Shown: piece by piece, positions 1 to 64,000 of the stretch
Layout of the letters: the number at the start of each line of letters is the position of its first letter
Position numbering within the stretch: position 1 is the stretch's first letter
Assembly (NCBI GenBank): GCA_008330645.1
Contig: VLTN01000016.1
Span: 496,001-560,000, forward strand
DNA length: 64,000 bases
DNA from: Cafeteria roenbergensis
Lineage: Eukaryota; Sar; Bigyra; Bicosoecida; Cafeteriaceae
Direction of reading: 5' to 3'
Position numbers and translations under genes: made by a program
Notes under the pieces: model-generated
Database searches by the model: none
Told to the model about the DNA's origin: nothing
What the model saw: only the letters and a program-made list of their open reading frames with translations

Positions 1-1
1 G

Positions 2-949
2 CGTGAGAGGCAGCGGGCGGCAGAGGCGGCAGCAGACGATGCCGCGCTCGCTGCAGCTGAAGCGCTCGGCAAAGTCGACAGGTCATCCCAGGCTGCAAAC
101 GAGCGGACACTGGCGCTTCTTGACGAGCCGGAGTTTGCGCCAGAGCCAGACCCGTCCAGCGAGGTGTACCAGCCGCACTTCGCTCTCAGCCTTGGGCTGG
201 ACGCGGGGGTGGAGCTCCTTCTGGGGGACAACCCCTCCATGGCAGACCTTGACGTGATTCGCAAAGTGCGCGAGACGGCGCTCAGGCGTGGCGAGGGAGA
301 GGCCGACATTCTGTCTCGGCGAGTCGAGCACGCTGCCGCCTCCCTTGACCTGCTGCTTCGAGCGACGAAGGTTGCGACAGTCCCCCTTGTGGACTCCACT
401 CCCGCCGCAGCCGGAAGGCCTGCCCGTGCGACAGCCAAGGCGGCGGCTGCCAGGCTCACCCGCGCAGTGGCTGGGGGGAAAACCCTCGGAGCCGCGATCG
501 ACGCGGGCCTGGACCGCCGAGCCAACGTTGCCGCTGCGGCCAAAGAGCAGCGCCTCAAGGCGGAGATGCGCCAGTACCGCCAGTCAGTCAGGGTGGCCAA
601 GCGAGAACTCCGCAAGTCAGCCAGGCGCGCTCGTCGCGCAGCTCGCTCGAACAGTGGGCGCGACGACACCTGTGCTCCGCGTGGTGCAGACGAGCCGTCG
701 GGAGCCGCGGCATCACGCCTTGCGGCTCGGCTGGGTCGGGCCCGACGCGACAGCGAGGGGGAAGCTGCAGGCGAGGAGAAGCAGGCTTCAGCAGGCATGG
801 CGGTCGAGGCTCCGCCGAGGGCACCTCCCCAAGTTGCCAAGCCGCACGACTGGCTGACTCCGGTGAGCCTGGTTCATCCGCGGATGGCTGTGATCAAGCT
901 GCCCCGACTAGGCGCATCGCACACGGCTTCAGAATCCGCAGTTTCGTAG
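2..949 (+). CDS. 3' part of an unidentified helical, basic protein
   Basis: The frame is open from the left edge to a TAG at 947-949, with no ATG that must be the start, so this is the C-terminal ~315 residues of a gene beginning outside the window. The visible part is Ala/Arg/Glu-rich and mostly predicted helical. A low-complexity stretch is followed by a more ordinary segment (LSLGLDAGVELLLGDNP), a long basic helix around nt 565-650 with many Lys/Arg, and a Pro-containing tail. I recognise no domain. The basic helix could bind RNA or be a coiled coil, but this is only composition. An AATAAA 29 nt after the stop fits a gene ending here. Overlapping frames in 288-857 and on the minus strand look like GC-driven shadows. 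Moderately sure the frame is coding, not sure of any function. Confidence 0.6.
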   Translation, partial: RERQRAAEAAADDAALAAAEALGKVDRSSQAANERTLALLDEPEFAPEPDPSSEVYQPHFALSLGLDAGVELLLGDNPSMADLDVIRKVRETALRRGEGEADILSRRVEHAAASLDLLLRATKVATVPLVDSTPAAAGRPARATAKAAAARLTRAVAGGKTLGAAIDAGLDRRANVAAAAKEQRLKAEMRQYRQSVRVAKRELRKSARRARRAARSNSGRDDTCAPRGADEPSGAAASRLAARLGRARRDSEGEAAGEEKQASAGMAVEAPPRAPPQVAKPHDWLTPVSLVHPRMAVIKLPRLGASHTASESAVS

Positions 950-977
950 TCCCGACATGAGTTTGGCACGTGGGTGC

Positions 978-983
978 AATAAA
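978..983 (+). promoter_or_regulatory. candidate poly(A) signal AATAAA
   Basis: AATAAA lies 29 nt beyond the stop of the partial gene at the left edge. A/T-rich hexamers are rare in this DNA, so the position is suggestive. Whether this organism uses AATAAA is unknown. Confidence 0.3.
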
Positions 984-1283
984 TGCCTGCGGCCACGAGC
1001 GCGTGCAATGGAGCCCACCGAACCCGCCCTAAGGGTGAGCGGTTTCTCCAGTCAGTCGCATGTCTCGCAATTCCGTCCACAGCGCTCGCTGGGGTTCGCG
1101 GACAGGCCAACCTTCCAACAGGAGGCCCGCAATGTCCCCGACGAAGGCTGTGCGGCGGTTCGAACGTCGCTATGCACGTCTCTTGTCCGGCACTGGAGTC
1201 GCAGCCGGCGGCGAGTGGGTCACAGCTCTGCTGCCACTCAATCGAGCCAGGGTACAGCGGCATCGCGCACTGTGGTGGACTGG

Positions 1284-4200
1284 ATGCGCAGCGCCCTGGC
1301 AGCAGTGGCAGCGTTGCTGGCCCTGGCCGCGCGGCCAGGGCTGGCGGAGCCGAGCTGGCTTCCCAAGCCAAACTTGTACATGGGCATCAAAACAGCCGAC
1401 ATTCCAGCCGTGGAGGTGAGCGCTTCACCGGACGAGCCCGGCCCAGACCCGCCCCCTTACAACAGGAGCACAGGGGGGTCCAGGAATGTCCCTTGTGATG
1501 GGCAGTACAGACTGGAGGGTCCTCCCGCTGGCTGCAACGCCCACGTTTGCAGTCTACGTGGCAAACCCGCGCACGGGTCCGGCGCGCCGCTGCTCGTGCC
1601 GACTGCACTCGCCGCCCCCTCCCTCTGCCTGGAGTGGGACTCTGTTTCTGGCCCGCAGGTGAGCGTTGCGTGGGTGCAGGGCGGATCGGAGCGCTACTTG
1701 CGCCACCAGGCCAAGAACGAGGACGGCACGTCCAATTGGGGGTGGGGACGCCACGACGGCCGCGGCTTCGGAGTTTCGAACATCACCGACCGCCACAACA
1801 ACTTCGTGAGACCTTGCTTGCCTTTCACCGCTTGAAGCGCGGACGCCGCTGCCGCGCTCAGGGCCTGGTCGCAAGGCGCATCGAGCAGCGGCTGTCGCAG
1901 AGAACTGGGAGCCTGTTGTCCTGGAGACGCCCCGCCTCTCGCAGGCTGGCACGATGGCGTACATGGCCGACAACGCGGAGGACGCGGCGACGCGGTCCGG
2001 AGCCTGGACCATGGCCTTCGAGGGCAGCTGCGCCCCGGGCAAGGTCGCGGCCCACAGGCTCAAGTCCCGGACCGCGCCAGCGAACATGGCGGGCGACATG
2101 GCGTCACCGCTCAGCATCTTTTTGGCTGTGACGGCGCGCGGCAAGGGCACCATTGAGGTGGACGATGCCCTGACCGGCCCGTGGAGGGGCACCGGGGCAG
2201 GCGGCGACGTGTACCTGCGCGTCAAGCAGCACGACGGGATGGCCGAGGGACTCATCGTAGTCCCATCCATGGCCAAGTCCCTTTGGAACGCGGTGGCCGG
2301 CATGCGACCGGGATCCAGCCCGGACAACTCCACATGGGCAGCCGACCTCGGCACTCGCGGCGCCTCCCCCGCCGACCCGCTGCTCAAGTCCCACAGGTAC
2401 GCCCCGCTGTGGTCGACGCTCTCGAACAGAGACTCCTTCATCGCCGAGACGAGCAAGAGGGCTCTGCCGGCGTGGGCCCAGCGCCTCCACGTCAAGGCTC
2501 TGCACCTCACTTCCTCGTCAGAGCTGTGGCGAATCCAGGACCAGCTCCGGGAGGAGGTGCGCTCTTCCTCGCGCCGCGCCCTCTACTCCTTCCGCGACGC
2601 GGCGGGCCCCGAGGAGGACGAGCGATCCTCCGTCTGGCGGGATCCCGGGTCCTACAGCAGAGCCACGCGGATCGTGCCGGTGCTCAACAGCACCGCGAGG
2701 CCGAGCGCGAACATGGTGCTCGTGCAGGCTGTCGTCCCCGCGTGCAACGCCGCCCTACATGCCGCCTGGCTGCCAGTGAAGCGCTCATCCCGCGACAAGG
2801 GCGAGGACGGGGAGCAGGCCGGACAGGCCTGGGGAGCGGAGCCCGCACACGCCGCGATCGCGGCCGCGCTGGCGAAGGAAAGCGCAGCAGCCCTGCCAAC
2901 GGCTCAGGCGGCCTCGCGCGCGCTGCTAGGGCCGTCCTTCTGGCGCCGCGTGGCGAGCCGGGCCAGAGGCGTTGATGAGCGCGTCAGGCAGGTGTTCGGG
3001 ACGGCGCCGGACGACGACGTCGCCCAGGCCCTCCGAAGCAACAGGAACAACAGCAGCAACGGCGAGGGCGAGGTGAAGGAAGACGATGCTGAGAGCGAAC
3101 AGGCAGGGCCCCGCCGGCGCCGCGCCACCCGGGGCCGAAGGCTCCGCTCCAGCGCCGACGGGAGCAAGGCCGCCATGGTGCGCTACGCCGTGGGAAACCT
3201 GGCGGGAAGCGTGACGCTCTACACCGGGCGTCAGTACGTCCGAGGGGAGGACGGCGAGGCCAAGCGGTCCGACCCCATGCGCCTCCTCACCGGCTGCCCT
3301 TCCCGCTCGCTCTTTCCGAGAGGCTTCTTCTGGGACGAGGGCTTCCACCAGCTGCTCCTCGCCCGCTACGACCCGCGTCGCTCCGCAGATGTCCTCTCCT
3401 CGTGGTTCAGGACGGCGGATGAGACCGGGTGGATTGCAAGAGAGCAGATCCTCGGGCCCGAGGCGGAGAGCCGGGTGCCGCACCAGTTCCGAGTGCAGCG
3501 CCGGGATGTTGCGAACCCGCCCACGCCGCTCCTGGCGATACAGGAGATGCTCCAGCGCCTAGGCAAGGGCAGCGAAGTCGCCCGGTGGGAGGCGTTCCGG
3601 GGCCGGGAGGCACGGCGCTGGCAGGCGGAGTTCGAGTTTGTCCAGGCCGTGGCCTTCGCTTCGGGCGACGCCGAGACGATCGGAGCTGCGGAGGCGACGC
3701 TCAAGGCTGCGCTAGTGGCTATCGCAAACGAAGACGGGGCGGCGGCGGAGGCGGCAGAGGCCGAGCTTGTCGTGGGCGCGGACGGGGAGGCCGCAGCGGT
3801 CGGAGCAGCCAAACCGGTCGGCGAGTCCGCGTTGGACGGCCTCAGCGCCGAAGCGCAGCAGTGGGTCGTGGCCCACTACGAGCCGATCACGCGCTACTAC
3901 CGGTGGCTCCGCGAGTCGCAGCGTGGACCCAACGGCAGGGGCTTCCAGTGGAAGGGGGACAAGCCCGGCGACGGCGGTCACACCTTTGCGTCTGGGCTGG
4001 ACGACTACCCGCGCGGCAGCTGGCACACCGCCTCGGACCGTCACGTGGACCTCACAGCCTGGGTGGCATGGGCCGCCGGCCTCATGCGACGAATGGCCGG
4101 AGCCATTGGGCGGCTAGAGTCCGCGCCCAAGACCGTGGCCGCTGCTGCCGCGAAGGACGCTCTTGAGTTCGCCCATGACGAGGCCGCAGCACTGGCTGCG

Positions 4201-4788
4201 GTGGACGATCACTGGAACGAGGAGGAGGGGGTGTTTTGCGACATTGCGCTTCCCCAGAGCCAGCGACGGGAAGTCGAGAAGGGCCGAATCGACCCCGCCG
4301 ACGACTCGCTGCCCCTCGGGCACGTGTGCCACGAAGGGTACGTCAGCGTCTTCCCGCTCCTGCTTGGCCTTGTGCGCTCGGACTCGCCTCGCCTGCCGCG
4401 GCTCCTGGCGCCTCTCCTGGACGGCAAGCGCATGCTCAGCCCGTCCGGCCTCCGCTCGCTCTCCAAGTCATCCCCCCTGTTCATGACAGGGGAGAACTAC
4501 TGGCGAGGCAAGGTGTGGGCAAATATTAACTTCCTGGCCGTCAAGGCGCTGGACGAGCTGGCCGCACAGGGTGGGCCCAGCGCCGATGATTGCGCAGCAG
4601 TCGCACGCCGGATCCGCCACGGCATGTCGCTCGCTGTGCACAGAGAGTGGGAGCGCACGAGCACCTTGTGGGAGAACTACGACGCGGAGGCAGGCGGGCG
4701 TGGGGCGGGCACTCACCCTTTCACGGGCTGGACGGCGCTCGTGGCGGCTATGATGCCGGAGCAGCGGAGCGAGGGGAGGACCGAGTGA
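1284..4788 (+). CDS. MOGS: Mannosyl-oligosaccharide glucosidase (glucosidase I, GH63)
   Basis: This enzyme removes the outermost alpha-1,2-glucose from Glc3Man9GlcNAc2 on newly made N-glycoproteins in the ER, the first step of glycan trimming. Proposed exons are 1284-1415, 1659-1805 and about 1945-4788. The third acceptor is uncertain: 1860, 1902 and 1944 all keep frame. The start MRSALAAVAALLALAARPG gives a signal peptide or anchor, followed by PNLYMGIK. Joining exons 1 and 2 restores the GH63 N domain (RYLRH, NWGWGRHDGRGFG). The catalytic (alpha/alpha)6 domain shows GFFWDEGFHQLLL, TGWIAREQILG, FASGLDDYPRGS, CHEGYVSVFPLLLGL and YWRGKVWANINFLA, ending WENYDAEAG..HPFTGW. At about 1040 residues it is some 200 longer than human MOGS, through Ala/Glu and Arg-rich insertions around nt 3030-3180 and 3730-3850. 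Intron 1 (243 nt) has no in-frame stop, so it could be retained. Confidence 0.93.
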
Positions 4789-5089
4789 CGGCGGCGAGCG
4801 CAGCGTCCTGTTGCACGCGACGTTGGCTCACTCCGCAGCGCGCTGACGCGAAGGCCCGGCCACACGCAGCGAGCTCCATAGTGCACCGGCTGCACAGAAC
4901 GCATCCTGTTTTCCTCAGCCCCTCCGACGCCGTTGCAAGCGGAGCGAGAGTGCCGTGCGCCGAATATAAGGAACCAAGAATATATCGCGCCTGGCCGGCA
5001 GGCAGCACGAGCGCGAATCCCACTCCTTTGCGCCGACAGGGCAGAAGCGTCGATCCGCGTGGTCGCTGCGCGCCTACAGGCAGAAAACC
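4789..5089. other. Intergenic: glucosidase I 3' end to VPS23 5' end
   Basis: This 301-bp spacer between two plus-strand genes holds no supported gene. Its only notable feature is an A/T-rich patch at 4963-4985, annotated separately as a candidate core promoter. Confidence 0.6.
4963..4985 (+). promoter_or_regulatory. candidate TATA-like element of VPS23
   Basis: Two TATA-like words (AATATAAG and AATATAT) lie 105-127 bp upstream of the proposed VPS23 start codon. They stand out because the surroundings are almost free of A/T runs. Assignment is by position and sequence only. Confidence 0.4.
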
Positions 5090-7184
5090 ATGCAGGCTCC
5101 GAACGAGGCGGCCCTCGACCGCGCCATGGCGGGCGTGCAGTACGCGGTGAGCAGGCGGATGCTGCAAGTTTCCGGGAATGCCGTGCCCGCGGGCGTTGGC
5201 TCAGAGACGCGCCGAGCGCGAGGCCGCTGCGCGGTTTGTGCGAAGCCAATGTTTGGAGCATGCTGCGTGGCCGGGCGCCGCGGGGGCGCTGCAGCGGGGT
5301 CCGGCAGTCGCGGGCAAGCGTCGTGGCGGCGCGCCTGCGAATGCGAACGCCGATGCTCCGCTCTCCAGCCTTGTTTCACCAACACCTGCAGGACGCGAAG
5401 CGCGTGCGCCGCGATGTCCTGGAGGCCATGCGGCAGGCCCCGTACTTGATCCCGAAGCAGGACGAGCTCTGTGAGAGCGGCACGCCTCGCTTCTGCCAGT
5501 GGAGTTCCACGAATACGGGAGATCGAGCTTTCTCGGCTGCGCTGCTTCCCACCCCCTAGCATCCCCGCGTGTCAAGCGCACCCTGCGATGTAAAATTTGC
5601 TCGCCCGCAGTCCAGGAGGTGTCTCCCGGCGACTGGCAGCCTTGCAAGCTGCTTTCGCTCGAGGGCGTCCTCGCGTACTCGCACTCGAGCAGCGTCTACT
5701 ACTGCCCCATCCAGATGTACGTGCAGACGAAGCATCCGCGATCCAAGCCCACTGTGTATGTGCGGCCCACTCCGGACATGATGATCGAGCGCGGCGCCGA
5801 GTATGTCGACAAGGCCGGTCAGATCACGATCCCATCGCTCACAAGCTACACGGAGAGCACAGGGCTGGCCGCCGTGCTGCGCGAAATGGCCTTCATTTTT
5901 GCAACGGCACCGCCCGTGCGGTCGCGGCCGTCGGCTGCAGCCATGGCAGGCGCCGGGGCTGCGAGCGGCTCCCGCGCCGAGTCTCAGAGCCGTGACGCCT
6001 CGGCACTGCGCGCCCGCGTCACCGAGGCTCTCAAGAGAGACCTTGGGCAGTGGTATGACGCGCTGGGCGAGGCCCTGAGCAAGGAGGAGGTGGTTGGCGC
6101 CACGCTGCGCGAGGACAAGCGGGCCATGGCTGGCAAGGCGGAGAGCGGCGCTGCCAGCCTCCGCAAGCTGGAGGAGCACGTCAAAGCCGTTCACGAGCAA
6201 ACGGACCAGCTGGACCGCTGGCTGGCAGCAAGCGAGGCAGGGGTGAGCCCAGCTCAGGCCGCCTGTTCACGAGGCGGGTGCCATGTGCTGCACTGCCGCT
6301 CGAATCGCAGGCCAGGGGCTGGAGCCCACTCGCTGCGTCACAAGCGTTGCGCTCACCCTGTGATCCTCCCCCCACCCGCGCTCCGTTCCCTTGGTTCCCC
6401 GGCTGGTGGTGCGCAGATGAGCGACATCGACGCAGAGGCGGCGGTTACTCCTGCCCACCGCCTTCACAAGCAGCTTCTGGATGCGGTGGTGGAAGTGAAC
6501 ACCGTGGATGACGTCATCGACGCGCTGCAAGCGGCGCTGGAGAACGACGCCATCTCGCTGGACGAGTTTGTCAAAGAGGTGAGCCATGGCCGTGGCGCGC
6601 ACCCAGCGCACGGACGCCAGCACAGCTCGCGCTTGCCTGCCGAGGGGCTCGACGCACCTCGGTTCGCTGGCGCGCCCAGAGAGCCGCAGAAGCAGCAGCA
6701 TCAGCAGGGTGGGGACGCGCGATTTCAGCCGCTCTGAGCGCTTCGCCGCCCATTGCCCGGTGTTCATCGGCCACCGCAGGTGCGTGCTCGGTCTCGCTCT
6801 CAGTTCGAAGCGCGCTGCGTTGCGGCAGCCATCCACGAGGCCCTCGCGAAGGAGGCGGCGATGCGGCCGGCGGGCCACGCGGCCGCGGCCGCGGGGTCAT
6901 CGGCGGCTGGGTCACGAGGCGCCCCGCCTCCTTACGAGACGAGGGCCAGCGCTGGGTACCCAAGCGCGCCGGCGGGCCCCGCACCCCCTGCCTACGGGTC
7001 GGCTCCTCCGGCATACGGCTCCGGCCCGCCCCCGTATGGCTCCGGCCCGCCGCCGTATGGCTCCGGCCCGCCGCCGTACGGCTCTGGCCCTGCCGGGCCT
7101 GGTGGCTCGGGGCCTCAGGGCGCCCCGCCTCCCTACTCCAGCGCGGGAGTTCCCTCCTACTTGACCCCGGGCCGGGCGTACTGA
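5090..7184 (+). CDS. TSG101: ESCRT-I subunit TSG101/Vps23, five exons
   Basis: ESCRT-I sorts ubiquitinated membrane proteins into multivesicular bodies and acts in membrane scission; this subunit binds ubiquitin and P(S/T)AP motifs. Exons: 5090-5146, 5392-5470, 5611-6242, 6417-6578, 6780-7184 (444 residues, all frames close). Residues ~15-150 are a UEV domain (DAKRVRRDVLEAM, GVLAYSHSSSVYYCPIQMYV, KPTVYVRPTPDM, and ITIPSL for the usual IYLPYL). A coiled coil follows at about 185-255, then the C-terminal steadiness box (LHKQLLDAVVEV, DVIDALQAALENDAISLDEFVKEVR, SRSQFEAR), recognisable only after splicing exons 4 and 5. The protein then continues ~100 residues into a Pro/Gly/Tyr tail with PSAP, two PPAYG, three PPPYG and one PPPYS. 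In animals the Pro-rich region lies between the UEV and the coiled coil; here it is terminal. Introns are 245, 140, 174 and 201 nt. Confidence 0.92.
6950..7150 (+). repeat. PPxY repeats encoded in the VPS23 tail
   Basis: Imperfect 15-bp repeats encode PPAYG or PPPYG plus two residues about five times, preceded by YPSAP and followed by PPPYS. The unit is a tandem repeat in DNA and a chain of WW-ligand-like motifs in protein. Confidence 0.8.
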
Positions 7185-7516
7185 GTCGCCCGTGCCGCAG
7201 GGGAGGCACGCCTCGTTAGATCCTTTTCTTTCATTTTTCGGGTCGAGGCGAGGGGACATGGCGTCGCGGCCGGCTGCTGCACCCCAGGCCACGCCCTTGC
7301 CGCCCCGACAAGCTTTGCCTGTGTTCGCGGATATGCGTTCGCGCGAGCGTGGGAAAGCCCTGTGTTCGGGCGAGCAGCTTCGCGCCCCTCTCCTTGACAC
7401 AATCAGCCAGGCAAGCACACGCGCGTAGAGCGCCACATACAACAGCCCGGCGCCGGATCAGCGTGGTCTCGCGTGGGCAGGCACGGCAGGCTTCTTTCAC
7501 AACGATTCCAGCCGCC
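7185..7516. other. Convergent 3' region between VPS23 and METTL9
   Basis: 332 bp between two converging stop codons. A T-rich stretch near 7218-7238 probably belongs to the VPS23 3' UTR. The long minus-strand frame that crosses this stretch is not needed once METTL9 is spliced. Confidence 0.55.
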
Positions 7517-9150
7517 TCACACGGGCGTGCCCGAGCAACTTCTGGGAACTGGTTCGAGGACAAACACGGCGTCTCGGAGCGAGAAGAGCCTTGACACGCC
7601 GTCGCCCTCGCACAGGTACGGCACCGATGAGAAGGCCAGCGGGCGGAAACCCTGCGAGGTCGAGGCGGTGCCATTCGGGAAAGGGCGGGGCGGCTACAGG
7701 TGGATGGGGAGGGCGCCGAAGGGGAACTTGCCGCGAAGCGACAGCATGCGCTGTTGAACGGACCTCTGTCGCCTCCGGGCCGTTCGCAGCGGCGCTCGGG
7801 GTCCAAGGCAGGCAAAGCGGGAGTCGGCGCGAGGCTCACTGCTGGTTCGAAGGCGGTGGCGTAGACCATGGAGGCCGAGGCCTCGAACTCGACCCCCGGC
7901 AGCAAAGCCGCCCTCGGCAGGCGCAAGGGGCGCCGCGGCCGCCGCTTCTCCGCCCCGTCCTCCACCAAGGCGCGGAACGGGAGGACGACGGCAAATATGG
8001 CGATTCCCCCCGGGGCCAGGAGGCGGCGCACGTCGGCGACAAGACCGGCAGGATCGTCCGCTCTGTCGAGCACGTTGAGAACGCTGACGACGTCGAACAG
8101 GCCGGACCCTACCAGCGCACCCTCCGAGAGGCTTGTTGTGTGAAGAGCGCGAAAGCCCCTGCCCTGCAGCGCCCGAACCATGGGCGCGGAGGCCTCCGTC
8201 GCCGTGACGTGCTCCGGCTCCACGCCAAGCGCTGTGGCGAGGGAGAGGGTGGCGGCTCCATCTCCGGCGCCGACATCCAGCAGCCGCAGGTGGGGGCGGC
8301 CCCGCTTCAGCGTGTGAAGGGTGGAACTCACATGTGAGCGGGCTTGGAGGCCGTCCTGGTCAGCTGCTCGCGGCGGGGCAGCGGGACCGAATGGGGCCGA
8401 CGCGGGGTCTGCGGCAGCTGCTGCCATGGTGACCGCGGCCGACGTGGTGCTCGCTGGCTGCTCCTCAAGCACGGCGGCCACCTCTCCGGCAGCGCTGGCA
8501 GCAGCAACAACGCCCGCAGCACTGGCAGCACCGGCAGCATCCGGTGCATCCGTTGCATCCGTTGCATCCGCTGCACCGGCAGCACTGGCAGCACTGGCAG
8601 CACTGGCAGAGCCAGAGTCACCCACAGGAGCAGCGGTGGCAGCGACCAGCGGCGACAACTCGGCTGCCGGGGGTCGGTGCGGTGCTGCCGCTGTAACCGC
8701 TGCCATGGCCATGAGGCGGCGCACGCAGTGGCCTGTCAGGACCAGCATGTGTCCGCGATCGAGTAGGCCATTGGCGTCGGTCAAGGACATAAACGGAGTC
8801 AGCAAGCTGACAGCCCACGAGCTGGCTCGCCGGCCCAGCCAGGAGGAGTGAACCTGAGCCAGGAGGAACTGCACGGTCTCCGAGTCCACAGCAGGGGATA
8901 CCAGAACCGAAGCCAGCGACGAGTGCAGGGCTGAGCGCCTCACTACGTAGTTCCATGCAAGAAACTCCAAGTCCTCGCGCAGGGCAGCTCGAACCAGAGC
9001 GTCCTCACCGTCTTTGAGCAACGCCATGCCGTGATCAACGACTTCTTGCTGCTCCCGAGGCAGCGCCCGAGGCGCAGCTGCGCCTCCCATGCCGAGCTGC
9101 AAATCTCCTGCATGCAGACTTGCCTTCAGGGACCGAAGCCAAGAGTGCAT
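7517..9150 (-). CDS. METTL9: METTL9/DREV-type protein-histidine N-methyltransferase
   Basis: METTL9 transfers methyl from S-adenosylmethionine to the N1 position of the second His in HxH motifs (x small). Exon 1 runs 9150 to 7840, intron 7839-7652, exon 2 7651-7517 (481 residues). The exon 1 frame is open to 9291 but without another ATG, so an upstream exon is possible. Seen: an N-terminal DREV segment (LLTPFMSLTDANGLLDRGHMLVL), the SAM motif LLDVGAGDGAATL, TATEAS, the family signature VVSVLNVLDRADDP, LLAPGGIAIFAVVLPF, and after splicing AGFRPLAFSSVPYLCEGD with LRDAVFVLEPV. These last two blocks match the METTL9 C-terminus and fix the junction at phase 0. About 110 residues of Ala/Ser/Asp repeats separate the DREV segment from the SAM fold. 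Identity is strong; only the N-terminus is uncertain. Confidence 0.9.
8481..8620 (-). repeat. Low-complexity Ala/Ser/Asp/Thr insert in METTL9
   Basis: Short imperfect repeats (GCATCC and GGCAGCACT-type words on the plus strand) encode runs such as DATDATDAPDA and ASAASAASA inside the METTL9 frame. They fall in the loop before the SAM-binding core. Confidence 0.7.
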
Positions 9151-9748
9151 GCCTGCAAAGTGCGCTTGGGCATACGCCTGCCACCGACCGGGCAAGCACC
9201 AGCTGGTTTGTGCTTCGTGTAGGCCTCTGGCGCGCCGGGGGCGAGTGGGCCAAGCCTGACTCTGGTCAGTGGGATATTCCGATTCGTGCAAGTATTCAGC
9301 CCCTCAATTCGCGAAACGGCGGCTTGAATCGGTGTCTGGCTCGCGCGCGCGAGTGACTGGAGGGCAGCAGCATGGTGCCCTACGTAGAAGCAGTCGGGGA
9401 GGCAAGCCGGCTCGTATCCTGTCCCTCTCCCTCAAAACATTCGTCGCTGCCAAGGGGCGCGCGATGCGGCGTGCAAGTTGCGGAATGATGACACAGGCAC
9501 GGAAACACAAAATCCATGAGGAAAAGCAGCGGAGGCGGCAGCGGCAGCAGCAGTGGCGGCAGCACTGCCAGCGGCCGAGGCGGTACTCGTTGCGGCGAAG
9601 CTGCCTCGAACGCCGATGCTGGCGCCGCTGATTCAGCTCCTTGGTCACCAAGCAACGGCCCGGCATGAAGGTACAGCTCAGACGCGAAAGCAGGCGAAGG
9701 CGCTGAAGGGGTGGAGGGAGAGAGGGAAGGGGGGGGGTGGCTGTGGCC
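9151..9748. other. Intergenic between METTL9 and the DOT1-like gene
   Basis: About 600 bp. It may contain an unrecognised 5' exon of METTL9 in the open frame up to 9291, and the 3' UTR of the neighbour. Purine/pyrimidine-biased repeats lie at 9520-9560 and 9705-9740. No gene is supported. Confidence 0.5.
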
Positions 9749-10588
9749 TCATGAAATGGCTTCCTTCGTGTCGTAGTCGCCCTCGACCCTGAACCCGGCT
9801 GGCGTGGACGCAATCTTCTCCCAGCAGAAGAGGTGATAGCCCTTGGTCGAGCTCCAGGACGTCAGGAATGTGTCTGACTCGTCGATGTTCTCCGCAATCT
9901 GCTCAAAGGGCGGAACGGATTTGCGCCAGTAGGGGGTGAGGTCTTGGTAGGTGACGAAGCGCACGCCAACCTTGGCCTTGGAGATGAGACGACGCAGCTC
10001 CGTGACGCACGTTTCCGTGAGGTCTGTATGCATGACAATGATGTCGGCCAACGCGACGCCAGAGGCCTTCCACATATTGCCGTGGCGGACCTCCAGGGTG
10101 CGGGGCGAAGATTCGCCGCAGCCAGCCAGCGTCCGGATGCGCACAAACCTGCCCGGGTCCCTCGCCTCGACCTCCCAGCCCTGAATGCGGGCGAGCTCGA
10201 GAACGGCTGCCTCCGCGATGGCATAGCGCGAGCGGGAAAGCTCGACGCCCACGACGCGCGTGAGGTTGGGGTAGAGAAGAAAAACCTGCATGACGAGTTT
10301 CCCCGTGCCCATCCCGAGGTCCAGGAGGGAGCGCGCAGACCCCGCAGCAAGGTGGTACTGGTTCATGAGCTTGCACACGCCCATGGGGAGGAGCTCGCCG
10401 TACAGCAACGACGCGCCGGCCTCCGAGGCCGTGTTCTTGTCGGAGTCCATGATGCAAGTGTGTCCGTCTGTGAAGCCCGTCTGGACGGTGTCCTTGCCGA
10501 ACGCCGCGTTCATCGTGGCGCGCACGTCTGGCAAGCTCGCCTCGGCCGCGGCGTCACGGCTGTTGATGGTGGAGCAGCACGCCCCCAT
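9749..10588 (-). CDS. DOT1-like SAM methyltransferase with predicted N-myristoylation site
   Basis: This 279-residue protein has a class I methyltransferase fold closest by eye to the DOT1 family: LLYGELLPMG before the core, SLLDLGMGTGKLVMQ as the SAM glycine loop, VVGVELSRSRY as the acidic post-I motif, and LADIIVMHTDLTE at the position of the catalytic loop. Human DOT1L methylates histone H3 Lys79, but the usual nucleosome-binding extensions are absent here. The ATG at 10588 starts MGACCSTINS, a textbook N-myristoylation context (Gly2, Ser6) with two Cys available for palmitoylation. That argues against an upstream start, although the frame is open to 10900. A membrane-attached, non-histone role is plausible. 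Similar small DOT1-fold proteins of unknown substrate exist in protists. Fold moderately sure; substrate unknown. Confidence 0.75.
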   Translation of the reverse strand: MGACCSTINSRDAAAEASLPDVRATMNAAFGKDTVQTGFTDGHTCIMDSDKNTASEAGASLLYGELLPMGVCKLMNQYHLAAGSARSLLDLGMGTGKLVMQVFLLYPNLTRVVGVELSRSRYAIAEAAVLELARIQGWEVEARDPGRFVRIRTLAGCGESSPRTLEVRHGNMWKASGVALADIIVMHTDLTETCVTELRRLISKAKVGVRFVTYQDLTPYWRKSVPPFEQIAENIDESDTFLTSWSSTKGYHLFCWEKIASTPAGFRVEGDYDTKEAIS

Positions 10589-11348
10589 GCTCGAAGGCCG
10601 GTTGCGCGAGCAAGTCGCGGACAACCCCCGGAGACTGACGCGTGCGCCCGCGAACCACGCGCAACAGCCCCTGCGGCGGTTGGGGAAAGGGCAGGGGGCG
10701 GCGGCGGCAGCAGGTGGCGATGCGCCCTGGCTTGCCATGCTCCCGCGCCGGGCTGGCGCGCGGCCAGGCGCCAGGCGCGCGGCGGGCCCGAGGCGTCGGG
10801 TTGAGCGTTGAGCCCATCTGCTGAGCGGCTCGTAGCTGGAGAAAAACAAAAACGCCCGGCACCCCCTGTCGCCGGGTCCGCCGCCAGTGACCGGCCCCAC
10901 GCGTCTGGCGCGAAGCGGACGGAACGTGCGCGCAAACGGGGGCGCGGGCCCCGGTGGGGGCGGCGCGAAGCAGCGCGGCAGCTGCGGCGCGCGCGGCTTA
11001 CCCGCAGTTTCCCAGGAGCTGGGTCAAAGCCGCCGCGGCGTTCTGGTCGACGCCCAGCGTGCGTGCAGGGAGCACCCTCGGGAGGAGGATTCGGCCAGCG
11101 ACGAGCTGTCGCACGGTCCGTGCGAGCCTGGGCCGTTCCCACGCTCCGGCTGTGGCCCGCGAACCGGGCGCTGACTGGCTTTGCCTGCGCTCCGACACGG
11201 GCCCAGGACTGCGGAACTCTGCAGCGGCTTGAGTCGAACTGCAGAGTTATTTCGCAGAGCCTCGGGATCGCGTGCATGGCAGCTGCGGGCGGCCGGTGCG
11301 ACTGCCCACAGAGGCGCGATTCGCCCCCGAGGGATGCGAGCGGCCTGA
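10589..11348. other. Divergent promoter region, 760 bp
   Basis: This lies between the start of the DOT1-like gene (minus) and the large low-complexity gene (plus). Several open frames cross it on both strands, none with recognisable protein features or a clear start. No core promoter motif stands out. Confidence 0.45.
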
Positions 11349-14300
11349 ATGGAGTCGTTCCTGGGAATTCCGCTTCCCGACATCGCCAGGCAGATCCTGC
11401 AGGTCGTGGCAAGCGGGCAGACGGCTGCCACCGAGCGCACCGCTTCCTCGGCTCGCGAGGCGGCAATCGGGCAAGAGCTCGCGATCCAGCGGCAGCAGCA
11501 AGGCACTTCGGAGTATGACGATGACGACTTGTCGGGCTCAGGCCGTCGGGGCGCCGCCACGGCGAGCGGCCTCGGCGAGCAGGTTGCAGGCGCTGGGGCG
11601 AGCGAGGCCGGGGACGGCACGAGCCTGGGCATGCTCACTATGACCGCCATGATTGAGGAGGACAGCCGGGGGCTTCCGGGCGCGCGGCGGCGCCGGACCG
11701 GCCCGTCGGTGCAGGCGCGAGGTCCGCTCGGAGTTGCCGCATCGGCTCGCTCGGGCCGGGCAGGCCGCAGCGACGTGGGCGCGGGCTTTGGCCACTCGTG
11801 GCGGAGCCCCCCTGCCTCTTCTGCCAGCTGGCAGCGCTCGGGCCGGCTTCGCGGGGCCAGGGGGCGCCTCGGCCCGACTTCCGTCGGCAGCGCGGACGCT
11901 GGCCTGCCGAGCCGCGGCGTGCCAAACGGGGCGGCCGACCGGCCGAGACAGCGCACCTCCTTCGGAGGAGCGCACGACTGGACCGCCCGCACCGAGAACC
12001 AGTCCGAGATTGTCCACCGCCACGCCAGCAGCTCCCGGGCGGCCCGGCTGGGCGCCTCTGACGCCCCTGCCAGGGCCTCCAACAGCAGAGCCGTGAACGC
12101 GGGCGGGCGTCACTTCGCGCGGGGAGCCTGGCGGGCGGGACCCTCGTCCGTGTCCGCCCGGAGCGCCGGCCCCCACGGCACCTCGGGCACTCACGCCCCC
12201 AGCCCCTTCTCGGGCTCCGTGCTGGTCACGGGGTCCTTCGTCGGCAGAGCCGGTGAGGCGGCGCGCGCGCCGGGAAGCGAGTCCGAGACTGGGCGCAGGC
12301 GGTTCCGCTCTCGGCGTGGCGTCAGGCAGCCAGCCTTCCCCAACGCCGCGGACGAGACGGAGGCGGCGGAGGCTGCTGCAGCACTGGCGGCGGCAGAGGC
12401 GGCAGCAGCGGCGGCAGCAGCTGCTGCTGCGTCTACCGCCGGTGCTGGGAGGGGTGACATGCACGGCAGCGGCGCGTCCTTGGGTGGCCTGCGGCCCTCA
12501 AGCGAGGACACGGCGAGCAACGACCCAAGCGACCGGCGCGCGTCCGTCGGGGCGGGACAGGCCGGAGTCGGCCCAGGCGGCCGAGGAAGACGCGGCGGCA
12601 GAGGCAGCGGTGGCGGCGGCAACGGGCCGGCCAGAAGCCCCAACCGGGCCGCCCGCCGGCGCAGGGCGGGGTCGGTTTCATCCCACTCCTCGCTCGCTGC
12701 CGTAGGCCTGGCGCCGGTGTTCAGCGACGCCTCCTCGCCCGACGCCGCCTCAGTCTCCGCCAGTGCTGCAGCCGGCTTTGCCGCCGCCGATGCCGGGTCG
12801 CCGGCGTGGCACGAGACGGAACTCGACCTCGGGCTCGAAGGTGGGCCCGGCAGAGCCGCCCGCCCCGCTGCGACTGCGTCGGGGAGCAACGCGGGCAGCA
12901 GCCCAGGCGACCAGGCGCGCGGCGGCGGCGCTCGCGGCGCACCAGCGGCGCAACGCAGCGCCGGCCGCCAGCTTGCACCCCGCCGAGCGGGCTCCCCTCC
13001 CGTGGGCAGGCACGCTCAAGGCAGCGCGATGCCTGCCCGGCTGTCCGTCCCGGCACTGGCGTCGTCACTCGTGAGCGGGCAGTTGCAGCAGGGAGTGCCA
13101 GGAGCGGGCGCAGACCCCAGGGCGGTGGCTGCGCTGGCGCGCTCCCTGACTGCAGCTGCGGCGGCTGCGGCTGCGGCTGCGGCAGCAGGGGCAGGCGGGG
13201 GAGCAGCGAGCATCGCCGGCAGCGGGGGGGACAGGGATGAGGTCGGGGGCGGCAGAGCGGGCCTTGCTGTCTCCCGCTCTGACGAAGGCTCCCCGCCTGC
13301 ACAGGCCGCTTCCCGGGGCCACGGCGGGATCGGGGAGGCGGGCGAGGACGCTGACGATGCAGCGGCGCTTCTCGCGGCCTCGGAGCTGTTTGCCGACGCA
13401 GCGGCTGCAGCTGCCGCAAGGCAAGCCGCCAGCGCCCACGCTGCTGCTGCTGCTGCCGCGGGCGCAGCAGGGGGGAGTGCCGGACAAGGCGGGTGGGGTT
13501 CTGCGGAGCCCGCCCGGCACCGCCGGCACCGGTCAAACGACGCTGCCTATCGCCTGGAACCGCTGCCAGAGACCCCCGAGGTCCGGGGCGCGGCGCTTGC
13601 GCGTGAGTGCAGCGGCGGCGGCGGCGGCGGTAGTGGTGGCGGCAGCGGTGGGGGCGTTGCTGCAGAGGCGCTGGTGCTGCCGCCGCCGGCTGCAACTGGC
13701 TCGCCCGGCGCAGTCCTTGGCAGGCCGTCGCGCGGCCACGACACTGGCTCTGCCCCCGCCAGCGACACGAGTGACAGCGATGTGCCGAGCTTCGCGCGGC
13801 GACGGAGCGGGAAGCGAGGCACGGCCGACAGCGCCCTGGCCGGCCGAGAGGCAGGCAGCGCCAGCGGCTCGGCGCGCAGCAGTCCCAGCGCCGCTGGCCG
13901 GGAGTGCGGTGACGAGCGCTCGCCGCGCAGCCGCGGCGGACGGGCTGGCGGGCGGCTGCGGCACAGCGGGTCCACTGGCAGGGACAGCGCTGCAGCTTCT
14001 GCGGGGCGGGGGCAGGCCCGCCCGCCGGCTGTCCCGTGTCCGACCGCTGGATCTGCTGCTGCCTCTGCCGCTGTGGGAGCTGCTGCCTCTCCTGGTGGTG
14101 GCAGTCGCTTTGGTCCGACCAAGGCAGGCGGGAGCGGACTTGGCCGCGGTTTCGCGGGATCCATCGAGAGCGAAACCGCTCAAGCCTCGGAGGCGGGGGT
14201 GCCTTCCGCGGACCCTCTGGGCGACTCCCACAGGGACTCGCAAGGGGACCCGCAATTTGACCCCCAAGGGGACCCTCACGGGGACCTGTACGATGACCCG

Positions 14301-16298
14301 AACGACGAGGAGCAGGAGGAGCCGTGGCCAGCGCTGGCCCCTCGGCGGGGCGAGCGAATGGTCACGATGCGGGTTCGCGGGAGCTGGGGAGTGGCATGCG
14401 AGGATGGCGACGAGGGCGACTGGGGAGGCGACGGCGCCATGCCGGACGCCTGGGCTGCGCGGGACCGTGAGGCCGCCGAGCCGAGAACGCCGCGCTCGGT
14501 GCCGGGCTCCCCCCGCGCCGCCGCCGCCGCTCTGAGGCATATGCACCTGTACCACGAAGACGTTGTGTTCAGGGCCAGAGACATTGTGGCTGCCATGGCG
14601 GCGGCGACAGAGAGAGACGCGGACCGTGCCGCCTCCGACGGCGAAGAGGTTGTCGACCCCAGCAGCGACGGCCCTCGAGCTTGGGGAGCCGAGGCGGGAG
14701 CGGTGCAGGTCGGCGACTCCGAGCGGGACGACCCAGACGCGGAGCGGGAGCGGGAGCAGTCGGAGGAGGAGGAGCAGCAGCAGGAGCAGGAGCAGGAAGC
14801 CGAACTCGACGAGGTCGCGGGGCAGCAGAGGCAGCTTCGTGCCGCCGTGGCCGCCGGCTGCGGCCTGCATCGCGCCTTCAGTCACCCGTCCCTCGCGCTG
14901 CTGGCTGGGGGCCACTCCGTCTGGTGGCCCTCGCGCACCTCCCGGGTGAGGCGACTGGTCAGGCGCGGGAGAGCAGCTTCCAGCGGGCCGTCGGAGGTGG
15001 AGCGGTGGTCGGAGCCCGGGGGTGAGGGCGACTCTGGCGAGGCGCGCAGCTCCTCGGACGAGGCCGGGCCTGGTGCGGCACGCGGCGGCCTCGCCCCGCA
15101 GGGGGTCGGCATTGGAGGCGCGATTGTGTCCTCCCGGGCAGCTCTGCCGGTTGGGCTGGGCTGCGTGGCGTCGCAGCGGCTGCTGCCGGAGTGGCGGGCT
15201 CTGGCCGGGGTGGCGCTGGAGGACAGAGTGATCACGGGGCTTGCTGCGGGGGCACACTTGCTGGCGTTCAGGCTGGCTGTGGAGGACCCGGAAGCAGGGA
15301 CGGCAAGCGCGGCTGCCGCGCTGCAAACGCTGCGAACTTCGGCGTCAAGAGGCGGTCAGCGGGCTGGCGTTGGTCTGGTGTGCCTGCCAGCGAACGCGCT
15401 AGCGGCGCAGGGGCTGTCCGTGCCGCTGGCCGCGGCGTTTGCCCGGGCCCCCGTCGGCTCCATGCCCAAGAGCGTGGGGCTCTACGCGTCGGGCGAGTTG
15501 CTCCGCGGTGGGGTAGAGAGCGATGTGGTGCAGCTCACGCCGCCAGGCCGATCTGGCCTGGCGCGCCCTGGCCCTGACTCTGGAAAACGCGCGATTTCAC
15601 CGCCTTCCCCACCCCCAGGCCACATCAGCGGCGAGGACGGCGCTGGCGACGGCTGTGGCGACGGCAGAAGTGCTGGCAACAGCGTTGGTTCGGACGGCGG
15701 CAGCGGCTCCAGTGGCGGATTGGCCGCAGCAGACCCCACCACCGCTGCCACCGCCGCCCCCGGTGCTGCTGCTGCTGCCGCCGCCCCCAGCGTCGGCGTC
15801 GCAGCCGATGGCTCGCAGCCAGGGGCCGCGGAAGGTGCCGCCTTCGCGCCAGGGGACCTCGTCTGCATGATTGTGCTGCCTGTCGTGGCAGCCGCGGCGC
15901 GTTTCAAGGACGACATGCCGCTGTCCCCGACGCTGTCTGGCCGGGGATCCGAGCGATTTTTGAGTCTCTCGGTGTGCTTCTTTCTGCCCGGAAACCCCAG
16001 CCTCGGTGTCGTTCCAGCCGGGCGACTGACCCTGGGCCCGGGGGAGCTGCTCTTCGCAACAGCGTCGCTCTCGCGGCCGGCAAGCGACGCCAGGGCGGGT
16101 GTGGCACTGCGCCTCGACGCGGTGCTCACCCACACTGAGGCGCTGGACGCGGGCCTTATGCGCAGGGGCAGGCGCGGGGGACCCTTGCAGCCAGCGCCCC
16201 AGACGCTGGCCGCTGTCAAGGAGGCATCGCGGCTCTGCCGGGAGGACCTGCCGCCCGTGCTGTGGACGCTGGACGGCGAGGCTTGCCCGCTGTGCTAG
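11349..16298 (+). CDS. Giant Ala/Gly/Ser-rich protein with possible C-terminal SPRY-like domain
   Basis: A single uninterrupted frame of 1649 residues. The N-terminus (ESFLGIPLPDIARQILQVV) is an ordered-looking helix. Residues ~30-1260 are mostly low complexity: Ala runs, Gly/Ser runs, Arg-Ser patches, an SHRDSQGDPQFDPQGDPHGD acidic repeat near nt 14230-14290 and a Glu/Gln-rich stretch near 14755-14800. The last ~380 residues are more ordinary: LGCVASQRLLPEWRALAGVALEDRV, then SVGLYASGELLRGG, FAPGDLVCMIVLP, SVCFFLPGNPSLGVVPAG and GELLFATASL. These resemble the SPRY strands for the Tyr-Gly, GDvIG, ngxxlGvaf and lyPavsl motifs, with a Gly/Ala/Pro insertion in between. SPRY domains mediate protein binding. 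The assignment is by eye and could be wrong. The length of open frame supports coding; function is unknown. Confidence 0.7.
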   Translation: MESFLGIPLPDIARQILQVVASGQTAATERTASSAREAAIGQELAIQRQQQGTSEYDDDDLSGSGRRGAATASGLGEQVAGAGASEAGDGTSLGMLTMTAMIEEDSRGLPGARRRRTGPSVQARGPLGVAASARSGRAGRSDVGAGFGHSWRSPPASSASWQRSGRLRGARGRLGPTSVGSADAGLPSRGVPNGAADRPRQRTSFGGAHDWTARTENQSEIVHRHASSSRAARLGASDAPARASNSRAVNAGGRHFARGAWRAGPSSVSARSAGPHGTSGTHAPSPFSGSVLVTGSFVGRAGEAARAPGSESETGRRRFRSRRGVRQPAFPNAADETEAAEAAAALAAAEAAAAAAAAAAASTAGAGRGDMHGSGASLGGLRPSSEDTASNDPSDRRASVGAGQAGVGPGGRGRRGGRGSGGGGNGPARSPNRAARRRRAGSVSSHSSLAAVGLAPVFSDASSPDAASVSASAAAGFAAADAGSPAWHETELDLGLEGGPGRAARPAATASGSNAGSSPGDQARGGGARGAPAAQRSAGRQLAPRRAGSPPVGRHAQGSAMPARLSVPALASSLVSGQLQQGVPGAGADPRAVAALARSLTAAAAAAAAAAAAGAGGGAASIAGSGGDRDEVGGGRAGLAVSRSDEGSPPAQAASRGHGGIGEAGEDADDAAALLAASELFADAAAAAAARQAASAHAAAAAAAGAAGGSAGQGGWGSAEPARHRRHRSNDAAYRLEPLPETPEVRGAALARECSGGGGGGSGGGSGGGVAAEALVLPPPAATGSPGAVLGRPSRGHDTGSAPASDTSDSDVPSFARRRSGKRGTADSALAGREAGSASGSARSSPSAAGRECGDERSPRSRGGRAGGRLRHSGSTGRDSAAASAGRGQARPPAVPCPTAGSAAASAAVGAAASPGGGSRFGPTKAGGSGLGRGFAGSIESETAQASEAGVPSADPLGDSHRDSQGDPQFDPQGDPHGDLYDDPNDEEQEEPWPALAPRRGERMVTMRVRGSWGVACEDGDEGDWGGDGAMPDAWAARDREAAEPRTPRSVPGSPRAAAAALRHMHLYHEDVVFRARDIVAAMAAATERDADRAASDGEEVVDPSSDGPRAWGAEAGAVQVGDSERDDPDAEREREQSEEEEQQQEQEQEAELDEVAGQQRQLRAAVAAGCGLHRAFSHPSLALLAGGHSVWWPSRTSRVRRLVRRGRAASSGPSEVERWSEPGGEGDSGEARSSSDEAGPGAARGGLAPQGVGIGGAIVSSRAALPVGLGCVASQRLLPEWRALAGVALEDRVITGLAAGAHLLAFRLAVEDPEAGTASAAAALQTLRTSASRGGQRAGVGLVCLPANALAAQGLSVPLAAAFARAPVGSMPKSVGLYASGELLRGGVESDVVQLTPPGRSGLARPGPDSGKRAISPPSPPPGHISGEDGAGDGCGDGRSAGNSVGSDGGSGSSGGLAAADPTTAATAAPGAAAAAAAPSVGVAADGSQPGAAEGAAFAPGDLVCMIVLPVVAAAARFKDDMPLSPTLSGRGSERFLSLSVCFFLPGNPSLGVVPAGRLTLGPGELLFATASLSRPASDARAGVALRLDAVLTHTEALDAGLMRRGRRGGPLQPAPQTLAAVKEASRLCREDLPPVLWTLDGEACPLC

Positions 16299-16528
16299 AG
16301 TGGCCCACGCTCGCTGCCACTGCTTGTTTGGCCAAAAGCAGGGCGCGAGCGGGGCTGTCTCGTGTCGAGCCGAGCTTCGGCGTGTGGCGCAATTGCCCTG
16401 CCGCAGCGACGAGTCTCAGCCACTTGCAAATTGGACCCAATGGTGATGATGGGGACCCTGCCGTCGTGCGCTCGCGGCGGGCTCTCGCCGACCTGATTTC
16501 TCCACACTCGGTGCGCACCAACGGAACA

Positions 16529-17483
16529 TCACCACTCGATCACGTCACCATTGTAGTCATACACTCGCCCTGTGCGGTCTTTGGGGGCCGCCATTGCGTC
16601 GTGCACGACGCGGAGCAGCCGCGCGGCGGCAAAGTCGGGCTCGAACAGCTTTCCAGCCGGCACGTTGGCCGCAAACGGTGCCGACAGGCCTGTCCGCACA
16701 GTGCCCGGGTGCAGACCGATGGCTGCGCACTGTCCACGACTACGGCGAAGCAGCTCGATGCTGAGGGCTTTGGTGAACATGTTTTGAGCCGCCTTGGACG
16801 CGCGGTAGCTGTACCAGCCGCCCATGGCGCAGTCGCCAATGCTGCCGACACGCGCTGAGATGCTCGCAAACACGGCCGGCTGCTTGGAGGCTACGAGAAG
16901 GGGCGAAAAGTGGCGCGCCATGAGCATCGGGCCGAACGTGTTGACCTGCGAGCCGGAGAAGCAGCGCAATCAGCAACTCCAAAGCTGACGCACGTGCGTC
17001 ACAGCCTCCCGACGGGCGGGCAAATGACGCGCCACGGCACCGCCCTGCATGCTGCCCCGCGGCCTATGGCACGTGCAACGGAGAGTCCTGTCGCGACTGC
17101 AACGGGGCAACCAGCGGTCCGGCGGGTCGTCTCACCTGAAACACGCGTTGCAGACTGGCGAGCTGCAAGTCCTCCAGTTTCCTCTCCGGCGCAATGCCGC
17201 GCGATTCGTCGTGCAGGAGCCCGGCCGCGTTGATCAAGACTGACAGAGGAGTTCCGCTCGCCTCCACTTCCTTGGAAGCGGCCTCTATGCTGCCGTCGTC
17301 GTCCAGGTCGATGCGCAGAGGCACGACTGTGACGTGTTGCGGGGCGCTGTCCGCCCAGTCAGCAACCTCGTCTGGCCTGCGACATGCCGCGAACACACGG
17401 GAGAAGCGGCCGGACGCGGCCAGCTCCTTGACCATCGCGCGCCCGATACCGCGTGAAGCGCCTTGCACGAGGGCGGCTGCCAT
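16529..17483 (-). CDS. Short-chain dehydrogenase/reductase, C-factor-like
   Basis: An NAD(P)-dependent oxidoreductase of the classical SDR fold, 254 residues, from two exons: 17483-17136 and 16945-16529, intron 190 nt, phase 0. The start MAAALVQGASRGIGRAM is the glycine-rich cofactor loop. VLINAAGLL is the NAG motif. The splice rebuilds LQRVFQ-VNTFGPMLMARHFSPLL, the helix before the active site. SISARVG holds the catalytic Ser and YSYRASKAA the Tyr-x3-Lys. LHPGTVRTGLSAPF closes the fold. The short length and the PGTVxTxL motif are typical of the C-factor/sepiapterin-reductase-like subgroup, whose substrates vary. The start codon faces that of the eIF4E-like gene across 205 bp, so the two may share a promoter region. 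Confidence 0.9.
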
Positions 17484-17688
17484 CGCAGCCGGGGAGTGGC
17501 TCCGCGAGGGGCTGCTGCCCTTGTTCGGGCGGGCGGGCTCTGCCGGGGCCGGTTGCTCGACAAAAGCACGGCCTCCCGCCAGGCAGCACCCTGGAGGCCC
17601 GAGGGTCGCGGGCGCTCGGAGCACTTTGCCTGGCGGCAGTGGCGCCGAGGGGTCTGAGCGAAGCAGGGCGCAAGGCTGCTCGGCAGCG
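17484..17688. promoter_or_regulatory. Bidirectional promoter region SDR / eIF4E-like
   Basis: Only 205 bp separate the two divergent start codons, so both promoters must lie here or overlap the opposite gene. No TATA-like element is visible. Confidence 0.5.
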
Positions 17689-18531
17689 ATGGCGCGGGCC
17701 TCGACCGCCCTCGGCGACGAGTGGGTGCTGTGGGAATCGGTCACAGATGCCAACGCAGAAGTTCCGGGGGCGAGCTACGACGCGGCGAGCGTGCTGCGGC
17801 CAGTTGCCGCGTTTGCGACGGCGGAGGACATGTGGCGCGTGTGGCACAGTTTCCCGCTGCCAAGCATGCTGTTCACGGATGGCGAGACTCGCGGCAAGCT
17901 CGCAAGGGCCGGTGCGGCTGGGGAAACCTTCGTCACTGTACTGGCGCTCTTTCGCCGAGGGCTGCGCCCCGACTGGACGCATGCCCCGAGCTTGGATGGG
18001 GGCCAGATCCGGTTTCGAGGCAAGCTGAGCAGCAAGTTTCTCGACAGCGTGTGGAAGTCCTCCATCCTTGCGGCCTGCGGCGAGATGCTGGAGCCAGCGG
18101 TGGAAGACGGCGACGACCCTGTGGACGGCAGACCTTCTGCTGGGGAAGCGGGCGGCCAGGTTCCCCTCGTTGCAGGGGTGCGGGTGGTGGACAGGTGCGG
18201 CCCCGGCGTGCGACGCTTCGCTGTGGAGCTCTGGCTGACATCTGGCCCGGAGGGTGACCAAGTGCTGGAGAAGGACATGCGCGCCGCCTTGAAGCGTGCC
18301 CCCGCGTCGCCTCTGGGCCGCGTGGGGTCGGTGGCGGCGCGGTGGAAGGTGGCCATGGCCGACGGTCTGACTGCCTCGGGGGTCACAACGCGAGCGGGAA
18401 AGCCGGCCTTCGTGTCCGACCTCATGTACAGACCGCACGCGCAGTCGCGCGCCAGGGAGGCGGTGTTGTCTGGAGCGGGCCCGGCGCTCGAGGCGTCGCG
18501 ACTGGCGAGCCAGGAAGCCGGCACAGCGTAG
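17689..18531 (+). CDS. eIF4E family protein, class II (4EHP-like)
   Basis: Members of this family bind the mRNA 5' cap; class II proteins (4EHP/nCBP) bind it weakly and often repress translation. The 280-residue single-exon protein shows the fold in order: DEWVLWESV (first strand, canonical Trp), SYDAASVLRPVAAFATAEDMW, FPLPSMLFTDG, LFRRGLRPDWTHA, GGQIRFRGKL, FLDSVWKSSILAACGEML and the distal strands GVRVVDRC and RRFAVELWLTSG. The position equivalent to mammalian eIF4E Trp56 appears to be Tyr in a Ser-Tyr context, as in 4EHP. The second cap-stacking Trp is kept (PDWTH), but the following Glu that contacts guanine seems replaced by Thr. The ATG at 17689 is the last before the first conserved strand. 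Family assignment is fairly sure; cap affinity is open. Confidence 0.8.
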   Translation: MARASTALGDEWVLWESVTDANAEVPGASYDAASVLRPVAAFATAEDMWRVWHSFPLPSMLFTDGETRGKLARAGAAGETFVTVLALFRRGLRPDWTHAPSLDGGQIRFRGKLSSKFLDSVWKSSILAACGEMLEPAVEDGDDPVDGRPSAGEAGGQVPLVAGVRVVDRCGPGVRRFAVELWLTSGPEGDQVLEKDMRAALKRAPASPLGRVGSVAARWKVAMADGLTASGVTTRAGKPAFVSDLMYRPHAQSRAREAVLSGAGPALEASRLASQEAGTA

Positions 18532-19306
18532 CGCTGCCGGCATGGGCTTGTGTGGGGCTTGGTCCCAGCGCAAGGGTCAGCTGCCCAAAGACGCTGCAGC
18601 AGACTTGCGTGACGCAGCGTTTGGCGGTCGTGAGCTGAGACGCTGTGGTGGCGAGGCCGTTTGACGCTCGTTCGAAGCCGATGGGTCCGTTCGCCGGCAC
18701 GGCTCGGCGATCGAACAAGCGTCGCATGCAAAAGACACGCAACGCGAAGGGGGGTAAAAAAAGCACGAAGAAGAAGAAGGGGAGGAAGCTCGCGCTGGAC
18801 GAAGCAAAGTGCGGCGCGAATCCCCGGCCCAGGAAGCGAAGTGCGCACTCGCAGCCAGGCCCTGCCGTCTGAACGAAGCAGCCCTTCGACCAGCTGGTGC
18901 AGGGAAAGCCTTTCGAGGTGACGAGCGCATCGAGCTCTGCGTCCACGATGCCGCGCGCCAGCACGATGCCGTCTCGCCGAGGTGCAGCCGCCACGTGCCG
19001 TCCGCCGCCAGCCGCCAAGGCGAGCGGGCAGGGTGCAGCGGAGGAGCCACGGCAGCGACGGCAGTCCGAGAGGAGCCGACGACCATGGCGGGGTGGCAGC
19101 CGCCCGATACCCGCGCAGGGCCCGCAGGGAGGGACGGAGCGCGGTCAAGCGCATCGCGGCAAAAGCGCCTGCGCCAGGGGAGAGGGACTGGGACCGCGGG
19201 GCAGGCAGTCCGCTGCCCGAGCGCCAAATATACGAGTGAGCGAGAAGAGCTGAAGGATCCGATGACAGGCAAGGTGGCCGGCCATTTCCGGCCACTACAC
19301 GGGCGC
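18532..19306. other. Convergent 3' intergenic region, 775 bp
   Basis: Between the ends of the eIF4E-like and zinc-finger genes. It holds a purine-rich stretch at 18750-18790 and an A/T patch (CAAATATA) near 19225. Long frames crossing it, mainly on the minus strand, show no domain and look like GC-driven openness. Confidence 0.5.
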
Positions 19307-22300
19307 TCACGAGTCGGCCTCCGTGTCCGGGTCGGCGGCGTTCCCGACAGAGGTGTCCAGCGGCAGCGGGGCGGTGGAGAGGCCGGCGAGGGACCCGAGG
19401 CCGAGGTCCCCGGCCATGCTGCCGCCTCCCCAGTAGCCAGAAGCGGAGCGCAGAGAGCGGTCACCGGAGCGACTGGAGCGACTGGAGCGGCGCACGCGGC
19501 CAAGCGCCGCGCGGCTGCTCACCGGCTCTGCAGAGGTCGAGGACACGGAGTCGGTCCGGCGGCGAGAGCTCCTTCCGGACCGAAGGCCGAGGGGCGCCGC
19601 GCCCCCCGCGCCAAAGCCCGCCGCTGAGCCGTCGTCGTCACCGAAGGCGCGGTCGTCGCCGCCCGGGGAGGAGAGACCGGCCTCCTGGTCGGATGCCATG
19701 AGAGCCGGGTCGGCCGCGCTGCCGGAGGCTTCGTGATCCACGTCGCTGAGCGAGAGGGCGGGAGCGCCGGCCGCAGCGCGGGAAACAAAGCCGACGTCAC
19801 TCAGCCCGACGTCGCTCATGCCGCGGGAGCGGAGCCCGGAGGAGGAGGTGGGGAGGGCCAGGAGCATCGCTGCGGTGGGGGAGGAGCCTTGGGCGTTGGT
19901 GTCGATGAGCCCGGCGTCGGGGTCCAGGGCGCGAGAGGCGCCCGCTGCCGCTGCGAAGGGCGCCAGCCCTACGGCCATAGCGTTGCTGGCGGCCTCTGGA
20001 GTCATGGAGGCGAGGGGGCCGCCAGCGGCGCTTGCCGCTGACACTGCCAGCGCCATGGCAGCGGCCACGCCCTCGCTGGCCGACTGTGCAGCGGTGGCTG
20101 GACCGGCCGTCGCCGTCCCGGAGGAGGCCGCGATGGCCGCCGCGTCGCCCCCGCCCTGGCCCATGAGGATTTGCAGCGCAATGGAGGCGGGGATGTCCGT
20201 GACGGAGGGAGCCGACGAGCCAGCGGCCGCTGCGGCCGCTGCGGCCGCGGCCGCGGCTGCTGCCGCGATGGAGGACGCATCGCTGAGCGGCTCGGCGCTG
20301 GAAGTCCCCGATGCCGCCCCTGACGCAGCAGCCGCTGCCGCTTCGGCCTTCACGGCAGCCGCCAGAACGTCGGCGGGCGCCACGGACATGGAGGCCGCGT
20401 CGCCCGACGTCGCTGCCTCGCTGGATGTGGCGGGAAGCTGATCCTGCTGGTGCTGCGCCTGCTGGTGCTGGTGCTGCTGCTGGTGCTGCAACTGCTGCTG
20501 CTGCTGCTGCTGTTGCTGCTGGAGCTGGAGTTGCTGCTGGTGCTGCGAGAACACGAACGCCAGGTGATTCTGGATGGCAGCCACCTGCGCCGCGGCGAAG
20601 GCTGCCTGGGGGTCGCCACTGTTCGCGCTAGCCGAGTGCGCTGCCGCCGCTAGCATCGCCATGTTTGGGACAAACCTGAGGTTCCCGTTGGCCATCATAG
20701 CCATGTGCTGAAGGTTTACAGGCAGGGCCGCGGAGGTCGATGCCTCGGCAGCAGCGGCCTCGCTGGCTGAGGCGGCGTCTGACACGGCAGTGGCGGCGGC
20801 AGCGGCGGACGAGGACGACGACGTGCCCTCGCTTGCCGATCCGGCGGCGGCGGCTGCACCCGCTGCCGGGCCCTCGGCGCCCCCGTCTTCGCCCTCAGCC
20901 AGAGGCCGGGCCCGCTTGGCAGACGGCTCCCCCGTGCCGTCGTCTGCCGCGGCCGCTCCGTCCGCTGCGGCTGCCCCTTCCCCTCCGGCGCCGCCTCCCT
21001 CCGCGGCCGCGGCCGCGGCTGCTGCCTGCTGCGCCTGATGCTGCTGGAGCTGCTGCATGAAGTGCTGCTGCTGTGCCTGAGCGTGCGCCTGCAGGAAGTG
21101 GTTCTGAAGGGCGGCCAGGGTGAGCGCCCGCATGTGCTCCAGCTGGGCTGCCTGGTCCTCGGATGACTCCGCTCCGGCCTCTCCCTGGGCAGCGGCGCCG
21201 GACGGGTCGCGGCCTTGGCTGTCGTCCTCCGCAGGGGCGCTGTCGAAGCTGCCTTCGCCCCCAGCGGCTGCCCCGGCTCCTCCGCCGTAGCCTTGCATGA
21301 CGTTGGGCGCGGCGAGGGCGGCGGAGCCCCCCTCCCGGGCGAGTGCTTTGGCGCGCACTGGCTTGGCGACGCGGGCGGGGATGCCCCTCACCGCGGCGGC
21401 CTGCGCCCTCGTGGCAGCCTCCGCGGGGTTGACGCCGTTCATCTGGGCGAGCACCTCGTCCGCCAGGGGGCCGTGCCCGCGAGTCCAGCCGCCCTCCGGC
21501 ACGCCGCGCGTCGCCTGGCGCTGCCAGCCGAGGAGAGAGCGCACAACAGGAGCCGACTGCTCCAGCGTGAGGGGGAGCGACGCCACAGTGGTCTCGTCCG
21601 GCTCGATGGCTCCAGTTTTCGTCATGGGGCACTTCTTGTAGCAGTGGAACACGCGGGGGCAGTAGCAGTTGCCGCTGTCGTCCACGCACATGATCGTGGC
21701 CGTGCCTGTCAAGGTCCCCGCACAGCAGCAGAGGCCCCGGCACACGGGGCATCCCTCGTCGAAGGCGGTCTCGCCGTGCTCCATAACCATCTTCTCCGTG
21801 CAGCGCTGGCAGAAGATGTGCGGGCACGCCTCGCAAGCGACGTTCTTCTTGCGCATGTTGCCGCAGCGGTGGCAGGAGGCGCGGTGGCGGAGCTTGCCGT
21901 GCTCGTCGTAGTCGTCCAGGGTGACCCGCAGCCTGATCCGGCTAGCCCTGTTGGAGCCAGCGCTCATGCCGGCAAGCAAGAGGCCTTTCTGGGTGGGCCG
22001 CACGGGTCGCCGGCCAGGCCCGCCTGCGTCACCAGCAGCCTGCGCCGCTGCCGCTGCCTGCGCGGCTGCCGCGGCGCTGGACGAGGCCCCGCCGGCTGCA
22101 ATCGACGGCGGCCCTGCGATGGCGCCTGCGCCTGCGCCGCCGCCCGCCGCCACGCCGCCTCCGTGACCTGACACTCCAGAGCCGCTGCCTGACCCCGCGG
22201 ACCGCTCGCGCTTGCTGCGAGCGCGGCCTGAACGGTCGCGAGAGCGGCCACCTGAGTGGTCTTTGCCCCCCGAGCCCCCTTTTCCGTGGCTGTGGCCATG

Positions 22301-23497
22301 GCCATGACCGTGGCCGTGGCCGTGACCATGACCGTGGCCGTGGCCGTGGCCGTCAAAGTCGTCAAAGTCGTCCATTCCGAGGCTGGATGTTGGTCCGTCG
22401 ATGCCCCGGGCGCGCAGAGTGGGCGCGTGCGAGCGGCGTGAGCGGCGCAGGCCAGCTGCGGCAGCAGCATCAGCCGCAGCTGCGGCTGCTTCCTCCGCGG
22501 CGCGCCGATCACCCTTGTCGCCGTAGCCGTGGCGGCCCATGCGGCTGAGGTCGCTGCGGCCGCGGGAGGACCCCCTGTGGCCCGAGCCCCGCGCGGACGA
22601 CGAGCGGGAGATGGAGTGCCGGCGGTGGTGGCCCATGCCATTGTCGTCGTCGTCTCGGTCGTCATCGTCGTCGTCGTCGTCGTCACGGGTGTGCTCCGCG
22701 GCCCCGAGCAGCATCAGCAGGCCCGAATGTGCGGACGAGGAGCGGGCCCTAGCGCCCATCATGGCTCTCGATCCGTGCATGCTGGATGACGCGGATGAGG
22801 GGGGGGCGTGCCCGTGCGGACGGGCGAATGGCTGCAGCAGCGTTGACATGCCGGCGCCGCCCCCGCTGGAGTGGCCGTGGCCGTGGCCGTGGCTGTGGCC
22901 GTGGCTGTGGCCGTGGCCGTGGCTCATTCCCGTGGGCGACTGGTTCCCGAGCAGGGAGGGCGGCGGGGAAACGCCCTGGCCAGCTCCTGCCCTGCCTCCG
23001 TGGCCGCCCAAGCCCGAGGACCCAACGGCGCCGGGGAAAGGAGAGGTCGCCAGCTGGCTGGACACCGTCCAGGAAGACGCGCGGCGGCCTGCTGCGGCCC
23101 GGCTGCGGACCGGCATGTCAGTGGCTCCGGCGGCGGGCGGGAGCGCCAGCGAGTCCGCGCGGAACCTAGAGTCCAAGCCCGTCGGCCCCATGGCGCTCAT
23201 GGGCATCACCCCCGGCGAGATGGGCAACGCCGCAAGCGTCGCGGCCGCGTCTTGCATGTCCCTGGGGCTAGACTCCAGGGTGTGGCGGCGGTTCTCAGCT
23301 TGGAACGGGCCGGCGCCCCCTCCGCTCGAGCCGCGCGCGCCGTCGGCTCCCGAAGCAGGGACACCCATGGACCCTGGCGGTGGCATGCCGCTCATTCCAC
23401 TCATGAACGGCGAAGCGCCAGACATGGCGCTGGCCATGGACAGCCGGCGCAGCGGGTCGCCGTTCCACGGCCCGTCTGGCCCGCCTCTGTGAGACAT
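19307..23497 (-). CDS. Large zinc-finger protein (4CXXC_R1/RING-like) with His-Gly, Asp and Gln tracts
   Basis: A single frame of 1396 residues from the ATG at 23497. Its one ordered domain, around residues 525-615 (nt 21920-21650), has HRASCHRCGNMRKKNVACEAC, HIFCQRCTEKM, GCPVCRGLCCC and further Cys. The CxxC..CxxC..CxxC..CPxCRGxCxC spacing matches the zinc finger of CDCA7/MAOA-repressor R1 and the RING-like finger of KDM3/JMJ25 proteins, which are nuclear chromatin factors. The CDCA7 core is RGxCNCxxC; here it is RGLCCC, so it is divergent. Flanking regions are low complexity: (His-Gly/Ser)n near residues 190-210 and 382-405, Asp runs near 270-287, Arg/Ser basic patches (likely nuclear localisation), a Gln/His tract near 985-1020, and Ala/Ser runs. 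No JmjC or other catalytic domain is seen. A chromatin or transcription role is inferred from the finger. Confidence 0.75.
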   Translation of the reverse strand: MSHRGGPDGPWNGDPLRRLSMASAMSGASPFMSGMSGMPPPGSMGVPASGADGARGSSGGGAGPFQAENRRHTLESSPRDMQDAAATLAALPISPGVMPMSAMGPTGLDSRFRADSLALPPAAGATDMPVRSRAAAGRRASSWTVSSQLATSPFPGAVGSSGLGGHGGRAGAGQGVSPPPSLLGNQSPTGMSHGHGHSHGHSHGHGHGHSSGGGAGMSTLLQPFARPHGHAPPSSASSSMHGSRAMMGARARSSSAHSGLLMLLGAAEHTRDDDDDDDDDRDDDDNGMGHHRRHSISRSSSARGSGHRGSSRGRSDLSRMGRHGYGDKGDRRAAEEAAAAAADAAAAAGLRRSRRSHAPTLRARGIDGPTSSLGMDDFDDFDGHGHGHGHGHGHGHGHGHGHSHGKGGSGGKDHSGGRSRDRSGRARSKRERSAGSGSGSGVSGHGGGVAAGGGAGAGAIAGPPSIAAGGASSSAAAAAQAAAAAQAAGDAGGPGRRPVRPTQKGLLLAGMSAGSNRASRIRLRVTLDDYDEHGKLRHRASCHRCGNMRKKNVACEACPHIFCQRCTEKMVMEHGETAFDEGCPVCRGLCCCAGTLTGTATIMCVDDSGNCYCPRVFHCYKKCPMTKTGAIEPDETTVASLPLTLEQSAPVVRSLLGWQRQATRGVPEGGWTRGHGPLADEVLAQMNGVNPAEAATRAQAAAVRGIPARVAKPVRAKALAREGGSAALAAPNVMQGYGGGAGAAAGGEGSFDSAPAEDDSQGRDPSGAAAQGEAGAESSEDQAAQLEHMRALTLAALQNHFLQAHAQAQQQHFMQQLQQHQAQQAAAAAAAAEGGGAGGEGAAAADGAAAADDGTGEPSAKRARPLAEGEDGGAEGPAAGAAAAAGSASEGTSSSSSAAAAATAVSDAASASEAAAAEASTSAALPVNLQHMAMMANGNLRFVPNMAMLAAAAHSASANSGDPQAAFAAAQVAAIQNHLAFVFSQHQQQLQLQQQQQQQQQQLQHQQQHQHQQAQHQQDQLPATSSEAATSGDAASMSVAPADVLAAAVKAEAAAAAASGAASGTSSAEPLSDASSIAAAAAAAAAAAAAAAGSSAPSVTDIPASIALQILMGQGGGDAAAIAASSGTATAGPATAAQSASEGVAAAMALAVSAASAAGGPLASMTPEAASNAMAVGLAPFAAAAGASRALDPDAGLIDTNAQGSSPTAAMLLALPTSSSGLRSRGMSDVGLSDVGFVSRAAAGAPALSLSDVDHEASGSAADPALMASDQEAGLSSPGGDDRAFGDDDGSAAGFGAGGAAPLGLRSGRSSRRRTDSVSSTSAEPVSSRAALGRVRRSSRSSRSGDRSLRSASGYWGGGSMAGDLGLGSLAGLSTAPLPLDTSVGNAADPDTEADS
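20442..20548 (-). repeat. CAG/CTG trinucleotide tract encoding poly-Gln/His
   Basis: Imperfect CTG repeats on the plus strand encode Gln with interspersed Leu and His on the minus strand, including an uninterrupted run of about ten Gln. Confidence 0.85.
22287..22352 (-). repeat. His-Gly hexanucleotide repeat, second block
   Basis: Tandem GGCCAC-type units (plus strand GTGGCC) encode about ten consecutive His-Gly pairs in the zinc-finger protein. Each His-Gly-His fits the HxH target motif of METTL9. Confidence 0.85.
22868..22925 (-). repeat. His-Gly/Ser hexanucleotide repeat, first block
   Basis: Tandem hexamers encode His-Gly and His-Ser pairs (HGHSHGHSHGHGHGH) in the N-terminal third of the zinc-finger protein. 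Confidence 0.85.
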
Positions 23498-25683
23498 TGC
23501 TCAGCAGGCCCCGCGAGCGCGGACTTGCAAGCGCCGAGGGGCGAGGCCCTGGTGGAGGGGAAAGCCTCGGGGGCGCAGCAGCGCGCTTTCCGGGGCGGCC
23601 CGTGCGGGGACGGGCGGCGCCGTTGGCCTGCCGGTGATCCCGGCTCGAGGGGCAGAGCGTGCAGGCTACCGCGGTTGAACCGCCGAGCGCTGCGCTTTCA
23701 AGAGCAAACGGGCGCCGGTCTCTGGACGGGGCAGTTCACCCAGCAGCGTCCCGGACGGGCGCGACCGAAAGGGGCCCGCTCAGGCGCGGCGCCCTCGGCG
23801 GGAATGCGCCCCCTGCCGCGCGCTCGCCCGGCGACATCCGAACAGGCAAGCGAGCGACTCTGCCCGGGCAGAGCTCCGGCCGGGCAACGTCGTTGCGCCC
23901 ATTGTTTGCTTGCTGCGCAATAGCGGCGCTGGTCTGACCCGGATGCTGGCGTGATCGCGCCATGGCCTTCGCGACTCGAGGCCTGCTGGCTCCAGCCCGC
24001 ACGCCGGGCCAGGCCTCCTTGCTCGAAGAGCTGGCGGCCCTGGAGCCGAGGAAGAAGGGGGGGCCTCTGGACCAGGCCCTCGGCGCTGATGACTCGCGCG
24101 GAACTGTTCGGGGCTCGCGAGGGTGCTTGCCTGGGTTGCGATGTGCGAGTGCCCTTTGCAATCAAACTTCAGCGCACAGGCGTCACACGATACTTTTTGT
24201 GCGCCTTCCCTGCGCCGGGCCGGCTCTGGCGCCAGGGAATGCGCCCTTGCGCGCCGGCAGAGGAATCGCAGGCAGCTAACGAGCAGTGTCCCCCGCAACG
24301 GCGAGTGGTGGTGGTTTTGGCGGGCCGCGGGACCAGTCAACCCCGCAGTGACTCCTCGCAAGAGCGCCTCGCCGCCCGCAGCCGGGGCGAAGCATCGCGT
24401 TGTCCCCCGCCCGGCCCCCGGGGAACCTTGGCAGGGGCGCATACCGGCGCTGCGGCGCGTTTGGGAGGCGGAACTTAGCGTCGCTCGTCGCCACCGTCGG
24501 AAACGCCTCCTCTGCATCGAACACCTTGGCTCGTCTCGCTGCACTTACCAAGCTCGCCAGGAGGAGCGCCCACTCCCCTGGCGCCATGGCTCGCGGGGAA
24601 TCGCGCTCCGGAGAGTTCGTGATCCGAGACTTGACTTCTGGCGCGGTGGACGTCATTGAGGCGGACGGGCTGCGCGCGTGAGACTGCTGGACAAGTCGTC
24701 CGCAGAACTGGCTCGGCTGCCACCAACTTTCGCCCGCAATGGCCCGCGGCCGGTCCCCCTGCGCCGAGATTGCGGTGGCCGCCGCGCTGCAAGAGGGCGC
24801 GGGGGATGGTTCAGCGAGTCTCTGGCCGCTCGGTGCGTGGGGGCGCACGGGCGCGGCGGGGGGGGGTCGGTGGGCAGCTGCCAGGCTGTTCTTGTCGCCC
24901 TCTGCGCCTCGCGCCCGGGCCCGCCGCTGCGCCCCGCGGGCCGTGGCCGCGCACCCCTGCCGCGCTCTGCGCCTGGGCGGCCCGCTCGTCTATGCGGCGG
25001 GCACGCGGGTTTGCGAGCACCGCTGCCGGGGCATCGCCGTCGGGTCGTGACACCCCCACGCAACCAAGCACAAACCAGCCTGCGCAGCAGGCGTGCATCC
25101 GCAAAATTTGCCCCCCGCCGAGACCCGTCTTCCTGTGCACGCCCCGAATGCGGCCCTTCGCAGTGGCGCTCCGGGAGAGGACCCCCCTTTCGGCAGCGTC
25201 CCGGCCTTTCCGGACACGCCAACTTCGGCGTTCAATCGCGCCTTGGTGACGGCAGGCGGCTCGTCGCAATCCGGTGCTGCCGCGGCCGAAACCCCAGCCG
25301 CTGCCTCGTGGCGGCGCGCCCTCCCGGCATTGGCGTCCCCGAGCGCAAGGCATGGGGAGCGCGACGGGGATCAGGCTGATGGCGAGGCGACAGGCAGGCT
25401 CGGCGGGGCCCCTGGCGCGTTTGCCCGCCGGCAAGGCCTTGGACCGGCTGCCGCGCCGTTCCGCGCTGGCCTCCGCGCCAGCGCGTCCCCGGGCTCATCG
25501 CTTCGCACAGTGGGGGCTGGCATCGCGGCCCGCGCGGTGCGCGTGCCCGCGTCGACCACCTCGCTGCTCAACGCCTCTGACTCGGCCCCGGCATCGTCCC
25601 TGGGGACTTCTTTGCCCCTCTCCGGCGCGGGAGCGGCCATCGGGGATGCTCTCGACCGTGAAATTCGGTCCAGCCTCCGGGGC
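23498..25683. other. 2.2-kb divergent region with unresolved 5' exons
   Basis: Lies between the zinc-finger gene start (minus) and the first in-frame ATG of the PX kinase (plus). The kinase frame is open without ATG from 25051, so an upstream exon is likely. Candidate coding pieces are 23962-24110 (MAFATRGLLAPARTPG..., a helical start) and 24478-24681 (a segment ending GEFVIRDLTSGAVDVIEADG before a TGA). They could form a small gene or the kinase 5' end, but I could not find a donor/acceptor pair that settles it. No other feature is supported. Confidence 0.35.
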
Positions 25684-28380
25684 ATGACCAAGGCCTCAAG
25701 CGGGAGCCCCAAGGGCGCCGCAACGCGACACGACAGGAAGGTCACCTTCCTCCCTTTCTGCGTCGGCTGTCCGGCGACGATCAGCATCGTCGAAAATACC
25801 ACCGTCGCGCCCGAGTCCGCCGGGCGGCGATCGGAGTCGTACGTTGTCTACCAAGTGAACGTGATGCCGTTCGGGGACGCCCGCCTCGGCTGGACCGTGT
25901 TCCGCCGGTACAGGCAGTTTTTTGCGCTGCACAAGCACCTGCAGTCGTCGGGCATCAGCGTGGGCGCCCGCTTCCCCGGGCGCGATGTGGCCAGCGTGAT
26001 GTTCGACCGCCTTTTCCGCTCAGGGCGCCAGACCGCCCTCAACACCTGGCTCACGAGCGTGGTGAGCAGCGGCATTCGCTCGCACAAGGTGACTTCGTTC
26101 TTGTGCTGCCTCCCCGACTCGCCGCCGGCAGGCATGGAGCGCTCGCCCCTCGCGATCGCCGGGCGCACGCTCCCCTTGACTGGGTCTCTCTCCGCGGCCG
26201 AGACCTGGAATTCGCTCAAGGTTGCAGCGCAAGAGTTTGGCTCGGCCAAAGCTCAGCGCGCTCTCACCAAGGCTGGGCACCCCGTTTCCGTGGACGAGGC
26301 AGGAGAGGCGCTGCTGACGGTGCCGTCGGCTTCAATGGCGCTGCTTCGCGTCACTGCTGCGCGGGCCGCTGAGCCTGCGCCGCCCGTGGGTGGTCCGGCC
26401 AGCCTGGCGAAGGGGGCCACTGGGCCTTCCCCGCGCCCAGGCCAGGGCTCGAGCATGCCACGGACACTGGTTCCGCCTGCCATCAACACGTCGCTCCCTG
26501 CCATTTCCGGCTTTGGCGCGCCGAAGAGCTCCCCCGGCCCGGGCCGGCGCCAGCAGGCAGCCACGGTGGGCGTGGCGCACCGGTTCCAGGACTCCACGGC
26601 GTACGAGCACGCGGTTCTTCATGATGCAGCCGACTCGCCCTCGGAGAGTGAGACGCGGTCTGCAGGGACCCGCTCCGCTGCCCGAATCTGGGAGCACCAG
26701 GTCACGTCCACGCGGTCCTTCATTACGGAGTCGAGCCCGCGCGAGACTGCCCGTCCATGTGGCGCCGCTTCGGACATGTCCATGATGGAAGAGTTCGGAC
26801 GCTCGCCGGACTCCTCTGCGGGGCGCCCGCCCATGATTGCAGTGGCGGTGGCGACGGGGATCGCGGAACCGGCTGGCTCCGACGGGCTGGCAGGCAGCGA
26901 CTCGCAAGCCCAGACGCGTCGCAAGTTCAAGCCCCAGTTCAGCGGCCACGACGTCACTGGGTGTGACTCCGAGTACGGGGGCAGCTCCCCGCGGCGGCCC
27001 AAGCGGATCTCGAGTGGGACTGTGAGCACTGAGGGGCGGCGGCCCGGGCGCCGGGCGCGGGTGGGCATGGAGGCTTTCGAGACCCTCAAGATGCTTGGCA
27101 AGGGCGGCTTCGCCAAGGTGGTTCTGGTGCGACACCGCAGCTCCGGCAAGGTGTTCGCGATGAAGATCCTCAAGAAGCGCGTTGTGCTGGCGCGCAACCA
27201 GCGCGAGCACACCAAGACGGAGCGCGCCGTTCTCGGCTTCGTGGACCACCCGTTCATCGTCGGCCTGCACTGCGCGTTCCAGACCACCGAGTCCCTCTTC
27301 CTGGTGCTGGACTACTGCGCGGGGGGCGAGCTCTTCTTCCACTTGCAGCGCCGCAGGCGCTTTACGGAGGCCACCACCCGCTTCTTCGCCGCGCAGTTGG
27401 TGCTGGCACTCTCCTACCTCCACTCCAAGGGCGTGGTCTACAGGGACCTCAAGCCCGAGAACATCCTCGTTTCGGCCGACGGGTACATTAAGATCGCAGA
27501 CTTTGGCCTCAGCAAGGAGGGAGTGGACCCCACGTCGGGATCGCATTCCTTCTGCGGCACGCCCGAGTACCTCGCCCCCGAGATCATTGAGAAGCGCGGC
27601 CACGGCACCGCCGTCGACTGGTGGAGCCTCGGCATGCTTGTCTTCGAGATGCTCACGGGCCTGCCTCCTTGGTACACAAAGAGCCGGCCCAAGCTCTACC
27701 GGGACTTGTGCTCGGCTGAGCTGGAGTTCCCCGCCGACGTGGCCGTGTCGCCCGCGGCGCGCGACCTCATCAGCGGCTTCCTCTGCCGGGACCCCAAGCG
27801 CCGGTTGGGTACTTCGGGCCTGCGCGAGATCGTGCACCACCCCTTCTTTGGCGACCCCGAGTACTTCCGGGCCCTCCTCAGGAAGGAAGTGCCCCCTCCC
27901 ATCACGCCCAACCTTCCCGGCGGCGATACCGACACCTCCTACTTCGAGAAGGAGTTCACGGCCATGCCCGTGGCGTCCCCACCGACGCAGCCGGAGGGCC
28001 TCTGCGTCGCTGCGGCCACTGCGAGCGACGAGGCGCTTCACTTCGAGGGCTTCACCTACCATGGCGCATCTCAGGGCCTGTGCATGCCATCCAGTGGCTC
28101 ATCTGCGATGGGGGGGCCGGCCGACGGACCAGTGGCCGGCAGCGCCACCCAGGCCCATGCCCAGGCCCATGCCCTGGCGGCGCTGCGTGCCATGTCCCCT
28201 GACTTCGGCGCCGCTGACTCTCCGTGCCCTGCTGGCATGATGTCCCTTGCGCTGCAAGGAGGCGCGGCAGACCCTCCGCTTGAGGGAATTCGGCCGCCCC
28301 CGACACTCGCTTCCCTGGTCCGCTCGGCGCACGTCCGGTCGCCAAGCCCTGCGATGGTCCCAGCAGGCATTCGGCTGTGA
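25684..28380 (+). CDS. PX-domain AGC kinase (SGK3/Akt-like)
   Basis: A Ser/Thr kinase expected to be recruited to phosphoinositide membranes through its PX domain, as SGK3 is to endosomal PtdIns3P. Taking the first in-frame ATG it has 898 residues; the frame stays open ~210 residues further upstream without ATG. PX domain about residues 20-150 (YVVYQVNVMPFG, WTVFRRYRQFFALHKHL, RFPGRDV). A Ser/Pro-rich linker follows, then the kinase at ~463-735: LGKGGFAKVVLVRH, VFAMKILKK, VVYRDLKPENIL, IADFGLSK, SFCGTPEYLAPEII, DWWSLGMLVFEMLTG. The AGC tail ends in the hydrophobic motif FEGFTY (residues ~787-792). All catalytic residues are present. The PDK1 site is Ser (SHSFCGTPEY) where Akt/SGK have Thr. 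About 100 low-complexity residues follow the hydrophobic motif, whereas the motif is near the C-terminus in animal SGKs. Confidence 0.92.
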   Translation: MTKASSGSPKGAATRHDRKVTFLPFCVGCPATISIVENTTVAPESAGRRSESYVVYQVNVMPFGDARLGWTVFRRYRQFFALHKHLQSSGISVGARFPGRDVASVMFDRLFRSGRQTALNTWLTSVVSSGIRSHKVTSFLCCLPDSPPAGMERSPLAIAGRTLPLTGSLSAAETWNSLKVAAQEFGSAKAQRALTKAGHPVSVDEAGEALLTVPSASMALLRVTAARAAEPAPPVGGPASLAKGATGPSPRPGQGSSMPRTLVPPAINTSLPAISGFGAPKSSPGPGRRQQAATVGVAHRFQDSTAYEHAVLHDAADSPSESETRSAGTRSAARIWEHQVTSTRSFITESSPRETARPCGAASDMSMMEEFGRSPDSSAGRPPMIAVAVATGIAEPAGSDGLAGSDSQAQTRRKFKPQFSGHDVTGCDSEYGGSSPRRPKRISSGTVSTEGRRPGRRARVGMEAFETLKMLGKGGFAKVVLVRHRSSGKVFAMKILKKRVVLARNQREHTKTERAVLGFVDHPFIVGLHCAFQTTESLFLVLDYCAGGELFFHLQRRRRFTEATTRFFAAQLVLALSYLHSKGVVYRDLKPENILVSADGYIKIADFGLSKEGVDPTSGSHSFCGTPEYLAPEIIEKRGHGTAVDWWSLGMLVFEMLTGLPPWYTKSRPKLYRDLCSAELEFPADVAVSPAARDLISGFLCRDPKRRLGTSGLREIVHHPFFGDPEYFRALLRKEVPPPITPNLPGGDTDTSYFEKEFTAMPVASPPTQPEGLCVAAATASDEALHFEGFTYHGASQGLCMPSSGSSAMGGPADGPVAGSATQAHAQAHALAALRAMSPDFGAADSPCPAGMMSLALQGGAADPPLEGIRPPPTLASLVRSAHVRSPSPAMVPAGIRL

Positions 28381-29046
28381 AATTGGCTCGCGGCTTTCGT
28401 GCCTGCCACTGGGCCGTTGCTGTCTGTGCCTCTTGATCAGCGAGGTGCAAGCTTCCTGCAACAAGCCGGGAAACCTGAGCGCACCACCCTGACCCAGCCA
28501 GGGGTCATTTCTTCCCCCCCCCCCTTCCCCCAACCCACCCACCTACTTTGCTGGTATCTTGCTTGCACCATTTGCCCTGTCCTCCCTTGATCGTGGACAG
28601 GGCTTTGGCGCGTGCACCCCAGCTTCGTTGCGGACCGCATCGCCTCTCAGGCGGTGCGGATCGCCAAGGTAGCCCAAGTCCGCCGCGGCCTCCGCGCGGC
28701 TGTGACTCGGCCTGCGTTAGCGCAATTCTAACCTATTCGTCAGCCCGACATTGGACGGGCCGCTCAGGATGTCATCTGAGCTCAGCCTCCAGCGGCCAGC
28801 GTGTGCACTGCCTCTTTCCGACGCGAGTGTCCACAGTGGCAATGGGACATGCGTAGCTTGCATGTGCTTCAACTTTTAATTGTATTTTTTGAGTGGTTCG
28901 TGACGCCGCTCAGTCCCTGACTGCGGAAGGAGGCTGAGCCGCATCCCGTGAATGGCACAATGCAGCTCTGGTAGCCCCCATTTCGTCTCGAGCTGTGCAG
29001 CTGCCCGCACACGATGTCAGTTCTCCCACGCCACGCACGACTCGCG
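28381..29046. other. Convergent 3' intergenic region, 666 bp
   Basis: Between the ends of the PX kinase and the membrane phosphatase genes. A C-rich run lies near 28515-28540 and an A/T-rich patch at 28868-28892 (TTTTAATTGTATTTTTT), which could carry the poly(A) signal of the minus-strand gene. No gene is supported. Confidence 0.5.
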
Positions 29047-30743
29047 TCAAAGAGCGCTTGGCTGGCGGCGGCGGCGAGCTGACGAGGAGGAGCGCTTGCT
29101 CCGGCTGTCAGGCTCCTCCTCGTCGCTCTCGGCGCCCGACTGCGGGCCGGCATCCTCCTTGAGCGGTGCCTCCGCGACGGGTGTGTCCTCCGCGAGCACG
29201 TCTTCTCCCAGCACCACCTGGCCCGGGTTCGCGACCCTCGGCTCCTCCTTGGCGGCTGCCCAGCCTCCGCCTGCGCCCCGGGGCAGCGCCGTGAGAGCAG
29301 CGAACCGTCGCACGGTGGGGTACTTGGCGATGCCGCTCCCCACCTCGGGGCGCACCAGGCGGAGGTGTTCCACCGCGTCGTCGAGCTGCATTCCGTAGGT
29401 TGCGATGAGATAGCAGAGGACGACGGTGGCGGACCGCCCGATTCCGCAGCGGCAGTGCACGAACACGCGGCCGCCCTTGGCCACGTGTCCCTCGATGAAC
29501 CGCACAGCCTGCACAGAGGGCAGGGGAGGTGGGTTTAGCAGCGCAACGAGGTGGCGGCAGCGCGTCGCAGGGCACAGAGGACGAAGCGGCAGAGCCGGCG
29601 CATCGGCCATACGCCGTCGGCAATCTCGCAGCGCCGTGGCTGGGCAGTGCGAGAGCGACCCAGACAGGCCGCGCGGGGAAACATCGGTGCGCAGAGGGGG
29701 GACATGCATCGGGCCGCGGCAAGGCGCGCGGGATGGAGACGGACGCGAGGCAGTGGGAGGGGGGGTGCTTGGTGTCTGTCCGCGGCAGGGCTCACCGCAA
29801 TCGCAGCGTCGGCAGAGGGCATGTCACCGTCGGTAGTGGGGAGGTGAAGCTGCTCAATGCCAAGAGCGTCGTACTGCTTGGTGGGCCCTGGCCACTCGGC
29901 GCACATGTTGACGACTCCGGTGACGCCGCGGGCGCGAAGTGACGCCGCGTCGCTCGCGTACGGCAGTGCGCCGAGGAGCACCTCCCCCGCCGCCACAGGC
30001 GTGGCGAGGGAGTTGAGCCTCCACCCCAGAGCCGCGTAGGCGTACTGCGGACAGGCAATGGGGAGGAGCGACCCGGAGACAGCCGAGTCAGCGACTTCGC
30101 AAAGGGTTGCACGGAGGGAGGGGGGCGGGGCGGGGCAAGCAAAGGCGGGGCGGGGCGGGCGGCGGAGCGACTGCAGGGCTCGCGACCGCGCCACCACCGC
30201 GGCCTGCCGAGCAGGCGGCAGCGGCCACAGCAGCCACACACTAGGGCACCCATGGCGGGCGAAGCAGGTACTGGCACGAAGCAAGGCGCTGGCAGCCCGA
30301 GACCGCGGCCTCACAACAAGCATGTGGATCGGAGGGTCGTACAAGACTGCCACCAGCAGGCGAGTCACGGCGTTCATTTCCGGGCGCTGAGTCTTGAGGG
30401 CCAGGGACAGCGGGATGCTGTAGACCGCATAGAATGCCGCATGGGCGGCAGTGCTCTCATCGACTGCAACGCCGAACGAATGAAGGACCTGGACGGCAAT
30501 CAAGCCGACCAGCCAGGCCACGGCGGTGTCCCATGCCGCAACCGCAGCAAAGACGGAAATGAATCGCGCCCCGGAGACGATGCCGATGCGCTTGCGCACC
30601 ACCTTGGGGTGGAAGTGCGTCGCAAAGGTGTACATGACGACCACCAGGGCGGGCACGAGGGCGGAAGCCGGCTCGCCAGTGGCCCAATGCATCAAGGCAG
30701 CCGCCGAGACCATCAGCGCCACAGCGACGCGCAGTTTGGCCAT
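29047..30743 (-). CDS. Multi-pass membrane protein fused to a dual-specificity phosphatase
   Basis: Exons 30743-30315, 30044-29796 and 29508-29047 give 379 residues; both joins are phase 0. Residues 1-~140 hold about four to five hydrophobic segments (VAVALMVSAAALMHWA, ALVPALVVVMYTFATHF, ISVFAAVAAWDTAVAWLVGL, AAHAAFYAVYSIPLSLAL) that I do not recognise. Exon 2 starts the phosphatase: LGWRLNSLA, VLLGALPYASDAASLRARGVTGVVNMC, and HLPTTDGDMPS with the general-acid Asp. Exon 3 has the P-loop VHCRCGIGRSATVVL (Cys-x5-Arg) and YGMQLDDAVEHLRLVRPEV. The phosphatase half resembles the PTPMT1/plant lipid-phosphatase branch, whose PTPMT1 dephosphorylates phosphatidylglycerophosphate. With a membrane domain attached, a lipid substrate is a reasonable inference. 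The C-terminal tail is acidic then Arg/Ser-rich. Confidence 0.85.
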
Positions 30744-30976
30744 CGCGCCACGCCTCGCCGCCTCCCGGCTCCTGCCGAGCGTGGGCGGAGTCCGCCGAGA
30801 GTGCGGCAAAAGGCGGGCGCAGACCCCCGATGGATCATTCAGCAGTTCGTTTGAGCCGCAAATACACCTCACAATTCGGCTCTGCCCAGGCTTTGCGGAT
30901 TGCTCCTCGGCGCGCCCGTGCAGGCACTCGAGGCGGCATTGTGCTGCTCAGCAGGCCGTAAACGCAGTTGCCTGCC
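30744..30976. promoter_or_regulatory. Divergent promoter region, 233 bp
   Basis: Separates the membrane phosphatase (minus) from the long Ala-rich gene (plus). No clear core element is visible. Confidence 0.4.
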
Positions 30977-33900
30977 ATGGAGCTCGCGCATGGCCTGCGG
31001 CTGGTGAACCAGCCGGTCGTGCGATGCAGAATTGCGGCGGCCACGGCAGCCGCGGCTCGCTGCCTCGCCTCGTGCCCCATCGCAGGGCCGGCCGGGCACG
31101 AAGCCGCGATGGGGGTTGCAGCGCGGCTGGCGCGGGGAGCGCGGCTTGTGTCGCCGGTCCGCCATGCGTCGCTCCGGCGCGACGGGCATTCGCTTGAGGT
31201 CACGGTCTTGTGCAGCTGTCCGGAGGAGGCGAGCACGCTGCTGTCTTGGGCCTCAATGCCGAGAACCCTCGCGTTTGACACGATCCCTGGCGTTCCCACC
31301 TGCGAGGTGGGGAGCGCGGCGTCGCCGATGCGGCGCGCCGACAAGCTCGAGGCGGCTCGCTTGGCCGCCTTTCCCATGCGCGGCAACAGAGCGGGCGACC
31401 CGGCAGCAGAGTGGGAGCGCCAGTCCGCCGGCAACCGCCCAGACTCCATCGTCTTGCTTGGCGCGCCGGCTCTCTGGCTCTTCCCGGGGTCGAGCCTCGC
31501 CACGCTTGCCGAGGGGGAGTCCGACGACGCCTGCCTTGCATCAGGCAGCCCGGCTCAGGACGTGCTTGCGAAGCTGGGACTCGTTCGCAGCGTTGCCGTC
31601 CGCCCTAGCAGGGCTGCTGACGCTGGCTGCGACGGCGGCGCTATCAAGTTTGTCCGCAGCCCTGCCGACAGAGCCGACGTCGGCAGAGCCCTCTCCCTGG
31701 ACGTGGCGGTGCAGTTCGCCAGCGTGGAGGACGCGCGCCGCGCCGTGCTGGCCCTGGCCCCGAGCTGCTTCGTTCGCCAGCGCCGCCTCGGCGATGGCTC
31801 TGATGCCGGCGACCACGCTGACACCCGGCCCGGAGGCGAGGGCGCACCAGCAGACGCGGAAGTGGACCCGGCGGCGCTGACCAGCCCAGTCGGCACCTTC
31901 GGCCTTGCCTGGGAGGCGGGGGCCTTCTTTAGCGAGGAGCAGAGGCGAAACCGCGCCCGACGAGCGGCAGAGCGAGCGGCAGAGGTTCGAAGGCAGGAGG
32001 AGGCTGCAGCCCGCCGCCGCCGGGGCGCCGCCTCCAAGCTGGACGCAGCCCTGGCCTCTGCCCTCGGAGCTTGCGAGGCGGCCCGCGACGTGACCGACGC
32101 CGTGGAGCTGTGCCGGGCCGACAAGCTACTGGTTCGCTTCGGCTCCAAGGACCTCCGCCGCGCCTTTGACGAGGTGGTGGATCAGGTTGAGGCGGTCGCA
32201 GAGCTGGCCCTCGTTGCGGCGGAAGTCTTGGCCGACGTTGGAGGCGAGAAGGTCTCCGTGCCGCTGTGGGTGGCCAAGGCTGGTGGGTGGACTCCGTCTC
32301 AGGCGGGCGCCGCTTACAGGGCAGCGGATGACGAGGACGACGAGGACGAGGACGAGGACAAGGACGCGCGCGGGCGCAGTGGGGTCGTCTTGCTCAGCGG
32401 GCGCGGCGTGGAGGCTGCAAGGGCGGCGGAAGCGGCGGCCCGGCGCGCTGAGCCGCTGGCGGCCGCAGCAGCCCGCCTCATGAGCGTCACGCGCCGCTGC
32501 GAGAGCGAGGCCGAGCAGGACGTTCGCGACGCCGCAGAGGACTACCGCAGGGCCGAGGCCCGCACATTGGACCACCAGCTGCGCGACGTCGGCGAGTCAG
32601 CTGACCGGGCCGCCTCGGCGTGCGACGCCAAGAGGCTCGCCGCGGGCGTTGCCGCCTTGGCCTTGCTCCTCCCGAAGCGGGTGCAGACGCGGGAAGCGGC
32701 AGCAGCAGCCGCCACGGCGATGTCGAGCGACCCCGCCGACTCCTCATCGTCGTCGTCGTCGTCGTCTTCGTCGTCATCGTCATCGGCAGCACCAGCACCA
32801 GCACCAGCAGAGGCAGACGCAGCTATGCCAGGAAAGGAAGCAGAGGGGCCTGGCGAGCCGGCGGAACAGCACGTTCGAGCCCCTGGCGCCCCGCTGGAGG
32901 AGGCCGACGTGCTGGATGGCATTGAGCTCTCCGACGACGACGATGACGACGAAGACGACGACCATGGCGATGGCGACGGCGACATCGCAACGATGGACCC
33001 TTCCAAGCCCTCAGGCGGTGCGAACGGTCGGAGCTCCTCGTCGAGGCAGCACTCTGCCGTTGTTGTTGCGCTGGGCAGAGCCCTGCGCTCGGCCGAGCGG
33101 GGGGGGCCCTCCGGGGGCCCATCCAGGTCCCTCGACAGCTCTGCAGCGCTGCTGGGCGGCAAGGCATGGGTGGAGTGGTCTGCGCTGGAGCGTGAGGCTG
33201 GACTGGCCGTTGAGGCCGTTGAGACCGCGGCCGAGAGACGCAGCATCCCCGGTCGGCTCTTTGCCAAGCGCCTTGCAGACCACCAATCCTCCGTGGGGAC
33301 CTCTGCCGAGGCGCGAGCCGCCGCGGCTGCGGAGGCCATCGAAGCCGCACGCGAGCCTGCGGGCAGGGTCACGGAAGAGGCTTTCGAGGCAGCGGTGGTG
33401 GAGGCGTCCCTTCGCGTCCGGCTCGCCAAGGAGGCCCTGCCCGCAGCCCGGGAGGCTCTCAGTGAGGGGGCAGAGCTGGCAGAGCTGGCAGAGGCCGCCG
33501 CTGCGCTGGCTCTCGATGTGGCCCAAGCCGCGCAAGACGGCTGGCGCGACAGCGCTGACGATGGCTCGGAGCATGCCTCGAGCGTTCCAGGCGCGTTGCG
33601 AGCTGCGGAGGCTGCGGCCGCTCTCGCTCGGCGCATCGTTTCTCCTATGCTGGCCTCCCCGCCCGGCCGCCCTCCTCAGGCAGCAGTGGCCGCGGTCCGG
33701 CGGGCTGTCGAGCTGTTGACGGCGTTGGATGATCTGTCCGCTGACCTGGCTGCTGCGGCGCGCCCGGTCCGCGGCACCATCGCCCCCGCCATCGGGGCCG
33801 CAGCCGGCGGCGAAGCGACATCGGCGCCGGCCGCGAGCGGCTCCGCAAAGTGGACCGCAGCGCTGGCAGAGCGGCTGGCCGACTCCCGGTCAGCGCTCGC

Positions 33901-36235
33901 TGACGCTTGCAACGCCTTGGCGGAGGCAACGACCTCGGGCGATGCGCCGTCGCTCGTGGCTGCCATTGACGCAGCCGTCAACGCCGCTGGAGTGACAGCG
34001 TGCTCGGCCCGCGCGGTGCGCGAGTGGCGGCGCCTCGCCACTGCGCAGAGGGACATCGCCGCGGCGGCGGAGGAGGCCGCCCGTGCTGCGGACAGCGTGG
34101 CGGCCCCTGCTGAGTCGACGTCCACGGCCACGCCCGCGTCATCGGCTGCTCAGCAGGCCGACGAAGCGCTCGCTGGGGAGCGCGCCGGCAAGGCCTGCTC
34201 GATGGCGCGCGCTCACGCCCTGAGCAGCACCGCCGCCGCGTTCGGGGCCTTCCTGACGGCAGCGGGCAAGCGTCTCTCAGAGGGACACGTGCCGGCGTCC
34301 GGGGCCGTGGCAGCGCGGACGTGCCTGGACCTGGAGGCATGCGCCACGCCCGCTGCGAGCGAGGCGACGGCCTGTAGCTCTGTTCTATGCGAGGCGGCAG
34401 CCGTGCTTGCCGAGGTGAAGCTCTCCGTGGAAGGCGCAGAGGAGGCGGCAGCCGACGTGCCCCGGCCGTTCGACAGGGACGTGCGCGCGGCCGCCAGGGC
34501 GCTGGCCGACGCTGCCGCCGACTGCGCCCGCGCTTTGACCAGATGCGAGGAGTGCGCCGCGGCGCTGGCCCCGGCGGTGGATGGTGCCGCACTCGCTGCG
34601 GAAGCCGTGTGCGCCGCGGCGGTGCGCACGTGCTCCAGGGGCGGCCTCGGCGACGTGGACGACGGTCTCCGTGCCGCTCAGTCTCAAGCAGACGCCGCCA
34701 TGGACGATTGCGAAGGCGCCGAAACGGCGGCTCACGACGCCGCCAAGGGCCTTCGTCGCCTGCTCGGCCAGTGCCGTGCCGGGCTGGAAGACGTGGCGTC
34801 CAGCGTGCGCAGAGGCCTGTCCAGGGCCGAGGCCGCGTCGGCTTCACGTATCGCCGAGCTGGAGAGGGCTCAGGCAGCCGACCTCGCTCCTCGCGGGCCC
34901 GCTGATGCCGCTGGCGAAGCGAACGGCGCGCCCAGCACCCCCGCCAGCCCGGGCGGCGCCTCCGTTCCCGCTGCACGTCGCGCTGTGTGGGACGAGGCTG
35001 GCCCTGCCACGTACACTGTCAACGGCTTTGGCAGAGCCGACCGGTGGAGCGTGACCGACCCCCACGGCGCCCACCCAGCCGCGCATGCCTTCACGCTGCC
35101 GCGCTACGCCGGCCGGTATGGAGCCGACCCGCTCGGCGAGGCCGCGCTGGCCGCCGCCGAGTCGGGTCGAGGGTTTCGCTCCCGCCAGCGGTGGGCCACC
35201 GGCGGCACGGTGGCAGCCCTTGAGAAGCTGGCCGCCATCCGCTCAGCTGACCGGAGCAAGCTCCAGGCAAGCCGCAGCCGCGCACGCAAATCGCACTTGC
35301 TCGTGGCAGCCGACGGCACTGCGAGCTCCTACCGGTCAGCGGAGTCGGCTGCTGCTGCAGCCGCCGAGGCTGGTCTCCCTTCCAGCGCCGTTGCCGCTGT
35401 GGTACCCGCGGCCGTCCGCTGCTGCGCGCGGCTTGCACCTGCGACCGCCCTCACGCCAGCAGCGGCATCGTCGCCACCCGTGGCGGAGGCACCGCCCACC
35501 GCCGTCCTGTTCGACGCTGCCACGGTCGGCACTGCAGGCACCTCGTCCGTCGCGCCCTCGGCACTGCTGTCCGCCGCCGCAGGTCTCCGTGTCAACGTTC
35601 GCGGCCGGGGTGTCGTGGGCGGGGCGATGGATGTGTCAGAGAGAGCCTCGGCAGAGCTGGAAGGCCACACCATCACCCTTCCAGGCCAAGAGGGCTCGGC
35701 ATCGATGGCCAGCACCCTGGCGGGGCTGGCGTCGGGCGGGAGCGCCAGCTTCCGAGCCCAGGCCGCTGCTGCTGCGGCGGCTCTGCCGCAAGTGTTGTCT
35801 TTCCGAGCCAAGGGGGCGAGCAGCAAGGCAGCGGCCCGGTCGGAGACTCCCTCTGGCGGTGACGCACCTGCGAGCGCCAAGGCGCCGACTGCTGCCGTCG
35901 CGTCTGACAGCTCGACCATGACGGAGCGAGAGCTGGAGCTTGCGGCGCGGCTGAGGCTGATGCAGAGGCGCAAGCGGGCGAGAGAGCCGGACAGTGGGCT
36001 CAGCTTCCGGGCCGTGGCCAAGCGGCCCCGCGAGGCGGAAGGCGCAGCCGCAGCTGGTGCTGCGCAGGGGCGGGGCCAAGGGGGTGACGGGTTTGCCGTG
36101 GAAGTGCGTGGCGAGGAGGGCGGCCAGGACCGGGACCAGGACCGGGAGCGAGGCCAGGACGGGGCCGGCTCGCCGGCGTCTGACGGGGCTTGTGCTGCAG
36201 CTGGGGCGTCGAGTGCGCTGGCTGGAAGCGGCTGA
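30977..36235 (+). CDS. Very long Ala-rich coiled-coil protein, unidentified
   Basis: A single frame of 1752 residues from the ATG at 30977. The N-terminal ~320 residues are mixed and probably folded. A segment near residues 195-270 (LGLVRSVAVRP..LDVAVQFASVEDARRAVLAL) has a vague RRM-like strand-helix-strand order, and EVTVLCSCPEEASTLLSW near the start is also globular-looking. Residues ~320-1400 are Ala/Glu/Arg helices that would form long coiled coils, broken by an Asp/Glu run (nt 32327-32365), a poly-Ser run (nt 32740-32790) and a second Asp run (nt 32932-32985). The C-terminal 200 residues include ELELAARLRLMQRRKRAREP and AVAKRPREAEG, plausible nuclear localisation signals, then an acidic/basic DRDQ-type repeat. 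I do not recognise a family. A scaffolding or RNA-associated nuclear protein is a guess. Confidence 0.65.
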   Translation: MELAHGLRLVNQPVVRCRIAAATAAAARCLASCPIAGPAGHEAAMGVAARLARGARLVSPVRHASLRRDGHSLEVTVLCSCPEEASTLLSWASMPRTLAFDTIPGVPTCEVGSAASPMRRADKLEAARLAAFPMRGNRAGDPAAEWERQSAGNRPDSIVLLGAPALWLFPGSSLATLAEGESDDACLASGSPAQDVLAKLGLVRSVAVRPSRAADAGCDGGAIKFVRSPADRADVGRALSLDVAVQFASVEDARRAVLALAPSCFVRQRRLGDGSDAGDHADTRPGGEGAPADAEVDPAALTSPVGTFGLAWEAGAFFSEEQRRNRARRAAERAAEVRRQEEAAARRRRGAASKLDAALASALGACEAARDVTDAVELCRADKLLVRFGSKDLRRAFDEVVDQVEAVAELALVAAEVLADVGGEKVSVPLWVAKAGGWTPSQAGAAYRAADDEDDEDEDEDKDARGRSGVVLLSGRGVEAARAAEAAARRAEPLAAAAARLMSVTRRCESEAEQDVRDAAEDYRRAEARTLDHQLRDVGESADRAASACDAKRLAAGVAALALLLPKRVQTREAAAAAATAMSSDPADSSSSSSSSSSSSSSSAAPAPAPAEADAAMPGKEAEGPGEPAEQHVRAPGAPLEEADVLDGIELSDDDDDDEDDDHGDGDGDIATMDPSKPSGGANGRSSSSRQHSAVVVALGRALRSAERGGPSGGPSRSLDSSAALLGGKAWVEWSALEREAGLAVEAVETAAERRSIPGRLFAKRLADHQSSVGTSAEARAAAAAEAIEAAREPAGRVTEEAFEAAVVEASLRVRLAKEALPAAREALSEGAELAELAEAAAALALDVAQAAQDGWRDSADDGSEHASSVPGALRAAEAAAALARRIVSPMLASPPGRPPQAAVAAVRRAVELLTALDDLSADLAAAARPVRGTIAPAIGAAAGGEATSAPAASGSAKWTAALAERLADSRSALADACNALAEATTSGDAPSLVAAIDAAVNAAGVTACSARAVREWRRLATAQRDIAAAAEEAARAADSVAAPAESTSTATPASSAAQQADEALAGERAGKACSMARAHALSSTAAAFGAFLTAAGKRLSEGHVPASGAVAARTCLDLEACATPAASEATACSSVLCEAAAVLAEVKLSVEGAEEAAADVPRPFDRDVRAAARALADAAADCARALTRCEECAAALAPAVDGAALAAEAVCAAAVRTCSRGGLGDVDDGLRAAQSQADAAMDDCEGAETAAHDAAKGLRRLLGQCRAGLEDVASSVRRGLSRAEAASASRIAELERAQAADLAPRGPADAAGEANGAPSTPASPGGASVPAARRAVWDEAGPATYTVNGFGRADRWSVTDPHGAHPAAHAFTLPRYAGRYGADPLGEAALAAAESGRGFRSRQRWATGGTVAALEKLAAIRSADRSKLQASRSRARKSHLLVAADGTASSYRSAESAAAAAAEAGLPSSAVAAVVPAAVRCCARLAPATALTPAAASSPPVAEAPPTAVLFDAATVGTAGTSSVAPSALLSAAAGLRVNVRGRGVVGGAMDVSERASAELEGHTITLPGQEGSASMASTLAGLASGGSASFRAQAAAAAAALPQVLSFRAKGASSKAAARSETPSGGDAPASAKAPTAAVASDSSTMTERELELAARLRLMQRRKRAREPDSGLSFRAVAKRPREAEGAAAAGAAQGRGQGGDGFAVEVRGEEGGQDRDQDRERGQDGAGSPASDGACAAAGASSALAGSG
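32740..32790 (+). repeat. TCG/TCA trinucleotide run encoding poly-Ser
   Basis: About fifteen consecutive Ser codons inside the long Ala-rich gene, followed by Ala-Pro repeats. Confidence 0.8.
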
Positions 36236-36644
36236 GGGCGCGCCTGGCCTCGCGGGGCGCATAGCTGAAGCGCTGCTCGGTGCGCAGCTATCCTGCAGAG
36301 GTGCGGGTGTCGGGAGGTGAGCCGATGGCCCTGCGAGAGCCCTGCCTGCTGGTTTGGTTCCAGTTGCCCTGGGCGCTGTGGACGCTGGCGCGCTCGCGTG
36401 AGTGACGAGGGCTGCTAGCACTGCAAGGTGCGCCTGCGAGTGCCGCTTCGCGCTGGCACTGCAAACTCACACACACAATCACACACACACTGAGGAGCCG
36501 ACCACGGGCCCGCGCGGGTTTGCGGCGCGTGCTCGCGCAGGTCGCTCCCCGCCCCCTGCCGCAGAGCGCAGAGGGAAGCGGGTGCGGCCAAGCTCTGGCC
36601 ACACGACGCAGCCCGAAGCGTCGCCCCCTGGACCAGCGAGCGGC
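36236..36644. other. Convergent 3' intergenic region
   Basis: 409 bp between two converging stop codons, with an ACACAC-type short repeat at 36466-36490. No gene is supported. Confidence 0.5.
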
Positions 36645-36911
36645 TTAGCCGGGCGAGCGGCGGAGGCGCTTCATCCTGCGACGGCGCCTGTTGCTGCAAG
36701 GCCTCGCGCCGTGGTTCGCCTTCTTGGGCTCGCGCTTGTTCCGGTTCATGCACAGGAATGGGTCCAGGAGCAGCTGGAGGGGGGCTGCCTGTCCAGAGGC
36801 GGCCGCTGCTCCCACTGCGGCGATGCCGCAGATGCTCGCTGTCGCCGCGGTCAGGCGGGCGGCAGGAAGCGCCGCTGCGACGATGCGGGGTGCCGCCGCC
36901 GTGGCCATCAT
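36645..36911 (-). CDS. Small basic protein with organelle-type presequence
   Basis: An 88-residue frame from the first of two adjacent ATGs at 36911. The first ~30 residues (MMATAAAPRIVAAALPAARLT) are Ala-rich with spaced Arg and no acidic residue, as expected of a mitochondrial presequence. The C-terminal 40 residues are a strongly basic block, MNRNKREPKKANHGARPCSN followed by five Arg, ending KRLRRSPG. Short organellar ribosomal or rRNA-binding proteins look like this, and the NHGARPCS core has the look of a conserved motif, but I cannot name the family with certainty. The frame is open upstream to 37316, but that part has no such features. A short lineage-specific protein is the alternative. 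Confidence 0.5.
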   Translation of the reverse strand: MMATAAAPRIVAAALPAARLTAATASICGIAAVGAAAASGQAAPLQLLLDPFLCMNRNKREPKKANHGARPCSNRRRRRMKRLRRSPG

Positions 36912-37464
36912 TCCTGCGCGGGTCGTGTCGTGCGTTATCGCGCAGCGGGGGCGCCTAGCGGTCGTCTGGCGCGGCAGCAGCGGGGCGGCCAGCGCGGGGC
37001 AGCGTGCGCCGGGTGCCCGCCCTTGCGCTCGCCCGGGCTCGGCCAGCTCCTGACGGTGCCACCCTCGCTGCGCGGTGGGCTCACTTGCTGCGACGGCCGC
37101 CATCTGCGGCCACTCAGAGTGCTGCCCCGGGAGCAGCCAAGGGCGGACCGACGACCCGCCAAAGAACCCGTCCGAGGCTCTGCCTGGGCCGCCGGCTGGC
37201 GATTGATCAAGGGACTTGCTTGCAGGGCGAATCAGCGCCTGCTGACGCAGGAAGCCGGTTTCCTTCCAGCACGTCACTTGGCAGCCAGCGCGGCCAAGAG
37301 TGTTGCAACTGGGCACGGAGCCCGGGACGCAGGTCCCGCGCGTCCTTTAGTGGCCGCGGCGGGCGCGCAGCCGGGGCGCAGGCGGCAAGCTCCCGGCGGG
37401 CAACCCGAGTCACGTTTGCCTTTTGGGGCGCATTCAAGGCAGCCGCGATCCGCGGAAAGCCCGC
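36912..37464. promoter_or_regulatory. Divergent promoter region, 553 bp
   Basis: Between the small basic protein (minus) and the seven-TM protein (plus). Frames on both strands cross it without recognisable features. Confidence 0.4.
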
Positions 37465-39810
37465 ATGGTTGGGGAGGCGCTCGAGCGGCTAGGGTGTATG
37501 CCGGCTCTCTCGACTGCGGGGTGCAACGCCGAGTGGAGCTCGGCAAGCTCCTGGCTCAGCTTTTGGGCGCTGTTGGCGAATGCTCTCTCTTGCGTTGTCA
37601 TCGTTCTGTCGGTCGCGGGGTCGGGCATGGCTCCAGACCGCCTTGCCAATGGCACAAGCCTCGTCGTTAGTTCTGGCGCAGACGACACCGTGACCCTGGA
37701 ATGCACAACCATGCCGCGGCATGTGGAGGACGCGGACTCGGTTGGCAGCTTTTCGGACTCAGTTGTCAACGCCCGCAACATGGTTCGCAGTGTGCTGCGT
37801 CACGGGCACGAGGGCCTCCTCCTGCGCGGAGCGACAGATGCCCTGCTCGTTGCTGGGGATGGCAGACTCGTTGTTAGGCAGGACGCCACACCTTTGCAAC
37901 TGCGCGAGGAGGAAGGCACAGGAGGAGGCGCTGCGAAAGCTGTCGGGGCCGCTACGGGAGTCAGACGATCGCCGTCCCCAGAGACTGAGAGGGCGCCGTC
38001 CCAAGGGGGCGGCCGGCCCGGCCCGAGCAGGGGTTGCGCCGGGATGTGCAGCTGCACCGAGACCGCGCTTGTCCGACTCGTCTTGCTGGGCTGCGTCTTC
38101 ACCAAGGCGTTGCACGATGCAATTGCGTTGTTCGACTCTGGTGAGTCTCCAGGGGTCCGAGCGGTTTCGCTGCTGCTCTGGACAACTCACGGCGTCCTCG
38201 GCGTCAGCATTCTGGTCGTGCATCTGAGGCACTTCTCTCTCGTGCTTGGGGTGTCGGACCGATCCGCTGACGTGGACTCGCTGTCCAGCTGCGGGCAATA
38301 CGTCAGTCTCGGGGTTGGCATCGCGCTGGCGGGACTCCAGCTTGGACTCAGCGTCCACACCCTCGTGCGCGCGGACAATGCATGGGCAAGCGATGGCCGT
38401 GCCGCGGGCCGGCTTGCCTTTGACCAAGGAATGGCCATCACATTCTTCGGCTGGACGGGCATCTGCTTCTTCTTGTGGGCGGCGTTCATGTTGCTGAGCC
38501 GGGCACTGCTTGATTTGCTTCGGCGAAACATTCGCACGTGCCTCGCACGGAAGCAACAGGAAATCGACGTGGCACTGACTGTGACGAGGTACCACGCCAG
38601 CTCGCCCCTGTCCGCCCGCAGGCTCGCGTCCGTTCCGTTCGAGACCCCCCCCGGCTCATCTGCGACGCTCGGTTCTTCCACGAGCGCCCACCACTCCCAC
38701 CGGGAGTCGTCGAGCCTCACGCGATCTGAGCTGCTTCGCGGCCTCGGGGAGGGGTCCCAGACCCGCCCGCTGACCCCAGGCGCTGCCTCCAAGGCTCATC
38801 GAGTTCTCAGCATGCCGTCCTCAGTGAAGGAGCCTCGCACGGAAGTTGGAGAGGAGCTCGTGCCTGTGGGCTGGTTCACAAGGCCGGCGGACGAGGACGC
38901 GCGAAGCCGAAGGCGGGCGTGCTGCTGCTGCCTCTGTGCGGCACCCCCGGGTGCGGGGAAGCGGCGCGGCGCGTGCTGTCCGGGCGGGCAGGGCCGTGTC
39001 GCGCCTGAGACGATCCCACAGGCTAGCCAGACTGGCAGCCCTTGCAGCGCCCCGGGCGCGACAAGCCCAGTCCCGCCTGGCTCTTCCGATCGCCAGATCA
39101 CCAACGAAGTGCTCGAGAGGGTGCAAAGCGCGGCTGTCATGCTCGGGTATCGGCGCGCAACCGTTCGGGAAGTCCTCACCGCGTTGGACCTCCACATCGA
39201 CAACCTTCGCCGCGCTGTCAAGTCTGTCCGTGTGGCCATGTGGAGCATGGGCGGGCTGTGGGGCGCCGTCACTCTAGGCTGCCTCGGCTTCGGGGTCACT
39301 CAAACTCTGATGCGGCAATCCATGCCACTCTTCGTAGTCCTGCACACTGTCTTGGCCTTGGTCCCACCGACGCTGACGGCGATTATGTTCAGGCCGCTCC
39401 TGCTCGAGCCGCTGTCTCGCCTCGGACGGGCAGTCGTGCGACCGTGTCAGAGCGGCCTTGGACGCCACCCACGGCAGGCTGGAGCGACTCTGCCGGCCGT
39501 GGCCGAGCAAGCAGGGACAGCACACCATTCAGGAGGTCATGTGCCCACGCTCCAGCTCGGACCCCCCCAACCCGGCGGTCGGAGGAACCCGGTGACGCGC
39601 ATTGCATCAACGCCGGCAAGACTGTCAGCTCGGCCTACGGCCTCGGAGGCAGAAGGAAGCCCCAGCGCGTCGACAGCGTGCGCCGGAGTCGCGAAGGCGT
39701 TGCCACCGCCCCCGCTGGAACAACCGGCCCCACCGCCTCGCGGCCAGAAGCGAGCGTCTGCCCCGCCTGGCGCAATCAGGATGGGCCACGCTGAGTGGCG
39801 TGTGGCGTGA
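37465..39810 (+). CDS. Orphan membrane protein with seven predicted TM segments
   Basis: A 781-residue single-exon frame from the ATG at 37465. A second ATG at 37498 is possible. Seven hydrophobic segments are visible: FWALLANALSCVVIVLSVAG, VRLVLLGCVFTKALHDAIAL, VSLLLWTTHGVLGVSILVV, YVSLGVGIALAGLQLGLSV, AITFFGWTGICFFLWAAFML, MGGLWGAVTLGCLGFGV and LFVVLHTVLALVPPTLTAI. TM1 is separated from TM2 by ~120 polar residues. TM5 and TM6 are separated by ~240 residues rich in Ser/Pro/Arg with a Cys cluster (ACCCCLCAAP), and the C-terminal tail of ~130 residues is Pro-rich. I see no GPCR signature, so it may be receptor-like or a lineage-specific transporter. Membrane location is sure; family is not known. 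Confidence 0.75.
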   Translation: MVGEALERLGCMPALSTAGCNAEWSSASSWLSFWALLANALSCVVIVLSVAGSGMAPDRLANGTSLVVSSGADDTVTLECTTMPRHVEDADSVGSFSDSVVNARNMVRSVLRHGHEGLLLRGATDALLVAGDGRLVVRQDATPLQLREEEGTGGGAAKAVGAATGVRRSPSPETERAPSQGGGRPGPSRGCAGMCSCTETALVRLVLLGCVFTKALHDAIALFDSGESPGVRAVSLLLWTTHGVLGVSILVVHLRHFSLVLGVSDRSADVDSLSSCGQYVSLGVGIALAGLQLGLSVHTLVRADNAWASDGRAAGRLAFDQGMAITFFGWTGICFFLWAAFMLLSRALLDLLRRNIRTCLARKQQEIDVALTVTRYHASSPLSARRLASVPFETPPGSSATLGSSTSAHHSHRESSSLTRSELLRGLGEGSQTRPLTPGAASKAHRVLSMPSSVKEPRTEVGEELVPVGWFTRPADEDARSRRRACCCCLCAAPPGAGKRRGACCPGGQGRVAPETIPQASQTGSPCSAPGATSPVPPGSSDRQITNEVLERVQSAAVMLGYRRATVREVLTALDLHIDNLRRAVKSVRVAMWSMGGLWGAVTLGCLGFGVTQTLMRQSMPLFVVLHTVLALVPPTLTAIMFRPLLLEPLSRLGRAVVRPCQSGLGRHPRQAGATLPAVAEQAGTAHHSGGHVPTLQLGPPQPGGRRNPVTRIASTPARLSARPTASEAEGSPSASTACAGVAKALPPPPLEQPAPPPRGQKRASAPPGAIRMGHAEWRVA

Positions 39811-40118
39811 GGGCTGTCCGACAGGCCCTCGGTAGTTGCTCGCGAGTTGACATTGTTGCATGTGCACACGTCTGCGTGAGGGGCCCCGCGCGGCGAAGAC
39901 CGCGCAACGCCGCCACACCCCAGGCAGCCGCGTGGCGCGTATGGTGGAATACCCAAAGCTTGCTTGGTGCGTGACGGGGCCTGGGGTGCGCGAAGCCTGG
40001 CAGGGAGCAAATGAGCGAGTTGGTCGGCTCGGGTTGCCCGTGCAGCGAAGCAGGGCGACTTCACATTCAACCTTGCGAATCGGGAAAACACCTGGGGTGC
40101 CGAAACAGCACTCCAGCC
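39811..40118. other. Convergent 3' intergenic region
   Basis: 308 bp between the seven-TM gene and the TPR-Hsp70 gene. No gene or clear poly(A) signal is seen. Confidence 0.5.
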
Positions 40119-43100
40119 TCAAGCAGTGTCCTCGGCGGCGGAGAAGCCCATGCGTGACGCCAGCTCCGAGAAGCGGCGGCGCAGCTCGGCGTACGATGCC
40201 GACTGTCCGGCGTCGGACTCGGCCCAAGCAATGTGCGAGCGAGCGACGGCGACCATGCCGGCGTCACCGGCAGCGGCGGCGGCCTCGATGCCGTCCTTGG
40301 CAAGGTGGGTGAGCTCGTTGCGGGCATCGGCGCGCTTGCGGAACTCCTCGTCGGCAGCGCGGTTCTCCTCGGCGATGCGGACCATGCGGGCGATCTCGTC
40401 GGGGGAGATGTGGCCCGGGGAGTTGGCGATGGTGGTGGAAGCGGAGGCGCCAGTCTCGGCATCAAAGGCCGACACGTTCAGGATGCCGTTGGCGTCGAGC
40501 TCGAAGGTCACGTCGATCTTGGGCTCGCCGCGCTTGGCGCGCTGGATGCCGCGGATCATGAACTCGCCGAGGAAGTTGTTCTGCTTCGTCATGGAGCGCT
40601 CGCCCTCGAACACGCGGACCTCGATCTCGGTCTGGTAGTCCTCCTCGGTCGAGTAGCGCTGGGTCTTGCGAGCGGGGATGGGGGTGTTCCGCTTGATGAC
40701 GGAGCTCATCACGCCGCCGACGAGCTCGATACCGAGCGACAGGGGGGCAACATCCACGAGCAGAAGGTCAGTGGTGGCAGCGGCCTGGGCACCGGAGAGC
40801 ACGGCGGCCTGGACGGCAGCGCCATAGGCGACGGCCTCGTCCGGGTCGATACGCTCGCAAAGCTCCTTGCCGCCGAACTTCTCGCGAAGCATGGCGCGCA
40901 CCTTGGGGATGCGGGTGGAGCCACCAACGAGCACGACGTCGCTGACGTCCTTGGGCTTGACCGAGGCGTCGGAGAGCACGCGCATGACGGTCTCGATGCA
41001 CTTGTCGAAGAGGAAGCTGTTGATGCTCTCGAACTTGGCGCGCGAGACGGGCACAGACACGTCCACGCCGTCAAGGAGCTCGTCCACGGCCACGTTGGTG
41101 GTCATGGCGGTCGAGAGGATGCGCTTAGCGCGCTCGCAAGCGGTACGCAGGCGGCGAAGGGCGCGGGGGTTGGACTTGGGGTCCGCGCCGGCGTGGGTGC
41201 GGGCGATCATGGTGCAGGTGAGCTCGACAAGGGCGTTGTCGAAGTCCTCACCGCCAAGGTGGGTGTCACCGCCGGTGGCCATCACCTCGAACATGCCCTC
41301 CTCGATGGTGAGGAGAGACACATCGAAGGTGCCGCCTCCGAGATCGAAGATGAGCACGTTGGGCTTGTCGTCCACGGTGTCCGACACCTCGTGGGTGGCG
41401 GAGCCGTCGGCGGCAGCGCCGGCAGCGGCGGCAGCGGAGGAGCTCTTGTCCAGGCCGTAGGCGAGGGCAGCGGCGGTGGGCTCGTTCACGATGCGGAGCA
41501 CCTCGAGGCCAGCGATGGCGCCGGCGGCCTTGGTGGCCTGGCGCTGGGCATCGTTGAAGTAGGCGGGCACAGTCACAACGGCCTTGTGCACGGGGTGGCC
41601 GAGGAAGCGCTCGGCCGTCTCCTTCATCTTCTCGAGCACCATGGCGGAGATCTCCTCCGGGGCGAACTGGCGCTTGGTGCCGCGGTAGTCGACCTCGATC
41701 ATGGGCTTGTCGCCGGGGCCCTCCACAACGGCGAAGGGGAAGTGGCGCACGTCGCGCTGGAGCTGGTCATCGCTGAAGTTCTGGCCGATGAGGCGCTTGG
41801 CGTCGAACACGGTGTTGTGCGGGTTGGTCGCGGCCTGGGCAACGGCGGCGCGGCCGACGAGGCGCTCGGAGCCGCAGAAGGCGACCACCGAGGGCGTGGT
41901 GCGGTCGCCCTCCTCGTTGGCGATGATCTCCACGCGGCCGTCGCGCCACACACCAACGCAAGAGTTGGTGGTGCCGAGATCGATGCCGATCACAGTGCCG
42001 GCCTCGCCGACACCACCGTGGCCGGCGGCGGCGGCGGCAGCGGCGGCGGCGGCCGCAGCGGCGTCGGCCACGGCCTTCTGCGCCTTGGCAAGGCGCTCAG
42101 CGGCCACGGTGCTTCCGGGGTCGATGGTCACGGCGTGAGCGAACGCGGTCAGGGCCTCGGACGGGCGGCCGGCGGCCAGGAGGGCGTCGCCAAGGCGCAC
42201 GTGGCCCTTGGGGAAGTCGGGCTTGATCTCGACGCAGGTCTTGGCGTCGGCCTCGGCGGCCTCGAAGTCGCCGTTGCTGCGGGAAAAGGGGGGCGGGCGA
42301 GACGCACGAAACAAGCAGAGGCGTGAAGCAAAGTGGGCTGCCGGTCGCGATGGCGAGACACCGCGGCCGCCCGGCGCGGGCCGGAAAACCGGAAGGCCCA
42401 GGAGGGCAGTAGGCACCCAGCGGCTGGGGCCCGTGCGGGCCAGGGGGCGAGGGGAGGGGGCGGTTGCCATTCCTCGGCACCAATCTCCAGTGCAAGTGCT
42501 GGCAAGGCACGGCCGCATCCCAACGCTGCGCGGCTCCTTGCCGGCGAGCAGTGCGCGTCCGCTGCTCGTGGCAGCACCAGCAGGAACGGACTCGTGCTGG
42601 GGCACGAGGCAGGGGGCTTGCACGCGCGCAGTGCGGACGCAAGGAGCCGAGGGGGCGCGGTTCGGCAAGCGAGGTGGGGTCGCACCTGAAGTGGGCCGCG
42701 CTGCGGTTGCTGAACAGCACGTGGTTGCGGCTGTCGGCCTCGATGGCAGCGGTGTAGCTGGCGATCTGCGCAAACAGCCGAGACAACAAAGCAGCCAAGC
42801 GGGGCCAGGGGTAGCGGGGAGAGGGCCAGCGCGGCGAGTCTCAAGGTGCGCCGCTTGAACCTGGGAGGCATTGACACGGCCGTCTTCACCGCGACGGAAG
42901 GGGCAGGCCCTCGAGGCGCGCCCCCACCCCTTCGGAAGGCGCAACGCGACGCGCTGTGCTTGCGCTTCGCGGGGCTCACAGCGCTCATGAAGTCGCCGGC
43001 CTTGAAGGCGTCGTTGCCAAGCTGCTTGTGGCCCTCGGCGGCCTTGGCGGCGGCGGCGGCGGCGGACATGGCGGCCCCGGCACCGGACTCGGCGGTCTTG

Positions 43101-43138
43101 CCCTTGGCCTTGCGCTTCGTGCGGAACTTGGGGGGCAT
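40119..43138 (-). CDS. TPR-Hsp70 fusion chaperone
   Basis: Three exons (43138-42980, 42765-42686, 42276-40119) encode 798 residues; junction phases 0 and 2 close exactly. The first ~30 residues are Lys/Ala-rich ([14 protein letters not shown]). Residues ~33-145 form three TPR-like repeats ([90 protein letters not shown]). After a poly-Ala linker, residue ~173 starts a complete Hsp70: [68 protein letters not shown], then the substrate-binding domain ([20 protein letters not shown]) and helical lid. It ends FSAAEDTA, with no EEVD and no HDEL, so it is a cytosolic-type Hsp70 without the tail that TPR co-chaperones bind. The splice sites fall inside the TPR part, which argues against an assembly join. 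Confidence 0.93.
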
Positions 43139-43434
43139 GCTGATCCGCAGCGAAAGGGGCGAGTGCTCGGGCGGCGCGCTGCGCCGGCAGGGCACTGCGA
43201 AGGTTGCCGCCAAGCAGAGCCGCAGCGGCAGCAGCCTCTTTGGGAGCACGCAAACATTGTGTGCACACTCATCTGCAACTGGGGCTCCCCCTGGGGCCGG
43301 CAGGCTGCTGCAGGCCAGCCCGGCCAGGCCCCGGCAACAAGGGTGATATCCTGCCCGCATAGCGAGCAGACGCCCCTCTGACAAGAGGGGGAGCTCTAAC
43401 GAAAGCCCGTAGCCAGCGCGCCAGCCAGAGCGCC

Positions 43435-45614
43435 TCACTCCCGCCACGCCTCGCGAGCGCGCCCGCTCGCGGCAGCCGCCGCCTGCGGCGCCACCGCAGG
43501 AGCCGAGGACTCCTCGTCCGCCTGCGGCGCCACAAGCTCGATTGCCTCGCCTTCGTGGAGCTCGGTGCCGTGCTCGACGTTGGTGCGAGGGGCGCGCTTG
43601 CCTCCGCGCCGGCAGCAGCCCCCGCGGCTGCACAGCCACGCCGACAAGGCAAGCATGACGAACTCGAGGATCTCGACGATGGTCAGAGCGCTCATTCCGG
43701 CCCAGAGGCCGGTGTTTCCGCCGACCTCGCCGAGCATGCTCTCGAAGCTGTAGGCGCGCACCGTTGTCACCACCTGGTACTCGGTGGTGGGCGGGAAGAC
43801 GCGCACACTCATCATGTTCTGGGCGAGGTACTCCGGGGTGATGGATGTGTCCTGCTTGGCGCTCCGCACCACGTCCAGAATCGTGCTGGCCGAGGCGACG
43901 CTTGGCCACAGCTGGCGTCCCGCCGTGGCCGTGTAGAGGGTCTCGAGGCACCGGTCAGGGCAGCTTGCCGAACACCCCAGCTCGCCCGCTTGGAACCTTG
44001 AAAGCTGCGTGGCGATGCACGCCTTCTCCTCGCTCGAGCACACGTACAGCGACGGCCTCTCCTCCATGGTGGTGGGCCACGGCAGCAGCAGGCACTCGCA
44101 GACGTCGGCAACGCTCGCGTAGTAGCAGTCGCGCTCACAGGCGGTCTTCGCGTACCCCGCCGGGTCCGTCGCGCCGCTCTCGCTGTGCCATGCCTCGTTG
44201 CACGTGCCCCACGGCGGGAACAGGCGGGACCGGTCAACGCGCTCGAAGGCGATGTCCGAAGCAGAGCCGGGTCCCACTCCAAAGCCGGAGGTCGGGTTGG
44301 CCAGGACGCTGGGGTCGTGGATGATGACCCGGATGCCGGCCGACTCGGGGCCCTTGAACAGGGCCTCGACGGTCGAATTGCGGTTGTCGGGCGGGGCGCG
44401 GGCATCGCTTGCGCTCCCGGGCCCGGGGTCCTCCTGCACGCGTCTGGGAGCCAGGAGCCGCCGGGCGGGCTGGGAAGGCGAGGGCGTGCGAGTGGGTGAC
44501 GCTCCGGCCGGCGACGATGCCTGAGGGCTCGAAGAGGCTGCGGCAGGTGGAGGGCTGCTTGATGCAGTTGCACTGGAGCTCGACGTCTGCGGCGACGCCT
44601 GCGCCGACGCCTGCGCCGACGTCTGCGGCGACGTCTGTGGGGACGTCTGCGGCGACGTCTGCGGCGAAGTCTGCGGCGACGTCTGCGCCGATCCGGAGGA
44701 GTCTGGCTCGGTGCCAGGGCCCTGGTCAGCTCCCGACGCCTGCCGCACCGAGGTCCGGGGGGAGTACCCCACGTACTCGGCTTGCTCGATGTCGAGCACG
44801 AGGCGCAGGCCATAGTCCGGCCCGGTGCGAGCAGAGGTCAGCGGGTTTGGGCCGCTCGCATTGAACTCCTCGCCGTCGATGGTGAGCGCGCGCAAGCCGT
44901 GAAAGGTGTAACACGCGCCGAATTGCGCATCGAGGAGCACCGAAAAGTTGTCGGCAAAGCACTCCAGGCCAGCGAACTCGCAGCGCAGGATGAAGTTGTT
45001 CACCGGCTGCGTCATCAGCTCGAGGACGCTGTTGTTGAGAGTGGACAGCCCGTACTGAGCCACGCGCGACTGCTGGAACCCGTTTTCGTTGCATACCGTC
45101 ACGGCAGGGAACGGAACGGGCGCGCGGCTCTCCCACTTGACCACGGTGGCAGTTGGATTTTGCAGGAAGTACTGCACCCGATCCGTCACGATGACCACGA
45201 GCGCGACAAGCGCGCCAAGCAGAAGCACGAGCCACAGCCACCTGCGGTCGTGGTTGGGGTGGTGTCTGGGGCGCGAGGGCTGCAGTGGGTGACGCTGCGC
45301 TACCCAACGCGCGCTCTCGGGACATTGCCGTGAAAGCCGGCAGCAACCGCTTGCAAACGCTCACCGCCGACAAGAGCGCTCCTTAGACAGGTAGAACACC
45401 TTTCCCACCCCGTGCGCCTGCGGGGCGCGGTAGGAAAGACAGCGCATGCCGGAGCAGGGGGCGAGCCAGAGGGTTCCGCGTCGGGAAGGGCTGGACGCAT
45501 TGACCCGCCTGTTGTCGTGCTGGCAGTGACGAAGCGCAGCTCTCTCACGGTTACATTGTCCGAGAACTCCTGGAGCGGCTGGAAGCCTTCGGGCTGCCTG
45601 CTTTCCGACGACAT
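43435..45614 (-). CDS. DEG/ENaC (amiloride-sensitive-type) cation channel subunit
   Basis: Three exons (45614-45549, 45417-45365, 45241-43435) give 641 residues; phases 0 and 2 close. Splicing exon 1 to 2 produces FSDNVT-AHGVGKVFYLSKERS, the cytoplasmic segment with the gating His-Gly motif, directly before TM1 (WLWLVLLLGALVALVVIV). Then come the post-TM1 FPAVTVCNENGF motif and a Cys-rich extracellular domain (CEFAGLECF, ERDCYYASVADVCEC, GCSASCPDRC). Before TM2 lies YSFESMLGEVGGNTGLWAGMS, holding the Gly-x-Ser selectivity filter (GMS), followed by ALTIVEILEFVMLALSAWL. Family members are trimeric Na+-selective channels gated by protons, peptides or force. A ~100-residue Ser/Pro/Gln/Ala insertion sits in the ectodomain around residues 215-320. 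The intracellular tail has a Cys/Arg patch after TM2. Ion selectivity cannot be read with certainty. Confidence 0.92.
44582..44690 (-). repeat. 12-bp minisatellite encoding TSPQ repeats in the channel ectodomain
   Basis: About nine units of a 12-bp repeat (GACGTCTGCGGC on the plus strand) encode Thr-Ser-Pro-Gln with Ala variants. The copy number is likely to vary between alleles. Confidence 0.85.
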
Positions 45615-46243
45615 GAGATTCGCGCGCAGGGGGCACCGGCGGGCAATGCCCTGGGCTTCCCGGCAACGAGTGCCACTGCCGCCCCATCGGCCTGGCGCTC
45701 AAGGCGCCTCTGCCGCAGAGGCACGGCCATATCGCGCCGATTCGCCTCGGCAACGGGCTGGGCATGGCACAACTGCCTTTGAGGCTGATGGGCAACGAAA
45801 CGGGTCGCGTAGCAGCGGGGAGGCGCGAAGCCCGCGGCTTGCGACGGCAGCTCAGCCAGTGATGCTGCTGGTCTCCACCACGCGGAGCCAGCGACGTCAG
45901 GGGGTGTCTGTGGTGCCATTCACGCCCCGTCGCGCATGCGGTTGTGCTTGCGCCGATTCGTCCCCGTCGGGGCAATGGCGCGCTGGCATTGGTGATTCAA
46001 TCGACGGGGAGAGCACAAGCCAGCTGGAGGCTCGCGCAACGAGGCCACAGCAGCCCAATTTTGCCAGCTCGCCGCGGTGTTTCGGCTGCACAGGCAGGAT
46101 TGCAGCCAGCACGACGCAGTGTTCGCGCAGGTCGCCTGCACCCGTGCCAGTGGCCGGCTTGTACATGGCTGCGGCAGAGCGCGCGTCCTCAGCGTCAGTG
46201 ATGCGCCGGCGGGGCACACGCTCGCGAGCGCCGGGCACCTGCG
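45615..46243. promoter_or_regulatory. Divergent promoter region ENaC / GPR107-like, 629 bp
   Basis: Lies between the channel start (minus) and the GPR107-like start (plus). No recognisable core element; open frames here have no protein features. Confidence 0.4.
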
Positions 46244-48235
46244 ATGGCTCGCTGCACGGCAGCGGTGCTCCTAGGGGCTGCGCTGCTGTCCGGTGGCGCG
46301 CTTGGCCGCATCCACGACTTGGAAATCGTGAACGATGGCCGGTTCGTGTTCGACCTGGAGACGTTTGGCTTCCACGCCGGAGGCACGCTCAACCTCAAGA
46401 TCTCCGACTTCAAGGTGAGGCCGGCAACGGGGCGCCCCGGGGAGCGATAGCTGCTGTGGGACGCAGGGAGGCGGCTCTTGCTGGGCTTCCGTGCAGCGGC
46501 TGCTCGTTGGTGGCCGTTCTCCGCGCGTTTCCGAAGCGTGCCTTGCCCCGCATGCACTGGCGCTGCTTGCGGGGCGCGAGATCGCGTCCTTCCCGTGTCC
46601 GGCCCGCCTTCTGCCTGCAGGTGGTAGCCCCCGCTGGGGCGGACACGTTTGCAGGCTTCGTCTTGCGCCAGGTGAGCCCCGAGGCAAATTGCTCCGCAGA
46701 GCGCTGGTAGCCGGCCCTGGTCGCTTGTGCCCCCCCTTGCGCACGCGGCACCCCAAATACCACTCACGGGAGTCTTCGTTTTCCCGGCTCGGTCCGTGCA
46801 GCGACGCCGAGGCCGCGCCCACGTGTCGTGGTGCTCGCTCCGATGTTGCGTCTCGCTCGCAGACCGAAAACAAGGTTGCGACGGAGAAGAACCTTGAGCT
46901 GCTGTGGAAAGACCACACGTGCCTTCTGTCCGACATCGTCCCTGGGCCCAACGATCGGATGATGAACATGTCTGAGGAATCTGGGAGCTTGAGTGCCCAC
47001 ATCACGGAGCCAGGCTTCTACTCCCTCATTTACACGCGGTGAGCCAGGCCGCCGCCGCCCCCGCCGCCCCCCCACTCCCCCTCCCCCTTCCCCCCGCCAC
47101 CCTCCTCTCGCGTTCCGCCCCGACGCCTGCGAGCCGCTGCTCCCGCAGGTGCGAGCCCTTCGCCGACGCAAAGTCCTCGTTCAAGGCGCACGCCGAGTTT
47201 GTGAACCCTGGGGGCAACTACCTGAGCGCCGGCGCCCAGGCCCTGCCCGGGATCCTCGGGGCGTCCTCGCTTGCCTTCGCCGTGGCGACGGGCGTCTGGG
47301 TGTGGCACCTCACCCGCCACGGCGAGAAGATTCATGCCGTCCACCACATGTTCACCGTCCTCGCCGCAACCAGGGCAGCCACGGCCGCGTCCGAGGCCAT
47401 CCAGCTCGCAGCCATCGCGTCGGTCGGCCACCCCACGGGCTGGTCTGCTCTCTACTACGTGATTCTCTTCTGCAAGGGCCTCCTGTTCTTCGCAGCCATC
47501 CTCCTCATCGGGACCGGCTGGTCGCTCGTGAAGCCCTTCCTCAACAAGTGGGAGATCCGCGTTCTTGCCTTTGCGCTCCCCTGCCAAACTCTCGTCAACG
47601 TGGCCATTGTGGTCGTGGACGAGATGGCCCCGGGCTCCATCCCGTTCGAAGACTGGCTGTTCGTCCTGCACTTCTTCGACGCGGCCTGCAGCGTAGCCAT
47701 CCTCCTCCCGGTGGCGTGGACGGTCCGGTCGCTCGCGACTGCCGCAGCCGCGGACGGCAAGGCCCGTGAGGCCCTGGACCGCCAGCAGCGCTTCCGCAAC
47801 TTCTTCATCATCACCATGCTCTTCTTCTACACCACGCGCTTCGGAAACTACCTCTTCGACCTCACGATGCCCTACTGGGCGCAGTGGGTCCCTGGGATGC
47901 TTGTGGAGCTGGTTACTCTCCTCTACTACCTCTGGGTCGGGTGGACCTTCGGACCCGTGGCCGAGAACCCGTACATGCGCGTGAGGGCTGCCAGTGGCGA
48001 TGACGGGGAGTTCGGGCTGGACGACAGCGGAGTGGACACAGCCGCAGCAAGCGCGGGTGTCGATGGCTCTCACGCCGGCGACGACGGAGAGGTTGTGGCT
48101 GCCGCTGAGGAGGGTCGCAGGCCCAAGTCTGCGCCGGAGGCCGCTGCGCCTCCCGCTGCCCCGGCCCGTTCGCCTCCAGTTGCCTCGTCGCGTGCACAGG
48201 CCGCTTCCGACTCTGAGGACGCGCACAAGGACTGA
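46244..48235 (+). CDS. GPR107: GPR107/108-type GOLD-domain seven-transmembrane protein
   Basis: Golgi/endosome seven-TM proteins of this family (also plant CAND6/7) act in membrane trafficking and have a luminal GOLD-like domain. Exons 46244-46414, 46621-46671, 46863-47038 and 47149-48235 give 494 residues; phases 0, 0 and 2 close. Exon 1: signal peptide MARCTAAVLLGAALLSGG, then HAGGTLNLKISDFK. Exons 2 and 3: GADTFAGFVLRQ and the rest of the luminal domain to EPGFYSLIYTR. Exon 4: NYLSAGAQALPGILGASSL entering TM1, then IHAVHHMF, YYVILFCKGLLFFAAILLIGTGW, ALPCQTLVNVAIVVVDE, LFVLHFFDAACSVAILLPVAWTVRSL, TRFGNYLFDL, FGPVAENPYMRV. The KGxLLFxxIxLIGTGW and PVxENPY motifs are diagnostic. The cytoplasmic tail of ~90 residues is Ala/acidic. 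The luminal domain is shorter than in animals. Confidence 0.93.
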
Positions 48236-48573
48236 GATTTTGCGAAGCGCCCGCCAGGCGTGACATGGCTGGCATGCGTGTGCGCCGTTCGCCCCCGTCC
48301 GCTCTCGGCACGAAAACACCGGTTGCCAGGGCACCCGGCCGCGAGCGATCGATCTGTTGTGCCCACCACTCGTGGTGCGCGCGCGCACAGGGACCACTCC
48401 GTGGGTGCCTCCGGGGTGCAAGGGGGCGGGCAGCCGACGAAATCCTCTGCTGTGTCAAATATCAGGACTGTTCGACCCGAACCAGTTGTTCTGCGAGAGC
48501 CGCCGGTCAGGCTGCGGTCAGATCTGCCAGTTCGCGGCCACTCTGGGGCACCAGACGACACGCGAGCAGGACC
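48236..48573. other. Intergenic spacer before the PEF-repeat gene
   Basis: 338 bp between two plus-strand genes, with no supported feature. Confidence 0.5.
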
Positions 48574-49546
48574 ATGGCAAGTGCTTTCTCTAAGGACGTC
48601 AAGGCAGCGCGCGAGGTAGCGTCAGAGGTGCTGGCGTCGATGTCCTCGCAGTGTGAGCAGGCAGGCGTTTGCGCTGCAAGTTGGTCCGTCAAGCTCGCCC
48701 GCCCGGCTGCTGGACCAGGTCCGGCCCGCGCGCCCTGCCGTTGCCGCCACTCGCGTACTCTGCCCCTTCGGGCTGGTGGTGGACCATGCCGGCGAGCAGC
48801 GTGGGTGTCCGGGAAGGGGAGGGGCTGACGCGCAACGCGCGGAGGGGCTGGTGGGACCCTGCTTCAATTGCGCGTTGAGGGCCGACCCGGTCTTGAGGTC
48901 GACCAAGGAACGCGATGGGGAGATTGGTGCCTGTTGCCGCTCATTGGCTCCGCCAGCTCGTGCTGCTGGGGCGCTTGTGCCCGAAGCGTGCTCCGTGCGA
49001 GAGAGCACGAACTGAGCGCCATCTGCGGTGCCGTCGAGCGTGCGCTTGCCTCCCCGCGTGCCTGGCTCGTGGGTGCGTTTCGCAGCTGGCCCGGCGGCCC
49101 CGCCACCGAGCGATCCCACGTTTGCGCCGCGGGAGCTGGAGCGGGAGCGCCACGACGCTGAAGCCAAGGCGGCTGCAGAGGCCAAGGCAAGGGAGGAGAC
49201 CGCCCGCATGCCGGGGGAGTTCGCAGGGCTGTCCCAGGACACCGCCGCGGAGCGCGAGGCTGCGGCCGCTGCGGCGGAAGCGGCCGAGGTGTCCAAATTT
49301 GCGTCCTCGCACCCTCCCGAGTTCTCAGAGACGGCGGCTGATCGGAAGGCTCGTGCAGAGGCCGAGGCCGCAGCCAAAGCCGAGGAGGCCGCTAAGACTG
49401 AGGCGCTTGCAGCTGCGAGGTCCATGCCTCCCGAGTTCAGGCCGACGTCCATCGCAGCAAGGCTCGCTGAAGAAGAAGCCGAGTACGACCCTGACGAGAG
49501 CCTCTCTGGCACACCGTGTTCGGACATTGACTCTCCTACTGCATAG
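48574..49546 (+). CDS. Small Ala/Glu-rich protein with three PEF motifs
   Basis: Proposed exons 48574-48652 and 49086-49546 give 179 residues; the phase 1 join (MSSQ-S-GPAAPPPSDPTF) closes, donor GTGAGC, acceptor CGCAG. A middle exon in the 433-nt intron cannot be excluded. After a short helix (FSKDVKAAREVASEVLASM) the protein repeats a block three times: a charged Ala/Glu/Lys helix followed by MPGEFAGLS, HPPEFSETA and MPPEFRPTS. It ends in an acidic Ser/Asp tail. Regularly spaced short P-x-E-F motifs on helical linkers suggest a multivalent ligand for a binding partner, but I recognise no family. The exon 1 assignment is less sure than exon 2. Confidence 0.55.
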
Positions 49547-49980
49547 ACCGTCGACCTGGGTGTGCCACACCTTGCGGCCTGTGTTTGTTTCTCTTTTTGA
49601 GCGATGGCAGCACGCAGAGTGATTCGAAACTATCCGTTCAATCGCATCCGTGTTGGCATTGATGGTGTAGACCCTGCACGCTCCCACACAGCCATTGGAG
49701 TGCCTGGCCAAGCCGCCGTGGCGGCTTCATGTGCTTTCGAAACAAAGGAAACAGCACACACTCAACCTGTTTTTCGCTGCAGACTTGCGCTCGTTCTGCC
49801 GTGGTCGGAGAGATGCCAGGCGATGTCGGTGATGTGTCGGGAGGCAGATGAAGCGAACAGCCACAGATCGGATGACCGACAGAAAGAGTGGCGAACATAC
49901 ACTGACACAGCTTAAGGCTTCGGAGAATGTCAAACGGGCTGATCTTAGGACACGAAGGTATGTGACGTCGTGGCGCGGCT
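49547..49980. other. Intergenic region with lower GC, before the tRNA array
   Basis: 434 bp, visibly richer in A/T than the surroundings. It contains a perfect hairpin (GCCGCC..GGCGGC) near 49710-49730 and a 103-residue frame at 49604-49915 with no recognisable feature. Probably the 3' UTR of the upstream gene plus the array flank. Confidence 0.45.
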
Positions 49981-50183
49981 GGTAGGTCGGAGTCGCGCAT
50001 GGTGGGTCCGGGTGTGCGTGTTTCGTGGTGTGGTCGTCGGGGGTCGCGGTGGGCGGGCGGTGCGTGGGCGCGGGAGGGGTCGTGGGGCGGCGTTGGTGTC
50101 GATGTGGAGCGGTTGTGGTGTATTTTGGAGCGAGTCGCGTGTTGCATGATCTGATGACCATAACTTGTCTTTGAAGGCACCAA

Positions 50184-50254
50184 GCATCGATGGTGAAATG
50201 GTATCATATCTCGTTGCCATCGAGGTAGCCCGGGTTCGATTCCCGGTCGATGCA
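50184..50254 (+). tRNA. trnG-GCC: tRNA-Gly(GCC), copy 1
   Basis: 71 nt, read by hand into a cloverleaf: acceptor stem GCATCGA/TCGATGC with discriminator A, D arm with A-box TGGTGAAATGG, anticodon arm CTCG-TTGCCAT-CGAG (anticodon GCC), T arm CCGGG-TTCGATT-CCCGG with a B-box. No intron. A T6 Pol III terminator lies 5-10 nt downstream (50259-50264). Confidence 0.96.
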
Positions 50255-50885
50255 ATCCTTTTTTCGTCGCGCACCACACTCACCCGAGCGCGCCAACCAC
50301 GGAGCAGCCAGCCACATCCTCGCCGGCTGTACCGACACCATCGCACCGCGATTCGTCCCCGCCACAGCGCCGGCACGCGCGCGCTCGGAAGCGGGGCGGC
50401 ATCGCGGCCGGGCGGAGGCGACCCCCAGGCAGTCACGGGGACGGCGGGGGCGGCCGCGAGGGTCGCTGTGGGCGGGCGACGGGGGGCGGGCGGGCATGTG
50501 GCGCGGGTGGGGGCGCGGGGCGGACGTCGATGCGGGCCCGGATGGAGGGGGGGGCGAGGGCGGCGTCGGTGACGACCCCTTGCGTGTGCGGCGCAGAGGC
50601 CAGCGTGCGATGGCGCCGTGTCAAGAGGGGCGAGGGCGGCAGTCGGGGGGCGGGGGGGGGGGGGACGGGGGCGGGCGTGGGTGGTCGGTCGGAGTCGCGC
50701 ATGGTTGGTCCGGGTGTGCGTGTTTCGTGGTGTGGTCGTCGGGGGTCGCGGTGGGCGGGCGGTGCGTGGGCGCGGGAGGGGTCGTGGGGCGGCGCTGGTG
50801 TCGATGTGGAGTGGTTGTGGTGTATTTTGGAGCGAGTCGCGTGTTGCATGATCTGATGACCATAATTTGTCTTTGAAGGCACCAA

Positions 50886-50956
50886 GCATCGATGGTGAAA
50901 TGGTATCATATCTCGTTGCCATCGAGGTAGCCCGGGTTCGATTCCCGGTCGATGCA
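50886..50956 (+). tRNA. trnG-GCC: tRNA-Gly(GCC), copy 2
   Basis: Identical 71-nt sequence to copy 1, with the same T6 terminator. The upstream spacer carries the GAGTGG and AATTTG variants. Confidence 0.96.
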
Positions 50957-51589
50957 ATCCTTTTTTCGTCGCGCACCACACTCACCCGAGCGCGCCAACC
51001 ACGGAGCAGCCAGCCACATCCTCGCCGGCTGTACCGACACCATCGCACCGCGATTCGTCCCCGCCACAGCGCCGGCACGCGCGCGCTCGGAAGCGGGGCG
51101 GCATCGCGGCCGGGCGGAGGCGACCCCCAGGCAGTCACGGGGACGGCGGGGGCGGCCGCGAGGGTCGCTGTGGGCGGGCGACGGGGGGCGGGCGGGCATG
51201 TGGCGCGGGTGGGGGCGCGGGGCGGACGTCGATGCGGGCCCGGATGGAGGGGGGGCGAGGGCGGCATCGGTGACGACCCCTTGCGTGTGCGGCGCAGAGG
51301 CCAGCGTGCGATGGCGCCGTGTCAAGAGGGGCGAGGGCGGCAGTCGGGGGGCGGGGGGGACGAGGGGGACGGGGGCGGGCGTGGGTGGTCGGTCGGAGTC
51401 GCGCATGGTTGGTCCGGGTGTGCGTGTTTCGTGGTGTGGTCGTCGGGGGTCGCGGTGGGCGGGCGGTGCGTGGGCGCGGGAGGGGTCGTGGGGCGGCGTT
51501 GGTGTCGATGTGGAGCGGTTGTGGTGTATTTTGGAGCGAGTCGCGTGTTGCATGATCTGATGACCATAATTTGTCTTTGAAGGCACCAA

Positions 51590-51660
51590 GCATCGATGGT
51601 GAAATGGTATCATATCTCGTTGCCATCGAGGTAGCCCGGGTTCGATTCCCGGTCGATGCA
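51590..51660 (+). tRNA. trnG-GCC: tRNA-Gly(GCC), copy 3
   Basis: Identical 71-nt sequence and T6 terminator. The upstream spacer carries GAGCGG with AATTTG. Confidence 0.96.
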
Positions 51661-52295
51661 ATCCTTTTTTCGTCGCGCACCACACTCACCCGAGCGCGCC
51701 AACCACGGAGCAGCCAGCCACATCCTCGCCGGCTGTACCGACACCATCGCACCGCGATTCGTCCCCGCCACAGCGCCGGCACGCGCGCGCTCGGAAGCGG
51801 GGCGGCATCGCGGCCGGGCGGAGGCGACCCCCAGGCAGTCACGGGGACGGCGGGGGCGGCCGCGAGGGTCGCTGCGGGCGAGCGACGGGGGGCGGGCAGG
51901 GCATGTGGCGCGGGTGGGGGCGCGGGGCAGACGTCGATGCGAGCCCGGATGGAGGGGGGGGCGAGGGCGGCGTCGGTGACGACCCCTTGCGTGTGCGGCG
52001 CAGAGGCCAGCGTGCGATGGCGCCGTGTCAAGAGGGGCGAGGGCGGCAGTCGGGGGGCGGGGGGGACGGGGGGCAAGGCGGCGGGCGTGGGTGGTCGGTC
52101 GGAGTCGCGCATGGTTGGTCCGGGTGTGCGTGTTTCGTGGTGTGGTCGTCGGGGGTCGCGGTGGGCGGGCGGTGCGTGGGCGCGGGAGGGGTCGTGGGGC
52201 GGCGCTGGTGTCGATGTGGAGCGGTTGTGGTGTATTTTGGAGCGAGTCGCGTGTTGCATGATCTGATGACCATAACTTGTCTTTGAAGGCACCAA

Positions 52296-52366
52296 GCATC
52301 GATGGTGAAATGGTATCATATCTCGTTGCCATCGAGGTAGCCCGGGTTCGATTCCCGGTCGATGCA
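52296..52366 (+). tRNA. trnG-GCC: tRNA-Gly(GCC), copy 4
   Basis: Identical 71-nt sequence. Upstream spacer GAGCGG with AACTTG; the downstream spacer has an extra GC (TCGCGCGCACC). Confidence 0.96.
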
Positions 52367-53003
52367 ATCCTTTTTTCGTCGCGCGCACCACACTCACCCG
52401 AGCGCGCCAACCACGGAGCAGCCAGCCACATCCTCGCCGGCTGTACCGACACCATCGCACCGCGATTCGTCCCCGCCACAGCGCCGGCACGCGCGCGCTC
52501 GGAAGCGGGGCGGCATCGCGGCCGGGCGGAGGCGACCCCCAGGCAGTCACAGGGACGGCGGGGGCGGCCGCGAGGGTCGCTGTGGGCGGGCGACGGGGGG
52601 CGGGCGGGCATGTGGCGCGGGTGGGGGCGCGGGGCGGACGTCGATGCGGGCCCGGATGGAGGGGGGGGCGAGGGCGGCGTCGGTGACGACCCCTTGCGTG
52701 TGCGGCGCAGAGGCCAGCGTGCGATGGCGCCGTGTCAAGAGGGGCGAGGGCGGCAGTCGGGGGGCGGGGGGGACGAGGGGGACGGGGGACGGGCGTGGGT
52801 GGTCGGTCGGAGTCGCGCATGGTTGGTCCGGGTGTGCGTGTTTCGTGGTGTGGTCGTCGGGGGTCGCGGTGGGCGGGCGGTGCGTGGGCGCGGGAGGGGT
52901 CGTGGGGCGGCGCTGGTGTCGATGTGGAGCGGTTGTGGTGTATTTTGGAGCGAGTCGCGTGTTGCATGATCTGATGACCATAATTTGTCTTTGAAGGCAC
53001 CAA

Positions 53004-53074
53004 GCATCGATGGTGAAATGGTATCATATCTCGTTGCCATCGAGGTAGCCCGGGTTCGATTCCCGGTCGATGCA
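53004..53074 (+). tRNA. trnG-GCC: tRNA-Gly(GCC), copy 5
   Basis: Identical 71-nt sequence. Upstream spacer GAGCGG with AATTTG, as before copy 3. Confidence 0.96.
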
Positions 53075-53709
53075 ATCCTTTTTTCGTCGCGCACCACACT
53101 CACCCGAGCGCGCCAACCACGGAGCAGCCAGCCACATCCTCGCCGGCTGTACCGACACCATCGCACCGCGATTCGTCCCCGCCACAGCGCCGGCACGCGC
53201 GCGCTCGGAAGCGGGGCGGCATCGCGGCCGGGCGGAGGCGACCCCCAGGCAGTCACGGGGACGGCGGGGGCGGCCGCGAGGGTCGCTGTGGGCGGGAGAC
53301 GGGGGGCGGGCGGGCATGTGGCGCGGGTGGGGGCGCGGGGCGGACGTCGATGCGGGCCCGGATGGAGGGGGGGGCGAGGGCGGCGTCGGTGACGACCCCT
53401 TGCGTGTGCGGCGCAGAGGCCAGCGTGCGATGGCGCCGTGTCAAGAGGGGCGAGGGCGGCAGTCGGGGGGCGGGGGGGACGGAGGGGACGGGGGACGGGC
53501 GTGGGTGGTCGGTCGGAGTCGCGCATGGTGGGTCCGGGTGTGCGTGTTTCGTGGTGTGGTCGTCGGGGGTCGCGGTGGGCGGGCGGTGCGTGGGCGCGGG
53601 AGGGGTCGTGGGGCGGCGCTGGTGTCGATGTGGAGTGGTTGTGGTGTATTTTGGAGCGAGTCGCGTGTTGCATGATCTGATGACCATAACTTGTCTTTGA
53701 AGGCACCAA

Positions 53710-53780
53710 GCATCGATGGTGAAATGGTATCATATCTCGTTGCCATCGAGGTAGCCCGGGTTCGATTCCCGGTCGATGCA
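53710..53780 (+). tRNA. trnG-GCC: tRNA-Gly(GCC), copy 6
   Basis: Identical 71-nt sequence. Upstream spacer GAGTGG with AACTTG, the fourth variant combination. Confidence 0.96.
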
Positions 53781-54415
53781 ATCCTTTTTTCGTCGCGCAC
53801 CACACTCACCCGAGCGCGCCAACCACGGAGCAGCCAGCCACATCCTCGCCGGCTGTACCGACACCATCGCACCGCGATTCGTCCCCGCCACAGCGCCGGC
53901 ACGCGCGCGCTCGGAAGCGGGGCGGCATTGCGGCCGGGCGGAGGCGACCCCCAGGCAGTCACGGGGACGGCGGGGGCGGCCGCGAGGGTCGCTGTGGGCG
54001 GGCGACGGGGGGCGGGCGGGCATGTGGCGCGGGTGGGGGCGCGGGGCGGACGTCGATGCGGGCCCGGATGGAGGGGGGGGCGAGGGCGGCATCGGTGACG
54101 ACCCCTTGCGTGTGCGGCGCAGAGGCCAGCGTGCGATGGCGCCGTGTCAAGAGGGGCGAGGGCGGCAGTCGGGGGGCGGGGGGGACGGGGGGGACGGGGG
54201 ACGGGCGTGGGTGGTCGGTCGGAGTCGCGCACGGTTGGTCCGGGTGTGCGTGTTTCGTGGTGTGGTCGTCGGGGGTCGCGGTGGGCGGGCGGTGCGTGGG
54301 CGCGGGAGGGGTCGTGGGGCGGCGCTGGTGTCGATGTGGAGCGGTTGTGGTGTATTTTGGAGCGAGTCGCGTGTTGCATGATCTGATGACCATAACTTGT
54401 CTTTGAAGGCACCAA

Positions 54416-54486
54416 GCATCGATGGTGAAATGGTATCATATCTCGTTGCCATCGAGGTAGCCCGGGTTCGATTCCCGGTCGATGCA
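54416..54486 (+). tRNA. trnG-GCC: tRNA-Gly(GCC), copy 7
   Basis: Identical 71-nt sequence and T6 terminator. Repeat homology continues 61 bp past this gene and then stops at 54547. Confidence 0.96.
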
Positions 54487-54547
54487 ATCCTTTTTTCGTC
54501 GCGCACCACACTCACCCGAGCGCGCCAACCACGGAGCAGCCAGCCAC

Positions 54548-54900
54548 GTCTCTGCTCACTTAACTGATGAATCATTTTTCTTCAGTTGCATGGTTGCAGC
54601 GCTTTGCACCCGACCGTGCCCAAAGCAGCGGCCATGCCTGCGTTCGAGCCGGCCGCACAGTTGCCGTACGACAGCGAGGGCCTGTGAGCGAGGCATGGAA
54701 GGTTTGAAGCAGGCCGCACGGTGCGCTCTCTGGCCACCACGGTTGTCGTTGTGGCTCGAGCTTGTGCGACGGACAAGGGTCGACAGCGGATGCATGCTGG
54801 TTGCACCTTGCCGATGCTTGACCGAGGCACATATTGTGGCGGCACTTGGCAGTCGGTGGCTTGCACTGATCAGCGCCAGCTGGCAGTTGGGCCTGAGGCG
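54548..54900. other. Region between the tRNA array and the coiled-coil gene
   Basis: 353 bp. The coiled-coil frame is already open here, with an alternative ATG at 54790, but composition is less biased, which suggests 5' UTR. Nothing else is supported. Confidence 0.45.
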
Positions 54901-57900
54901 ATGCAGTCTGGCCCTCGGCGGGTGCGCCGAGAGCCCGGTGACAGCCGGTCCTCGATCCCGGCCAGCAGCGTTGCTTCTCGCATCAGGCTCGGGCAAACGG
55001 CGGACGCGGAATCGCCTGCTCGCCGCCCCCTAGGAAGGGCCGAGCGCCTCGACTCGTCGAGTTCTTTTGGGGCGTCGGGGCTATCAAAGCCTCTCGCCCA
55101 GAGTGGAGGACCGTCGCGCGTTCCGCTGGGAGCGAGCCAGCTTGCCGGGCGGCTTGGCAAGGCGCGGCGCGTTCCAAACGCCAAGCCGGCTGGCCCGGTC
55201 AAGGCAGACGGCTCAGCGCTCCCGCTACGAGTGGCCGATGCAGCAGATGCCCTCAAGTCTGCAGCTGGCCGTGCAACAGACTCGGCGGACTCTCGCCCCG
55301 AGTGGGATCCCAGTCCCGCTGCTCGCGAGTCGCCCGTTCGCCGGCGGCGCGCTGCGAGCGAGCGTCGCATCAGGCGCGCACCGAGCGCATCAAGCTCCAG
55401 AAGCAAAGGCGACGGGCCGGCTTCGAAGTCGAGCCGGGCGTCGAGCCGGGCGTCAAGCCCGGTCACCTCGCACTCGGCTCGCAACCGAGCCGGCTCGCGC
55501 GGCGCAGCTCGACACCGGGCCGCGAACCCGGCAAGCGCAGCGTCCAAGAAGCCGGACGGCTCGCCACGAAGGCTCCCCAATCCGCAGGCTGCGTCCGCGT
55601 CCGCGGACGAGGCAGACGCGGCGGCTGCTGGCTCTGCAAGCGGCGAAGCCATCGCTGCGGCTCCCGGCGCGACAGCCACTGCGGTCGACGCCTCGGCACC
55701 AGCAGGTGTGCCCGGGGGGCCTGCCTCCGCCCCGGCGCGTGTCGATCCCTCCGTCAGATCAGCCTCTGCTCGCAGCAGCAGCGCGCGCGGCGCAGCCGAC
55801 ACGAATACCCCCGCAGTCCCGTCCTCTCAACGGCTCGGCAGAGCACAGGGGGCAGGCAAGGTGGTGGTGCCACTGCGGGGCGGCAGCAGCGTGCCAGTGA
55901 GCAGCGGCGCGAGCACTTGCAGCGCAAGCAGTGCTGGTTCCCGGGCCGGCAAGACCCCGCGCCTCAAGGGATCGTCTTCCCGCTCCGAGGAGACGGCTGG
56001 CCCCCAGGGCTCTCGGTACAGCGCCACGGCTGCCTCGCGCACTGCTGCAGCCGCTGGGGGCGCCACTGCGACGGGGGGCACGGCGGCTGAGCGCCGTTCC
56101 GTGCGGCAGCGGATGGAGGAGGCGGAGGCCAGGGTCACAGAGCTGAAGCGGCGCCTTCACGCCAGCGAGACGAAGCGGCGCGCGGCGGAAGCGAGGTCGC
56201 AGAGGGCCGTTGCGGTTTCGCCGGCGAAGATTCCGCGGCGGCGGCTGCAGGACGGGCCGGATGGTCCGGGCAGTGGAGACTCCGCGGCAGCGAGTGGCAG
56301 AGCCGACCCGCGCAACGGCCGCGCGGAGGCCGCTGCCAGAGGCGGTCCGGCGTCGCCGTCCCCCGCCATCGGCGCCGCGAGGCCGGCTGATGACGACGCC
56401 GAGAGCGCCGACGCAGCCGATGACGGTGGCGCGCAGAGCGGTCCCGCGGCTCTGCCAGGATCGGCTCTGCCAGTCTCTGCCAGCAAACGGGCCGAGTCCT
56501 CGCGACCTTCGCGCCTGGTCGCCTGCGGAGCCTCGGCTGCGCCGTCCCCGCTCCGAACCCCGTCCTCCGCCTCGCCCGTATCCGGCGCGCGCGCTGTCAC
56601 GGCGGGCGCCTGTCGCCCGTCAGCGTCGGGAAGGGCGCCCGGTTCAGCGCCGACGGCGCGCGCAGGCCTGGCCAAGGGTGCAGAGCCCCCTGCCGCCCCG
56701 GGGTCGGCTGTTCGGGCGGAGCTTGAGCGGCTCCGCGCGGACATAGCGGCGCTGAGGGACTCGCACGCCGCGTCGGAGTCGGGACGATTGGTGGCCGAGG
56801 AGGCTGTCGGCGCGCTGCGAAGTGCCCTGCATGCTGCAGAGCTGCGAGCCGAGACACTGGCAGACGAGGCCGCCAGACTGTCCCAGCAGCTTGCGCCCGG
56901 CGCCACGCCCGCCGCCGCAGCTGCTGCCGGTGCGGCCACGTCTGCAGCCGCAGACACCGTGCCCAGGCCAGATGCCCCCGCGCCCTTCAATCCGCACCAC
57001 GAAGTGGGAGCCGCCAACGGCAGCGCCTCCACTGGCGCGAGCTCTGCCCTCGCGCCCTCGCCCTCGCCCGCTGCTGCCAACCAGCAGACGTCAGCCGGCA
57101 GAGCCCAGGGACCTGGGCTCTCCGGGTCTCCCTCTGAGTCGCAGCACAGCCGGGCGTGGCGCGGTGGCTCGCGGCCCCCCCCCGCATCCCCTCTCACAAG
57201 CGGCTCCCTTCGACGGGCAAGCTCTGCGCCGGAGAGCGGTCCGTCGCCCCACCAGCAGGGCGGGCTGGCGGCACCCGCCGCTCCTCTCACGGCCGCCGCC
57301 GCGTCGAGCCCCGCAGCGGCGTCCGGCGACCGCTTGACCGGGCGCGACGATGCCCACGGCGGTCGCCGCAACCCCGCCGAGCAAGCTTCGCGAACCGGCA
57401 GCGGACATGGCAGAGCCGGCGCGCCGCCGCTCGACGTCACTTCCTCAAGCAACAAAACCAGTTTCTCGCCCCTGCACGACGACCACGCCCTATCGCTGGC
57501 CAGTCATGGGCTTCGGCGGGCAGCCAGCTCGCCGGCAGAGCCAGCCTCCCGCCTGGCCTCTGCCTCCGCCGCGCTCAGCGCCGCTCTATCGCTGGGCTCG
57601 GCGGCGGACGCGGCCGAGCCGCTGGTAGCCTCGGCGCGGAGCCCGTTCGTGTCGGGCTCCGGGCAGGAGCTGGGGCCTCTGTTCAGCGCCGCCGGGGTCG
57701 ACAGCCCCGCAGGGTTCACGGGGGCGAACCGAGGGGCAGCGGGGGGCGCAGAGGGCAGAGGCAGCGGCGATGCCGCGTCTGAGGCCACCTGGAGGGACCG
57801 GTTCGCGGTGCTGGCCACAGCCGCCCGAGCTCTCCAGCTGGCCGCGAGCGGCGCTCAGGAGGACGCGGAGGGCGACGTCGCGTTCGCCCTGAGCGAGGTG

Positions 57901-58503
57901 GAGGCGAGGGCGGAGGAGTGCGAGGCCCGGGCAGCGGCGGCGGAGGCCCGGGCAGCGGCGGCGGAGGCCCGGGCAGCGGCGGCGGAGGCCCGGGCAGGGC
58001 GAGCCGCGCAGGCGGAGGAGGAGGCGGCGGCGGCGGCGTCGGCGCGGGTTGCGGGCGCCGAGGAGGGCGGAATGCTCGCTGCGGAGGAGGCCGCTGCCGC
58101 CTCCTTGAGGGCGGAGCGGGCAGAGGCTGCTGAGAAGGCGGCGCGGGAGGCAGTTGCCAAGGCGGCTGCGGCGGCGGCGGCGGCCGAGGGAAGGGAGGCA
58201 GCAGCCAGGGCCGAAACCGCCGTGCTTGCGGGCCAGCTGGACGAACTGGTGAGCTGCATTGACGGGTTGTGCGAAGCGCTCGTGTCAGACGCCTCAGGCG
58301 GGCACGCCTCTGCGGAGTCCGACGCTGGTGTGATGGATCGGCTTGCGGCAAGGGTGCCGGCTGTGGCGGAGGCGCTGCGACAGCACGCGCTCTTGCAGGC
58401 ACGCGCAGCAGCCGCGACGGCAGAGGCGGAGTGGCTTCGCAAGGCGCTTGAGCGTGCGGAGGCAAGGCCTGAGGTGGACTCTGCCTTCGTTGACCTGGCT
58501 TGA
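54901..58503 (+). CDS. Low-complexity and coiled-coil protein, unidentified
   Basis: A 1200-residue single-exon frame if it starts at the ATG at 54901; the frame is open to 54721 and ATG 54790 is possible. The N-terminal ~400 residues are Ser/Arg/Ala/Pro-rich, basic and disordered. Three coiled-coil regions follow: around residues 400-435 (RQRMEEAEARVTELKRRLHA), 600-665 (VRAELERLRADIAALRDSH, ALHAAELRAETLADEAARL) and 965-1190. The last begins WRDRFAVLATAARALQLAASG, contains four EARAAAA heptads encoded by a 21-bp repeat, and ends EWLRKALERAEA. Between them is a Ser/Pro/Ala linker. The pattern (basic disordered head, C-terminal coiled coil) is common in cytoskeletal or basal-body proteins, but no signature allows a name. 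Confidence 0.65.
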   Translation: MQSGPRRVRREPGDSRSSIPASSVASRIRLGQTADAESPARRPLGRAERLDSSSSFGASGLSKPLAQSGGPSRVPLGASQLAGRLGKARRVPNAKPAGPVKADGSALPLRVADAADALKSAAGRATDSADSRPEWDPSPAARESPVRRRRAASERRIRRAPSASSSRSKGDGPASKSSRASSRASSPVTSHSARNRAGSRGAARHRAANPASAASKKPDGSPRRLPNPQAASASADEADAAAAGSASGEAIAAAPGATATAVDASAPAGVPGGPASAPARVDPSVRSASARSSSARGAADTNTPAVPSSQRLGRAQGAGKVVVPLRGGSSVPVSSGASTCSASSAGSRAGKTPRLKGSSSRSEETAGPQGSRYSATAASRTAAAAGGATATGGTAAERRSVRQRMEEAEARVTELKRRLHASETKRRAAEARSQRAVAVSPAKIPRRRLQDGPDGPGSGDSAAASGRADPRNGRAEAAARGGPASPSPAIGAARPADDDAESADAADDGGAQSGPAALPGSALPVSASKRAESSRPSRLVACGASAAPSPLRTPSSASPVSGARAVTAGACRPSASGRAPGSAPTARAGLAKGAEPPAAPGSAVRAELERLRADIAALRDSHAASESGRLVAEEAVGALRSALHAAELRAETLADEAARLSQQLAPGATPAAAAAAGAATSAAADTVPRPDAPAPFNPHHEVGAANGSASTGASSALAPSPSPAAANQQTSAGRAQGPGLSGSPSESQHSRAWRGGSRPPPASPLTSGSLRRASSAPESGPSPHQQGGLAAPAAPLTAAAASSPAAASGDRLTGRDDAHGGRRNPAEQASRTGSGHGRAGAPPLDVTSSSNKTSFSPLHDDHALSLASHGLRRAASSPAEPASRLASASAALSAALSLGSAADAAEPLVASARSPFVSGSGQELGPLFSAAGVDSPAGFTGANRGAAGGAEGRGSGDAASEATWRDRFAVLATAARALQLAASGAQEDAEGDVAFALSEVEARAEECEARAAAAEARAAAAEARAAAAEARAGRAAQAEEEAAAAASARVAGAEEGGMLAAEEAAAASLRAERAEAAEKAAREAVAKAAAAAAAAEGREAAARAETAVLAGQLDELVSCIDGLCEALVSDASGGHASAESDAGVMDRLAARVPAVAEALRQHALLQARAAAATAEAEWLRKALERAEARPEVDSAFVDLA
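57922..57997 (+). repeat. 21-bp repeat encoding EARAAAA heptads
   Basis: About three and a half near-perfect copies of a 21-bp unit (GAGGCCCGGGCAGCGGCGGCG) inside the coiled-coil gene. One unit equals one heptad, so copy changes keep the coiled-coil register. Confidence 0.85.
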
Positions 58504-58673
58504 GTCCTGCCCTGGCGAGCCGTGGTTGCGTTCTTGTTGCGTGCTGGGCAGGAGGATCGTGGCTGTTGGTTGCTTCCGTTCCATTCGTCTTGCGCATCGG
58601 TCCAAGGTGTTTGAGCGCTCTGGCATCGCGTGCGGCCGTCGCGGACTGCGCGGACAATCGAGTGTCGGGATGC

Positions 58674-58680
58674 AAATATT
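58674..58680 (+). promoter_or_regulatory. A/T-rich element upstream of the phosphatase-like gene
   Basis: AAATATT lies 66 bp before the start codon at 58746, in DNA otherwise almost free of A/T runs. A candidate core element by position only. Confidence 0.3.
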
Positions 58681-58745
58681 CGCGCCGCCAAGCTCGAGCG
58701 CGCGCCCTTCACTCCGCGTGCTGGCAAAGTTCGCGGCGTCAACGA

Positions 58746-59891
58746 ATGGACGTGTCCTCTCTGACCAAACCCAAGGCGAGGAAGCGGCTGCGCGCGGAGT
58801 CGGCGACGTTTGTTTCCAGCGCCGGGCCGGCCGAGGTCGGGGATGTGGCGAGCGTGCGCGCCAGCAGGTGCGGCGGCGTGCCCGAAGGCTGGGCCGAGGC
58901 GGGCCCTCCCAGCGTGGCGGCCATGTCCGTCCCGTTGCCAGACGCACTACCAGGGGGCGTCGTGCTGATAGTGGGCCGGTCGCCCCTGTCGAGCGCGCAC
59001 GATTCTTCGGTGGCGGCTGGCACGCACACTCGCGCCTGCGATGCGATGGTTCCTGGGCTGTGGGCCCCTGGGACGCTCGTCTGCGCAGTAGTGTCTGCCC
59101 GCTCCAGCAACGACGCCTACCTGCCGGCGGAGCTTGGGCCGTTTGTGCTTCACCAGCGGTTCGCCGTCCCGGGATTTGCCCATCTCAAAAAGCCACCGTC
59201 GGCCGAGGCGGAAGCAGCAAGGCCAGCGGAGCTTGCCCCAGGCGCCCCGTCACTCGATGACGATGATGCTCTCCACGCCGAGGCCACTGCAGTCGCGGGC
59301 ACCCTGCGGGGCGTGCGCGCCGTCGAGGCAGCAGCAAGCGCTGCGATGGCAACTGCAAGTGAGCTGAAGCGACTGGCAACGAGCCACGGCGTCGAACGCG
59401 CGGCTCCGCCGGCCAAGCGCCGCCCGCCGCCGTGCCCGGCCGCCGCGGCCACGAGCGGCGCAGAGCCTGCTGCGGCTGCAGTGACGTCGTCGGCGGTGCT
59501 CGCCCGCTTAGCGATTCGGAACGGATGGACCGTGGCAGGCGCGGCCGCCATTCCGGCTGCGCTGCTGCCTCGAGCAGGGGACGCACCCGCGGTGTACTTG
59601 CATTGCGCTCACGGCCTGCACCGGTCCGGAGTCGTTGCGATGTCCTTGCTCGCTGCCGCACAGCTGAGGTCGTCGCCGGAGGTGTCCTGCCTAGAGGCCG
59701 CAGCAGCTGCCATGGACGCGTTCAAGGCGGCGCGGGGCGCGAATCCCGAGGAACACAAGCAGCGCGCCATGACTCGAAGGATCGCGGCCGTGGGGGCCGT
59801 GCTTGCCGAGCGAGCAGCCGACCCGATGGCCGCAGCGTCGCTTGTGGCGCGATTGCTGCAGGCGGCCAGCGAGCCGCTCAGTCCTGTGTGA
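58746..59891 (+). CDS. CX5R cysteine-phosphatase-like protein
   Basis: A 381-residue single-exon frame from the ATG at 58746. The start has a basic SLTKPKARKRLRAE patch. The C-terminal third carries VYLHCAHGLHRSGVVAMSLLAAAQL, a Cys-x5-Arg phosphatase loop most like those of DUSP11 and the RNA 5'-triphosphatase part of capping enzymes (HCTHGxNRTG). It is followed by a helix, ECL-type spacing (SCLEAAAAAMDAFKAARG) and a C-terminal helical bundle. Upstream, LPGGVVLIVGRSPLS, GLWAPGTLVCAVVSARSSNDAYLP and VLHQRFAVPGFAHLKKPP look like a folded N-terminal part, separated from the loop by ~100 low-complexity residues. I see no certain general-acid Asp, so activity is uncertain. The substrate (RNA 5' end, phosphoprotein) is unknown. 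Confidence 0.65.
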   Translation: MDVSSLTKPKARKRLRAESATFVSSAGPAEVGDVASVRASRCGGVPEGWAEAGPPSVAAMSVPLPDALPGGVVLIVGRSPLSSAHDSSVAAGTHTRACDAMVPGLWAPGTLVCAVVSARSSNDAYLPAELGPFVLHQRFAVPGFAHLKKPPSAEAEAARPAELAPGAPSLDDDDALHAEATAVAGTLRGVRAVEAAASAAMATASELKRLATSHGVERAAPPAKRRPPPCPAAAATSGAEPAAAAVTSSAVLARLAIRNGWTVAGAAAIPAALLPRAGDAPAVYLHCAHGLHRSGVVAMSLLAAAQLRSSPEVSCLEAAAAAMDAFKAARGANPEEHKQRAMTRRIAAVGAVLAERAADPMAAASLVARLLQAASEPLSPV

Positions 59892-60248
59892 CGTGTGTGC
59901 AGTGGAGTGGGCTGGAGCTGCACTCCGATCGCGCGCCGCAGCTGTGCCTGTCCATACTACACAGCAGCAGACAGCCCCGCGCCGAGGAGCCATCCCATCG
60001 ATCGGCTTACGGCCCGATTCCACGCGCGTGAAAGTACCGGGGGCCTTGGGGCTCGGCAGTCGCGTGGCAAGCTGACGTGCTGGCGCGGCAGCTGTGTCGG
60101 GCAGCAGCAGCAGATGCAGAGGCAGCAGCAGCTGTGTCGGGCAGCAGCTGTGTCGTGCATTGCATGTTGAGGTGCTCAAACGAAACGGCGCTCCCAGGCC
60201 CCTCCCCCCCTCCCCCCACCGCCACAAGGGCTTGCAGCGAACACATAC
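59892..60248. other. Convergent intergenic region with a CAGCAG-rich repeat
   Basis: 357 bp. At about 60085-60160 a 19-bp motif (AGCTGTGTCGGGCAGCAGC) recurs three to four times. If the neighbouring minus-strand gene is spliced after its last codon, a further exon could lie here. Confidence 0.45.
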
Positions 60249-63200
60249 TCACCACGCCGAGCGGCGCTGGATGCGAGCCTGCTGGTCGCGGTACATACCA
60301 AGCACGTCGTTGGCAGCGAGGGTGGGGTCGTCCCGGTACGCTGCGGCAACTTCCGACTGCCTCCCCCGCCTCGCTGCCAGCACAAGCTCCTGCTGCCGGG
60401 CGCGCGCCGCTAGCCGCTGGGCCTTGGCCACCGCCTTGCCCTCCTCCTCCTTGCGCTCCTCCTCCGCCCTCAGCGCGGCCTGCTTCGCCTTGCTCGCGCG
60501 GATCGACTCCCGCAGGTGCTCTGCCAGCTGCTCTCGCGTCTTACGCTCCTTGGCGCTCCTTGCGAGTCTGATCGTCTCGATCGCGTTGTCCAGCTCAATC
60601 TTCTTTGCCTCGGCCGCGTCAAGCGCCGCCACGGCGTCTCTCACCTGCAGCGCCTGCGTGGATGCAACCACGGCCGTTGCCTCCCGAACGACCCAGGCAG
60701 CCTCCTCCGCGACACGGGCGCGCACCCCGGTGGCCAGCGGCGCAGGCAGCAGGTCCAGGCGGAGGTCGTGGGCAAGCAGAGCCGACGCTCGCTTCGCCTG
60801 CTCGACCGCCAGTTCCAGCTTCACGGCGGCGGCCAGCTCCACCCGCTCGTGGGGGTCCGTCAGCGCGGACACGGTGGGCAGCCGCCCCCCCCGCCCGCAT
60901 ACCAGCTTGGACCTAGCTGCCATGCGCGCCTCGTCGTCCTCCTCCTGCTCCGTGGGGGGACGCCAGTCCGCCCCACAGCACCCCTGCATGCCCGGCAGAG
61001 CCACGCACAGGACAGTGCAGCACGAAACCGCGTCAACGTCCGTTGCGAGGCTCTGCCTTGCCTCGGCGTAGCGGAGCGCGGCGTCGCGGCCCAGAGCCTC
61101 GGCGACGGCCGGCCTGCCGCCCACGGCGGAGGCTGAGGCGGAGGGTGCGATGGCGGCGGTGGAGGCCCCCGCGAAACCGGCCCGGCGGGCGCGGCTGCCG
61201 CCGGCAAAGGCGGCGTCAAGGCCGGCCACCCCGCCCACAGCAGCGCGCTCAGAGGGAGGCGCCGACGCCTCAGAGATGGAGGCCTCGTCCGCGCCCCTGG
61301 CTGTGGCGCCGCCCACCTCCATCCCGACCGTGCCGCCGCCGCCGCTCGACCCCGCGACGCTGGCGGTGGCGGCGCCGGCCTCCTCGTCCGACTCGTCCGA
61401 CCCTGCGGAGAGCCACGCGCCCGCTCCGACAAACGGGATTCGGGGCGCGAAACCGGAGATCCGGTGCCACAGGTCCGGGTCGCTCCACCCGGATCCCCGC
61501 ACCGCGGCTCCGCACCAGCAGCAGAGCGGCACCGAGAGACCCCACGCAAGCCAGAGGTCCGGGGCGAGGGGACTCGCCGCCGTGGCGTCGACGCTGTGAA
61601 CCGCCGGGGGCATCGGAAGGCCGCTGCTGGCGCCGGAGGCCGCTTGCGTGAGGCGAAGACCAGCCACCTCCATGCCGGGGAGCTGCCCCATCGGCTGGCC
61701 GGGAGGGCAGCGCACTGAGCGCAGGCGGACGAGCGTTGCTCTGGCGGCAGCCGCCGCCTCGCCGCGCCTGCGCTGGTCGGAGCCTGCCTCGCTGAAGGGG
61801 CAAAGGGTCCAGCAAGAGACGGCGCGGCCGCAGCACGGGTCGCCCAGACCGGGCTGCCGGCCGGCCGCGGCCTCGTCCGCAGCGGCCTGCGCCTCTCCCT
61901 CCCGCTCCGCCGAGAGGGCGTGGCGCCCGCCGCCGAGGCAGTCGCACTGGCGCGCGCACTGCCCCGCCGACTGAACCAGCATCACCGCCCACAGGATCGG
62001 CAGCACGGCGTTCATCCAGCCGGCCGAGAAGTCCGAGAGCGACGTCGGCTCCGCCCCGGCCGGAACCACGTTGTACTGGGCCACCACGGTGAGGAGCAGC
62101 GCGGCGAAGCTGTATCCCGCCCAGGTCTCCTGGGGCGAAACCGCAGCCGAGCCGCGGGGCCCCGCCAGGGCCCAGAGGCCGACAACGGCGGCCGACCACG
62201 CGACCGCGGAGTCCAGCGCGGCGGGGCCCGGGGCCGCCACGGCCAGGGTGGTCCCCATGAGGAACACCGCCAGAGCGGTGAGCACGGGGAGGCTGAAGCA
62301 GCGGGCGCTCGTCCCCGACGTCAGCGGGGCCAGCAGCTCGCGAAGCAGCGGGTCGGAGAACAGGCGGTGCCAGCGCCCGCACGGGAAGCAGAGCCACGCG
62401 AGCGCGGCCAGCCCCGCGGCGGCGGCGGCGATGGCCGCAAGGGAAGCCATGGCCAGAGCGCCGTCCCCCGCCGGGGTTCCCGTGTACGTTAGGCCGTCCA
62501 CGGTCAACGGCCGACTCGCGTCGCTCCCCGGCAGAGCCGCGAAACCGAGCGCGGCCCTGGCCGCCACCGTCGGGAGCGACAGCAGCGCGGCCACCAGGAA
62601 GGGGTGCGCGCACCCCGCGGCCCGCCGCGCCTCCTCCGCCTCTGCCTGGTCCTCCGCGGCAGAGATGAGCGCGCTCTCCATGTCGTCAAGCGACTCGCAC
62701 GATGGCAGGGCCCGCCGCGGCGCCAGGGCGTCCAGAGCGGCGCCGACGTCGTCCACGGACTGGTCGATCGCGCCCAGCCAAGCGAGGCTCCGCTCCTCGG
62801 CGGGGCGCAGGCCGCCGGAGTCGTACCCGCGCGCTGAGAGGAGCGCCCCTCCGCCGCCGGCGCTCTCCGACCCCGCCCGGGGGGACAGCCCCGCCAGCAG
62901 GCCCGCTCCGAACGGCGAGCCGCCCCGACCGTTCGCGGGGCCGGCGGGACTCCAGGCTCTGCCGGCGATGGCAGGGACTCCGCCCCCGCGCGCGGCGCCC
63001 CACCCACGGCTGCCCCCGCCCCTGCTGCCGCCGTCGCTCGCCGCCGGCGGGGGGGCGCGGCCCACCACCGGACCGCTGCTCTCGGAGTCCGACACCGGAA
63101 TCTCCAGCCGCTGGGCCGACGGCACCAGCGGCACGGCTGCGGCACCGTCCCTCTCAGGACGCGAGGAGGACCGGTGGTGGGACGTGGACCTGGGGAGCGT

Positions 63201-63992
63201 GCGGGCGTCGGCGCCGCGAAGCACTGGCGCCGCGGAGACGTCAGCGCCGCCGGTGGCTGAGTGGCTGCGTAAGCGCCTCCCCGCGACGCCAGCCCCAGCC
63301 CCAGCCCCAGCGCCGGCGCCCACGGACACGCTGTTGTCGACGACCGTCCGGAACAGCCGCCGCTCGTCAGCCGTGTCGGCCGGGGGTCCCCGCGCTGCCG
63401 CCGTGACCGCCGCCACGGCGTTGGCCATCGTGCTGATGGCCCCGCTGTCCTTGGCCCCCGCCAGCGGCTGCAGCAGCCCCCGGCCGCCCGCCGACATCGA
63501 CTGCGGGCTCCCGTGCGCCTGGGGCATGCGCATGCCGCCCTGCAGATCGCCGAACTGCTGGAGCCCGACGACTCCCCGCGGAGTCACGGCGCGAGACACT
63601 GGCCCGCCGAGCACCGACCCGCCGCGCACTGACCCGCCGAGCACCGACCCGCCGCGCACTGACCCGCCGCGCACTGACCCGCCGCGCACCGAGTTGCCAC
63701 GGCGGCTGCCGCGGCGGCTGCCGCCGAGCCGTCTCGAGCTCGCCACGCTCCTGCTGACGGACCGCCCGCGGCCCCTGGAGCCGACGCTGTCGCCGCTGCG
63801 CGCGCCGAGGCTGGGCGCCACGGGCTGCATCAGGGCTCTGCTCGACCGCTTGGTGGCCAGGCTGGGTCGACGTCCTCCCATGGACCCGCCGCCGCTGCCG
63901 CCGCCATTGCTGCCCTGGCCCCCAGCCTGTGACGCGCCGGAGCCAATCCGCAGCCGCGACCGCGACTGCGACCGCTGCAGTTCCACCCTCAT
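60249..63992 (-). CDS. Large multi-pass membrane protein with GGSV repeats
   Basis: A 1247-residue frame from an ATG at 63992, eight bases from the right edge, so a longer N-terminus outside the window is possible. Residues 1-~430 are Arg/Ser/Gly-rich and disordered with GGSV repeats. Residues ~480-900 contain about seven hydrophobic segments (PFLVAALLSLPTVAARAALGF, MASLAAIAAAAAGLAALAWLCF, LPVLTALAVFLMGTTLAVA, VAWSAAVVGLWALAG, FAALLLTVVAQYNVV, MNAVLPILWAVMLVQSAG, LWLAWGLSVPLCCWCGAAV). The C-terminal ~200 residues are a charged helix ending EERKEEEGKAVAKAQRLAAR and YRDDPTLAANDVLGMYRDQQ. The family is not recognised. The stop overlaps a perfect GTGAGT donor, so the last residues may instead splice to another exon at lower coordinates. 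Confidence 0.7.
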   Translation of the reverse strand: MRVELQRSQSRSRLRIGSGASQAGGQGSNGGGSGGGSMGGRRPSLATKRSSRALMQPVAPSLGARSGDSVGSRGRGRSVSRSVASSRRLGGSRRGSRRGNSVRGGSVRGGSVRGGSVLGGSVRGGSVLGGPVSRAVTPRGVVGLQQFGDLQGGMRMPQAHGSPQSMSAGGRGLLQPLAGAKDSGAISTMANAVAAVTAAARGPPADTADERRLFRTVVDNSVSVGAGAGAGAGAGVAGRRLRSHSATGGADVSAAPVLRGADARTLPRSTSHHRSSSRPERDGAAAVPLVPSAQRLEIPVSDSESSGPVVGRAPPPAASDGGSRGGGSRGWGAARGGGVPAIAGRAWSPAGPANGRGGSPFGAGLLAGLSPRAGSESAGGGGALLSARGYDSGGLRPAEERSLAWLGAIDQSVDDVGAALDALAPRRALPSCESLDDMESALISAAEDQAEAEEARRAAGCAHPFLVAALLSLPTVAARAALGFAALPGSDASRPLTVDGLTYTGTPAGDGALAMASLAAIAAAAAGLAALAWLCFPCGRWHRLFSDPLLRELLAPLTSGTSARCFSLPVLTALAVFLMGTTLAVAAPGPAALDSAVAWSAAVVGLWALAGPRGSAAVSPQETWAGYSFAALLLTVVAQYNVVPAGAEPTSLSDFSAGWMNAVLPILWAVMLVQSAGQCARQCDCLGGGRHALSAEREGEAQAAADEAAAGRQPGLGDPCCGRAVSCWTLCPFSEAGSDQRRRGEAAAAARATLVRLRSVRCPPGQPMGQLPGMEVAGLRLTQAASGASSGLPMPPAVHSVDATAASPLAPDLWLAWGLSVPLCCWCGAAVRGSGWSDPDLWHRISGFAPRIPFVGAGAWLSAGSDESDEEAGAATASVAGSSGGGGTVGMEVGGATARGADEASISEASAPPSERAAVGGVAGLDAAFAGGSRARRAGFAGASTAAIAPSASASAVGGRPAVAEALGRDAALRYAEARQSLATDVDAVSCCTVLCVALPGMQGCCGADWRPPTEQEEDDEARMAARSKLVCGRGGRLPTVSALTDPHERVELAAAVKLELAVEQAKRASALLAHDLRLDLLPAPLATGVRARVAEEAAWVVREATAVVASTQALQVRDAVAALDAAEAKKIELDNAIETIRLARSAKERKTREQLAEHLRESIRASKAKQAALRAEEERKEEEGKAVAKAQRLAARARQQELVLAARRGRQSEVAAAYRDDPTLAANDVLGMYRDQQARIQRRSAW
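63602..63692 (-). repeat. 15-bp minisatellite encoding GGSVR/GGSVL
   Basis: About six near-perfect 15-bp units (plus strand GACCCGCCGCGCACT and variants) encode Gly-Gly-Ser-Val-Arg/Leu in the N-terminal region of the membrane protein. Confidence 0.88.
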
Positions 63993-64000
63993 GGCCGCGG

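Follow-up and report, generated by a model that had tools for sequence, protein, structure and literature searches.

In animals, channels of the DEG/ENaC family serve in touch, acid and peptide sensing and in salt balance. The hallmarks of the family are a His-Gly (HG) motif before the first transmembrane helix (TM1), a tryptophan at the start of TM1, 11–14 ectodomain cysteines and a Gly-x-Ser (GxS) motif in the second helix (TM2), and Heterokonta and Filasterea have been named as exceptions to its distribution (PMC9822975). Homologues were published in 2023 for Cafeteria roenbergensis and Tunicaraptor unikontum, with Symbiodinium sp. KB8 as the sole alveolate candidate; in the published tree, the Cafeteria sequences form, together with some cnidarian channels, the sister group of the rest of Clade B, and whether the family was lost or transferred is already debated there (PMC10507113). 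The presence of DEG/ENaC channels in Cafeteria is thus known, and the novelty for a microbial eukaryote that a first-pass annotation of our locus implied falls away, both the C. roenbergensis homologues and the ancestry question being in print. Those homologues, from the same species and of the same protein family, appear as rows of that tree and very probably include the gene described here or its paralogs; the abstract and section 6 of PMC10507113 describe neither the structure nor the number of the Cafeteria genes, nor their HG exon, nor the insert. We add to it the divergence of the paralogs, a low-complexity stretch in place of a 10-residue loop of ASIC1 and the lack of a His73 equivalent. 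The published genome of C. roenbergensis strain BVI comprises 36,327,047 bases in 170 contigs, with an N50 of 460,467 and a GC content of 70.1% (PMC6972860). The host of CroV and mavirus was renamed C. burkhardae in later papers (PMC8547959), and we infer that this is the same organism as the source of our sequence.

We analysed a stretch of 64,000 nucleotides (hereafter the window), in which a three-exon gene at 43435–45614 on the minus strand, with its ATG from 45614 and a stop codon finishing at 43435, encodes a 641-residue DEG/ENaC subunit once spliced. Its features, in the direction of transcription, are:

45549–45614, minus strand: exon 1 (MSSESRQPEGFQPLQEFSDNVT), the first 22 residues with the start codon; GT donor, counterpart exon in the paralog on contig C1, aligned with the ASIC1 N-terminus
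45418–45548, minus strand: intron 1, 131 bases, GTGAGA..CCGCAG
45365–45417, minus strand: exon 2 (AHGVGKVFYLSKERSCR), with His24-Gly25 at 45414–45409; splice model, ASIC1 alignment, motif scan
45242–45364, minus strand: intron 2, 123 bases, GTGAGC..ACCGCAG; its retention gives an in-frame stop
43435–45241, minus strand: exon 3, with TM1, ectodomain, TM2, cytoplasmic tail and stop; Pfam match, splice model, ASIC1 alignment
45172–45240, minus strand: TM1, about residues 41–63, Trp41/Trp43 at its start; hydropathy
45091–45111, minus strand: FPAVTVC motif after TM1; motif scan
44344–44766, minus strand: insert region, residues 199–339, replacing about 10 residues of ASIC1; ASIC1 alignment
43690–43698, minus strand: Gly555-Met-Ser557 selectivity-filter motif, in TM2; motif scan, paralog alignment

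The frame is intact from ATG to stop and both introns (131 and 123 bases) have GT..AG ends. The gene is complete, as first annotated, and its coordinates are exact. Without splicing, the frame meets a TGA at base 2 of intron 2. When the spliced protein is aligned with ASIC1, the first aligned stretch covers residues 3–105 and crosses both splice junctions, which supports both introns and the exon model. The first-pass annotation also described the HG motif as rebuilt by splicing: this is right in substance, since the motif lies in exon 2, one residue past the T22|A23 junction, but the HG itself is unsplit. Elsewhere in the window, a single frame at 40122–43268 on the minus strand carries TPR repeats (residues 332–387) and, beyond an alanine-rich linker, an HSP70 domain (residues 426–1001; Pfam E 1.5e-215, best PDB matches to cytosolic HSP70s), and would be a TPR-HSP70 fusion provided that it is a single exon there. 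On the plus strand, the adjoining frame at 46976–48235 codes for a seven-transmembrane domain of the GOST family (PF06814, E 7.5e-16).

Membership of the gene in the DEG/ENaC family was established by profile and by structure-database searches. Firstly, the open frame containing exon 3 (43435–45360) matches Pfam ASC (PF00858) with an E-value of 1.9e-65 and a score of 222.1 bits, against a curated cut-off of 23.6, and no other family is listed for this frame at E-values up to 1. Among 14 control genomes, the PF00858 search rose above the cut-off in one, that of the bacterium Thermotoga maritima. Secondly, a PDB search with the spliced protein hits ASIC1 with an E-value of 3.8e-42, and 30 distinct PDB sequences in all at E-values up to 0.001, comprising ASIC, ENaC, FMRFamide-gated (FaNaC), Pickpocket and Broad-range thermal receptor chains, the last of which we take to be members of the family as well. 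E-values of 1.9e-65 and 3.8e-42 exclude a chance match. Thirdly, each of the hallmarks is present. His24-Gly25 precedes TM1 after splicing; Trp43 is aligned with the ASIC1 tryptophan and is invariant in all four Cafeteria genes known to us (see below); hydropathy peaks at residues 37–66 and 552–578 mark the two transmembrane helices; and GxS occurs in TM2 as GMS in this gene and its C1 paralog, GIS in the gene on contig C33 and GAS in that on contig C23. Residues 66–555 hold 14 of the 18 cysteines of the protein, bearing out the Cys-rich ectodomain of the first-pass annotation, and the FPAVTVCN that it had placed after TM1 is found at residues 84–91. Its Gly-x-Ser filter exists too, as Gly555-Met-Ser557, but lies inside the TM2 hydropathy peak and not before TM2. 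In the six frames of the 64-kb window, the patterns FPAVT[VIFL]C and G-x-SALT-x-VE are confined to this gene, and the HG pattern used occurs in it and at one other site (9495–9518, plus strand). An AlphaFold model of exon 3, built from 4 rows, reached a pLDDT of 34.2, too low for a reliable fold; a DEG/ENaC fold is predicted for the product from sequence homology. We conclude that the product is most likely a pore-forming subunit of a DEG/ENaC channel in the bicosoecid flagellate C. roenbergensis (strain BVI).

The best match among PDB sequences is ASIC1 (chains 6ave and 9e4a). The two proteins have in common the aligned N-terminus with its HG motif, TM1, the FGV-PG and PPWG motifs and TM2, and 9 of the 10 cysteines of the C-terminal half stand in the same columns, whereas identity over that half is only 28%. 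ENaC alpha, gamma and delta score below ASIC1 and are about 24% identical to the Cafeteria protein, yet they share with it a Trp-Pro motif that ASIC1 lacks; in ENaC alpha, moreover, all 10 C-terminal-half cysteines fall in the same columns, and the third-last ectodomain cysteine has the same spacing, GCxxxC, where ASIC1 has CxC. A C-terminal segment taken alone scores highest with ASIC5. The signals of subfamily therefore conflict, the score favouring ASIC1 while the Trp-Pro motif, the cysteine spacing and the published tree favour the ENaC side.

One difference from ASIC1 lies in the ectodomain, where about 10 residues of the chicken protein (233–242) stand opposite about 141 in the Cafeteria gene (residues 199–339), a mostly Ser/Pro/Gln/Ala-rich, low-complexity region within which a 12-base tandem array occupies 44581–44691. 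We take the ASIC1 loop 233–242 to hold acid-pocket residues; by this alignment, the acid-pocket loop, a feature of the ASIC subfamily, is absent from the window gene. A low-complexity stretch in an ectodomain region of about 140 residues is unusual, and it counts, like the T. maritima match and the conflicting signals of subfamily, against our best explanation, a pore-forming subunit. The positions of ASIC1 Tyr71, His73 and Asp78 are occupied by Asn, Thr and Lys, and that of Lys211 by Arg, so that neither His73 nor Lys211, the ASIC proton-sensing residues named in PMC10507113, has its counterpart here. Their absence leaves proton gating possible, as several proton-activated channels lack them (PMC10507113). 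The gating of the Cafeteria channel is nonetheless probably other than that of ASICs, given that the gene has retained neither the acid-pocket loop nor equivalents of Tyr71, His73 and Asp78.

Searching the genome (36,303,456 bases in 167 contigs) with Pfam ASC gave at least nine matches, which represent at least four genes, one each on C1, C16, C23 and C33, contigs of 0.4–1.5 Mb; the window is part of C16. Viral or bacterial carriers were looked for as well, by alignment-guided scanning of viral contigs (80 stretches matched a pattern) and of a set of genome contigs (19 stretches), which yielded no relative. The C1 paralog (locus L002) shares the three-exon layout, its introns measuring 100 and 160 bases, and the GMS filter, and is 78.6% identical to the window gene over the C-terminal half, against 29–31% for the C33 and C23 genes. 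It differs in its insert, in which the repeat unit is 18 bases instead of 12, and in a synonymous divergence that is nearly saturated. The pair is under purifying selection: dN/dS is about 0.10 for the core (454 codons), rising to 0.30 for the insert (121) and 0.82 for the tail (52), values that are rough with dS at 1.1 to 2.5, near saturation. The 18-base repeat itself (L002, 1087–1321; 13.1 copies, 99% match) encodes the AASSPG stretch of the channel ectodomain and, at a guess, perhaps varies in length between strains. The C23 gene (locus L003, 1036–3252) is divergent, with GAS as its filter and a long C-terminal tail that finishes in prolines; its HG motif (TTLHGLHKALYL) is in one open frame with TM1 and needs no splicing. 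The C33 gene (locus L001, minus strand) is likewise a divergent member of the DEG/ENaC family (Pfam E 4.8e-56); upstream, SSTSAHGFGRIG is a candidate HG stretch, cut off from the TM1 of this gene by a stop codon, so that an intron would be needed there. Apart from the 79% pair, the Cafeteria paralogs are 25–31% identical to one another, against 21–28% to ASIC1 and ENaC.

We then compared these genes with animal channels in an unrooted tree restricted to the C-terminal half, its nine rows being two ASIC1 sequences, ENaC alpha, gamma and delta and the four Cafeteria genes. It used 5 of the 30 distinct PDB sequences; those left out (near-copies, ASIC2, ASIC5, ENaC beta, FaNaC, Pickpocket 26 and BRTNaC1) were duplicates or did not cover the whole C-terminal stretch, and the tree is without cnidarian or other protist rows. 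The four Cafeteria genes were split from ASIC1 and ENaC with a support of 93/94 (below the starred level), and in 91% of 200 bootstrap trees; the split is weak, as the C33 and C23 genes are long branches that meet and the C23 gene deviates in composition.

How the family came to be in Cafeteria can be read in several ways. That an animal gene was transferred to the bicosoecid lineage and duplicated afterwards is quite possible, if short of probable: the patchy distribution of the family speaks for it, as do the published tree, where sequences of C. roenbergensis join a set of cnidarian channels as the sister group of the remaining Clade B (PMC10507113), and the Trp-Pro motif and cysteine spacing common to ENaC and missing from ASIC1. 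However, our small tree sets the Cafeteria genes as a group against ASIC1 and ENaC, with the weakness just described, and, one pair aside, the four differ from one another as much as from the animal rows; any transfer must therefore be old. We find it somewhat more doubtful that the family is older than animals, going back to an early eukaryote, with later loss from most lineages. This would agree with the homologues reported in a filasterean-related species and a stramenopile and with the Symbiodinium candidate (PMC10507113), with the deep divergence of the Cafeteria paralogs and with their separation from ASIC1 and ENaC. Against it, a search described by its authors as non-exhaustive recovered no members from the intervening lineages, choanoflagellates included, and Cafeteria falls within the Clade B part of the published tree (PMC10507113). 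The proposal of an old DEG/ENaC family in Cafeteria that diversified independently, having split off before or around the parting of ASIC and ENaC, seems to us on the whole unlikely.

Two further explanations concern the gene itself. The insert and the C-terminal tail change fast, sharing 40% and 33% of aligned residues, respectively, with their C1 counterparts, as those of a decaying pseudogene might; the intact frame and splice sites, the 14 ectodomain cysteines and the core dN/dS of about 0.10 make decay very improbable, and we reject it. Contamination of the assembly by animal DNA, conceivable for a family best known from animals, has a negligible probability and is refuted by the genomic context, with four genes on contigs of such length, a coding GC of 68% inside the 65–77% range of the 2-kb stretches of the window, a paralog of identical intron layout, no more than 28.4% identity to any of the five animal rows, and an HSP70 and a GOST seven-helix gene, both of ordinary eukaryotic families, as neighbours. 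The claim that this is a resident gene therefore stands, on at least four paralogs on four contigs, the intron layout shared with C1, purifying selection and an identity of 23.5–28.4% to the five animal rows.

For a resident pore-forming subunit, the family suggests the following mode of action. Three subunits, identical or mixed with other Cafeteria subunits, would assemble into a cation channel, each contributing two membrane helices and a large, disulfide-braced ectodomain that would sense a stimulus; at a guess, this stimulus may be mechanical, chemical or contact with prey. By analogy with animal channels, the Gly-x-Ser filter would prefer sodium over potassium, so that on opening of the channel sodium may enter from seawater and depolarise the cell. 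The trimeric assembly, the sodium selectivity and a block by amiloride are all expectations drawn from the family; a glycine involved in amiloride block in ENaC and ASIC seems to be kept in the NTGLWAGMS of the window gene.

With four subunit genes that have diverged deeply, this flagellate, which is in culture, offers direct tests of DEG/ENaC function outside animals, and the Cafeteria genes provide additional rows for dating the family. If the Cafeteria family did diversify independently from before or around the ASIC–ENaC parting, DEG/ENaC channels would be pre-animal and widely lost, and their common ancestral channel would have lacked proton gating of the ASIC type.
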